Origin: a virus
Reading direction: 5' to 3' (one strand)
DNA: 39,526 nucleotides
IMG/VR virus record: IMGVR_UViG_3300035681_000054
Span: 1 to 39,526 of that record
Part shown: positions 1-39,526 of the stretch, piece after piece
Layout of the letters: the number at the start of each line of letters is the position of its first letter
How positions within the stretch are numbered: position 1 is the first letter of the stretch
Notes under the pieces: model-generated
Told to the model about the DNA's origin: nothing
Seen by the model: only the letters and a program-made list of their open reading frames with translations
Databases searched by the model: none
Program-made: the position numbers and the translations under genes

Positions 1-127
1 GCTTTACTTCCTGCGCCATTTTTTCGGCAGCTTCGCCCTCTTCGTACTCTACAAAAATGCCAAACTGGTTAGCCAAATCTTCAATTGCTTTTGGATACTC
101 GCAACCGTTTTTGGTCATATAAAAACT
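1..127. repeat. Terminal direct repeat, left copy (circularisation overlap)
   Basis: Bases 1-127 are identical to 39400-39526, in the same orientation. The overlap lies inside the primase reading frame, which continues in frame across it. An exact 127-base overlap is the typical result of a de Bruijn assembly of a circular or circularly permuted molecule at k=127, so I read it as an assembly overlap and not as physical phage termini. Confidence 0.93.
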
Positions 128-337
128 AATGGCATTGTTTCCACCTTTATGGCATCCAAAGCATTTGTAAACTCCCTTTGCAAGGTTCACATTAAAGCTT
201 GGAGTTTTTTCATCATGAAAAGGGCAGCATCCAGAGTAATTAACGCCATGTTTCTTTAGGTCAACAAACTTGCCTATTACATCAACAAGGTCAAGGTTAT
301 AAACCGCTTCTATAGTGGTATGCTTAATTAATGGCAT
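1..337 (-). CDS. DnaG-type primase, N-terminal part (continues at 39526)
   Basis: This is the 5' part of the primase/ATPase gene, split by the window edge. Translating the minus strand from the ATG at 337-335 gives 73 residues that join in frame to the part ending at 36527, for 1069 residues in all. It carries a CHC2 zinc finger of the DnaG kind: GCCPFHDEKTPSF at about residues 36-48, then KCFGC at 58-62, so C38, H41, C59 and C62 are the likely zinc ligands. In DnaG this finger reads the single-stranded template for primer synthesis. The start is supported because the zinc-finger domain begins about 30 residues in, as in bacterial DnaG. The gene follows the ASCH-like gene by 15 bp in the early operon. 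Confidence 0.93.
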   Translation of the reverse strand, partial: MPLIKHTTIEAVYNLDLVDVIGKFVDLKKHGVNYSGCCPFHDEKTPSFNVNLAKGVYKCFGCHKGGNNAISFYMTKNGCEYPKAIEDLANQFGIFVEYEEGEAAEKMAQEVK

Positions 338-352
338 AAATGTTTTGTATTA

Positions 353-1117
353 TTAATTTTTAGAATAAAAATCAGCAGGGCAATCAACTCTCTTAAACTC
401 TATCACCCATACATAAGGATTCGCCTCCCAGCTGTCAACTCCATTTATGGAAAACCACAAAGACATAAATGATTGTTTTGCACTTAGTCCTGGATGAAAT
501 ATTTCTTTTGATTTTGAAGTGTAATCTAAGTATCTTCTACCCTGTTGAATAATTTGAGCGCTTGATTGTAACATTGGTGCAATACCTTCCTTTATTGCCT
601 GTTCATTGGTAATATCCTGTAAGCGCTCTACACGTATATCAGTAATAAGAAGAAACAATCTAGCAGCAACCTTTGGCATAAATAAAGCAGGCCTTTTGTG
701 CCATCCTAATTCACCAAACTTTGCTGCTTTTTCTGGTTGCCATTCTGCAAAGTATTGATGGCGTTTAGAATTATTATGAGTTAAATCATAAAACTTTCTT
801 GTTGATTTTCCATTTTCGGTGATGGTAGTCCAATGGCCATAAGCATAAAAAGTTTCTTTTACCCAAAGTATATCACCTATGTTGCCATAAGGACAATTTT
901 TACTAATGCTTTCTCCCTCTTCCGTTTCCCATTTCCAAGGTGTCCAAGCTTCATTATATATTTGCTCCCAATCTAAAGGAGCATTAGCCATAAATGAAAC
1001 TCCGTTTTCATTTGGTTGTGGCTTTAAAGTCCTTCTGGTAACTGTTTTTATAAACTTACTCAATGATTTAACCATTGGAGTCGAGTAGAGAATAGGAGTG
1101 TATTTAATTCCTTTCAT
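353..1117 (-). CDS. ASCH-domain-like phage protein
   Basis: About 254 residues from the ATG at 1117. The pattern near the N-terminus, TPMVKSLSKFIKTVTRR, followed by GDILWVKETF and later RVERLQDITNEQAIKEGI and YVWVIEFKRV, matches the ASCH-like proteins common in phage early regions. ASCH is a PUA-related beta-barrel fold expected to bind RNA or modified nucleotides. The frame is open for 14 more codons upstream (to 1159), but the start at 1117 is preferred because the recurrent AATAACTACA leader lies directly in front of it and the longer version would overlap the preceding gene. It sits between the Gp37/Gp68 group and the primase, so a role in nucleic-acid metabolism is inferred; the substrate is unknown. 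Confidence 0.75.
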   Translation of the reverse strand: MKGIKYTPILYSTPMVKSLSKFIKTVTRRTLKPQPNENGVSFMANAPLDWEQIYNEAWTPWKWETEEGESISKNCPYGNIGDILWVKETFYAYGHWTTITENGKSTRKFYDLTHNNSKRHQYFAEWQPEKAAKFGELGWHKRPALFMPKVAARLFLLITDIRVERLQDITNEQAIKEGIAPMLQSSAQIIQQGRRYLDYTSKSKEIFHPGLSAKQSFMSLWFSINGVDSWEANPYVWVIEFKRVDCPADFYSKN

Positions 1118-1144
1118 AATTTTGTAGTTATTAAATGAGTAATT
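1118..1144 (-). promoter_or_regulatory. Recurrent AATAACTACA leader, copy 1
   Basis: On the minus strand this intergenic segment reads TTACTCA, then AATAACTACAAAATT, then the ATG of the ASCH-like gene. The same arrangement precedes at least five other genes in this genome. It probably acts in translation initiation, since most of these genes sit inside an operon. Confidence 0.5.
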
Positions 1145-1583
1145 ATTTTTTCCACTCAAAATATCCCTTGATATGATCTTGACAAAGCAAAATCATTCGG
1201 GATAAACGAGGTGTATTAGGCACATAATCCCATTTTTTAGTTTGCCTATCTCTAACTAAAATATCGGGGTTGCATATTCCATTATTAAGCACATAGATAT
1301 GACCATATCCAGCGTAGTTTCTTTCTGGCATATAATCACACAAATGGCATTTAGTATTTACACGATGAAACTCACAATCCTTATTTTTCCATGATTTGCC
1401 AAATACAGGATATGAGTAAAAGAAATTCTTGTGAGTAAATAAAGTATAATTATTTTCATTTGCTTCAGCTGCAAATTTTTGGATTTGATTAAATATTTCA
1501 GGACCTCCTATAGCTAAAGCTACATTAACTGTAATAGTTGTTACAGTTAAAATATCTCTGTTTTGAAAAAGGTTTAACTGCAT
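1143..1583 (-). CDS. Hypothetical cysteine-containing early protein
   Basis: 146 residues, family not recognised. The middle holds a cluster of possible metal ligands, with Cys-Glu-Phe-His followed by CHLCDY and GYGH, suggesting a small zinc or iron site, but no known signature is complete. The ATG at 1583 comes almost directly after the stop of the Gp37/Gp68 gene (1586) and has a strong purine-rich site (GGAGGGGAATAG) upstream, so the two are probably translationally coupled. That position between Gp37/Gp68 and ASCH-like genes suggests a shared pathway. It is too short for, and does not resemble, the three-Cys-motif partner protein often found beside Gp37/Gp68 genes. Confidence 0.65.
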   Translation of the reverse strand: MQLNLFQNRDILTVTTITVNVALAIGGPEIFNQIQKFAAEANENNYTLFTHKNFFYSYPVFGKSWKNKDCEFHRVNTKCHLCDYMPERNYAGYGHIYVLNNGICNPDILVRDRQTKKWDYVPNTPRLSRMILLCQDHIKGYFEWKK

Positions 1584-1585
1584 AA

Positions 1586-2470
1586 CTATTCCCCTCCTTT
1601 ATAAGCACGTGGAAACTCATTGTATTCTTGCCCATCAAGCATACGCCCACTTTTCTTTTTACCAACTTTTAAATAATGCATCCCATCAGCATGCAATGCC
1701 TTATCTTTTCCATTTAACAAAGCAATTTCATCAGAAACCAATTTCCTGTTTAAAGGCATCCATTCTCCCCACTGCTTAAAGTAAACAGGAGTTTCATAAT
1801 CAAGACATTGTATAATTAATTGTCTAACCCAATCTGGATGCACAGGCCTTGCTTTATGCCCACTTTCACCGCCAATAATTACCCAATCAATATATTTTGC
1901 TAATGGGGCATATCCACCACCACAATAAAAATGTTTTCGTAAATCTATACTCCCTAAAAGCGGCTCACAACTTAAAAACCTAACTGAAGCTGCGCACTGC
2001 ATTAGTTTAACAATCCTTTCTTCAAATGTTTCCTGATCCTCCACACTCACCCCAATCCAAACATTATTAGATGGCATCCATTCAAACCCTGTCCTTGCAG
2101 CTTGCCAGATGTAAAATTGAACCATACGTTCAGGCCTTTTTGTAAGTACCTGATAAGTGTGCCTATCAATATCACTCATTACAGAAAACACTGCAGCAAT
2201 AAATTCGAAAGAAATATCTTCATGAAATAAATCGCTCATGCTATTTACAAAAATGAGTGAAGGCTTTTTCCATTTCGATGGAATAGTTAAAGTATCTAAG
2301 TGCGAAACTGCACCATATAAAAAAGGCTTTGCATATTTATCAGGCACAATCTTCATCAATCGTTTATGCATCACTTCGGCATAACAATTTTTGCAGCCTT
2401 GGCTTACTTTATTGCATCCAGTAGTTGGGTTCCAAACCCGCTCGGTCCACTCTATTTTTGATTTTGTCAT
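1586..2470 (-). CDS. Gp37/Gp68 family protein (DUF5131)
   Basis: 294 residues. The N-terminal signature IEWTERVWNPTTGC followed by SQGCKNCYAE (C19, C26, C29) is that of the phage Gp37/Gp68 family, whose three-cysteine motif resembles an iron-sulfur radical-SAM site. Further family landmarks are FVNSMSDLFHEDI, VLTKRPERM, NVWIGVSVEDQ, RFLSCEPLLG and WVIIGGESGHKARP. The enzymatic reaction has not been settled for this family; a nucleotide or nucleic-acid modification is often proposed. The length is usual for the family. The gene lies in the early operon, begins right after a copy of the AATAACTACA leader, and is followed at once by the cysteine-containing protein and the ASCH-like gene. Confidence 0.88.
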   Translation of the reverse strand: MTKSKIEWTERVWNPTTGCNKVSQGCKNCYAEVMHKRLMKIVPDKYAKPFLYGAVSHLDTLTIPSKWKKPSLIFVNSMSDLFHEDISFEFIAAVFSVMSDIDRHTYQVLTKRPERMVQFYIWQAARTGFEWMPSNNVWIGVSVEDQETFEERIVKLMQCAASVRFLSCEPLLGSIDLRKHFYCGGGYAPLAKYIDWVIIGGESGHKARPVHPDWVRQLIIQCLDYETPVYFKQWGEWMPLNRKLVSDEIALLNGKDKALHADGMHYLKVGKKKSGRMLDGQEYNEFPRAYKGGE

Positions 2471-2490
2471 TTTGTAGTTATTTGAGTAAA
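2471..2490 (-). promoter_or_regulatory. Recurrent AATAACTACA leader, copy 2
   Basis: On the minus strand TTTACTCAAATAACTACAAA abuts the ATG of the Gp37/Gp68 gene. It fills most of the 27-bp gap after the preceding gene, which argues for a translational role. Confidence 0.5.
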
Positions 2491-2497
2491 AAAAATA

Positions 2498-2983
2498 TTA
2501 TTGTGATCTTCTTATGTGTTCAGCTCCACCTTCTAAACACTTATATAAAGAATTGCCTTCATCATCCTTTTTATATATTTCTGATCTATCTCCTACATAA
2601 AAATCAATCACTTGCCGTATTTTTTTTAATGTAAGCGGCCTTTTAGATTTGCATCTTTTTAAAATCTGTTCAGGAGAAAGGCCATCCACATTTATCATAT
2701 CAGCAGTAATGATTGCGGGATCACCAGTTTCACGCCAGTACCATTTTTCCTGCAATAATTGAAGCAGGCATTTATTGTCTTTCTTTCTTGATTCTTCAAT
2801 ATATTCTAACATTTGCTCCTCGGTTAATTCCATTAACTTAATTTTCCAATGAGCTGGCAGGTCAATTATATTGTCTAAAAAAAGAACATTAGCATTATTA
2901 ATTCTTAATTTATCTTTTCCAATTTTATAAACACGATCAGGGAAATTGGGGATTTTGCCGGGGTTTTCAATATATTTTTCCAT
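2498..2983 (-). CDS. Hypothetical early protein
   Basis: 161 residues from the ATG at 2983. The open frame extends upstream to 3043, but that start would overlap the previous gene; the 2983 ATG is directly preceded by the recurrent leader, which decides the start. The protein is charged and predicted helical, with a central run of Glu and Lys and many lysines towards the C-terminus. No family is recognised. A segment reading VDGLSPEQILKRCKSK followed by LTLKKIRQVIDFY could form a small helical bundle, possibly nucleic-acid binding, but this is a weak inference. It is one of a run of closely spaced early genes. Confidence 0.65.
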   Translation of the reverse strand: MEKYIENPGKIPNFPDRVYKIGKDKLRINNANVLFLDNIIDLPAHWKIKLMELTEEQMLEYIEESRKKDNKCLLQLLQEKWYWRETGDPAIITADMINVDGLSPEQILKRCKSKRPLTLKKIRQVIDFYVGDRSEIYKKDDEGNSLYKCLEGGAEHIRRSQ

Positions 2984-3008
2984 TGTGTAGTTATTTGAGT
3001 GAGTAATT
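2984..3008 (-). promoter_or_regulatory. Recurrent AATAACTACA leader, copy 3
   Basis: On the minus strand: AATTACTCACTCAAATAACT, then ACACA and the ATG at 2983. Both the TTACTCA half and the AATAACTACA half of the repeat are intact. Confidence 0.5.
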
Positions 3009-3014
3009 AAAAGA

Positions 3015-3203
3015 TTAGCAAATAAAAGTTTCGCTACAGTCAATCATTGGTTTAGCCTTTTCGTGTACTTTGGCATTTTTCACATCTAGATTTTTGTATA
3101 ATCTTCTGCGAAACTCAACCTTTCTTCCATTTGTTAAATACAACCAAAAGTTACGGGTAAACCACCTATCAAAGAGGTGTAAATAGTTTGCAATTTGTTT
3201 CAT
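3015..3203 (-). CDS. Small hypothetical basic protein
   Basis: 62 residues, strongly basic (many Arg and Lys), with aromatic residues near the N-terminus. No family is recognised. The gene is supported mainly by context: the recurrent leader stands in front of its ATG at 3203, it lies in a tight row of minus-strand genes with short gaps, and another leader copy follows it. It could be a small phage inhibitor or nucleic-acid-binding protein, but nothing in the sequence decides this. Confidence 0.5.
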   Translation of the reverse strand: MKQIANYLHLFDRWFTRNFWLYLTNGRKVEFRRRLYKNLDVKNAKVHEKAKPMIDCSETFIC

Positions 3204-3231
3204 TGTGTGTAGTTATTAATTGTGAGTAATT
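3204..3231 (-). promoter_or_regulatory. Recurrent AATAACTACA leader, copy 4
   Basis: On the minus strand the gap reads AATTACTCACAATTAATAAC, then TACACACA and the ATG at 3203. It matches the other copies apart from two extra bases before the start codon. Confidence 0.45.
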
Positions 3232-3232
3232 A

Positions 3233-3520
3233 TTATTGTGTACCTTTCAATCTGGCATCTATCACATTGCTTAAAGCATCAAGCAATCCATGCCCTCTTC
3301 TTGTATAACCTGCTCTTGTTCTGCTTGCTGATACATGCACAACAGTATAAAGCTGTTTTACATGTAATAGGTTATCCACCATTTTCATATCCTCATAAGC
3401 AGTTTCTAAATCTGATCCATTTTCAGTAGCCGCTTTTATAAATAAAAAAGCTTCATCAGTTTTCATAATTGATGTGCCAAATGTTTCAGAAGCTATGCGG
3501 GGTGTAAATTTTGATTTCAT
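3233..3520 (-). CDS. Hypothetical early protein
   Basis: 95 residues, family unknown. Predicted mostly helical in the first two thirds, with a basic segment SASRTRAGYTRRGHG near residues 64-78 and a helical C-terminus. It starts 12 bp after the preceding gene in the operon and does not carry the recurrent leader. The basic glycine-containing segment could contact nucleic acid, but this is only a guess from composition. Confidence 0.55.
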   Translation of the reverse strand: MKSKFTPRIASETFGTSIMKTDEAFLFIKAATENGSDLETAYEDMKMVDNLLHVKQLYTVVHVSASRTRAGYTRRGHGLLDALSNVIDARLKGTQ

Positions 3521-3532
3521 CTTTTAATAGAA

Positions 3533-3847
3533 TTATTCATCACCAACTTTATAAAGTTTAGCCCCTCTATGGTTAAGTAATTGGCTCCGCACATCATTAA
3601 TGCTCTGCTCTTGTTTCCAAAAATCATTAATTTGTTCATTAATGCATTTCATTCCTTCAAGCAATTCAAGCTTGTTTTCTAGTCTTGGCAATTCAATTTG
3701 AACTATATCAAGCATGGCATTAGCTCCACCATAAAAAAGTCGCTTGCTACTTTCTTTTTTGTCGGCACTAAGCTTTGTAAGGTCAATGCCTAATTTTCCC
3801 ATAAACAATTCATATTGTTTATTTAAATCAATGTTTTCGTTAGTCAT
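3533..3847 (-). CDS. Hypothetical helical early protein
   Basis: 104 residues. Largely helical, with a likely coiled segment around IELPRLENKLELLEGMKC and INEQINDFWKQEQSINDVRS. No family is recognised. Its start overlaps the end of the DnaA-like gene by 8 bp, so the two are probably translationally coupled. A partner role in replication initiation is possible from that coupling alone. Confidence 0.6.
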   Translation of the reverse strand: MTNENIDLNKQYELFMGKLGIDLTKLSADKKESSKRLFYGGANAMLDIVQIELPRLENKLELLEGMKCINEQINDFWKQEQSINDVRSQLLNHRGAKLYKVGDE

Positions 3848-4238
3848 GTTTTATAGGGTTAAAAACGGTTGTACACTTTTCAAATTCTGCTATAATATCA
3901 TAATATGGATCCTCCACTATTTTGTAAAAAAGTGATGAAACAATTTCAAAAGCTGTTGTTACATCATGATATTTTTTTTCCAAATCATTCGAAATTGTTC
4001 TGCAAGCATGTAATACTGTTGCATGGTCGAATCCTCCTGTAATTTTACCTACATCTGCCTGACCTATACCAGCAATTCTGTGAAGTATATATTGTATTAC
4101 TTGCCTTTTCCTAGCAATTTCTCTTTTTTTAGTTTTTTTAGTTATTAAAGAAACTGTAGTATTAAGCTCCTCACAGCATGCCCTCAAGAAAACATTATAT
4201 TTTTGAGGACTTTCAATTAATCCATAATTATCTATCAT
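3840..4238 (-). CDS. Stand-alone DnaA domain IV-like DNA-binding protein
   Basis: 132 residues. Residues about 38-85 match the C-terminal double-stranded DNA-binding domain of the bacterial initiator DnaA: REIARKRQVIQYILHRIAG, then ADVGKITGGFDHATVLHACR at about 61-80, the latter being the DnaA signature (usually GGRDHTTVLHA) that reads the DnaA box. There is no AAA+ ATPase domain; the whole gene is little longer than domain IV. A protein of this kind could bind origin repeats, or host DnaA boxes, and recruit the phage primase. It overlaps the DUF4406 gene upstream by 4 bp and the helical protein downstream by 8 bp. The TCGGACA repeats after the primase gene are an obvious candidate target, which is inference. 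Confidence 0.82.
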   Translation of the reverse strand: MIDNYGLIESPQKYNVFLRACCEELNTTVSLITKKTKKREIARKRQVIQYILHRIAGIGQADVGKITGGFDHATVLHACRTISNDLEKKYHDVTTAFEIVSSLFYKIVEDPYYDIIAEFEKCTTVFNPIKHD

Positions 4239-4606
4239 AATTTTACCTCCATATCATTAACTATTACAATATCCCTATGGGCATATTCCGGAAACTCATT
4301 TTTTGCAAAAACAATCTTAACAGCACTTTCAATTGCAGCTTCCATTTCATCTTTGCTTCCAGGGCTATTTTTCCAGCCATCCAAAAAGCAAGCGCAATCA
4401 CAGTTTTTAATGGTAGGAATACAAACTTTCATGTAATCCTCTTGCGTATAATTGCTGGTGTCAATACCTTCAAAAAGATCATGAGGAACAATCGCATTGT
4501 AGCCTTTATCCTGTAAAAGCTTTTCTACAAACCTGAACTCATCCAGGTTAAGGTTAGCCATGCCACGTATTGGGCCAGCTATGTAAACAGTTAATTTGTT
4601 TGCCAT
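4235..4606 (-). CDS. DUF4406, nucleoside deoxyribosyltransferase-like
   Basis: 123 residues. It begins with LTVYIAGPIRGMANLNLDEF, the YIAGPxxG motif of the nucleoside 2-deoxyribosyltransferase-like fold, and continues with the nucleotide-binding pattern CDCACFLDGWKNSPGSKDE that defines DUF4406. Enzymes of this fold cut or transfer the base of deoxynucleosides; several phage members are thought to adjust nucleotide pools, but the exact reaction here is unproven. Length fits the family. It overlaps the DnaA-like gene by 4 bp and lies 10 bp from the gene before it, placing it firmly in the early replication operon. Confidence 0.85.
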   Translation of the reverse strand: MANKLTVYIAGPIRGMANLNLDEFRFVEKLLQDKGYNAIVPHDLFEGIDTSNYTQEDYMKVCIPTIKNCDCACFLDGWKNSPGSKDEMEAAIESAVKIVFAKNEFPEYAHRDIVIVNDMEVKL

Positions 4607-4616
4607 GTTTTTTTTA

Positions 4617-4877
4617 TTATTTAGTTAAAGAGTTAAGCTCAGATACCAGTTTGCTGCCAGCTTTGCAAGAAGGAATTAACATCATTAGATCCGCATAATT
4701 TTGTTTCATAAAATTGATGCAGCCATGCTCAGGAGCATTTGGCCAAGCGTCTAACCATACTGATATTTTATCAAGCTTGATAATTAATTGTAAGTTATGT
4801 TTTCCAATATGCTTTTTTATTAAATATGTGCGCATGCGCACTATTTTTTTTAGTAATGTGTAGGCAGGCCTTTTCAT
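4617..4877 (-). CDS. Hypothetical early protein
   Basis: 86 residues, basic in its first half (KKIVRMRTYLIKKHIGKH) and more neutral afterwards. No family is recognised. It is the second gene of the early operon, 3 bp after the small helix-turn-helix gene and 10 bp before DUF4406, so it is probably translated with them. Its position makes a regulatory or host-takeover role plausible, without direct evidence. Confidence 0.55.
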   Translation of the reverse strand: MKRPAYTLLKKIVRMRTYLIKKHIGKHNLQLIIKLDKISVWLDAWPNAPEHGCINFMKQNYADLMMLIPSCKAGSKLVSELNSLTK

Positions 4878-4880
4878 ATA

Positions 4881-5123
4881 TTATTCATTAAGTGAATTTA
4901 TTAATTGAGATGCCTTTTCTTGTTGTTTCTTTATTTTGGCTTCATTTTTCTTCGCCATTTTTGATGCTATTAAAATAATTCCATGTAAATCAGGTCTTTT
5001 ATTCATTAGCACCTGCGACACAAGATTGCTTGATTTATTTATTTTAGTTGCAATTGTTTTTATTCCGCCTTTGGGAAGCATTGATTTGACTACTCGCAAT
5101 TGTTCTGTTGTAAATCTTGGCAT
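4881..5123 (-). CDS. Small helix-turn-helix protein, Cro-like position
   Basis: 80 residues. The first half reads as a compact DNA-binding domain: TEQLRVVKSMLPKGGIKTIATKINKSSNLVSQVLMNKRPD, where KTIATKINKSSNLVSQVL is a good helix-turn-helix. The C-terminal third is a lysine-rich helix (KMAKKNEAKIKKQQEKASQ) that could help dimerise. It is the first gene of the early minus-strand operon and diverges from the XRE repressor across a 136-bp region with repeats, the position of Cro in lambda-like switches. The role is inferred from domain and place; an excisionase role cannot be excluded. Confidence 0.75.
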   Translation of the reverse strand: MPRFTTEQLRVVKSMLPKGGIKTIATKINKSSNLVSQVLMNKRPDLHGIILIASKMAKKNEAKIKKQQEKASQLINSLNE

Positions 5124-5259
5124 TTTGTTTGATTGTGTATATTTGTTTATAAATGTTTATATTTGTACATAACGACAGCAAAGAAAATTCTTTATGTGAA
5201 TATTTCCTATTCTTTTTGATAATTTTTATTCACTTAACAAATAATATATTGATAATCAA
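5124..5259. promoter_or_regulatory. Divergent switch region with repeated operator candidate
   Basis: This 136-bp gap separates two divergent helix-turn-helix genes. Two 16-bp direct repeats, GTGTATATTTGTTTAT (5135-5150) and GTTTATATTTGTACAT (5155-5170), agree at 13 positions and are spaced 20 bp apart. Each contains TATATTTG, which fits the Bacteroidetes -7 element TAnnTTTG on the plus strand; the copy at 5158-5165 has a TTG 22 bp upstream. The repeats are therefore candidates both for repressor-gene promoters and for operators. No clear consensus promoter was found for the minus-strand early operon here. Confidence 0.55.
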
Positions 5260-5655
5260 ATGAATAATTTTAAGGAAAGGCTTGCCGAAATAATGCAGGA
5301 CCAGAAATTAAAGCAAGGCCCATTTGGAGCTAAAATTGGCGTAAATCAAAGCTATGTAAGCAAATGGCTAGATAAAACCACAAACAATAGCCCAACAGTG
5401 GAACAGTTAGGATCTATAGCCAAGGTATTTCAGGTAAATCTCACATGGCTTTTAACTGGAGAGGGTGAAAAATACAACAATTACCATAAATCAACACAGC
5501 CCAAAGGTGAAGGCCCCAAGTATGATAATCAAACCTCTGTAGAAAAATTGCAAATGGAATTATTGGAGTGTCGAAAAGAAACAATTGAGCTTTACAGGAT
5601 AATTAGCCAAATGCGGTCACAAAAACAAAATGTATCACAAAAGTATCACACATAA
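5260..5655 (+). CDS. XRE-family repressor, CI-like
   Basis: 131 residues. The N-terminal half is an XRE/lambda-repressor-type helix-turn-helix: FKERLAEIMQDQKLKQGPFG, then KIGVNQSYVSKWLDKTTN and VEQLGSIAKVFQVNLTWLLTGEGE. There is no S24 peptidase domain, so it would not be cleaved in the LexA manner. The C-terminal part, SVEKLQMELLECRKETIELYRII, is a likely coiled coil for multimerisation. It is one of only two genes on the plus strand, divergent from the Cro-like gene, and most simply maintains lysogeny by binding the repeats at 5135-5170. The last codons overlap two GTATCACA repeats of the candidate attP. How it is inactivated on induction is not visible. Confidence 0.85.
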   Translation: MNNFKERLAEIMQDQKLKQGPFGAKIGVNQSYVSKWLDKTTNNSPTVEQLGSIAKVFQVNLTWLLTGEGEKYNNYHKSTQPKGEGPKYDNQTSVEKLQMELLECRKETIELYRIISQMRSQKQNVSQKYHT

Positions 5656-5868
5656 GTATATAAAATCAATATTACCATGGCATTCAGCGCAAAAAAAGAG
5701 TCCCGTCCATTCCGCAAAAACCCGATACGAAAGTATCGGGTTTTACTATTTTACAGCAATATCAACACTTTCAAATCATGCGGAAAACCTCAAATTTTTC
5801 AGAAAGTAGCACAAATGTATCACATGTTACTAAAATGTATCACATGGGAAAAAATGTAAAGTATCATA
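5632..5868. other. Candidate attP with tRNA 3' fragment and arm-type repeats
   Basis: The core candidate is GAGTCCCGTCCATTCCGCA at 5698-5716, which fits the end of a tRNA gene: T-loop tail, T-stem, acceptor strand CCATTCC and discriminator G, as in tRNA-Ser with no encoded CCA. A perfect terminator hairpin follows directly, as it would behind a host tRNA gene. Copies of GTATCACA lie on both sides: 5632-5639 and 5643-5650 on the left, 5817-5824 and 5837-5844 on the right, plus GTATCATA at 5861-5868. The right-hand pair are 14-bp repeats (AAATGTATCACATG). This is the layout of core plus integrase arm sites, directly before the integrase gene. Confidence 0.6.
5717..5744 (+). terminator. Rho-independent terminator behind repressor, inside attP
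   Basis: A perfect 12-bp stem, AAAACCCGATAC with GTATCGGGTTTT, closed by a GAAA tetraloop and ending in a T run. It would stop repressor transcription before the integrase. Since it follows the tRNA-like segment with no gap, it may be the host tRNA terminator carried within the attachment site. Confidence 0.85.
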
Positions 5869-7046
5869 AGAAAATGCTCATGCGAGTTACTGATGACAGC
5901 CCCAATGCTCTTAATTCAATCTATTTGCGTGTTACCATTAATAGAGTTCAATTAAGAATAGCTACTCCTATAAGAGTAAAGAAAAACGAGTTTAATCATG
6001 ATACAGAAGAAATAAGAATACCTGGTGATACTAAAAAGAGTCACGATTATACCCGCGTGCTGGCATCATTAATGGCGAAGGCCGAAAATATTTTTACAAA
6101 ATATATGCTTATGGAAATACCTCTTACACCAGATAAATTTAAAACAGAGTGGCATATCTTCGGCAATAGAAATAGTTTCATTGATTTCATGGAACGAGAA
6201 ATAAATGAATTAAAAAATACAACTTCGAGAGCCGGAAGCACTATTACAGTTTACAATACCATTCTTGGAAAGCTAAGAGCATTTATGCCAAATTTAAGCT
6301 TTGCGGATATGGATGGCACCTGGCCTGAAAGCTTTGACAGGTATTTAAATTCTAAAAATTTATCGCCAAATACAAGGCACAAAGCGCATAAAACAGTTAA
6401 AAAGTTTATTAACATAGCTTTTGATAAAAAGCTAATGTTTAATCATCCATATGCTAAATTTAAAGTTAAGCGCATTAAAGGCAATAGGCAGCATTTACAT
6501 ATCGATGAATTAAAGGCGCTAATTGATTTGGAAGCACAAGGCGTATTATCTGCAAGTCATCAGTACACATTAAGAGCTTTCTTATTTAGTTGCTATACAG
6601 GAATTCGTTTATCCGATTGTCGCGTCCTAGATCAAAGAAGCATTATTAATGGTGTGCTAACATTTAAGCCAGTAAAAACAAAAAATGACAGTATAATTGT
6701 AAGATCTCCATTATCAGAAGCTTCAATGGAGCTAATAAATAAAACAGGGAAACTCTTAACATGTATTAGTGATAGCAAAATGAATGTGGCTTTAAAAATT
6801 ATTGGTCATAGAGCAAATGTGCAAACGCCATTAACCTTTCATGTAGCAAGGCATACATTTGGTACACATTATATATTAAGTGGCGGTAATGCAGTGGAGC
6901 TAATGCACCTCATGGGGCATAGTAAAATAGAAACTACCATGATCTATGTCCACATGGCCGAAGAACAAAAGGCCGCTAAAATTGGAATTAATAAATTTGA
7001 TGCATACCTTAAAAAATCTGGAAGTTCTTTAAGAGTGGTTAGTTAG
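5844..7046 (+). CDS. int: Tyrosine recombinase (phage integrase)
   Basis: About 400 residues from the ATG at 5844; the frame is open from 5778, but the upstream part crosses the arm-type repeats, so a later start is preferred (the ATG at 5874 is also possible). The N-terminus, NSIYLRVTINRVQLRIATPIRV, is the arm-binding domain usual in Bacteroidetes integrases; a SAM-like core-binding domain follows (from TSRAGSTITVYN). All catalytic residues are present, counted from 5778: R277 in CYTGIRLSD, K300 or K302, H355 and R358 in FHVARHT, H381 in LMGHSK, and Y390 in TTMIYVH. It should integrate and excise the phage at the tRNA-linked attP just upstream. Confidence 0.93.
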   Translation: MGKNVKYHKKMLMRVTDDSPNALNSIYLRVTINRVQLRIATPIRVKKNEFNHDTEEIRIPGDTKKSHDYTRVLASLMAKAENIFTKYMLMEIPLTPDKFKTEWHIFGNRNSFIDFMEREINELKNTTSRAGSTITVYNTILGKLRAFMPNLSFADMDGTWPESFDRYLNSKNLSPNTRHKAHKTVKKFINIAFDKKLMFNHPYAKFKVKRIKGNRQHLHIDELKALIDLEAQGVLSASHQYTLRAFLFSCYTGIRLSDCRVLDQRSIINGVLTFKPVKTKNDSIIVRSPLSEASMELINKTGKLLTCISDSKMNVALKIIGHRANVQTPLTFHVARHTFGTHYILSGGNAVELMHLMGHSKIETTMIYVHMAEEQKAAKIGINKFDAYLKKSGSSLRVVS

Positions 7047-7330
7047 TTTTTTTTATTAGTTACAATATAAGCACCATCCTTCCAGGATCTATTTTTTACA
7101 AACCAAATACCAAGCTCATCAGCAAATAAAAAAGTATGGCTTAAATAAACAGCCTGAGCAAAGCAAACTGTTTTACTATTTGTATCTAAAATAAAAGTTC
7201 TTTTTGCAATTGCAGCTGTACCATCTTTAATAAAAAATTTGTGCCCACCTAGTGAATAAGTGTGGGCACATTTTTTACTACCTATTATGTGCTTTTCAAT
7301 AAAAGCCAAATCAACATTAGGATGTTCCAT
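7043..7330 (-). CDS. Hypothetical protein, lysogeny region
   Basis: 95 residues, no family recognised. It appears rich in beta strands (HKFFIKDGTAAIAKRTFIL, then AVYLSHTFLF) and is not membrane-bound. It is convergent with the integrase, overlapping it by 4 bp, and its ATG overlaps the stop of the HicB-like gene by one base, so those two form a small operon. Position beside the integrase and away from the lytic operons fits a gene expressed in the prophage, such as a toxin partner or exclusion protein; this is inference. Confidence 0.6.
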   Translation of the reverse strand: MEHPNVDLAFIEKHIIGSKKCAHTYSLGGHKFFIKDGTAAIAKRTFILDTNSKTVCFAQAVYLSHTFLFADELGIWFVKNRSWKDGAYIVTNKKN

Positions 7331-7791
7331 TAAAAAGAATAAGCTACTGTTCTATTGTAACCATTTACCATCATTTGTGGGTAAACTGGCATTTCAGGCT
7401 TTGTATATTCAGATGGGGTTGATTTTTTATCTAAAGTTATACTGGTTGCCCCTTGTGATCTTTTTACAACAGTTTTATACTTAAAGTTTCTTGATGCTTT
7501 AAGTTGCCAACCTAATAACTCTAGTTCTTTTTTTAATCCTTTCCCAAATTTTTGTGCTATGTCGAAAAATCCTTGTATTGCAATTCTCGAAACATTTTCA
7601 ACATCTTCTTTATTTTCTGCTGAAATAGTAATTCCTCCAAGAGCAGGTAAAGTAATTAGACATTTACCACAATCTTGCACAGCAACAAAAATTGGAAGCT
7701 GTACAGTAAAATTGCTTTTAAATTTATCAACAGGAGTTTCTTTAATGGTAGCTACAATTTCCTTAATAGGAAGATTCATAGTTGTTTTCAT
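7330..7791 (-). CDS. Hypothetical protein, HicB-like N-terminal part
   Basis: 153 residues. The segment CLITLPALGGITISAENKEDVENVSRIAIQGFF resembles the HicB antitoxin fold, where a beta-strand pair (usually a V-x-FPDLPG pattern) is followed by a T/AEN-containing turn and a helix. The C-terminal half is basic and unlike a standard HicB DNA-binding domain, and the coupled gene downstream (95 residues) lacks HicA features. So it may be a HicB-fold orphan or a remote relative. A promoter-like pair of elements lies about 55-90 bp upstream, so the two genes could be expressed independently of the late operon. Confidence 0.55.
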   Translation of the reverse strand: MKTTMNLPIKEIVATIKETPVDKFKSNFTVQLPIFVAVQDCGKCLITLPALGGITISAENKEDVENVSRIAIQGFFDIAQKFGKGLKKELELLGWQLKASRNFKYKTVVKRSQGATSITLDKKSTPSEYTKPEMPVYPQMMVNGYNRTVAYSF

Positions 7792-7846
7792 ATTTTTTTT
7801 AGTCTGAGGGTTTTATAAACTTCGCTATCAACGTAAATTCACAATC

Positions 7847-7881
7847 CAAAGTTAACTTATAAGTTTGAAAGTTATAACTAA
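7847..7881 (-). promoter_or_regulatory. Candidate Bacteroidetes promoter for the 7791-7043 gene pair
   Basis: On the minus strand TAACTTTG (7854-7847) fits the -7 consensus TAnnTTTG, and TTTG (7881-7878) lies 23 bp upstream, slightly wider than usual. It stands between the late terminator and the start of the gene at 7791. Confidence 0.35.
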
Positions 7882-7934
7882 TATATGCAAATATTATTAT
7901 AAAATTAGATTAAATAATTGAAAAACAGAATTAT

Positions 7935-7975
7935 AAAAAAATCCCATTTAGAAATAAGCGCTCTAAATGGGATTA
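7935..7975 (-). terminator. Terminator closing the late operon
   Basis: A perfect 12-bp stem, ATCCCATTTAGA (7941-7952) with TCTAAATGGGAT (7962-7973), and a 9-base loop. On the minus strand it is followed by TTTTTTATAAT, so it should end the long late transcript just after the gene at 7995-8342. Confidence 0.85.
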
Positions 7976-7994
7976 TTTAACAGTACTTTATTAT

Positions 7995-8342
7995 CTACCC
8001 CGCCTTATCTAGCAATTCTTGTTTTTTGTTAGCTATTTCATCTTCTAGTATTTCTAAATCCCTGGTACTAAGTTCAAAAAGCCCTTCAATTTCTTCGTGC
8101 AAATCAAACATCAGGTTAATGTAGTTTTTTTGTGGTTCCAAATAAACTTCAATTTCTTGCGGATCAGAACAATCATTAATCAAACGGTCAAGTGTTAGCT
8201 CTAAACTTCGCCACGCTCGAATACCTTCGGCCACTGGTGTGGTTAAAATGTTGTTGTAAAGTTTTTCCACCAAAACTTCTTTTGGCAATTGGTTTAGCAG
8301 CTTTTGCAAATCATAAGCTCTGCTGTGAGGGTTTTGTAACAT
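7995..8342 (-). CDS. Hypothetical helical protein, last late gene
   Basis: 115 residues, acidic and almost wholly helical, ending in a likely coiled coil (LSTRDLEILEDEIANKKQELLD). No family is recognised. It is separated from the previous late gene by a 216-bp structured gap and followed by a strong terminator, so it may also be expressed on its own. The evidence that it is coding is its length, helical pattern and placement. Confidence 0.55.
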   Translation of the reverse strand: MLQNPHSRAYDLQKLLNQLPKEVLVEKLYNNILTTPVAEGIRAWRSLELTLDRLINDCSDPQEIEVYLEPQKNYINLMFDLHEEIEGLFELSTRDLEILEDEIANKKQELLDKAG

Positions 8343-8558
8343 GGTATTCAGTTTTGCGCACGCCCATCCGCTGCGAAAACAAAACTAACAACATGTGTCA
8401 ATTTAGATGAGTTTCTAAAACTCTCGGATGGGTTTACGGTTAGACTGATTTTGGATGAGCACATATAAAATTAATTTTGTTTTCGCGCTGCAATAATCCA
8501 AAGTATTTTCGAATTATCCAAATTTATTTTAGTTCTGCCAAATTACGTGCCAAAAATA
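8343..8558. other. Structured non-coding gap with nested inverted repeats
   Basis: No credible frame is seen here. Two inverted repeats interlock: CCCATCCG (8363-8370) with CGGATGGG (8425-8432), and GCGAAAACAAAACTAA (8373-8388) with TTAATTTTGTTTTCGC (8471-8486; one mismatch). They cannot both form in one simple hairpin, so alternative or pseudoknot-like folds are possible. Confidence 0.5.
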
Positions 8559-9101
8559 CTATTTAGGCAAAAATTCTTCAAGTCGCTGCAATTCTAATCC
8601 TGCATTTCTTACACTAACTATGTATTGAACCAACTGGCTAATAGTTATTCCTGTACCGGTTACTCCGCAAATAACAGCGGCCAAAATAGGTCCATTCCCT
8701 AGTAAAATAGCCGAAGCAACTACGCTTGTTAACAATGGCGTAATTATAAAGCCAATAAAATGATTCGATGCTGCTATTAAATACTTTCCTGCTGTAAAAT
8801 GCCTCTTATTTATGCTATCTGTACCATTAACAGTGTAAGGGCTATTATAAATTTTTGCCCTGTACTCTGGTGTTAAAATATCTTTATTAGAACTAACGGT
8901 ATAATCTATGACATCTTTTTTTAGCAAATAGTCTATTTTTTTGCTGTCTTTATGCATAAATACAAGCGTATCTCCATCATCGCTTAATAATTCAACATGC
9001 CTCATTACTCCACCACCTTTGGTGTTAATAATGTCCTGGCCAATACTTCTAATCGATAACAATATTCCAGAAATAACTAAAACTAGCTTAAATAATTTCA
9101 T
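8559..9101 (-). CDS. Secreted or membrane protein resembling a host protein
   Basis: 180 residues. It starts with a signal sequence or membrane anchor (KLFKLVLVISGILLSIRSIG), then a strand-rich part (VMRHVELLSDDGDTLVFMHK and DYLLKKDVIDYTVS) like the short repeats in Bacteroidetes exported proteins that begin with a KNGDTI-type motif. Two hydrophobic segments follow (GFIITPLLTSVVASAILLG and GPILAAVICGVTGTGITI). It comes directly after the tape-measure gene, where phages often carry genes that change the host surface. Superinfection exclusion or lysogenic conversion is a reasonable guess; a tail function is less likely because of the signal sequence. Confidence 0.65.
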   Translation of the reverse strand: MKLFKLVLVISGILLSIRSIGQDIINTKGGGVMRHVELLSDDGDTLVFMHKDSKKIDYLLKKDVIDYTVSSNKDILTPEYRAKIYNSPYTVNGTDSINKRHFTAGKYLIAASNHFIGFIITPLLTSVVASAILLGNGPILAAVICGVTGTGITISQLVQYIVSVRNAGLELQRLEEFLPK

Positions 9102-9140
9102 AATAATAAATTTATGGGTTTATGCCCCAAATATAACATT

Positions 9141-12029
9141 TTATCTGCCACTTAAATTTTCCAAAAGTTTTAACTCTTCATTTTTCTTTTTTAATGTGTA
9201 ATTACTAATAGTTACATCTTTCTCAGCATTACTTTTATTAATTTGAATAAGTTTTTCCAAATTTTTATTCATCGACATCAATAAAACATCAGTACTATTA
9301 CTATCATAATTATTATTAATTGTAGTGCTATTATTGGTTGAGCTTTTTTCCTTGCTAAAGCCACTAACATTAGCACTCGTATTTTTATAAAGCCAATCCA
9401 TGCTAATGCTTTTGCCATAATTATTCATCATTGCATCTATCAGTGGTTTGTTAGCCTCATAGGTAGCCTTTGCAATCAAGGCCTCTCCACCTTCTGCCCT
9501 TGCTTGTATTTTTCCATTATCATCCATTATATTAATTCCTCTGCTTGGGCTTTCATGGCTTGCACCTTTCAATATACCTCCTTTACGCATCTCTGGAATA
9601 GGAGTTTTAGCAATTGTGGCAACTTGTAACCCTCCCATTACACCCGCAGCAACAGCAAGCAATGGATTTCCTAAATTTTCAGCAATACCTTTAGCTGTAG
9701 CAATTATAGCACCCGCAAGTGCTAAGCCTTTCTCTCTTTTTGCTTGCACTATTCTTATTTCTCTTGCCCTAGCACTAGTTGCTCCCAGTCTATCTATTTC
9801 AGCTTGTTCAGCTACCCTTTTTAACTTATCGTATGCTGTAAAAATTTGATGTGTTTTTTCTAACCCACCAAGAGTAGTGTCAATTTGATGCTGATGTTGC
9901 GCCAACCATTTATCAAAAGTTTGTCGTTGCGCATCTTGTTTTTCTTTTTCAGCCTTTTCATATGCCTCAATTTCCTCCTGCATTTTAGCCTCGCGCTGTG
10001 CTTTTTCAGCCGCATCTTTTTCAGCTTGCATATCTTCATTTCCAGCAGCTATCCCCAATTCGTGTAAAGAGCCATAGCCAAATAAATCTATATTATTTTG
10101 CCTTTGCCTTTCACCTTCCTCATTATCTCTGCTTTTTTTCAACTTATCTTCATAGTCATTTTCAGCCTCCATGGCTTCAAAAAACTCTTTATCTGTTTTA
10201 TATCCTGTAAGTTTAAAAAGCTCGCTTTGTAGCTCCTTTACTTTCGCAATATGCCCCTCAATTTTATTAATTTTTTCACTCGCACTTGCTACCGAAGCTT
10301 TAGTAAGTGCCTCACTCTTGTTAGCAGCCTCTTTTTCTGCTTTTTGAATTTGTGCCAAGTTATCATATATAATAGCTTTCATTTTGCTATGCTTAATCAA
10401 TTCTTGCCCCGCAGCATCATATTCTATACTGCCCTTTTTAAGTTGCTTGCGCTTATTAATTAACTCCTTTATGGTATTTATTTCATCAACTAAACTTCTA
10501 GAAAGCTCTAATGCATTCATATTGCTAGCTTTTTCCCCAAATTTAGCTACTTCTCTATTATTAATTTCAGTATTAAGATTATAGCCCCTGTCACGCGAAC
10601 TTCCCATAAAAATCTTACCACTCATTAATTCATCTAATCCCAAAAGAGCCATTCTTGTTAAATTAATTACTTTCTTTAAAAAACCATTTATCCCGCCATT
10701 CTCATCAGTCATTATCGCATTGTAGGTATTAGTTAATTTGTTACTAGCGCTTGCCAAAGTATCCATATTTGTAGCAGCCTGATCCGAAGCTGCACTTAAC
10801 CCATCTTTGCCTAAAGCCACACTTAATTCATTAACTCGCTCAGTATTTTCTAAAATAATCTGAGCGGCTATCTTATTCTCCAATCCAAATACATGCGTTA
10901 GGGCAATATCATTATCCTTAATTTTTGCCAACTCCTCTAATCTAACCTGCAGGCTTAAATTTTTATTACTCAGCACATCAAGGTTAACACCCATTGCTTC
11001 CAAGTCTTCAATTGCTTTCTTATCAAGGCCTTTAGGGCTAAATCCTTTTGCCAACACATTACGTAGTTTGGTTCCTGCTTCGGCACCCTTTACGCCCTTT
11101 TCAGCCATTGTTTCAATTAATGCCACACTTTCGCTTATGCTCACATTACTGCTTTTGGCCGCAACACCAAATTCCAATAATGAACTTGTAATATCTGGCA
11201 CCTCTGCCGCACTTAACCTTGCACCTTCAGCCAATATGTTTACATATTTACCAGCTTCCCGCGCGGGTGCACTAAATTGGTTCATGGCATCGGTTAACCT
11301 GGTTGCAGCTTCGGGCAAACTTAGTCCGCTTGCATTGGCCAATAAAATGGCTTCTTTAGTAACCGATACAAGGGCCTCTTTAGCATTTAACAAATCGGGC
11401 TTAGCACTAGCAATTAATTTAAAAGCTTCAACTGCATCGCTTGCGCTGGTAGTGGTGCTTAATCCAATATCTTTAGCTGCTGCGGCATAAAATTTTAAAT
11501 CTTGCACACCCACCCCCGTTATGGCCTGCAAATTTCTCAGGCTCTTTTCAAACTCAACATTAACCTTTACAATATTACTAATAGCAGTATAAACTGCAGT
11601 AGCGGCACCAGCCACACCTACAAACATCAGTTCGCTCCTAATTTTACTCATCGCCTGTCCAAATTTGCCCAAGCCTGTCTCCAATTCTTTTTTTCTAGCT
11701 ATAACAGCCTCTATTTGCTTTCTATTCTCTTTAAAAGCAGCGCTTAAGGGATCTATAAATTGGCGCTTATTTTTCAAAGAGGCCAATTCTTTATTAAGCT
11801 CCTTTAAGGTCATTTGGTTTAAGCCTATTTCTTTGCGCACATTTGCCATTTTGGCCTCCACCTCCTTAAGCTTTTTGCTTGCATTAATATACTCCTCCGT
11901 ACCTCGCTTATTATCGCGCATCGTATTTTTAAGCTTTTGGGCTTCCATATCTAATTCCGCCAATGCTTTTCGAGCAGGGTTTCCATTCGCCACAACTTCT
12001 AATTGCACTTCATCTTTTCTTATTGCCAT
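9141..12029 (-). CDS. Tail tape-measure protein (TP901-type)
   Basis: 962 residues. It sets tail length and is ejected ahead of the DNA. An N-terminal coiled coil (about residues 20-125, rich in KLKEVEAKMANVRKEI-like heptads) is followed by a hydrophobic stretch (FVGVAGAATAVYTAISNIV) and the TP901 core: FEKSLRNLQAITGVG, then AAAAKDIGLSTTTSASDAVEAF, SGLSLPEAATRLTDAMNQF and ISESVALIETMAEKGVKGAE. A second coiled coil (AEKAQREAKMQEEIEAYEKA) precedes a hydrophobic Ala/Gly region (LAVAAGVMGGLQVATIA). At about 0.15 nm per residue the tail would be near 140 nm. The gene is unusual in following the other large tail genes. Confidence 0.92.
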   Translation of the reverse strand: MAIRKDEVQLEVVANGNPARKALAELDMEAQKLKNTMRDNKRGTEEYINASKKLKEVEAKMANVRKEIGLNQMTLKELNKELASLKNKRQFIDPLSAAFKENRKQIEAVIARKKELETGLGKFGQAMSKIRSELMFVGVAGAATAVYTAISNIVKVNVEFEKSLRNLQAITGVGVQDLKFYAAAAKDIGLSTTTSASDAVEAFKLIASAKPDLLNAKEALVSVTKEAILLANASGLSLPEAATRLTDAMNQFSAPAREAGKYVNILAEGARLSAAEVPDITSSLLEFGVAAKSSNVSISESVALIETMAEKGVKGAEAGTKLRNVLAKGFSPKGLDKKAIEDLEAMGVNLDVLSNKNLSLQVRLEELAKIKDNDIALTHVFGLENKIAAQIILENTERVNELSVALGKDGLSAASDQAATNMDTLASASNKLTNTYNAIMTDENGGINGFLKKVINLTRMALLGLDELMSGKIFMGSSRDRGYNLNTEINNREVAKFGEKASNMNALELSRSLVDEINTIKELINKRKQLKKGSIEYDAAGQELIKHSKMKAIIYDNLAQIQKAEKEAANKSEALTKASVASASEKINKIEGHIAKVKELQSELFKLTGYKTDKEFFEAMEAENDYEDKLKKSRDNEEGERQRQNNIDLFGYGSLHELGIAAGNEDMQAEKDAAEKAQREAKMQEEIEAYEKAEKEKQDAQRQTFDKWLAQHQHQIDTTLGGLEKTHQIFTAYDKLKRVAEQAEIDRLGATSARAREIRIVQAKREKGLALAGAIIATAKGIAENLGNPLLAVAAGVMGGLQVATIAKTPIPEMRKGGILKGASHESPSRGINIMDDNGKIQARAEGGEALIAKATYEANKPLIDAMMNNYGKSISMDWLYKNTSANVSGFSKEKSSTNNSTTINNNYDSNSTDVLLMSMNKNLEKLIQINKSNAEKDVTISNYTLKKKNEELKLLENLSGR

Positions 12030-12031
12030 AA

Positions 12032-12457
12032 CTATTTATTTAAAGGTGTTTCTAATACTTCTTTTATTCCAAGGCTTATAGCCTCGCTATATTTTGCACT
12101 AAAATTATACATCAACCTGTTTACACTTCCATAAGCAGTTTTACCATACCATTTAATAGGTTTCCTTCGTTCTATACCCATTAATTTTGCTTTTATATTC
12201 TCCGCTGTCGGCACTCCTTTATGATATCCCTTACCAGCACCCATATCCACAAATCTACCAGCTGTATCAAAAATTAATTGTGCAGCACCTTCATGTCCTT
12301 GTGCCTTTGCCAGTACTTTTCCGGCAAGGCTGTTAATCAGGGTGTCTGTAACCCTAATATCTTTCTTTTTTAACTCTATGTCAAGCCGTTCTTTTACATA
12401 GCTTGTCCACCATTCAAGTTCGCTCTGTATAAATAGTATTCTACTTTCTATGCTCAT
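12032..12457 (-). CDS. Hypothetical tail-region protein
   Basis: 141 residues, helical N-terminus (RILFIQSELEWWTSYVKERL) and a central segment GRFVDMGAGKGYHKGVPTAENIKAKL. No family is securely recognised. It overlaps the preceding large tail gene by 4 bp and ends 2 bp before the tape-measure gene, so it is translated with them and probably acts in tail assembly or as a small tail component. Confidence 0.6.
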   Translation of the reverse strand: MSIESRILFIQSELEWWTSYVKERLDIELKKKDIRVTDTLINSLAGKVLAKAQGHEGAAQLIFDTAGRFVDMGAGKGYHKGVPTAENIKAKLMGIERRKPIKWYGKTAYGSVNRLMYNFSAKYSEAISLGIKEVLETPLNK

Positions 12458-14541
12458 GCCTGATACATTTTTATTTCTGCATCTTTGATTCCTTCCGGTT
12501 CTACATTTACAATCAATTCTTCAGCAAAGTATTGGTTATGTTTTAAGGTAATTATTTTATTCAAGTTTAAACTCAACAATTGCAACAGAGATATTTTTAT
12601 AGGAAATACTACACTAATTTCTCTACTATTTAGGTATTGTAACCAGTACGTATCTATCAAATATTTTACAGTAAATTTAAAAGCACTAAAAGCAGTGCCA
12701 TTAAATAATATATTATTGCTGCTCGCAAATGGAGCCAAATAAGCACCACTTTGTGTCGATTGCAAGCCCTTGTAATGCGAGTAAAGTAAACCATCTTCAA
12801 AAGTATTGCCAATCGCCTTGCTACTGCCCTTAGTTTCAATATTAATGGCCATAACACCAGCATTATTTACCGTTGAAGTTAGGGGGCACCCTATAATTTC
12901 ATTTAAAAAAGAGTCAACATAAGATTCTCTTTTGCCTACATTATAATTGTTTTTATCAAAATTGTACAGGTTTTGCCCCGTAAACTTGCATGTAGTTTTT
13001 TGCCCTCGATACTCAATAACATAATCATCCCCCACAATATTAGTAATGTCATTCACATCACCCGGCAAATCTCCATAAGATAAAAAGTCATAATAAACAG
13101 TTTTCTCTTCATAGTTAGTGCGCTCTGTTACACCATATTTCTTTATTATACTTCTTATAAATTCACCTACAGTTATATTCGGAACATGGTTTTTAAAGCT
13201 AATGTTAGTATCTAAAATATTATTATGATGCTGGCTGCTCTCCCCCGAAGTATAATTATGAGTTTTAAAGTAAGCTACACCTGTTACACCTCCTATTGTT
13301 AATTCAGATGGGTCAATATCCGTTGTTACACAACCAATGTTGTAGTAAGAATTATGAGGAACGCCATGTATAGCCTCAGTGTCAAATTCAATAATCATAT
13401 AATAACCAACGCTAAAAGGCCCTGGCTGAAAGGTCGCATAAACCTCCATTAAATTTGTTAAAAGTATACCATCTTGCAAAAAAAACTTTGTATCAAGGCT
13501 CAAACCACTCAAATTAGGCAAATAAACACTCAATTTCCATACTAAGTTAGCCTTAGTTTCAGTTCCTGACACTACAGGAGGTACATAAAGCACGTAATTG
13601 TAATTATCAAAAGCTCCAAATGCATACTTTGATTTTAAAGTTTCCCAAAAAAAATCAACCCAGTTGCTTGCCCCACTCCATTCAAATTCTACATAACCAG
13701 CATTTTCATATTTGTCAATAGCATAGCTATTAACAGTTATTTCACGCAAAAAGTCTTCATGCTGCATTAACTCGCCCGATACTTGCCATCCAATTTCCGC
13801 CCATATTTGCTCTAGTATAAAAGCAGTATAAAGCTGCGGAATAATCTTCTGCAAATTAACTGTGTCAGCAATTAAGGTCTCAGCAGGGTAAAGGCTTGAT
13901 GTTTTTAAGTCACACCTATTCCTTATTAGTTTATTGGCTATAGGATCAAACTTGTTGGCTTCCTGATTACTAATTTCAAATGAAGAAAATTCACTAACAG
14001 TATTACCAGCACTATCTTTTGCCTCGCCATCCCATCCAATGCATCTAACAACCGGCAATGTAAATGTATTGCCTGTATAACCCGGTATGTAAGCATCAGC
14101 GCTAGCAATACATGAGTCCAAAAATAACATAAAGGCCTTGTAACTTTTCGGCACCTCTTGTCCTTTCCAAAACAATGCATCATTAAATATTACACTTGAT
14201 AGCTGTTTGTTATAAAACAAATTACTAAATGGGCTGTAAATAAAGCTAAATCTATAATATTGTTTAGTTGCACTTAATAATCTTATAAAGCCAAATCCAT
14301 GTAAAATACCTCCAATATATAAAGCAGCATCACTAATTATCAAATTCTTATTAGCATTTTCCAGTAAATATTGGCTCCCAAATATTTGTTCATTTTCGTA
14401 GCATACTATAGCCTGTATTGGTAAAGTATAGCTCCCCAATACTATTTCATTGTCTGTTGAAAAACCTCGCATCAAAATTTGCACGCTCGAATTTTGCAAC
14501 ACCAAACTTTTCCCACCTACTTTTATATCAATAAATGCCAT
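12454..14541 (-). CDS. Large tail protein, possible distal tail or hub
   Basis: 695 residues, rich in beta strands and aromatic residues. The start, MAFIDIKVGGKSLVLQNSSVQILM, looks like a structural barrel domain; a central helical part (LQKIIPQLYTAFILEQIWAEIGWQV) and a later one (VGEFIRSIIKKYGVTERTNYEEKTVYYDFL) recall the adapter/hub proteins of Bacteroidetes phage tails. No enzymatic motif is visible. It lies directly after another large beta-rich tail gene (1 bp gap) and before tape measure, so a distal tail or baseplate-hub role is inferred from size, fold type and order. Confidence 0.6.
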   Translation of the reverse strand: MAFIDIKVGGKSLVLQNSSVQILMRGFSTDNEIVLGSYTLPIQAIVCYENEQIFGSQYLLENANKNLIISDAALYIGGILHGFGFIRLLSATKQYYRFSFIYSPFSNLFYNKQLSSVIFNDALFWKGQEVPKSYKAFMLFLDSCIASADAYIPGYTGNTFTLPVVRCIGWDGEAKDSAGNTVSEFSSFEISNQEANKFDPIANKLIRNRCDLKTSSLYPAETLIADTVNLQKIIPQLYTAFILEQIWAEIGWQVSGELMQHEDFLREITVNSYAIDKYENAGYVEFEWSGASNWVDFFWETLKSKYAFGAFDNYNYVLYVPPVVSGTETKANLVWKLSVYLPNLSGLSLDTKFFLQDGILLTNLMEVYATFQPGPFSVGYYMIIEFDTEAIHGVPHNSYYNIGCVTTDIDPSELTIGGVTGVAYFKTHNYTSGESSQHHNNILDTNISFKNHVPNITVGEFIRSIIKKYGVTERTNYEEKTVYYDFLSYGDLPGDVNDITNIVGDDYVIEYRGQKTTCKFTGQNLYNFDKNNYNVGKRESYVDSFLNEIIGCPLTSTVNNAGVMAINIETKGSSKAIGNTFEDGLLYSHYKGLQSTQSGAYLAPFASSNNILFNGTAFSAFKFTVKYLIDTYWLQYLNSREISVVFPIKISLLQLLSLNLNKIITLKHNQYFAEELIVNVEPEGIKDAEIKMYQA

Positions 14542-14542
14542 A

Positions 14543-16132
14543 TTAATAAGCTATTAAATCAGTCACATGTTTATTCCTTGCCACCTCTACATACTGGAAT
14601 TTAAACCCATACTGCCTAACACCATTGTTTGAATTTGTAAAAATACTCCAGTTACCTTTCAATATTTTTATGGGCGTCATAGCTTCATGTCGGTCATCCT
14701 GTTTCCAAATATTTTCGCTGCTCAAAAAGTCTAAAAAATTATATATATCCTCCAAGTCTAGCCAACCGCTAAAAACCTCTCCTTTAAAAGTGTGGCTATA
14801 AGTTTCACCCACCATAAAATTTTCATCCACCAGGGTAAGCACCGGAATACTCTTTTCAAACTCTGCCTTGTCAATTTCAACTCCAAATTCAAAAGCCCCA
14901 AGTGTCCTTAATGTTTGAAAACCGCCAAGGCTATTTTCAAATACAAAAAAGTTTTCCCTATAGTCATTCTCCACTAGTACTCTAAAATCAATCAAAAATT
15001 CATTCAGGCTACTATCTTGCGCAACTATGCTCCAATTTTTAACTTTTCCAAGCCCCAATGAGTCTGCTATCAATCCAATACCTAAATCATCATAGCTATA
15101 GTTAAGTGTATATTTAGTATCTTTTCTTATACTTTCACTATAAATATTCTCCGAGCCAGTGTTGTTTAGCTCATCAGTAATATTTAATAAAAAAGTATAA
15201 TCATCTGTTTCTATATTAAAACAAACAAAAGAGCTATATAACTTTTGATTTGGCGCTGCCTCAAAATACTTGTTGGTATAATTAGTTACATAATTTAGTA
15301 ATCTCCAAATATTGCTGTCTGGGTAATTTCCCCAATAGTTTTCTTTCCATTTTACATAATCCCTTTTAGTAAGACCACCGCGCAGTACATGATAAGGATC
15401 AGTATTGTAACTTCCATTCCACCCCTCACTCTGCTTTAAAGAAAGTTTAAAAACCCCTTTGCTATCCAAAGCAGCTATAATCAGTCCGCTATCTGAAAAA
15501 TCATAGTACTTAATATTCTCACAAAATAAATGCCTGTGAAAAAAATCTGCTAAGTCAAAGAAAAATTGATAATCCACTTCAAGGTCATTAAATATCAGCG
15601 CACTTTTAATACTTGCCAAGTATTTGTATTCGCCAGCTACAAGTTTAAAAACATCACAAAGCACATTAATATTTTTATTCAATACAGTGTCAGTACCATT
15701 TATCACTGACAAATAAGATGTTGCAGAACTTGAACTAGCAACCTGTAAATCATATTCCGCACCTTTTTTTCTCGCTTTTATTAATACAATTGTAATATAT
15801 GTATCATTATAAAAATCAACAAATTCAAAGTCCGTATTTAACAATTTATTAGCAGCAGCAGAAAATGAAAATTGCTGCGGGTCGCTACTTAATAAAGTAC
15901 CATAATCTTCTAAATACAATGGGCTAGTTAAATTCATGCTTACCGAATTACTTCCCCATTCAAAAGTTAATGTACTTCCAAGTGTAAACAATGAGTTATT
16001 TATCAGCAAATAACCTTCAAATCGTCTGCCAAATGCAACCACAAAATCTGCACATTCACCATGCACATCAAATTTTGGATGTGTAAAATAAAAACTATTT
16101 CCATCTCTTAAATCAAAAGGTATTATTGCCAT
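14543..16132 (-). CDS. Large tail protein, possible tip or receptor-binding
   Basis: 529 residues, beta-rich, with many Asn, Ser, Tyr and Phe. The beginning (FDLRDGNSFYFTHPKFDVHG) and the C-terminal part (SGWLDLEDIYNFLDFLSSENIW) look like ordered domains; the middle resembles a surface-exposed particle protein. No family is recognised. Its ATG overlaps the end of the preceding gene by 10 bp. As the only tail genes of this size besides tape measure are this one and its neighbour, one of the two probably contacts the receptor. Confidence 0.55.
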   Translation of the reverse strand: MAIIPFDLRDGNSFYFTHPKFDVHGECADFVVAFGRRFEGYLLINNSLFTLGSTLTFEWGSNSVSMNLTSPLYLEDYGTLLSSDPQQFSFSAAANKLLNTDFEFVDFYNDTYITIVLIKARKKGAEYDLQVASSSSATSYLSVINGTDTVLNKNINVLCDVFKLVAGEYKYLASIKSALIFNDLEVDYQFFFDLADFFHRHLFCENIKYYDFSDSGLIIAALDSKGVFKLSLKQSEGWNGSYNTDPYHVLRGGLTKRDYVKWKENYWGNYPDSNIWRLLNYVTNYTNKYFEAAPNQKLYSSFVCFNIETDDYTFLLNITDELNNTGSENIYSESIRKDTKYTLNYSYDDLGIGLIADSLGLGKVKNWSIVAQDSSLNEFLIDFRVLVENDYRENFFVFENSLGGFQTLRTLGAFEFGVEIDKAEFEKSIPVLTLVDENFMVGETYSHTFKGEVFSGWLDLEDIYNFLDFLSSENIWKQDDRHEAMTPIKILKGNWSIFTNSNNGVRQYGFKFQYVEVARNKHVTDLIAY

Positions 16133-16596
16133 TTGTTGCTGTCGTAAGTTATATCGTTAATAAAATCAATATCTACATCAAAAGCACATGCAGCTGTTTT
16201 GTCAAGCGCATTGCTAAATTTGTAATAGTCTATGTTGTAATTAAGTTTAGTAAGCACACCATCAGTATAGTCCTTAATCAACTTGGCGTGCACTTGCTTA
16301 CATACTTCAAGGCACTCATCCTGCACTGTGTCTAAACTATCAAAATCGCCTCGCTCATAATTTTTGGCAATTACAATGGTAACCTTCTTACGGTCATAAA
16401 GCTGATCGGCATTAGGCCCAGTAATTGCACCCTCATAATTGTAGTAATACATGCAAAAACTGTTCAACTCTAATCCTGTATTTCCCCCCAATTCTTCTAC
16501 GCGCATCCGCTTAAAGCTAATATGCTCATCATCAACATGCGCAATATCAGTATTGCTTTCGGCTATTCCTTTTAGGTAAGTGTGTAATGCGGTCAT
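16123..16596 (-). CDS. Probable tail terminator/completion protein
   Basis: 157 residues. The pattern of an N-terminal helix (TALHTYLKGIAESN), a beta sheet region (VTIVIAKNYERGDFDS), a helix DTVQDECLEVCKQVHAKLIKDY and final strands (CAFDVDIDFINDITYD) is that of the small alpha/beta tail-completion or terminator proteins that cap the tail tube at the head end. It sits at the start of the tail block. No exact family match can be made by eye. Confidence 0.5.
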   Translation of the reverse strand: MTALHTYLKGIAESNTDIAHVDDEHISFKRMRVEELGGNTGLELNSFCMYYYNYEGAITGPNADQLYDRKKVTIVIAKNYERGDFDSLDTVQDECLEVCKQVHAKLIKDYTDGVLTKLNYNIDYYKFSNALDKTAACAFDVDIDFINDITYDSNKWQ

Positions 16597-16597
16597 A

Positions 16598-17416
16598 CTA
16601 TTTGTTTTTACTTTCCATATCTAAATGCTTAAGCACATCAAAAGCACTCGTATAATACAATTCTTGAAGCGTGCCAAACTTTCCTCCAGCCAAACTAATT
16701 GTCACAGCGTGCCAATCAATAGCCTCTTTTTTATTATCGCAATTACTCAATAATGGCTTATCACTATTTGGGTACATGTATTTAAATACCCCACTTTGCG
16801 CCATATGCCTTTTCAGTCCCAAATAATTGAGGTAAACAGCCTGTTTATTTTTTAAAGGCATGCCGGCATATATTTTTTCAAGTCGCGTTTGTTCAGCTTC
16901 CTGCATGCCCAAGTACCATTCATCTTGCGTAGGATTTTCTTTAGTGCAATAAAGCAATGCGCATAAGCTATCTAGCATTGTCATATCCTTATTTTCGGTA
17001 AAATCATTTACTAAAGCTTCTGCCAAAGCAAACTGTTTCCAGCACAAACCTTGCATCAGTTCCCTTGGTCCAAACTTTCCAGAGTTAGGGATGGCTTTAA
17101 TTATTGGCAATTCAATTAAAATAGGCTTTTTTATAAAGTCAAGGCATGGCTTCATAAAAGAGTAAACTTCATCTATGTTTAAGTAAAGGAGCTGCCATTT
17201 ATTAAGTCCAGTAAGTTTTACAAATAGCTCAGCCATGGCATCAGCTTCATCATTTTTAGTAAATAAAACGGCAGCCACGTTGGCCAACTGGTCAGCAGTT
17301 AAATCCTTCCAGTCTGTAGGCAAAATTATTTCATTAAAATTTTTTAGCCTTTTCTTCCAAAGCAGGCGCTCAAAAAAGTTAGCATTGTATTTAATATTTA
17401 CAGTAAAGCTTTCCAT
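16598..17416 (-). CDS. Hypothetical tail-region protein, possible assembly chaperone
   Basis: 272 residues, mainly helical. It begins FTVNIKYNANFFERLLWKKR and contains PTDWKDLTADQLANVAAVL, the kind of segment found in proteins placed before tape measure in Bacteroidetes phages; it ends with LAGGKFGTLQELYYTSAFDVLKHLDM. Tail assembly chaperones often end in such a short helical repeat. There is no obvious frameshift partner. Overlap with the spanin-like gene (one base) and a 1-bp gap to the next gene show tight coupling. Function is inferred from position. Confidence 0.45.
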   Translation of the reverse strand: MESFTVNIKYNANFFERLLWKKRLKNFNEIILPTDWKDLTADQLANVAAVLFTKNDEADAMAELFVKLTGLNKWQLLYLNIDEVYSFMKPCLDFIKKPILIELPIIKAIPNSGKFGPRELMQGLCWKQFALAEALVNDFTENKDMTMLDSLCALLYCTKENPTQDEWYLGMQEAEQTRLEKIYAGMPLKNKQAVYLNYLGLKRHMAQSGVFKYMYPNSDKPLLSNCDNKKEAIDWHAVTISLAGGKFGTLQELYYTSAFDVLKHLDMESKNK

Positions 17417-18003
17417 TATTTTAAAAGAGTATAGTAGGCGCTAGCCTGAAGTTCTTTTTTGTTTGGGTTGTAGCCTATATCAAATATCCATTTGGTTTTG
17501 GTTACAACTCCCACAACAGGGGTAAATTCAAATTTATTGGCTGCGTATGATCCTCTCATACCAGCGTATAAATTAAACCGTTTTGCGGGGGCGTAATTAT
17601 TAATAGTGGTAGTTATAGGCCTTTTAAGTTTGTAACTCATTTTTGAAAACGGAGAAAACCTGTTTTCGGAAACTGTATCCACCATCGTCCAGGATAAAAG
17701 CGTATCATCAAAATTTCTGGTATATACATATCTATTGTAATAAGATTTGTAAATAGCTAAACTATCCACCGGAGCATTAAAAGGAATAGCACGTTCAATA
17801 ATTCTTACAGGATTATTGATCGTGGTGGTGTTATCAATTACAGCTCTATAAGTATTGGTGTCCTTAATATACTCCGTGTGTGAGGTTACCAAATCAAACT
17901 GAGCCTTGCTTATTTTTTTGCGTTCAATAAGCAGCCAAAATAGCAAACAACAAATCAATGAGCTCACTATAGAGGCTGCTAATATTTTTTTGAATTCGTT
18001 CAT
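17416..18003 (-). CDS. Membrane-anchored envelope protein, spanin-like
   Basis: 195 residues from the ATG at 18003 (an upstream ATG at 18027 would lie inside the preceding gene). One N-terminal transmembrane helix (ILAASIVSSLICCLLFWLLI) is followed by a periplasmic part and a C-terminal beta-rich section: RFNLYAGMRGSYAANKFEFT, then TKTKWIFDIGYNPN and LQASAYYTLLK, which alternates hydrophobic residues like an outer-membrane strand series. A protein that spans from inner membrane to outer membrane could fuse them at lysis, as spanins do. The gene lies among lysis-related membrane genes. The spanin assignment is an inference. Confidence 0.5.
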   Translation of the reverse strand: MNEFKKILAASIVSSLICCLLFWLLIERKKISKAQFDLVTSHTEYIKDTNTYRAVIDNTTTINNPVRIIERAIPFNAPVDSLAIYKSYYNRYVYTRNFDDTLLSWTMVDTVSENRFSPFSKMSYKLKRPITTTINNYAPAKRFNLYAGMRGSYAANKFEFTPVVGVVTKTKWIFDIGYNPNKKELQASAYYTLLK

Positions 18004-18317
18004 TATTTTGCAATTAATTGTTCCCAATCAGAAGCTAAAACATCAGTATTTGATAATGAATAACCAACAATTAAATTGCTGTCGCCCACATAAGCAATTT
18101 GATTGGAATAATAAATGCTGTCAATTTGCAAATCTGGATTGTTAAACCTTGCTTCAAACTCCTTTTTTACAGATTCAGGAAGGCTTTGCATTTTTGGCAC
18201 AATATCTTTGTTGATAATTGCAGGTACTTGCTGAAAAATAAAATGACCATTCGGCCATGATTGGCGCCTAACCATTTTAAAATTTTCAAGAAGTGCCATA
18301 GCTAAAATAAATTTCAT
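18003..18317 (-). CDS. tad2: DUF2829 / Tad2-like anti-Thoeris candidate
   Basis: 104 residues. The start MKFILAMALLENFKMVRRQSW matches the DUF2829 opening (F-x-x-A, then a basic R-x-x-W), FIFQQVPA follows, and MQSLPESVKKEF with DSIYYSNQIAYVGDSN and the ending TDVLASDWEQL match the longer DUF2829 form. Tad2 proteins of this family bind and sequester the cyclic ADP-ribose-type signal of the Thoeris defence system. The overall length is usual for the longer form. It is encoded inside the lysis cluster, its stop touching the spanin-like start. That it is active against Thoeris is inferred from family membership; some DUF2829 proteins have untested specificity. Confidence 0.72.
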   Translation of the reverse strand: MKFILAMALLENFKMVRRQSWPNGHFIFQQVPAIINKDIVPKMQSLPESVKKEFEARFNNPDLQIDSIYYSNQIAYVGDSNLIVGYSLSNTDVLASDWEQLIAK

Positions 18318-18340
18318 TTTTTTGGGTTTTAAGTTTATAA

Positions 18341-19186
18341 TTATGAATAAAGTCTACTTATATAATTAGTTACAGCATACACCTTTCGCTTATCGCGCAT
18401 GTAAGTATGCACACCACTACCCTCACGGCTGCCAGTAGTTCCGGTATTACCTTCAATGGTTGTATAATATCCATGGCTTTCACCAGTAATAAAACCAACA
18501 TGCCCTACACGTTTAAGCTTATGATAAAAAAGCGTAAAGCAATCACCAGGTAAATAGCTTTTAGTTCTATCAGGCACTTTTGCCCAATCAGGGCTCCATG
18601 CGCTCATCGGATTTTTAACACCAAACTGCGAGTAATTCCAAGCACAAAAAGCTGCACACCAGCTAGCACCTTTTTTAAAGCCTACATGTGCAAGGTATTT
18701 TTCCACTTCCACACCATCGTTATTACCAGTTAGCTCGCGCACATTTAATTGTGTTTTTAAAGCCACAATTAAATGATGCCGCAATTCTTTTTCAGAGTAT
18801 TTCTCAATGTAATTGCATTCATTAACATGAGCAGCTTTAGCGCCATTAAACAAAAATACCAATCCAAAAAAGAAGATGGCGTAAATAATTAAAGATGCGT
18901 ACAACCTGTCTTTTATGGTTAAAGAATCAAAGCCATCATTCATAACATTAACCATAAACTTATGCACTTTCGGAAAAACAATCCACATCAAAAGCCAGCA
19001 GCCCATTGTCATCCATGTAAATTGCCAAATTTTGACAAGTCCAGTTTCAAGCTCACTTACTGGATCAAACAATGGTGTTTCAGGAAAATAATGCATCACC
19101 AATTGTCTAAATCCTTCCACAATTAGCAACAAAATAGGAAATGCAATCATTTCCTGTTTTAGGTATCTTAAATTAAATCTATTCAT
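18341..19186 (-). CDS. Membrane-anchored CHAP-like endolysin (holin-endolysin fusion)
   Basis: 281 residues. Three hydrophobic segments in the first 116 residues (about 12-30, 53-72 and 96-116) look like a holin or anchor. The rest is a CHAP/NlpC-like cysteine peptidase or amidase: GFKKGASWCAAFCAWNYSQF gives the nucleophile C177, SYLPGDCFTLF follows, and VGHVGFITGE gives H229; EGNTGTTG is also typical of the family. It should cut peptidoglycan. With the catalytic domain on the C-terminal side of an odd number of membrane segments, it could be displayed in the periplasm without a separate holin. It lies amid several small membrane proteins. Confidence 0.82.
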   Translation of the reverse strand: MNRFNLRYLKQEMIAFPILLLIVEGFRQLVMHYFPETPLFDPVSELETGLVKIWQFTWMTMGCWLLMWIVFPKVHKFMVNVMNDGFDSLTIKDRLYASLIIYAIFFFGLVFLFNGAKAAHVNECNYIEKYSEKELRHHLIVALKTQLNVRELTGNNDGVEVEKYLAHVGFKKGASWCAAFCAWNYSQFGVKNPMSAWSPDWAKVPDRTKSYLPGDCFTLFYHKLKRVGHVGFITGESHGYYTTIEGNTGTTGSREGSGVHTYMRDKRKVYAVTNYISRLYS

Positions 19187-19191
19187 AATTA

Positions 19192-19674
19192 TTATTTTAA
19201 AATTTTAATAATGTCGTAAATAAAATAAGGCTTGTTATCCTTGTCATTTCCAATAATAAAACCCATATCAATAAAAAATTGAGCAGCATTAGAGCTTAGT
19301 TCATTTTCTTGATCAAATCTAAAAGCAAGTCCAAAGCTGGTATAGCAAACAGTAGTTTCGCTATCTGGCATTAAAGCAGGGGCGTAACACAATATATTGC
19401 CAAGCACCTCATTTTTGTACGGGCTATCGCTTAGCTTTTTTAAAGCTACAAACAAAGGAGTAATTAAGGCAGCATTAACCTTAATTTCTTCGCTTAAAAT
19501 TTGATGAGTTACCTCTTCCTCTCCTTCCCTTTCAACCGTGGTAAACTTTTGCATTACTGCAGTGGGTAACTTCAAAGTTCTTAAATAAAATATTTCAAAT
19601 CTTTTCTTGTCCTGCTTATTCAGCGTGTTGCCAAATTTGGCAATTAGTTTTAATTGTGCTTCTAATCGTGTCAT
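19192..19674 (-). CDS. Hypothetical protein in the lysis region
   Basis: 160 residues, no family recognised, soluble and mixed alpha/beta. It starts with a basic helix (RLEAQLKLIAKFGNTLNKQDKKRFE) and contains LITPLFVALKKLSDSPYKNEVLGNILCYAPAL. Placed between two membrane-protein genes with 5-bp and 26-bp gaps, it probably belongs to the same transcript but need not take part in lysis. Confidence 0.55.
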   Translation of the reverse strand: MTRLEAQLKLIAKFGNTLNKQDKKRFEIFYLRTLKLPTAVMQKFTTVEREGEEEVTHQILSEEIKVNAALITPLFVALKKLSDSPYKNEVLGNILCYAPALMPDSETTVCYTSFGLAFRFDQENELSSNAAQFFIDMGFIIGNDKDNKPYFIYDIIKILK

Positions 19675-19700
19675 TTTGGGTTTGGCATTTAATGGTGTTT

Positions 19701-20087
19701 TTAAATTTCTTTATCTGTCTCCGAGTCTCGCATGATTTCATGGCCAACATCAGTATTGCTCCCAGTGCTAGGTGTTTTAATTTTCTTACCATTTTTAAAG
19801 TATCCTATAATTTCAATGGTCAACTGTTTATTCTTCCATCCCGCCCATATCAGCGACATTACAATAAACAGAATTGCAATGCTCAGATATACAGTTCTTA
19901 GCATATTATTAAGTTCTACATTGGTAATGGCAAAAAGAACTCCGCTAATCATCCCTAAAACAGGGCTAAGCCAATTCAATAAAAACTTTGCTGTTATAAC
20001 TTTAGCAGTTATAATAGAGCTGCCATCAGCATGTGGCTGTTCAGCAATCTTGTGTAAATTATCTATAAGATGATCTAAGAATGTCAT
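19701..20087 (-). CDS. Small membrane protein, possible holin
   Basis: 128 residues with two predicted transmembrane helices (LLNWLSPVLGMISGVLFAIT and VYLSIAILFIVMSLIWAG) between a hydrophilic N-terminus and a charged C-terminal tail (KIKTPSTGSNTDVG). This size and topology suit a holin that opens the inner membrane before lysis. Its start overlaps the end of the next membrane-protein gene by 29 bp. Several genes here have holin-like features, so the actual holin cannot be picked. Confidence 0.55.
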   Translation of the reverse strand: MTFLDHLIDNLHKIAEQPHADGSSIITAKVITAKFLLNWLSPVLGMISGVLFAITNVELNNMLRTVYLSIAILFIVMSLIWAGWKNKQLTIEIIGYFKNGKKIKTPSTGSNTDVGHEIMRDSETDKEI

Positions 20088-20535
20088 AGTTTGCGTAAAT
20101 AATTATTAAACTTCCTGCAATAAAGAGTATCGCCCTACCTATAAATTTTCTTTGCAGGGCAAAATGTTTATCAAACCAACTATCATTGTCTCCGGCACGT
20201 TCATTGGTGAAAAAACCAAATGGATAAGTTCCATTAATAGTTTTTTCTACATAGTAATAATAAGTGCCGGCATGTACAAGGTAGTGCTGCAGCCAAAACC
20301 CAAACGTAAAAAGCACAGCACTACTAAATTCATATACCATTGCCAGCACTATAAGGTTAATCAAATAAATCAATCCTCGAGCTGCGCCCATAATATTATG
20401 CAGTAGCTTTTTGTCAGTATATTTCTTGGGAGCATCCTTATTTACTTCTATCCAAAAAAAAGTGTCTCTAATTCCCTCCAATACATTAAAGGCAAACACC
20501 AAAAACATTAAAATGTAAGGTAAAATAAAATACAT
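20059..20535 (-). CDS. Multi-pass membrane protein
   Basis: 158 residues with about four hydrophobic segments: YFILPYILMFLVFAFNVLEG, then GLIYLINLIVLAMVYEFSSA with VLFTFGFWLQHYLVHAG, and AILFIAGSLIIIYANYDIL. A histidine-rich stretch (FGFWLQHYLVHAGTYYYY) is notable within the third. No family is recognised. It overlaps the holin candidate downstream by 29 bp and ends a group of at least four phage membrane proteins, so lysis or exclusion is plausible. Confidence 0.55.
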   Translation of the reverse strand: MYFILPYILMFLVFAFNVLEGIRDTFFWIEVNKDAPKKYTDKKLLHNIMGAARGLIYLINLIVLAMVYEFSSAVLFTFGFWLQHYLVHAGTYYYYVEKTINGTYPFGFFTNERAGDNDSWFDKHFALQRKFIGRAILFIAGSLIIIYANYDILRSSYR

Positions 20536-20536
20536 A

Positions 20537-20764
20537 TTACTTTTTTCTCTTTTTGTAATTATTGGCAGTAATCAAGCACATTGCGCTAACACACACAATA
20601 GAAAAAACATAAAAAGCATTGGCAGCGCCATTGTCCCCAACTCGCACTAAATAAGCAACATTTTTAAAGCCTTGCCAAATAAATATAACAAACAATGCAA
20701 TCCAGTAAATGCACTGTAACAGTCCGTTGCCTGTGGTAAATAACCAAGTAAAAAAACTTTTCAT
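20537..20764 (-). CDS. Small two-helix membrane protein, holin-like
   Basis: 75 residues with two transmembrane segments (LLQCIYWIALFVIFIWQGF and FYVFSIVCVSAMCLIT) and a strongly basic C-terminus (NNYKKRKK). This is a classic small holin layout (two helices, basic tail), although the sequence itself is not recognised. It is the first gene of the membrane cluster after the connector gene (19-bp gap). Confidence 0.6.
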   Translation of the reverse strand: MKSFFTWLFTTGNGLLQCIYWIALFVIFIWQGFKNVAYLVRVGDNGAANAFYVFSIVCVSAMCLITANNYKKRKK

Positions 20765-20783
20765 TGTGTTGGGATTTTAGGTT

Positions 20784-21770
20784 TTATAATCTATAAACTT
20801 TATCAGTAATTGAATTCACTAACTTTTTACCTATTGTGGGCACACTATATAAAGGGTAATCGGCAAAGTTTTCATTCAAAAAAGTAGTAAGCTCATCCAG
20901 CAAACGTTTGCCCTCACCAATGGCATTAGCTTCAATAATGGCAAGGTTATTTAAATCGGCTGTTTTCTTGGAGTCTATATTTTCCTGCCCGCGTGTGCTA
21001 TCGTAAGTAGTTACCCCAAATTCATCAATAGCAATAGCCATGTGTTTTAACCCAAATCCATAACCAAGGTAACTGCAGCACGGTTCAATGTAAGCAATAA
21101 GCTTTTTGTTAGCAGTAGTATAGGTCCCGCTTAAAAGCTGCGTTTTTAATTCTTCAAACAAAGCCAGTCCAATACTTTTGCGTACCATATCTTCTGCGGT
21201 ACGTAAAAAAGGAACCAGTACCTTATAAACTCTACGGCTGTTTTTAACCAAAGCAATATTCTTGGTAAGCAAATCAGAAGTATTTACAAATAGCTCTTTA
21301 TATACAGTATAGCTAGTACTTGCAGTCCATAAAGGGTAATTTACCTTATCTCCTTCCATATAAGCAAGCAAACGGTCCACCACACGGTAACCAGCACGCT
21401 TATATTCTAAAGCAGTAGCTCTAACAGCCCATTGGCTACTAGCCCTTGTTTTTTCATCACCTGGTTGCGTAGCTCCATGTGCTCCTATGTTAACCAGTCC
21501 TTTCTTTTCTACATATAAAGCAGTAGCAATTTCGGCAACAATACGCTGCGCCATCGGCAAAATAGCAACATACTTTGCAGGCAATGGCGTGCCAGGCGAT
21601 GCAGCATAAGCAGCATCCAAAGCATTGTATTGTTCTCTCCCAATAGCATCAATCAAAACATCTTCAGTAGCATCATCAATTTCGTTAGCAATTAAGTTAT
21701 TGCTCCCATCCCAAAGCGTTTTATACACTTGGCCATACTTTTGTAAATCGGCAACATTTTTAAACAGCAT
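20784..21770 (-). CDS. Head-tail connector candidate (DUF6712-like)
   Basis: 328 residues, mostly helical, opening with MLFKNVADLQKYGQVYKTLW and DVLIDAIGREQYNALDAAYA. This pattern resembles DUF6712-type proteins that follow portal genes in Bacteroidetes prophages and are thought to form a head-completion or neck ring. The start overlaps the portal gene by 11 bp, supporting a shared role at the portal vertex. Exact function is unproven. Confidence 0.6.
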   Translation of the reverse strand: MLFKNVADLQKYGQVYKTLWDGSNNLIANEIDDATEDVLIDAIGREQYNALDAAYAASPGTPLPAKYVAILPMAQRIVAEIATALYVEKKGLVNIGAHGATQPGDEKTRASSQWAVRATALEYKRAGYRVVDRLLAYMEGDKVNYPLWTASTSYTVYKELFVNTSDLLTKNIALVKNSRRVYKVLVPFLRTAEDMVRKSIGLALFEELKTQLLSGTYTTANKKLIAYIEPCCSYLGYGFGLKHMAIAIDEFGVTTYDSTRGQENIDSKKTADLNNLAIIEANAIGEGKRLLDELTTFLNENFADYPLYSVPTIGKKLVNSITDKVYRL

Positions 21771-23142
21771 TGCTATCAGATTTAGAAGGTAAAACAGGTT
21801 TCATTTGGCTTCCGCTATCAAGCGTAGCAATCATAGTTTGCTTAAAGCGCCATTCCAATATATTGCCTTTAGCATACTTTTCATTCCAGCCATTAAGCTC
21901 ACTAATTATGTTCATCGGCTCAAGGATCAGTTCTGCTTTTGGCAAAATATGGCTGATGTATTTATTATAAGCCACGCGAATATCGCTACCACTTCCACGT
22001 TCACTCCCAGGAGTTTGTCCAGCCAAAGCAGGATCAAAATTCAAAGCATACAATAAATGCTCATTCGCCATTTTCCCGTCATCAAGGTATTGGCCATCCT
22101 TAAATTTATTGTCAATAGCTGTAATCTTAATGCCTTTCATTTCTGCACCAGTTCTTTTATCATACATAAAGGTGGTAAGTATCGTTTTTCCAGCAGCTTG
22201 TGTTCCGGTTAGCATATCATTAATTTCGTCAAAAGTTTCTTGCATGTATTCTCCACGCTTAGCTTCATTCTTGTCAAAATCGGGATATTTCCATTGCCAG
22301 TACCAGTCAGCAATTTCTACCAAATACTTTACAGCAATTTGGTTATCCATCAATTTACTTTTAAATTCAGGAATATCAAGGCTATACTTCAACCACTTAG
22401 ATTTACGCACAGCATCCCATTCAGGAATTTGGTAATGTTCGCATCCAGGAACACTGTAGCTTAAAGGATAAATGTAATTTGTTTTACGGTTGTCGGCCTT
22501 TATAAATCCAACAGGATCATAGTAAGGATCTAAGCAAGGAATTTTGACAGAGTTTTCAATACTTGCTGTTTTCGTAGCTCTGTCCTTGTTAACGTAAACA
22601 TAGTCATAACGTCCTGTGTTTTCATTAGGCCATGCATAGCGGCAATATTCAGCAGCATGCGTAACAATACCCAAAGCAGTTTTATCTTCGCCCATCATTA
22701 TTTCAGGAAACACATGGTTAAACCACTCCATGTCTTTACAGGCATCCATTAAGTAACGGTTAAAAGCAGTTTTTCGCTTCCATGCCTCAATTTCTTTATG
22801 GTGTACTACATGAAAAGTTTCTTTTCCATTATCATCAACAGTAGTATAACCACAATGCACACCAGCAGCATATAACATTCGCGCCTTTTCATCAAGCTTT
22901 GAAGGAATAATAGTGCTAGGCTTTACATCTTTAAGCACATCTTGAGGATGATAGTCATTTTCACCCCAAGGGCACCAAGGAAAAGAAGCTTCCTTTTCGG
23001 CAATAACAACGGAAGGTTTACCAACAATAAGCACTCCAGTTTTACCCCTGCGAGCCAAAGCCATACCCAATTCAGCGCTATAAGCATAAGAAGGACCGTT
23101 GCTGCTTGCTCTTATTTCAATTTGTGGTTTACTCGTACTCAT
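21760..23142 (-). CDS. Portal protein candidate
   Basis: 460 residues from the ATG at 23142, which overlaps the stop of the upstream gene in an ATGA pattern; the frame also opens at 23157 but that start would lie deeper inside that gene. The sequence has portal-like landmarks: an N-terminal AYSAELGMALARRGKTGV, a central helix-rich part with DIPEFKSKLMDNQIAVKYLV and EIADWYWQWKYPDF, and a C-terminal ALNFDPALAGQTPGSERGSG with SDIRVAYNKYISHILPKAEL, like the portal segment with a GSG-type loop and a following helix. Portals form the dodecameric ring through which DNA enters. Placement before the connector agrees. It is a divergent member, so the call is by pattern and context. Confidence 0.62.
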   Translation of the reverse strand: MSTSKPQIEIRASSNGPSYAYSAELGMALARRGKTGVLIVGKPSVVIAEKEASFPWCPWGENDYHPQDVLKDVKPSTIIPSKLDEKARMLYAAGVHCGYTTVDDNGKETFHVVHHKEIEAWKRKTAFNRYLMDACKDMEWFNHVFPEIMMGEDKTALGIVTHAAEYCRYAWPNENTGRYDYVYVNKDRATKTASIENSVKIPCLDPYYDPVGFIKADNRKTNYIYPLSYSVPGCEHYQIPEWDAVRKSKWLKYSLDIPEFKSKLMDNQIAVKYLVEIADWYWQWKYPDFDKNEAKRGEYMQETFDEINDMLTGTQAAGKTILTTFMYDKRTGAEMKGIKITAIDNKFKDGQYLDDGKMANEHLLYALNFDPALAGQTPGSERGSGSDIRVAYNKYISHILPKAELILEPMNIISELNGWNEKYAKGNILEWRFKQTMIATLDSGSQMKPVLPSKSDSNAV

Positions 23143-23408
23143 AGTATTACCGTGCAATTATTTAAGCTGTCAATCAACCAAGTTCTCACCTTTACAGGAT
23201 GATGGCTATTTTCTTTATTTACCAAAGAAATAAAGCCTTTGTTTCCATCCGTATTACTAACACCGGCTCTCGTACAATTCTTCATCACATTAAGCTCACC
23301 ACCTTTTTTTCGGCTAGCATCATAAGTCCAAAAGCCTACAGTAAAACTTTCGTCCTTATTTTCCATAATAGCCAGTGCTTCTGATAGTCTTAAAGTAGAT
23401 CGGCTCAC
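23139..23408 (-). CDS. Small protein opening the portal operon
   Basis: 89 residues, no family recognised. It contains FTVGFWTYDASRKKGGELNV, then TRAGVSNTDGNKGFISLV and ends HPVKVRTWLIDSLNNCTVIL. Similar short genes precede portal genes in Bacteroidetes prophages. Its start follows the candidate late promoter by about 57 bp, and its stop overlaps the portal ATG (ATGA), so it is probably translated with portal. Confidence 0.6.
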   Translation of the reverse strand: MSRSTLRLSEALAIMENKDESFTVGFWTYDASRKKGGELNVMKNCTRAGVSNTDGNKGFISLVNKENSHHPVKVRTWLIDSLNNCTVIL

Positions 23409-23464
23409 ATAATTAAAGCTTTAGTTAGTATTAAAGTGAAATAAAAGTATATTGAAGAGTAGTA

Positions 23465-23487
23465 TTAGCGTGGTACAATTTGCACCA
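23465..23487 (-). promoter_or_regulatory. Candidate late promoter/operator, portal copy
   Basis: TTAGCGTGGTACAA (plus strand, 23465-23478) is identical to 34492-34505 before the capsid operon. It overlaps an imperfect palindrome, TGGTACAATTTGCACCA (23471-23487). No other copy was seen in the window. Confidence 0.55.
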
Positions 23488-23518
23488 ATTTTCAAAAGAA
23501 AAAGAAAAGGCGTTTTTT

Positions 23519-23549
23519 GCTACTTTTTGCCGCCCGCGCAAAAAGTAGC
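23519..23549. repeat. Perfect 12-bp hairpin, REP-like
   Basis: GCTACTTTTTGC (23519-23530) pairs with GCAAAAAGTAGC (23538-23549) around the loop CGCCCGC. Neither strand has a T run after it, so it is not a typical terminator. Its look is close to the short palindromic repeats seen in many Bacteroidetes chromosomes. Confidence 0.6.
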
Positions 23550-23681
23550 CCCCACCACAATATCCACCTTTTACCACACATTTAAAGCCACATACAGCCC
23601 ATTTTTAAGCCTTTTCCAGCGTTTAAACTATAAAATAACCCCCCACCGCCACCACAAAAAGCCCATTTACAAAGCAACAAA

Positions 23682-23708
23682 AAAGCCCTGCAAAAATTAC
23701 AGGGCTTT
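23682..23708 (-). terminator. Terminator of the accessory cassette
   Basis: AAAGCCCTG (23682-23690) pairs with CAGGGCTTT (23700-23708), loop 9 bases. On the minus strand the stem runs into TTTTTTG. It directly follows the DUF932 gene and isolates the cassette from the portal operon. Confidence 0.85.
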
Positions 23709-23727
23709 AACATCAGTAAACCTAAAT

Positions 23728-24579
23728 TTAATTAGCTGCTATTAGCTCAAATAACCTATTGTCAATCGCCTTTTGATTATCAAAGGTTTTCTTTAATCCA
23801 TTGTGTAAAAGTTCATTAAAGGCGTTGTATGCAAGCCACTTGTTTGGCTCAACCTGCAATAATTTACTTTCCTTTTCAATGGTGTCTAAAATAAAGCGGG
23901 CGTTTTTACTTGGTGCGGGGTTTTTCTCGCTGCTCTCGTAAACAAACAATTTGCTTTCATCAGCCACAAATTTAACAAAGCTTTTAAGGTCCTGCACCGG
24001 TGTTTCTGCTAGCACTTCAAATTTTCGGCTTAGGGTGTAAAATTGGTTATCCATCCACAGTGCAACAAGTTTTTTAATTTCAGGTAAAACTAGGTTTTGC
24101 ATATCTCCTTTGTGCTTTAACTTAAATCCTATTTCACTATGTCCCACGTGCAAACCATTACTGCAAACCTCACGAAAAAAACCAAAGTTACCAGAAGTGC
24201 GGGCGCTCCCATCGTAACTGTTAGTAAATCTCATCATCGGGCGTATTTTGTCAACTCCGTTTTTTACCTTAATCACAAAGTTTTCATCTTGCAAAATGTA
24301 ATCAACTGCAAAGCTTCTATCATCACGGTTTATTGAGCGTTTAACAAAATCAATATCATCATTAATCAACCTGCTTTCCACTTCTGTAAAAAAGTTTTCA
24401 TTCGGTAAAAGGCTGTAATTTTTTGATACTACGTTAACAAGTTTATCATTGCTTAAAATGCAATGTTCTAACCCCCTGCGGGGGCTAAAACCTGTTAATA
24501 GTTCGGTGTTCTTAATTTCAACATGAGGATAAACGTTATCCTGTTGTAAGGGGCGGTTGTTTAAAAATATTCTTTCCAT
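23728..24579 (-). CDS. DUF932 protein
   Basis: 283 residues. It carries the DUF932 landmarks: CILSNDKLVNVVSKNYSLLP near residue 45, NFFTEVESRL, a central MRFTNSYDGSARTSGNFGFF, then REVCSNGLHVGH, and a helical C-terminal half. DUF932 genes are common on Bacteroidetes plasmids and integrative elements as well as in phages; their function is not established. The start at 24579 follows the preceding small gene by only 3 bp, and a strong terminator follows. It is the largest gene of a cassette that appears separate from the surrounding head genes. Confidence 0.85.
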   Translation of the reverse strand: MERIFLNNRPLQQDNVYPHVEIKNTELLTGFSPRRGLEHCILSNDKLVNVVSKNYSLLPNENFFTEVESRLINDDIDFVKRSINRDDRSFAVDYILQDENFVIKVKNGVDKIRPMMRFTNSYDGSARTSGNFGFFREVCSNGLHVGHSEIGFKLKHKGDMQNLVLPEIKKLVALWMDNQFYTLSRKFEVLAETPVQDLKSFVKFVADESKLFVYESSEKNPAPSKNARFILDTIEKESKLLQVEPNKWLAYNAFNELLHNGLKKTFDNQKAIDNRLFELIAAN

Positions 24580-24582
24580 AGT

Positions 24583-24741
24583 TTAGTTAATAGTTGTGCC
24601 TGTATGGGCTAGTAAATAATCGTTTAATAATTGTGTAAAATAATCGGGGTTTTCTTCTGCGAGGGTTTGAGCATAGCCAGTCCAAAAAATGTCATCCATT
24701 AAAGCGGTAAAGGTGTCCACCAAGGTATTAGAGTTAAGCAT
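24583..24741 (-). CDS. Small acidic protein of the accessory cassette
   Basis: 52 residues, found by reading the gap between the SymE-like and DUF932 genes. The translation begins MLNSNTLVDTFTALMDDIFW and includes YAQTLAEENPDYFTQLLNDY, an acidic, probably helical protein. A strong GGAGG lies 6 bp before the ATG at 24741, the clearest Shine-Dalgarno site in this region. It overlaps the end of the SymE-like gene by 8 bp and ends 3 bp before DUF932, so all three should be translated together. No family is recognised. Confidence 0.65.
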   Translation of the reverse strand: MLNSNTLVDTFTALMDDIFWTGYAQTLAEENPDYFTQLLNDYLLAHTGTTIN

Positions 24742-24931
24742 TTTGCACCTCCTTTTTTGTTATGGTGAGTACACCGTTTAAAACTTCCACCTGTACACAG
24801 GTATGAATGTCAAAACCTGCCATTTGCAGCCAGTTGCCCTGTAAAACTAATTTAGGCGTGTTTTTGAGTGGTTTTCCTGCTTTTTGCGGGGTAACATGGT
24901 TACCAATTGAAATAATTCTTATATTTGCCAT
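24734..24931 (-). CDS. SymE-like small protein
   Basis: 65 residues. TPKLVLQGNWLQMAGFDIHT followed by VQVEVLNGVLTITK fits the SymE-type domain (P-x-L-x-L-x-G-x-W-L-x-x-A-G-F, then V-x-V-x-x-G-x-L-x-I), an AbrB-related swapped barrel. Escherichia coli SymE is the toxin of a type I system; in Bacteroidetes short homologues occur on mobile elements and need not be toxic. It follows a copy of the recurrent leader and overlaps the 52-residue gene. No antisense antitoxin RNA can be asserted from sequence alone. Confidence 0.75.
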   Translation of the reverse strand: MANIRIISIGNHVTPQKAGKPLKNTPKLVLQGNWLQMAGFDIHTCVQVEVLNGVLTITKKEVQNA

Positions 24932-24969
24932 TGTAGTTATTTGCTAGTTGTATTTATAATTAGTGAGTA
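24932..24969 (-). promoter_or_regulatory. Recurrent AATAACTACA leader, copy 5
   Basis: On the minus strand TTACTCACTA, a longer spacer, then AGCAAATAACTACA and the ATG of the SymE-like gene. Both halves of the leader are present, farther apart than in the early operon. Confidence 0.45.
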
Positions 24970-25003
24970 AAAGCCGCTAAGCCCACGAAGCAAAGCGGCT
25001 TTT
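24970..25003. terminator. Hairpin between cassette genes
   Basis: AAGCCGCT (24971-24978) pairs with AGCGGCTT (24994-25001). T runs occur on both sides: eight on the plus strand, four on the minus strand. It may only weaken minus-strand transcription past the 25013 gene. Confidence 0.6.
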
Positions 25004-25012
25004 TTTTGTGGT

Positions 25013-25417
25013 TTAAATTTGCGCTAACAAAATTTCATTTTCAATCTCTGAAATTTTGGAGTTCATCTCCACCATTAACAAGGCTTTTACCTTGCCAATA
25101 ATTAAGCCATTTGAAAACTTAAACTCCGTGCCGCTTCCGTCTGAAATTGTTAAACGTTCTTTCATTCCATCGCTTGAAGCTTCCCAGCTTTCGAGGTTGT
25201 CACGGTGTTCTTTCATCTTGCGCAAATTTTCCACTTTTTGGTTTACCTGGTTCATAGCTTTTAGCCTGTCAGATAAACTCAAAGCGGTTTTAAACTCGGG
25301 CGGGTTTTGGGTTACTGCCTCTTCTACTTTTGGCACAACTGTTAAAGATGTGTTTTTTTCTTCTGCGTTGCCCTCTGATTTTTCAGCGGTTGCAACATTG
25401 CTTTTTTTGTCTTTCAT
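25013..25417 (-). CDS. Hypothetical coiled-coil protein of the accessory cassette
   Basis: 134 residues. The N-terminal 45 are low-complexity and charged; then LSLSDRLKAMNQVNQKVENL, RKMKEHRDNLESWEASSDGM and LTISDGSGTEFKFSNGLIIG form a helix pair plus a strand pair, ending in another helix. Proteins of this pattern (a two-helix region followed by L-x-L/I-x-D-x-x-G-x-x-F) are found near DUF932 on Bacteroidetes plasmids and elements. It is the first gene of the cassette: a promoter at 25449-25480 and a leader copy stand directly upstream. Confidence 0.65.
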   Translation of the reverse strand: MKDKKSNVATAEKSEGNAEEKNTSLTVVPKVEEAVTQNPPEFKTALSLSDRLKAMNQVNQKVENLRKMKEHRDNLESWEASSDGMKERLTISDGSGTEFKFSNGLIIGKVKALLMVEMNSKISEIENEILLAQI

Positions 25418-25428
25418 TTTGTAGTTAT
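25418..25428 (-). promoter_or_regulatory. Recurrent AATAACTACA leader, copy 6
   Basis: On the minus strand AAATAACTACAAA abuts the ATG at 25417. The TTACTCA half is absent here, where the gene is first in its transcript instead of internal. Confidence 0.45.
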
Positions 25429-25448
25429 TTAATTGATTTATAATACTT

Positions 25449-25480
25449 TAAAGATACAAAATAACAAGCAAACCACCAAA
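25449..25480 (-). promoter_or_regulatory. Candidate Bacteroidetes promoter of the accessory cassette
   Basis: On the minus strand TATCTTTA (25456-25449; seven of eight to TAnnTTTG) is preceded 20 bp upstream by TTTG (25480-25477). It lies about 30 bp before the gene at 25417, giving a short leader. Confidence 0.55.
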
Positions 25481-25630
25481 TAAAACAAGTAAAAAAAATG
25501 CGGAAAAAGCAAAAAATATTCACTAAAAAAAAGCACCACATTTCAATCGTTTTGGACACAATTTATCCAAAAGTGGCACAATGCCCTAAATTTTCAATTA
25601 AACTTCTTTAAATCAATTTTTTGTTAGTGT

Positions 25631-25655
25631 TTTTGGGGTGTTTAGCACCCCAAAA
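25631..25655 (-). terminator. Hairpin, candidate terminator behind terminase
   Basis: A perfect 10-bp stem, TTTTGGGGTG with CACCCCAAAA, loop TTTAG. The T/A ends of the stem give a short T run in both directions. It lies 305 bp after the terminase stop, before the cassette promoter, so it could end head transcripts. Confidence 0.6.
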
Positions 25656-25728
25656 CAGGCAAAAAATGACGCCCCGCCCTGTGGAAAAATCGTTGATAAA
25701 TGACCTTTAAAAAGTCGATATATGAAGC

Positions 25729-25806
25729 AGCCCGCAGCCCGCACACAGCAAGGCTCACAGCCCGCCCATAGCCCGCACCACACTAAGCCCGCAGCGCGGG
25801 CGCTGC
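25729..25806. repeat. AGCCCGC repeats and GC palindrome
   Basis: Five copies of AGCCCGC: 25729, 25736 (directly tandem), 25759, 25770 and 25786. The last leads into GCAGCGC-GG-GCGCTGC (25791-25806), which can also pair with the repeat itself. No coding frame follows it. Confidence 0.7.
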
Positions 25807-25959
25807 AAATGTGATACTTGAGAAAGACCTATTGCGGTCATTTAAATCGGAGGGGTAAATAGGTATTGTAAACGAAAGCCAATAGCCCAGATGGCAGCCC
25901 GACAGGGTGCTACCATGTAGCATTCACAACAGCTGGAATAGCTCCAAGCTTTAACATTG

Positions 25960-27639
25960 TTAACCTATTAATGTAGGAATAAACCGTTTCTTCTGTATTA
26001 CTTCTGTAAAGATACCTTGCATTAAGGTATCAAAGGCCTCACTAAAGTGAGTAGCATGCTCAGGCTTAACCAGCTTACTCTTCTCAGAAGATTTATCCTT
26101 AGCAAATTCCTTTTCCTTTTGTTTAACCGGTGCCATCTCCATAGAGATTATCAGGTCACTACACCTGTGTGCATTAAAAGATATCTTAGGCATTTGACTA
26201 TCGCCAATAAACAACTTACCTAAGAAGTTATATAAATACGCATGGCTCCACGCCTGCCCTAAATAAACCAAACGAACAGTCCAGCCATTGGCCCTAAATA
26301 CTTCTGCATATTCCTCTGCAAATGTTTGAGTACCTATAGCATTCTCAGCAATAGCTGTATTATTATAGTAAAACCATAATTCCTTTTTACCATGAGCAGC
26401 ATAATAATCACAAAACTTTTTAGCGTTATCCTTAATTCGATGCGGAGCTGTAACAAATATTCCATTCAACACCCTGATAGCATCATCAAATTGCAACTGA
26501 CCTACCACCAAACTATTAATAGCAGCATTGTAATCACAAGCCACATGCAAAGGTTCATTACGTAAAACATCACCATCAGCTAAACTATCTTCAACAGCCT
26601 TAACATAGCCCATATTATAATTATACTTATCCAGGTAAGCATAATCAAAACTATCATTGCAATGCTTATCTCTATCAAAAGCAGCATAAAAACTACCATT
26701 AATTTTCTGCAAGGTATGGTTAAGAATTTCAATCTTAAACTGTAGATCACTTAAATCCCTTCTATTGGACATAACATACTTCCAGCCTAAGTTCATGATA
26801 TTATCAAAAACAGATGCCTCGTTATAAAAAATACTACCTGCCCCCTCCTGATCAGGATGGTGAACAAAGTATTTTATTTCTGCCTTTTGTCTTAAATATT
26901 CCTTCCAAAGCTTTTCACGCTCAGTTCTGGTTTGTGCATCAATAAAAGCCAACTGGATATTTACTAAATCTTCATGGCGCTTGCTATAGTTCAACCCTAA
27001 CTCATCATAATAGCTTCCATAATCTAACAGCCATTTGCCTTGAAAGCCTATAGGTTTAGAAGATAGAAAGTGTTTACTTAAAGCCAATGGGCAATTTGTA
27101 TAAATACTTTTTCCCTTTGATATATTTGCCCTGACTGTTGGGCTAATTTCTTCCTTATACTGAGATTCTTTTAAAGTAATGGCCTCATCTCCTGTAAAAC
27201 TATCAAGATTTAAGCCTCGGCTCATACCCGCTCTATCCTGACTTATTAATGGAAATATTGAGCCATTGTGCCAGGAAATTACATGATCGTAACCAGCCTT
27301 GCCGACTGGTTTTTGATACGGACCTATCCAGTTTGGTTTGGGATGAGGGCGTCCAATAACATAATGAATACCTTCGAAATAATTTAATTTTTCTAGGGCA
27401 GCGATGGTACCAGGTAATGTTCTAGTTTGAAGCTGCATGAATGTACTTCCACCAATGCCATTAGCACTGCGCGGCATTTGTTCTGCCAATGTAATGATAC
27501 GCATTGCCAGTGAAGTTGATTTACCAACTCCACGGCTCCATAAATCTACAGTAATATCGGCAGGATTTAAAAAACTTCGCATTTGTGGCGCATTAGGAAC
27601 TAATGCCAGCGGCTGAAAGTTATTGTTCTTTGTCTGCAT
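25960..27639 (-). CDS. terL: Terminase large subunit
   Basis: 559 residues. It packages DNA into the prohead and cuts concatemers. The ATPase Walker A motif is RGVGKST at residues 36-42, close to the N-terminus as usual; Walker B is LDSFTGDE with D151 and E152. The nuclease domain begins at HVACDYNAAINSLVVGQ (D369) and ends near HFSEAFDTLMQG, giving the acidic metal ligands. Length is normal. Its ATG overlaps the end of the preceding gene by 20 bp. The order is unusual: terminase follows capsid, and a separate cassette divides it from portal. Confidence 0.92.
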   Translation of the reverse strand: MQTKNNNFQPLALVPNAPQMRSFLNPADITVDLWSRGVGKSTSLAMRIITLAEQMPRSANGIGGSTFMQLQTRTLPGTIAALEKLNYFEGIHYVIGRPHPKPNWIGPYQKPVGKAGYDHVISWHNGSIFPLISQDRAGMSRGLNLDSFTGDEAITLKESQYKEEISPTVRANISKGKSIYTNCPLALSKHFLSSKPIGFQGKWLLDYGSYYDELGLNYSKRHEDLVNIQLAFIDAQTRTEREKLWKEYLRQKAEIKYFVHHPDQEGAGSIFYNEASVFDNIMNLGWKYVMSNRRDLSDLQFKIEILNHTLQKINGSFYAAFDRDKHCNDSFDYAYLDKYNYNMGYVKAVEDSLADGDVLRNEPLHVACDYNAAINSLVVGQLQFDDAIRVLNGIFVTAPHRIKDNAKKFCDYYAAHGKKELWFYYNNTAIAENAIGTQTFAEEYAEVFRANGWTVRLVYLGQAWSHAYLYNFLGKLFIGDSQMPKISFNAHRCSDLIISMEMAPVKQKEKEFAKDKSSEKSKLVKPEHATHFSEAFDTLMQGIFTEVIQKKRFIPTLIG

Positions 27640-28228
27640 CTAAGAATGTTGCTGGATCATTAATAACATTTGCTTGTTCAATACTTTGAAGCAATCCTTC
27701 TTTAACAGTACCTTTCAATTTCATTACCTCGTTTAAATCAACTAAAGGACCATTACCACCGGAAATATTAATTTGCATATACAATGCAGGAGATACCAAT
27801 TTTTCCCAAGGAATTGAATTATCATCTAACTTATCTAAGCCAAGCAATTTCATTTTTAGGGAAAGTGCATTATTGAACTCTCGCAAATTAACTGGGTGTT
27901 TTTGCGCTTCCTCCATGCTCCAATCCAAATGGCGAATCATTCTAATTTTTTCATAATCTTTATCAATCCGACTAATGCTTTTATGAATAGTTTTAGCCGC
28001 ATCAATATCTTTATAAGCCGTGCGTAAATTGTAGCTCGGGAACTTTACCTTGAAATGTCTGTGCATTTGTTTAGCAATAGCCCCTTCACTTTTAACCAGG
28101 GCAGAGCGCAATAAATTATCTGCATAATCCAATCGGTCAAATATATCACGTTGCTTTTCAGAAAGGCGTTCAATCGTAATTTCACCAGTGTAATACTTTT
28201 CTATTGTTTCAAGGTCGTTATTCATCAT
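27620..28228 (-). CDS. Terminase-associated protein, possible small subunit
   Basis: 202 residues, helical and charged: IEKYYTGEITIERLSEKQRD, LRTAYKDIDAAKTIHKSISR, MIRHLDWSMEEAQKHPVN. It lies between a short helix-turn-helix protein and terminase large subunit, overlapping both (11 and 20 bp). In Bacteroidetes phages a helical protein of about this size at this place is commonly taken for part of the packaging complex. Either this or the neighbouring helix-turn-helix protein is the DNA-recognising small subunit; the sequence alone does not choose. Confidence 0.55.
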   Translation of the reverse strand: MMNNDLETIEKYYTGEITIERLSEKQRDIFDRLDYADNLLRSALVKSEGAIAKQMHRHFKVKFPSYNLRTAYKDIDAAKTIHKSISRIDKDYEKIRMIRHLDWSMEEAQKHPVNLREFNNALSLKMKLLGLDKLDDNSIPWEKLVSPALYMQINISGGNGPLVDLNEVMKLKGTVKEGLLQSIEQANVINDPATFLDADKEQ

Positions 28229-28529
28229 CTAGGTTTTTAGCGTCATTAATTCTGCGAGTCATAATTTCGATGGCATTTTTATCACCACTAATTGCATTGC
28301 TTTTAATAGCTTGGTAAAATTGAATTTCAGATTGTAATTGTGTTTCGCGAATAAATTCCATCATTAATTTATTTTCCAAAAACTTATCTTCATCAATACT
28401 CATGGACTTGGCAATTTGTGACAAAGTGAAATGCAGCTCACAAAGCCTGTGAACCACAATAACTTCATCAGGAGAAAAACCTTCAATTTCTGGAAGTTTT
28501 ATTTGATCATTTTCTGCGCTGTTTGCCAT
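28218..28529 (-). CDS. Helix-turn-helix protein, terminase small subunit candidate
   Basis: 103 residues. EGFSPDEVIVVHRLCELHFT and LSQIAKSMSIDEDKFLENKL form a helix-turn-helix like that of small terminases, followed by a helical tail with SNAISGDKNAIEIMTRRI, which resembles the A-x-x-G-N/D-x-x-A-x-x-x-L pattern of terminase small subunits. It would recognise the packaging site and stimulate TerL. It overlaps the PLD-like gene by 31 bp and the following gene by 11 bp. Confidence 0.62.
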   Translation of the reverse strand: MANSAENDQIKLPEIEGFSPDEVIVVHRLCELHFTLSQIAKSMSIDEDKFLENKLMMEFIRETQLQSEIQFYQAIKSNAISGDKNAIEIMTRRINDAKNLDDE

Positions 28530-29077
28530 GTTTGATTGAATGAGGATGAATAAAAATTATATACTGCTTTACGAGTTTCAATAACACCTGCTTCCCAACG
28601 AGGATTACGATTAATGTTTGCACTGGAAATGATCACCAAGTTAATTTTTGAGTTATGCAGCAATACCACTTTAGCATGGCATGATAAAAAAGCCACATCA
28701 ATATCGATGGCTTTTAGTTGATGATACTTTTCCTTTTGATTCTTGACACTTTTGTCAAGTAAAAACTGAACGCTCGTTAACTGCCTTATTTCAATTAAAT
28801 TTTTGATATGTACCAGTGCAGGCGATGTAAAGCTGAATGAAGTTAAGCGAAGCGCACAAGGTCCAAATTGAGTAGTAACATAATCAATTAAATCGGGCAT
28901 GCTCCATTCCTTTTTCGAAAAGAAATAAATAGATTCATCAGGTTTAATTTCGCCAATATCGGCTGCTAATGTTTTGCGTGCCATATTTAGTATTTCTTTG
29001 CTAGTGCCTGATGGCATTCTTAGCGTAGAGTTACTATTCTCTTTTATTTTATTAAAAAAGTTAGCACTTAGTACCAT
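28499..29077 (-). CDS. PLD-superfamily protein (nuclease-like)
   Basis: 192 residues. HAKVVLL (H134, K136) followed by INLVIISSANINRNPRWEAG (about 146-164) is one phospholipase-D type HKD half-site: H-x-K, then S-(x)-N and a downstream acidic residue. Single-site members act as dimers and many are nucleases or phosphodiesterases acting on DNA ends. It lies between a P-loop kinase gene and the small terminase, overlapping both, so an end-processing role near packaging is a reasonable inference. No other catalytic domain is present. Confidence 0.75.
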   Translation of the reverse strand: MVLSANFFNKIKENSNSTLRMPSGTSKEILNMARKTLAADIGEIKPDESIYFFSKKEWSMPDLIDYVTTQFGPCALRLTSFSFTSPALVHIKNLIEIRQLTSVQFLLDKSVKNQKEKYHQLKAIDIDVAFLSCHAKVVLLHNSKINLVIISSANINRNPRWEAGVIETRKAVYNFYSSSFNQTWQTAQKMIK

Positions 29078-29585
29078 ACATATTAATTAATCTGTCAGCA
29101 ATAATCGCTGCGTTATATAGCTCAGTATTAAAAACAATATCACAAGTTAATCCACTAATTTTATTATTGATATCCTCTATAGAAGTTTTGATATTCGTAG
29201 GGTATGCCATTGGCACCATGGCCGCTGATGTATTAATACGATTTTGGTAGCGCTTATAACAAACCAATGGGCTGCATTTAAGGTAAACGCGAACAATTTT
29301 AAAGCCAGTTGCTTTGAACTGCCTGAGGTAATGTTTGAAAAAGTTACCGGCTCCGGTACTTTCAAATATTACCTGTGTGTGTTGGCTAATCTGTTCCACC
29401 ATTAAAGAGTACACCTCATTTTCTGAAAGTATCTTACCAGATAATGAAGCTTCAATCCTGATATCATCAGCACACAAATGCTTAAATTGTGGAAGTGATT
29501 GACCCAACAATTTGGCAACTGAGCTTTTACCACTGGCAATGTTACCGTAAATGATGAATGCGAACTTTGTTTCATGCTTAGCCAT
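29061..29585 (-). CDS. P-loop kinase (AAA_33 / polynucleotide-kinase type)
   Basis: 174 residues. The Walker A loop is IYGNIASGKSS at about residues 12-22; LCADDIRIEASL gives the acidic pair that follows in such kinases; VIFESTGAGNFFKHYLRQF and IVRVYLKCSPLVCYKRYQNR give the second strand-plus-motif and the lid arginines. The family includes polynucleotide 5'-kinases, nucleoside kinases and zeta-type toxins. Paired with the PLD-like protein (17-bp overlap) it might repair or tailor DNA/RNA ends. Substrate is not determined by the sequence. Confidence 0.78.
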   Translation of the reverse strand: MAKHETKFAFIIYGNIASGKSSVAKLLGQSLPQFKHLCADDIRIEASLSGKILSENEVYSLMVEQISQHTQVIFESTGAGNFFKHYLRQFKATGFKIVRVYLKCSPLVCYKRYQNRINTSAAMVPMAYPTNIKTSIEDINNKISGLTCDIVFNTELYNAAIIADRLINMYGTKC

Positions 29586-30267
29586 AAATTTCCTTTTGAA
29601 GTAATTCTATTTTTGTATTTAGATCTCGAAGCTTATCAGCATCTGCAGCCTTAGTGCTTTTCTTTAATTTGCTTCTTTGTGTACGATAAGATAAAAGCTT
29701 GCGCATAAGTTCATTATCAGGAATACGTTCAACCAATCTTTTATCTTCCTTTTTAATTTCAGATACCACTCGCTTTTTCTTATGCTCAATAAAATAATCG
29801 ATATCATTCCAGTTGGCCATATTTTGTTCGTGCAGCTCTGCAATTTGAGCAACGATGGCGAGCCTATCTTTTGGAGGCGCACCATGAATAAACCTTTTCA
29901 GGTAATTGGCATCCTTCACTAAATTACCATTGTCAATAAACTTTTTGCGCAAATCATCTGGTAATGCTGTGACATCAATAAAGGGCCTTTTTGCTTTAGT
30001 TTTATTAGCTCCAATTACAATGCTCTGATCATTAACAACAGGTTGATTTGGTTTTTTAGTTTTAGCCGATGGCACTATTTTTTGTTCAGGATGAACCTGT
30101 GCCAGCTTACGAATTTCTTCAATAAGCTTAGCATTCCAAAAGGTATTATTATACTTAGCAAAACTTTGCTTAAGCAAAGCACTTGTGCCAAATTGGTTAT
30201 AAATGGCAACTCCGGTATTATAATCTACAGGATTGCGTAAAAATATATGAATATCGTTAATTTCCAT
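29578..30267 (-). CDS. Hypothetical helical protein before the kinase
   Basis: 229 residues from the ATG at 30267; the frame is open up to 30288 but that start lies within a terminator stem. Charged and helical, with a long C-terminal coiled coil (SKLKKSTKAADADKLRDLNT, KIELLQKEIYG) and a central part (LPDDLRKKFIDNGNLVKDAN, GAPPKDRLAIVAQIAELHEQ). No family is securely recognised. It overlaps the kinase gene by 8 bp. It opens a packaging sub-operon behind the terminator at 30279-30310. Confidence 0.65.
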   Translation of the reverse strand: MEINDIHIFLRNPVDYNTGVAIYNQFGTSALLKQSFAKYNNTFWNAKLIEEIRKLAQVHPEQKIVPSAKTKKPNQPVVNDQSIVIGANKTKAKRPFIDVTALPDDLRKKFIDNGNLVKDANYLKRFIHGAPPKDRLAIVAQIAELHEQNMANWNDIDYFIEHKKKRVVSEIKKEDKRLVERIPDNELMRKLLSYRTQRSKLKKSTKAADADKLRDLNTKIELLQKEIYG

Positions 30268-30278
30268 TTTTTGGCAAT

Positions 30279-30310
30279 AAAAAATCACCCCAGTAAAGGA
30301 GTGATTTTTT
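30279..30310 (-). terminator. Strong terminator inside the head region
   Basis: AAAAAATCAC (30279-30288) pairs with GTGATTTTTT (30301-30310), with CC/GG continuing past a single mismatch. The minus strand ends in TTTTTT. It probably limits transcription from the heavily expressed capsid genes into packaging genes. Confidence 0.85.
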
Positions 30311-30329
30311 ATAAAAGTATATTGTTAGT

Positions 30330-30734
30330 TTAACATCGCTTGTTTAGGTTCAAAAGCCGAATGGTGTATGCTGAAGCAAAAGCAGTTGCCCGATTAAATT
30401 GAAAGCAATATTTATTGACATGAAGTAATGGAGGTTTGAACCAGTAGCTATAGGATTTACCAATTCCTTTTCCAAAAGTTACTACATGATTGTTTACATA
30501 ATTGCTCACGGTTGCCACAGGCAAAGCTGGAGAATCAATTACGGCTACATCCACAATTACATCATAAGATGTTGCATTAATGGTGTAAACATTTGAAGTT
30601 TCAAAGTGATCAGATGGTGCTGAAAACTCACATACTTCGGATTTTTTTTGGTTGCACTCACCAGGTGGAGAGAATGCCGAAACGCTACAAGCGAATAAGG
30701 CCACAGCCAGCGAAAGGAAAAGTTGTTTTTTCAC
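30330..30734 (-). CDS. Secreted cysteine-containing protein
   Basis: 134 residues. A clear signal peptide (KKQLFLSLAVALFACSVSA, cleavage near AFS) is followed by a mature part of about 113 residues, with cysteines near both ends (ECNQKK, EVCEF, KYCFQF and a terminal RC) that could form disulfides in the periplasm or outside. Strands dominate. No family is recognised. Secretion is odd for a gene in the head region and suggests a moron, for example altering the host surface. A strong terminator follows. Confidence 0.65.
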   Translation of the reverse strand: MKKQLFLSLAVALFACSVSAFSPPGECNQKKSEVCEFSAPSDHFETSNVYTINATSYDVIVDVAVIDSPALPVATVSNYVNNHVVTFGKGIGKSYSYWFKPPLLHVNKYCFQFNRATAFASAYTIRLLNLNKRC

Positions 30735-30752
30735 GATTTTAGGGTTTAATGG

Positions 30753-30971
30753 TTATTGTTTTGATTCTGCCTTCTTTGTAACCGCATCGGCTTTGTCGGA
30801 GTTTTTCACCAAAAAACTTACACTATTGGCAAAAATCAAATCGGCATCCTCTACAGTTAGAGTGTCCGTATCTATATTTTTACCACAAATGGTGTGTTTT
30901 TTTTGCGGAACAAGGCAGGAGTATTTAGCTCCTGCCGGTCCGTTAATTTTATGCAATGTTGGTTTGCTCAT
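30753..30971 (-). CDS. Small head-region protein
   Basis: 72 residues, no family recognised. It starts SKPTLHKINGPAGAKYSCLV, contains KKHTICGKNIDTDTLTVEDA, and ends in a charged tail (KNSDKADAVTKKAESKQ). Two cysteines could hold a small fold. It follows the structural gene at 30984 by 12 bp and may be a minor head or decoration component. Confidence 0.55.
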   Translation of the reverse strand: MSKPTLHKINGPAGAKYSCLVPQKKHTICGKNIDTDTLTVEDADLIFANSVSFLVKNSDKADAVTKKAESKQ

Positions 30972-30983
30972 AACAGAAATGGA

Positions 30984-31523
30984 TTACGATTGCATTGTGA
31001 TAGCATAAGCAGCTGGATAGATGCAAACACCTTTTCCAAAAGCTTCGATATCGAAGACCAAACCAGTATCGCCTTCGCTTACTTTTTTAGTATCGAAAGT
31101 CGATTTAATTTGGGCCTCTAAACCATCGGTACCCATAAAGAAGTATTGACCATTGTTATCAGGAACAAGCACCAACACATCTTTATTTTCGATTTGATTA
31201 CCAAAAGCAAGAGCTTCTGCAGCATTACCAGGATGACGGAACTGAGCTGTTTTCTTTTTACCGGTAGTGTCTCTTACTCCGATAGTTTCAGCTTTAAACA
31301 TGCTCATGTCAACGGTACCTTCAACCTTTTTCCAACCATCGCCAGAGCCAAAAGTTACAGCCTCATTTAAATGAGCAGCATCTGCATTGTTACTGATCGT
31401 TGTTTTAATCTCTAACGGATTGGTGTTAGTGATTTCGGATTTTAAGCAGTAAAGGAAGTACGATTTTGTACCACCGAAGCTTTTAGTTCCATCTTTTGTT
31501 ACATTTCCAAAAGTATATGGCAT
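30984..31523 (-). CDS. Structural protein, tail-tube or decoration candidate
   Basis: 179 residues, beta-rich with many Gly and Thr: MPYTFGNVTKDGTKSFGG, then KTTISNNADAAHLNEAVTFG, VRDTTGKKKTAQFRHPGNAA and GLVFDIEAFGKGVCIYPA. Composition and size suit a tail-tube or head-decoration subunit. No separate tail-tube gene is evident in the tail block, which makes this the best tail-tube candidate, but its position near the capsid favours decoration; neither can be settled by eye. Confidence 0.55.
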   Translation of the reverse strand: MPYTFGNVTKDGTKSFGGTKSYFLYCLKSEITNTNPLEIKTTISNNADAAHLNEAVTFGSGDGWKKVEGTVDMSMFKAETIGVRDTTGKKKTAQFRHPGNAAEALAFGNQIENKDVLVLVPDNNGQYFFMGTDGLEAQIKSTFDTKKVSEGDTGLVFDIEAFGKGVCIYPAAYAITMQS

Positions 31524-31553
31524 GATTTTTAATTATTAAGTGAATAAAAAATA

Positions 31554-32042
31554 TTAATTAACCTTAACTAAAAGGCCTGATTTAATTTTAACCAATAAAG
31601 AAACCACATCAGGAGCATTTGCCAATTCTTCGGCAGTATATGCTTTTGCGTTAGTTTTTTCGGCAGCATTACCAGGAATAGTAATCTTAGCTGTTCTTAA
31701 TTTGTAGGTATTGCCCTCCACATCTTTAACAAGGGTAGATTTTTTATCCTGGTTACCTTGAAGTAAACTAACAGTGTTAGTTAATTCTTCAATTAACTTG
31801 TCTTTTTCATCATCGCCACTACGCTCTAGCTGCTTAGTAAGCTTATCAACCTTAGCTTTAAGAGTTTCATTTAAAGAAGCAACTTCTTCAGCATTAGATT
31901 TGGCATTGCTTAATTCAAAATCAAGTTTTGCATTAGCTTCTTTAAGGTTATTGATTTCTGCCTTATTTGCTTCAATAACAGCAAGAGCTTCCTCTAATGT
32001 AGTAGGAGCAATTTCGGGAGCTTGTTTATTCGTTTTTGACAT
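31554..32042 (-). CDS. Coiled-coil head-region protein
   Basis: 162 residues from the ATG at 32042 (an upstream ATG at 32072 lies inside a hairpin). A long coiled coil (about residues 20-95: ALAVIEANKAEINNLKEANA, ELSNAKSNAEEVASLNETLK, KVDKLTKQLERS) is followed by a small globular part (DVEGNTYKLRTAKITIPGNA, YTAEELANAPDVVSLLVKIK). It follows the capsid gene. The coiled coil suggests a head-assembly or fibre-like role; the C-terminal part could be a decoration domain. Confidence 0.6.
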   Translation of the reverse strand: MSKTNKQAPEIAPTTLEEALAVIEANKAEINNLKEANAKLDFELSNAKSNAEEVASLNETLKAKVDKLTKQLERSGDDEKDKLIEELTNTVSLLQGNQDKKSTLVKDVEGNTYKLRTAKITIPGNAAEKTNAKAYTAEELANAPDVVSLLVKIKSGLLVKVN

Positions 32043-32061
32043 GGTTTTAGTATTAGGTATA

Positions 32062-32084
32062 AACAAGGGCACTAGGCCCTTGTT
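32062..32084 (-). terminator. Hairpin behind the capsid gene
   Basis: A perfect 9-bp stem, AACAAGGGC with GCCCTTGTT, loop ACTAG. The following minus-strand bases (TATACC) give no true T run, so it may weaken transcription or protect the capsid mRNA 3' end more than terminate. Confidence 0.6.
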
Positions 32085-32103
32085 ATGAATTATTTATTGA
32101 TGA

Positions 32104-33060
32104 TTAAGGATTTAACTCTTGATCGTTAGTGAAAACGATTTCAGGAATCACAAAACCAATTCCGAACCAGTAATCAGTAAAGATTTTGATTAAACGGTCA
32201 ACAGAATCAACCTGAACTTTATTTTCATTCTGTTTCTTCTTACTCAAACGCACCGCGTTTTCGTAAGGAGTGCACCAGATTTTTTCACTTCCGTTATGAG
32301 AAGCCAAACCAACAATGGTAATATTTGATTCAGGAATTTTGAAGGTACTACCTTTAAAATCTTGATCCTTGCCATATTTCTCACGATATCCGCGTATAAA
32401 TCTACGTGCCCATTCCTGTCCCATGCAAAGGTTCATGTTTGATTTCCAGTAGCGAGTATCGATAGCATCAACAAAATCTTCAATTTGTTTTACAAAAGTG
32501 ATTGGATCAGTTTCCAAAGCTCCTGTAGTAATTGGAGTAATTCTACCTTCATCAATCCAGTTATTCAATAAATACTTGATACCATTCATTGCAGTACCGG
32601 CCGCGCCTGCGGTACCTGGAGTACCCGGAGTAGCATATACACCTGCAAATATTTCATTCATTTCTTTGTCCTCCATTAACTGAGGCATCAAATGCTCCTC
32701 AACTACCCAGCGGATAAATGGCCATTGCTTACGGTCAATTTCTTCTCCGGCCAAAAAGCCTAACCATGATGCTTCTAATTCATCTGGATAGTCTTGATAA
32801 TCCATTTTCATTTTAAACTGATCAATTTCTACAGGCGCAAATTGAACTGTACCAGTTGGCGACCATGACTTTTGGAAAGGTTGTAGTAAACGGCTAATTC
32901 TAGCTTCAGATGCACGATACTTTGTGTCATCTGTTACTACAGGACGAAACATCATTTCAGTTTCAGAAGGACGGTAAAGTTGTTTTACAATACGCGTCAT
33001 GTTTTGGCCACTATTAATATAGTAAGCACCAAATTCGATTATGATATCAGCAACATTCAT
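32104..33060 (-). CDS. Major capsid protein candidate
   Basis: 318 residues. It follows the protease/scaffold gene and shows capsid-like features: an N-terminal helical arm (MNVADIIIEFGAYYINSGQN), a segment VEIDQFKMKMDYQDYPDELE that could be the E-loop, a spine-helix-like RKQWPFIRWVVEEHLMPQLM, and a C-terminal half with DTRYWKSNMNLCMGQEWARR and IFTDYWFGIGFVIPEIVF. A short Gly-rich insert, TPGTPGTAGAAGTAM, lies near residue 146. Fold assignment (HK97 type) is by order and pattern. A hairpin follows, as expected behind a very abundant transcript. Confidence 0.75.
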   Translation of the reverse strand: MNVADIIIEFGAYYINSGQNMTRIVKQLYRPSETEMMFRPVVTDDTKYRASEARISRLLQPFQKSWSPTGTVQFAPVEIDQFKMKMDYQDYPDELEASWLGFLAGEEIDRKQWPFIRWVVEEHLMPQLMEDKEMNEIFAGVYATPGTPGTAGAAGTAMNGIKYLLNNWIDEGRITPITTGALETDPITFVKQIEDFVDAIDTRYWKSNMNLCMGQEWARRFIRGYREKYGKDQDFKGSTFKIPESNITIVGLASHNGSEKIWCTPYENAVRLSKKKQNENKVQVDSVDRLIKIFTDYWFGIGFVIPEIVFTNDQELNP

Positions 33061-33101
33061 GCTTTTTTAATTTTTAGGTTATATACTAATTGAATTGATT
33101 A

Positions 33102-33500
33102 TTAATTAAACATTGGATTGCCATCCAAAGCCTTGTTGTGAGGCAGGTTTTTAATAGCTTCCATATCGGCATCGTTATGGATAGCATTAGAAGCAGATTC
33201 TTTACCTGGTACTATTACAGTACCGGCAGGCTCAAAAACTTTTAAACGTGCAACTTCTGCCTGAGATGTTGTTAAATCGTTTGAAGTTTTAGTTAGCGAA
33301 GCGGTGAGTTTTTCTTTTTCTGCATTCAAAGCAGTAACGCTTTGTTCAGCAGTTGAAACCTGACCTTGCAATGCTACCACAGCAGCATTCAAGTCATTAA
33401 GCTGGCTTTCTGTTAGCTCAGCAGTTTCTGTTTGCCCTTCGGCAACAGTAATGTTAAGCATAGCAATTAAAGCTGCGTGTGAGGCTGTTTTTAATTTCAT
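33102..33500 (-). CDS. Nested scaffold protein (internal start)
   Basis: 132 residues from an in-frame internal ATG at 33500, directly after the Ser/Asn-rich linker of the protease gene. It begins MKLKTASHAALIAMLNITVA and continues as a long coiled coil (AELTESQLNDLNAAVVALQG, SVTALNAEKEKLTASLTKTS), ending in a small domain (IKNLPHNKALDGNPMFN). This matches the lambda C/Nu3 design, in which a scaffold is also made from an internal start. The A-rich upstream bases suit Bacteroidetes initiation. Separate expression is inferred. Confidence 0.55.
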   Translation of the reverse strand: MKLKTASHAALIAMLNITVAEGQTETAELTESQLNDLNAAVVALQGQVSTAEQSVTALNAEKEKLTASLTKTSNDLTTSQAEVARLKVFEPAGTVIVPGKESASNAIHNDADMEAIKNLPHNKALDGNPMFN

Positions 33501-34448
33501 GTTATTATTTGATTGGTTAGAATTTGAATTTGAAGAATTTGACTTAGCCAACTCAGCACCGCGAGCCACTACTTGCTCAAAGCTCATTATGCCATCAATA
33601 AGACCCTGCTCAATTGCATCATATCCCTGAAACATTGCGCCCTTGTCCCATTTGCCCTTAGCCTTCAACTTATCGCCTCTGCCTGATTTAACAGCAGCAA
33701 CAAAAGCAGTTCGAATTGGGTTAAGCATTTGGGTTTTTATTAACTCGTATTTTGAGTCTAATGCTTCTTTATAAGGAAGATTTTTTTCTTCTGATCCATC
33801 GGCATAAATTTCGTGGATAACAAAACCCTCATTTGCGTATGCGGGTTTTACATCGAGCAAACGAACAAAAACACCTACACTTCCAACACTGGAAGTATCG
33901 TGGCTTACATATAACTCTGTAGTTTGTGAAGCAAACCAATAAGCTGCGCTGGCAGCCATACCATCTTCAACAAAACCAAGTACCGGCTTTTTCTTTTTGG
34001 CGTTATTAATAGCATCGGCAAAAGTTTGAGTGCCATCGACCATTCCACCAGGTGAGTCAAATAATAATACTATAGAAGATATGTTGTCATTATTTGACAA
34101 GTTGGTAAGTTGGCGTGCTCTGGTCATACTACCAGCATCACCACAATTATCTTCTTTTAATATAGCACCTTTAACTGGAATAACTGCCACAACTCCCGAA
34201 GGAATATTAGCAGATCCATTTGATGCGGCAAATAATGTTGCAGTAGCATCAGCATTTAAGGTAAGAATTTGGTTATTCTCTAAAACAACAAAAGGGAGTT
34301 GATTTTTATCCAACTCATCTTCGGCAGCAAAAGCGGCAGGCTTGCCATGAAGTAAATTATATATTAACGGTAATTGAGCATTGGCATAGCTTGCATCAAC
34401 AAGCCAATTGCCTTTTAAAATGCTACTTATTACATGGTTAATTTTCAT
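33102..34448 (-). CDS. S49-type prohead protease with fused scaffold
   Basis: 448 residues. The first 300 form a SppA/S49 (ClpP-like) serine peptidase: VVAVIPVKGAI, then LLFDSPGG at 128-135, GMAASAAYWFAS with nucleophile S167, and SSVGSVGV at 186-193. A low-complexity Ser/Asn linker (about residues 302-316) joins it to a coiled-coil scaffold domain. It would cleave scaffold and capsid proteins in the prohead. The start at 34448 follows the late promoter motif by 44 bp, and a stem AGCAGC (34477-34482) with GCTGCT (34451-34456) sits at the start codon. Confidence 0.88.
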   Translation of the reverse strand: MKINHVISSILKGNWLVDASYANAQLPLIYNLLHGKPAAFAAEDELDKNQLPFVVLENNQILTLNADATATLFAASNGSANIPSGVVAVIPVKGAILKEDNCGDAGSMTRARQLTNLSNNDNISSIVLLFDSPGGMVDGTQTFADAINNAKKKKPVLGFVEDGMAASAAYWFASQTTELYVSHDTSSVGSVGVFVRLLDVKPAYANEGFVIHEIYADGSEEKNLPYKEALDSKYELIKTQMLNPIRTAFVAAVKSGRGDKLKAKGKWDKGAMFQGYDAIEQGLIDGIMSFEQVVARGAELAKSNSSNSNSNQSNNNMKLKTASHAALIAMLNITVAEGQTETAELTESQLNDLNAAVVALQGQVSTAEQSVTALNAEKEKLTASLTKTSNDLTTSQAEVARLKVFEPAGTVIVPGKESASNAIHNDADMEAIKNLPHNKALDGNPMFN

Positions 34449-34491
34449 CCGCTGCTAATTATTTTTATCAAAAATGAGCAGCAATAAGTTG

Positions 34492-34514
34492 TTAGCGTGG
34501 TACAAAAAGTACCA
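34492..34514 (-). promoter_or_regulatory. Candidate late promoter/operator, capsid copy
   Basis: TTAGCGTGGTACAA (34492-34505, plus strand) equals 23465-23478. Here it overlaps a perfect palindrome, TGGTAC-AAAAA-GTACCA (34498-34514). It lies after the stop of the 34520 gene and before the protease gene. Confidence 0.6.
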
Positions 34515-34519
34515 TTAAC

Positions 34520-35026
34520 CTAATCTATAGCAAAGGGAGTAATTTGTTTTTTACGGCAAATTAAATTGAAGTCGGAGTAATTAAGTGTCCCAATATCACC
34601 GCCACTTGTACGCATACCTCTAACAATAACAGCTGGGTAATTTACCGAGCCAACAATCAGGCGCACTGGTGTGCCATCATCATAATCGTTAAGACAATAA
34701 ATTATTCCTATGAACTGCGAACCTATTAATGACAATAAATGTTGTAAAATTCTGTTTTGATCTTTGGGAAAAATACCACTTACTACACATTCTTCTAAAT
34801 CATCACCACTATCAGGCACATTGGTAATTTTATAAGAGCAATCGCCATTTTTAAAAGTGTAGGTATGAAAGTCTGCAAAAGAAAAACCTGACTTATAAGA
34901 TATATCAGCAATAGAAATATAGCCTTCTGAATTGGGAGGAGGTAAAGATGATATTTTTTTTACATCAATAATTTTTAGTGTTTTTACACCACCAAAATTG
35001 GAGCCGTTTAATCTATTAATGTTCAT
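34520..35026 (-). CDS. Hypothetical protein before the capsid operon
   Basis: 168 residues, mixed alpha/beta: LKIIDVKKISSLPPPNSEGY, FADFHTYTFKNGDCSYKITN, then DQNRILQHLLSLIGSQFIGI and a C-terminal strand series ending in ICRKKQITPF. No family is recognised. The late motif follows its stop immediately, so it is transcribed from upstream and may belong with the next gene instead of with the capsid operon. A structural role, as for other beta-rich head-adjacent proteins, is possible. Confidence 0.6.
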   Translation of the reverse strand: MNINRLNGSNFGGVKTLKIIDVKKISSLPPPNSEGYISIADISYKSGFSFADFHTYTFKNGDCSYKITNVPDSGDDLEECVVSGIFPKDQNRILQHLLSLIGSQFIGIIYCLNDYDDGTPVRLIVGSVNYPAVIVRGMRTSGGDIGTLNYSDFNLICRKKQITPFAID

Positions 35027-35056
35027 GGGGCAGTTTGTAACAAAGATTTATAAAAA

Positions 35057-35509
35057 TTATGCAGCGTTTTTTTTGTTAAAACGCTTGTATGTAGTTCTAA
35101 AATATTCAACATCTGTTTCACTGTCCGGCAAATTATGATCAGCTATAAATTGCTCAATACAAGCCTTAACATCAGTTCCAGAAAATCTTCTATAAAAGCT
35201 CATCCATTCAAAAAAATATTCTTTCATTTTGTGCTCTACGTAGTTATTAAACTCATCAATTGCACCCGGTAAAATAAAACATTTGCGGTTCATGTGCTTG
35301 TATGAACCTAAAACAATACTAAAGCATTTTACAGCATCATACTTAATATATTGAGGACATTTGTTTTTAGTGACAAGCAAGCTTGAAATAAAAATACCAA
35401 GGCTATGCTTTGAAGAAAGTTTGTAGTAACCATCCGGTGCATATTTTGCCCGCAAAAAAGAAAGTACCCTCGAACTCTTTATTGGAATATGCACCGTTTG
35501 GTTATCCAC
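35057..35509 (-). CDS. Hypothetical protein, possible late regulator
   Basis: 150 residues, basic. The best start is a GTG at 35509, since no in-frame ATG lies upstream and the next internal ATG is far. Helical C-terminus (DVKACIEQFIADHNLPDSET, then DVEYFRTTYKRFNKKNAA) could be DNA-binding. It stands between the early operon and the first late promoter motif, the place where phages often encode a late-gene activator; that role is inference only. The start codon lies inside a perfect DnaA-box-like 9-mer, TTATCCACA (35502-35510). Confidence 0.6.
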   Translation of the reverse strand: MDNQTVHIPIKSSRVLSFLRAKYAPDGYYKLSSKHSLGIFISSLLVTKNKCPQYIKYDAVKCFSIVLGSYKHMNRKCFILPGAIDEFNNYVEHKMKEYFFEWMSFYRRFSGTDVKACIEQFIADHNLPDSETDVEYFRTTYKRFNKKNAA

Positions 35510-35610
35510 AAATGAAATATTTACTTTTACTATGGAGTGCTAAAATAGAGTATTGATGTATTGAAAAAACAATGTTGATTGATTTGTGAATAGAATAATA
35601 GCATAACTAA

Positions 35611-35640
35611 GTATTTGCGCGATTGAAACAGCGCAAATAC
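35611..35640 (-). terminator. Perfect hairpin behind the early operon
   Basis: GTATTTGCGC (35611-35620) pairs with GCGCAAATAC (35631-35640), loop GATTGAAACA. It follows the last early gene by 7 bp. No strong T run is present, so it may be a weak terminator or a protein-binding palindrome. Confidence 0.55.
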
Positions 35641-35646
35641 GGATAG

Positions 35647-36039
35647 TTAAACATCCCACTTAATTGAGTATAGTCCTCTTTCATTTGGTTTGCTTGAAAC
35701 ATTAAAATAAAATGTTGAATTTCTACTTTCGAGGATTTTAAAAGTATCAATGAAAAAGCCTTGTAAATCTTTTGACGTAAAACGCAATGAATGTTTGTCC
35801 TTACGCCTTAAAATAAAAGCATCAGGCTCATTATCTTTTATTACAAATCCTGTTTTTGCTTTTTGGTTAAAAGCAAACATTAAACCATTGTCATTGTCAA
35901 CATTTAAAATATCTGCTAATTTTTGACTTATTAAAAATCTTCCTGTTGGATACTCCAATTTAATTACAGGATTATTATATGTTCTGCAATTCCCAGTTTT
36001 GTTGGTACGTTTTACGAAAATTATATCTTCCATTTGCAC
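35647..36039 (-). CDS. Hypothetical early/middle protein
   Basis: 130 residues (an ATG at 36033 is an alternative start). It looks strand-rich: MEDIIFVKRTNKTGNCRTYN, then PVIKLEYPTGRFLISQKLAD, FAFNQKAKTGFVIKDNEPD and ILRRKDKHSLRFTSKDLQGF. No family is recognised. It directly follows the previous gene (no gap) and is the last gene before the hairpin at 35611, so it belongs to the replication operon. Nothing points to a specific function. Confidence 0.6.
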   Translation of the reverse strand: MQMEDIIFVKRTNKTGNCRTYNNPVIKLEYPTGRFLISQKLADILNVDNDNGLMFAFNQKAKTGFVIKDNEPDAFILRRKDKHSLRFTSKDLQGFFIDTFKILESRNSTFYFNVSSKPNERGLYSIKWDV

Positions 36040-36264
36040 TTATTTTTTAATTTTATTATAATATTTAATCATTTCATTTTGTTTCGTATTCTCTTTTATT
36101 TTTTTGTCCTCAATCGCCTTTTTAAGAGCTGTCAGATTTGTTTTCATGACATTGTTATTGTCGAAATTGTAAAGATGAATTTCTTCACCCTCTAAAAATC
36201 GGATCTGCCAACTCGAAAGTGTAGTAAAACTGTAATAGACGAAATAGAGTTCAGGAACCATCAT
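36040..36264 (-). CDS. Small hypothetical protein after the origin candidate
   Basis: 74 residues (ATG at 36264 or 36261). The first half has aromatic residues (VPELYFVYYSFTTLSSWQIR), the second is basic and helical (TALKKAIEDKKIKENTKQNE). No family is recognised. It follows the repeat-bearing frame with a 4-bp overlap and abuts the next gene. Its basic tail might bind nucleic acid. Confidence 0.5.
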   Translation of the reverse strand: MMVPELYFVYYSFTTLSSWQIRFLEGEEIHLYNFDNNNVMKTNLTALKKAIEDKKIKENTKQNEMIKYYNKIKK

Positions 36265-36524
36265 TTTGAAAAAAAATATTTTTTATAGCTCGATAGGGCA
36301 AAAAAGCTTCGGACATTTCGGGCAAATCGGACAAGGCTCATTATCAAACAATTAACTTCGGACAAAGCCCTTTTCTTGTCCGAAACTGTCCGAAACACGT
36401 TTTTTGTCTTTCGGACACTTTCGGACAGTTTCGGACAGGTTTCGGACATCTTTTTTATACTTAATTTATTCATATTCATATTATTAACTAGTTTGTCCGA
36501 AATGTCCGAAAGAAAAATTCCCAT
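36261..36524 (-). CDS. Doubtful frame spanning the origin repeats
   Basis: 87 codons, starting 3 bp after the primase stop and overlapping the next gene by 4 bp, which is coding-like spacing. But much of its sequence is dictated by the TCGGACA repeats read in two orientations (for example MSETCPKLSESVRKTKNVFR), and its composition is unlike the neighbours. It may be a real gene that also carries the origin, or a chance frame kept open by the repeats. Listed with low confidence. Confidence 0.3.
   Translation of the reverse strand: MGIFLSDISDKLVNNMNMNKLSIKKMSETCPKLSESVRKTKNVFRTVSDKKRALSEVNCLIMSLVRFARNVRSFFALSSYKKYFFSK
36309..36509. other. Iteron array, candidate replication origin
   Basis: Twelve TCGGACA units in about 200 bp. 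Direct orientation: 36309, 36318 (TCGGGCA), 36327, 36358, 36411, 36421, 36431, 36442. Inverted: 36377, 36387, 36494, 36503. Neighbouring units are mostly 9-11 bp apart, so they lie on one face of the helix. A 45-bp AT-rich stretch (about 36449-36493) lies between the last direct and the last inverted pair and could be the unwinding element. It adjoins the primase gene. Confidence 0.75.
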
Positions 36525-36526
36525 TT

Positions 36527-39526
36527 TTAAAAAGCTTCCTCTGTTTTTGAAAATTCTGCATTATTTTCGAAATTTAACATTGATTCACCTTTAGCTTCAT
36601 CAAAATTGGTCGATGAATTTCTTCTAAATTTTGAAGCAATTTCCATGGCCGCCATAAAATCAGAATACACTTTTGCTTTTTCTAAATCAAATCTGAATCC
36701 ACTGCTTTTTCCATTCTCTCCATTATTGTATCTCACTGAAGAAACTACTTCAATAAAACAATCGCTTTTCTTCAATTTATCTGATAAAACCATTTTGCTC
36801 AAACCATTCTTTTTATAAAGCACATAGTGCATCTTTAAATACCTTGTATATACTTGGCTAAACTGCATTACAATGTTTGATCCGTCTAAAACAAACTCCC
36901 TGTGTTGCTCAATAGGCTCTTTTGTATCTTTAACAGATTCAATAATGCATTCCCAAAAATGAGCTACAACACTGCCAGTGCTTCTCTTATTTCCTTGTCG
37001 CTCATAAACGGATAACATATTGGATTTAAAATCTGTCCAGGTAAAAGGATATTGTAAAGCTTCCGCAGTTAATTTATAACAAGCTCCAAGCACTGCAGCA
37101 TTCTGAATCATCCTATCATTTAAAGTGGAAAAAGTTAATTCAGGAGTAAGCTCCGCAACTACTTCTTTAAACACTGGCCTAAAATCACTCTCAAATTTTG
37201 GTCTATGGGCCAATATTTCGCAAAGCAAGCTGCTATACCCATCAATAGTCATTTCTTTAAGCTTATCATAATTGTTTTTTTGTTCCTGAGTAAACTCAGT
37301 TATATTCATTTCCTCACCAATAAAGCGGGTTATTAATGCATCATTCGTAGGATAATCGTTACCCGTAAAAACCAAACTCATAGTAATTTGAATAGAGTCG
37401 GTACCTACGGAGCTATCAATATTACCACGCTCGTAACCTACACGGTCCCAAAAGCTTTTAATCATCTGATCAGTATTTTCATCGCCATTGGCATACTCTG
37501 TCATATGTCCTATCATATTATAGAACTGGGCAAACTTCCTTACCTTAGCTTTGTCTGTATTAGCCTTACCGGTGATGGTGATGGCAGTTTGAGGATTACC
37601 AAAAAAACTTTGAATCGCATGTATTAAATTATCCTTTCCTGATCCTGGCTCACCATATAAAAACATAATAGGAAAAGAACCTATCCTGGAATAGATTAAA
37701 TCTGAAAAAACAGTGGCTACAGTAAAAAGCAATGCATTAATAGCATGGTTACGGTGTACAGCTTTAATTTGATGAGCCACTTCCTTAAAGTTATACTTAG
37801 AAGGAATAAACACGGCATTCTTTTGCTGTAAAAATTTACCGCTATTACGCTCATAAATTTTGTTGCCCGATGGCACGTAGTAACTATCTCCTGCATATTC
37901 AAAGCAACCGTTATCATCATAATACTTGTTTTTACCATCAAGTATCATACTATTATTAAAAGCCCAAAAGCCTTCCGGCTGCCAACCCAATATCTGAATC
38001 ATACGTCCATCGCCCATATCATCCTTAAGTTTTGTACACAATCTTGCAAAATCAGCTCCTTGACCTTTCCAGTCATAGTTTCCTTTTCCTTCCAACATTT
38101 TACGAAAACCCATTTCGGTAACAAAATCATCGCTGCTGGTGTCAAAAGTTCTTTTTCTGTTGTGAATGTTGGTTATCTCAACCAAGCGCATGGGGCGTTT
38201 TTCATCCTCCATGTGCTGTATAATTTTAATGCTGAAATTAGATACTGCAGCAAACCTGTAAGGATCATCACCCCTGCGCATGTAAATAACATTATCGTGC
38301 GTAAAAAACTGATACTTTAACACTTCATCCCTAATGTGGCGCCATTTAAGCACAGCGGTTAAGTGTTTAGGTATCTCATAATTATCCTCTTCTAAGCTAG
38401 TGTGGATTAAATTTTCTTTATCCTCTCTAGCGATATCTCGCGCAAAGCCTTGTACAGTTTTAACCAACGATGTTTTTTTAACGCCAGTTATTTCTAATAC
38501 CTGTTCAATTAAATCATCACGCAAAAAAGGATCGTGAACGAATGCCAATAGCTGGCAAATTTCTTTTAGCGCTTCGCTTTTTGCTGATAATTCTACAATT
38601 TCAAGAAACTGCGTAGCGGTCCACAAAATAAAATTCTTACGATTTTCAGCAATAAAAGCCTGCACCCCATAATTAGTATAGCACATTTCAGTACTCCCAA
38701 AAAAACTATTGGGATCATCATTATTAGGCAGCCAAAGCACATCAACCATATAACCAAGGCTCATGGCCAAAGTGGCATTTTTAATGCAAGCTTTTACGCC
38801 AGCCTTATCACCATCATAAATAAGCAATAGCTTTTTAGCCTTAGCCTCTTTAGCCAACAGCTTTAATTGATTTGGAGTTAAAGCAGTGCCACAGGCGGCC
38901 ACAGTATTACAAATCATTTTCTCATGCATGGTAATTACATCCCAGTTACCTTCTACAATGGTAGCTTCACCCTTTTCAATAATAAAAGGTTTGGCAATGT
39001 GCAAACCAAAAAGCACATTACTTTTAGTATAGGCCACACTATCTGGGCTATTGCTATATTTTGGATTTGTAGAAGTAACAGGTTCTAAAGTGCGGCCGCT
39101 AAAACCTACTAATTTATTACGATGGTCCTTAATTGGAAACATTAATCTGTTTCTGTAACCATCATACACCTTTTTCTTTTCGGTATTGTTTTTTAGCAAA
39201 CCAAGTTCTGTGGCAATGGTAGAGTAATCACCTTTTTCGTGCAAAAAGTTCTTTAACCCATCCCATCCTGATGGAGCGAACCCAAGTTCCCAAATTTCGG
39301 CAGTTTCGGCTTTGCATCGTAACTGATCAGCGGCAAGCTTTAGGTTCGAAACAAAGAATTCATTTGCCAAAATATTCACATCAACAAGCTCAGCCTTATG
39401 CTTTACTTCCTGCGCCATTTTTTCGGCAGCTTCGCCCTCTTCGTACTCTACAAAAATGCCAAACTGGTTAGCCAAATCTTCAATTGCTTTTGGATACTCG
39501 CAACCGTTTTTGGTCATATAAAAACT
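36527..39526 (-). CDS. DnaG-type primase fused to helicase-like ATPase (continues at 337)
   Basis: This is the main part of a 1069-residue protein whose first 73 residues lie at 1-337. After the CHC2 zinc finger comes the primase catalytic core with a TOPRIM domain: ATIVEGNWDV (E262 in full numbering), then LLLIYDGDKAG (D308-D310). The C-terminal half carries an ATPase: FLYGEPGSGKDN is Walker A (about 695-702), followed by LVFTGNDYPTND-type elements of phage and plasmid DUF927-like helicases. So one protein would prime and unwind DNA. It lies in the early operon with the iteron array at its 3' end. The sequence shows no frameshift. Confidence 0.93.
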   Translation of the reverse strand, partial: SFYMTKNGCEYPKAIEDLANQFGIFVEYEEGEAAEKMAQEVKHKAELVDVNILANEFFVSNLKLAADQLRCKAETAEIWELGFAPSGWDGLKNFLHEKGDYSTIATELGLLKNNTEKKKVYDGYRNRLMFPIKDHRNKLVGFSGRTLEPVTSTNPKYSNSPDSVAYTKSNVLFGLHIAKPFIIEKGEATIVEGNWDVITMHEKMICNTVAACGTALTPNQLKLLAKEAKAKKLLLIYDGDKAGVKACIKNATLAMSLGYMVDVLWLPNNDDPNSFFGSTEMCYTNYGVQAFIAENRKNFILWTATQFLEIVELSAKSEALKEICQLLAFVHDPFLRDDLIEQVLEITGVKKTSLVKTVQGFARDIAREDKENLIHTSLEEDNYEIPKHLTAVLKWRHIRDEVLKYQFFTHDNVIYMRRGDDPYRFAAVSNFSIKIIQHMEDEKRPMRLVEITNIHNRKRTFDTSSDDFVTEMGFRKMLEGKGNYDWKGQGADFARLCTKLKDDMGDGRMIQILGWQPEGFWAFNNSMILDGKNKYYDDNGCFEYAGDSYYVPSGNKIYERNSGKFLQQKNAVFIPSKYNFKEVAHQIKAVHRNHAINALLFTVATVFSDLIYSRIGSFPIMFLYGEPGSGKDNLIHAIQSFFGNPQTAITITGKANTDKAKVRKFAQFYNMIGHMTEYANGDENTDQMIKSFWDRVGYERGNIDSSVGTDSIQITMSLVFTGNDYPTNDALITRFIGEEMNITEFTQEQKNNYDKLKEMTIDGYSSLLCEILAHRPKFESDFRPVFKEVVAELTPELTFSTLNDRMIQNAAVLGACYKLTAEALQYPFTWTDFKSNMLSVYERQGNKRSTGSVVAHFWECIIESVKDTKEPIEQHREFVLDGSNIVMQFSQVYTRYLKMHYVLYKKNGLSKMVLSDKLKKSDCFIEVVSSVRYNNGENGKSSGFRFDLEKAKVYSDFMAAMEIASKFRRNSSTNFDEAKGESMLNFENNAEFSKTEEAF
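39400..39526. repeat. Terminal direct repeat, right copy
   Basis: Identical to 1-127 in the same orientation, inside the primase gene. Removing one copy gives the 39,399-bp circle. Confidence 0.93.

Follow-up and report, generated by a model that had tools for sequence, protein, structure and literature searches.

Iteron array beside a primase-helicase gene as a putative replication origin in tailed phages of Bacteroidota

In this study we analysed a stretch of viral DNA of 39,526 nucleotides, in the following called the window, and describe an array of TCGGACA units which, judged from sequence comparison, very probably represents a theta-type replication origin that would be bound by the C-terminal winged helix of the adjacent primase-helicase itself. 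An initiator-binding, phage-specific origin had been suggested in an earlier note on this DNA. This suggestion is supported by the position of the array, by its AT-rich element, by a geometry that is kept among relatives and by the co-variation of the unit with a wing residue of the primase-helicase that is predicted to contact DNA.

The array and the adjacent primase-helicase

All 11 exact copies of TCGGACA in the window are located within the array and start at 36309, 36327, 36358, 36411, 36421, 36431 and 36442 in the plus orientation and at 36377, 36387, 36494 and 36503 in the minus orientation. In 100 dinucleotide shuffles of the window the same unit occurred 0.70 times on average and three times at most. 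Together with a one-mismatch unit, TCGGGCA at 36318-36324, this confirms the twelve 7-bp units in both orientations that had been described before, and the reported spacing of 9-11 bp was likewise measured from start to start for adjacent units inside clusters. As noted earlier, the repeats follow right after the primase/ATPase gene on the minus strand, which ends at 36527 and leaves 17 bp between its stop codon and the start of the array. In the 1.5 kb behind this stop codon the best 7-mer reached 11 copies, compared to a mean of 3.9 and a maximum of 6 in shuffled sequence. The AT-rich stretch mentioned among the repeats was located in spacer 1 (Table 1). The reading frame of 87 aa that overlaps the array had been called doubtful; it is very probably not a gene, since it matched no family at its cut-off and the unit spacings are not multiples of three. 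GC skew, proposed in the earlier note as a check, tracks gene direction in the window and points to no origin.

The two ends of the window (1-127 and 39400-39526) share 127 identical bases. This points to a circular record or a circular assembly, whose ends interrupt the primase gene. This gene spans the terminal overlap and encodes 1069 aa once the circle is joined, compared to a product of 996 aa in the window. Residue numbers given here refer to the full length of 1069 aa, and subtraction of 73 yields the numbering of the 996-aa reading frame.

Table 1. Positions of the array, its parts and the associated coding regions in the window
Feature	Position	Strand	Basis or remark
Iteron array, putative replication origin	36309..36509	both orientations	11 TCGGACA + 1 TCGGGCA
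Site pair 1, closest to the primase stop codon	36494..36509	-	units 36503 and 36494
AT-rich spacer 1, 45 bp, candidate unwinding element	36449..36493		sequence
Central cluster, four units 10-11 bp apart	36411..36448	+	
Site pair opposing the central cluster	36377..36393	-	inverted, 17 bp away
Distal units 36309, 36318 (TCGGGCA), 36327 and 36358	36309..36364	+	
87-aa reading frame running over the array, in all likelihood no gene	36261..36524	-	
DnaG-type primase (DNAG_N + Toprim) - AAA+ helicase - winged-helix protein	36527..39517	-	continues at window 2-337 (-)
AAA+/helicase part, P-loop GEPGSGKD	36977..37792	-	Foldseek
C-terminal winged-helix domain, predicted DNA binder	36626..36976	-	AlphaFold2, pLDDT 93
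Codon of wing residue K1010 (K937 in the 996-aa product)	36707..36709	-	column with the strongest link to the unit
Stand-alone DnaA domain IV-like protein, possible accessory factor	3840..4238	-	Pfam; rare in the family

The N-terminal part of the primase comprises the DnaG N-terminal core and a Toprim domain according to Pfam. The window primase and that of locus L240 retain the cysteines which bind zinc in the DnaG N-terminal domain (window 119-337 and 39300-39526, minus strand); they are gone in 45 of 47 relatives, which keep the remainder of this domain. For the helicase part of the window protein no Pfam family scored above the cut-off, across the 48 members scattered weak matches were seen only, and neither DUF927 nor the D5/Primase_Cterm helicase family matched the window protein. 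The middle of the protein carries the P-loop and an AAA+ fold. With a helicase-plus-CTD model that comprises the last 421 residues (pLDDT 86), Foldseek returned SCCmec Cch (5dgk), SaPI PriRep1 with DNA (7pds) and SaPIBov1 Rep (8tch) as the best PDB matches, Cch being the top one. As modelled, the closest folds of the helicase part are those of self-loading initiator helicases.

Folded alone by AlphaFold2, the C-terminal domain is predicted as helix, hairpin, helix, helix, strand, wing, strand and helix, and from this order of elements we regard it as a winged helix. A search of the PDB with its sequence gave no match and one with its structure no confident match (best E 0.07), the weak ones comprising ORC/Cdc6, forkhead and PriRep1. 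Residue K1010 is the first of the strand after the wing and lies ahead of a conserved [ST]S. Besides, 27 of 48 primases close in a mostly acidic tail plus PF, often LPF (e.g. L106:9711 and L160:7973), which resembles the C-terminal tip of bacterial SSB and may recruit SSB-binding host proteins.

The array in related phages

The comparison comprised 48 distinct homologues (<97% identity) from viral contigs, genome contigs and isolated phages. Where hosts are known, they belong to the Bacteroidota, and the set includes the isolated Flavobacterium phages laban6-1 and 1H (Duneviridae). A single-sequence search of viral contigs with the window protein found no homologues; alignments were needed.

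An array 3' of the primase was present in 48 of 48 relatives used. In 42 of them some 7-mer occurs at least five times within the 420 bp that follow the primase stop, compared to 10 of 1225 control windows taken from these loci. The other six have fewer exact copies, with mixed or degenerate units (such as L160, L161, L249 and L265) or, in L240, a displaced array. The two lowest are L240 and L160, the latter with a degenerate mixed-unit array only, in which the best 7-mer has three copies. In L240 the array of 10 TCGGACA copies is separated from the primase by an integrase-like gene (L240:7873-8942), a natural displacement of the origin candidate from the primase gene. The earlier note had stated that relatives which replicate alike without the repeats would argue against an origin. 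Every member of the core family carried an array at this place; none was found near the primase in a few newer or more distant homologues (L167/L291, L311, L374, Ingeline (L124), L169, L135/L383, L384 and L385), so the expectation that relatives share the array holds for the core family but not for these. In a Porphyromonas phage a distance of about 1.4 kb separates the primase from the array downstream of it.

The unit differs between lineages and was found as TCGGACA, TCCAACA, TTCCACA, TTCAACA, TTCTACA, TCTCAACA, TCTGACA, CCTTACA, TTACTGA, TCCC(A/G)AC and others, whereas the layout is nearly unchanged with several unit sequences. Starting at the primase stop and with the gaps given in bp, it reads >2>43<4<3<3<14>3>43<1<, i.e. 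two forward sites, about 43 bp of AT-rich sequence, four reverse sites, 14 bp, two forward sites, about 43 bp and two reverse sites. Some members depart from it in that one or two sites are not recognisable or gaps vary. Among the 48 relatives the mean GC content is 17% in spacer 1 and 26% in spacer 2, compared to 36% in the loci. That the letters of the unit change and the spacing stays is the prediction for an array bound by a multimer. Mixed arrays in L253, L251, L265 and L165 combine two spellings symmetrically, e.g. TCTAACA and TTCAACA, and are perhaps intermediates in a change of unit. In many members (e.g. L242 and L243) the second spacer contains a (C/T)TGA(A/T)AATCA-like element before the last unit pair, and a similar one is found in spacer 1.

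These comparisons also bear on the idea that the primase transcript ends in a structured RNA or a terminator made up of the repeats, which we consider exceedingly improbable. The central inverted block of the array does have arms of 19-22 nt, and one terminator-like stem was found, but there was no Rfam match, and the best-kept features are spacings on double-stranded DNA, together with single units of either orientation at most about 45 bp apart. Moreover, L240 provides a natural case of an array moved off the primase, and the coupling to a wing residue of the protein described below is unexpected for a terminator.

Concerning the protein that may bind the array, only the primase family was found in every one of the 51 loci compared, and the second most frequent gene family in 27. 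An origin bound by another protein, namely the DnaA-domain protein at 3840-4238, a LuxR-like HTH protein of the relatives or host DnaA, appears very unlikely. The first of these contains a Pfam DnaA domain IV (E 3e-15), many units end in ACA like the DnaA box, and one perfect DnaA box is present at 35502, the only one of the window and 0.8 kb from the array. Against this, no exact box (TTATNCACA) occurs within the array and the window shows no excess of them. Accordingly, a cluster of the DnaA/oriC type was not detected at the array, and the view of the earlier note that the origin is not of the DnaA-box type fits these findings. The LuxR-like protein is present in 27 of 51 loci, and a host protein cannot account for lineage-specific units that follow a primase residue. 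A homologue of the DnaA-domain protein, a weak one, was seen in L240 only, i.e. in one of 50 other loci. We therefore rejected this protein, which the earlier note had listed along with the primase for a gel shift, as a general partner of the array and regard the primase as the better candidate initiator.

Co-variation of the unit with a wing residue

In an automated test arrays were compared by their repeated 6-mers, and for each primase column a shared residue was related to a shared array beyond overall identity. Wing column 1010 ranked first of 999 with a partial r of 0.56, the next column reaching 0.33. With 12 further members (60 in total) it again ranked first of 1028 (r 0.44, z 6.4), and it was also first after thinning to 26 members of <55% identity. 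Identity of the whole C-terminal domain beyond that of the body added almost nothing to the prediction of the unit (partial r 0.07), and whole-domain similarity was dropped as a predictor beyond overall relatedness. The association is concentrated in few columns.

Regarding single residues, K occurred with CGGACA in five of five cases and in no other of the 48 members, and N with CCAACA/CCACA in 12 of 14 and nowhere else. S or A accompanied TCAACA (12 of 12, also in three others), P accompanied TTCTACA (5 of 5, also in L242), and R was found with CTC(A/G)AC, CCC(A/G)AC, CTGACA and TTACTGA (10 of 10). These classes were partly merged after inspection of the data, and for this reason we rely on the automated test, which is free of classes. 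In a tree based on the remainder of the protein, both TCGGACA and K arise twice, once in the clade of the window, L106, L240 and L130 and once in L256, which is the sister of L159 (TCCAACA, N). The direction of change always agrees in independent pairs within each class, although these are too few for significance.

The rule from residue to unit was fixed in writing before further loci were fetched. L359, with 38% identity to the nearest known member, has K and 12 copies of CCGGACA and thus matched, as did the nearer relative L290 (R, TCTCAAC). A partial match was obtained for L367/L368 (N, mixed TCCCACA and TCCGAACA), whereas L289 (R, unit of the ATCCTGC type) and L373 (S, TCCTACA) were misses; L311 and L374 have no array to score. 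Seen post hoc, CTAC or TTACA occurs in the units of six members with V, a residue that the rule did not include, and I at the wing column is combined with a TCCTACA unit in the Porphyromonas phage. The sequences thus indicate that the wing residue is a strong but not the sole determinant of the unit, and the relation is no simple lookup table.

In view of these data we consider it somewhat probable that this lineage of tailed phages has a fixed origin geometry in which a few wing positions, chiefly one residue, set the unit that is read, lock and key being exchanged together. The specificity rule would then be K for CGGACA, N for CCAACA/CCACA, S or A for TCAACA, P, V or I for CTACA-like units and R mostly for CTC(A/G)ACA, CCC(A/G)ACA or CTGACA.

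The co-variation is also relevant for the explanation that the array is an operator at which a phage regulator or the primase itself controls transcription of early genes. Operators, too, typically have helically phased sites in either orientation, and a promoter-like match (9/12) lies inside the array. Nevertheless, this explanation is scarcely probable, as about ten sites extend over 200 bp at the 3' end of a gene, the AT-rich spacers have fixed lengths, the letters of the unit track the wing residue of the helicase-primase and no gene family besides the primase is found in all loci. Self-regulation of the primase through binding of the array would be compatible with an origin.

Proposed mechanism and known systems

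For the array as an origin we propose that the C-terminal winged helix of the primase-helicase binds the TCGGACA units and that K1010 helps to read the middle of the unit. Units one helical turn apart, arranged in opposed groups around AT-rich spacers, would let AAA+ subunits assemble, probably into two opposed helicase rings. These rings would open the AT-rich spacers and then unwind the DNA, and the attached DnaG-type domain would lay the primers. We infer winged-helix binding, ring assembly, spacer melting and DnaG priming from the analogous proteins SaPI Rep, Cch2 and P4 alpha, in which the C-terminal domain binds repeats located within or beside the respective gene.

In SaPI/PICI elements, the initiator gene is followed on its 3' side at once by an AT-rich region between iteron sets, the C-terminal domain of Rep binds these sets, and the units differ between elements (PMC7581432; PMC6092414). 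Similarly, the array described here is located directly 3' of an initiator helicase gene, with iteron sets flanking an AT-rich stretch, and the likeness of the helicase with its C-terminal domain is one of predicted structure (Foldseek 7pds and 8tch). Unlike these satellites, the carriers here are complete tailed phages that encode tail, protease and packaging functions themselves, the window having matches for a tape measure, a head protease and, weakly, a terminase. Moreover, SaPI primases are described as archaeo-eukaryotic, whereas the window primase is of the DnaG/Toprim type, and its helicase part matched no Pfam family, neither DUF927 nor D5/Primase_Cterm.

P4 alpha is a primase-helicase with a primase of the bacterial Toprim type, and its C-terminal winged helix binds repeats (PMC4234260). 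In the P4 record the alpha gene is directly followed on its 3' side by crr, in which type 1 repeats occur in either orientation. The window protein contains a Toprim primase, a helicase part and a predicted winged helix that may bind the repeats adjoining its gene. No sequence relation between the two was detectable, as profile comparison found the P-loop only, and TIGR01613, the primase_Cterm model of the P4 family, matched P4 alpha itself but not the window protein. Furthermore, P4 has two arrays (crr and ori), whereas one was seen in the window. The C-terminal domain of SCCmec Cch2 also binds repeats just downstream of its own gene (PMC7581432), but SCCmec has few repeats (three 5-nt iterons) and no fused DnaG domain. 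The primase-helicase ORF904 of pRN1 likewise has a C-terminal winged helix and an origin directly 3' of its gene (PMC4234260), but a single 100-nt stem-loop instead of iterons and a primase of the archaeal type. Since DUF927, D5 and TIGR01613 gave no match and the carrier is a complete phage, membership in the SaPI/PICI and P4 families fails on these features.

A scan for TTCGGACANNTTCGGACA returned mostly an unrelated family of primase-helicases with Prim-Pol, PriCT-2, AAA_25 and a C-terminal HTH, GC-rich in the contigs checked. Among 45 other viral contigs with clustered TCGGACA, 41 have the array at a distance of 1-15 bp from where such a gene ends (3') (L042:7241-9404, L027:10468-12628 and 39 further loci among L005-L116). 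As these contigs were found by a search for TCGGACA, the shared letters are partly a result of selection, but the shared place is not. Kinship of the window protein with this Prim-Pol helicase was rejected, as profile comparison gave no relation.

The proposed mode of action is known in kind from the Rep-ori systems of SaPI/PICI and from alpha-crr of P4, and these complete tailed phages appear to share it. Our literature search, of incomplete coverage and thus not establishing priority, found no published origin for this phage group. The array shows where a large group of Bacteroidota phages, among them isolated phages of Flavobacterium, probably has its replication origin, and the linked changes of repeat and wing residue provide a testable rule for the choice of an origin by its initiator helicase. 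If lock and key are indeed exchanged together, these phages would hold a natural set of mutually exclusive origins, in which the combination of TCGGACA and K was reached independently at least twice. The linked changes may also be a source of orthogonal replicons and make prophages that reside together incompatible.
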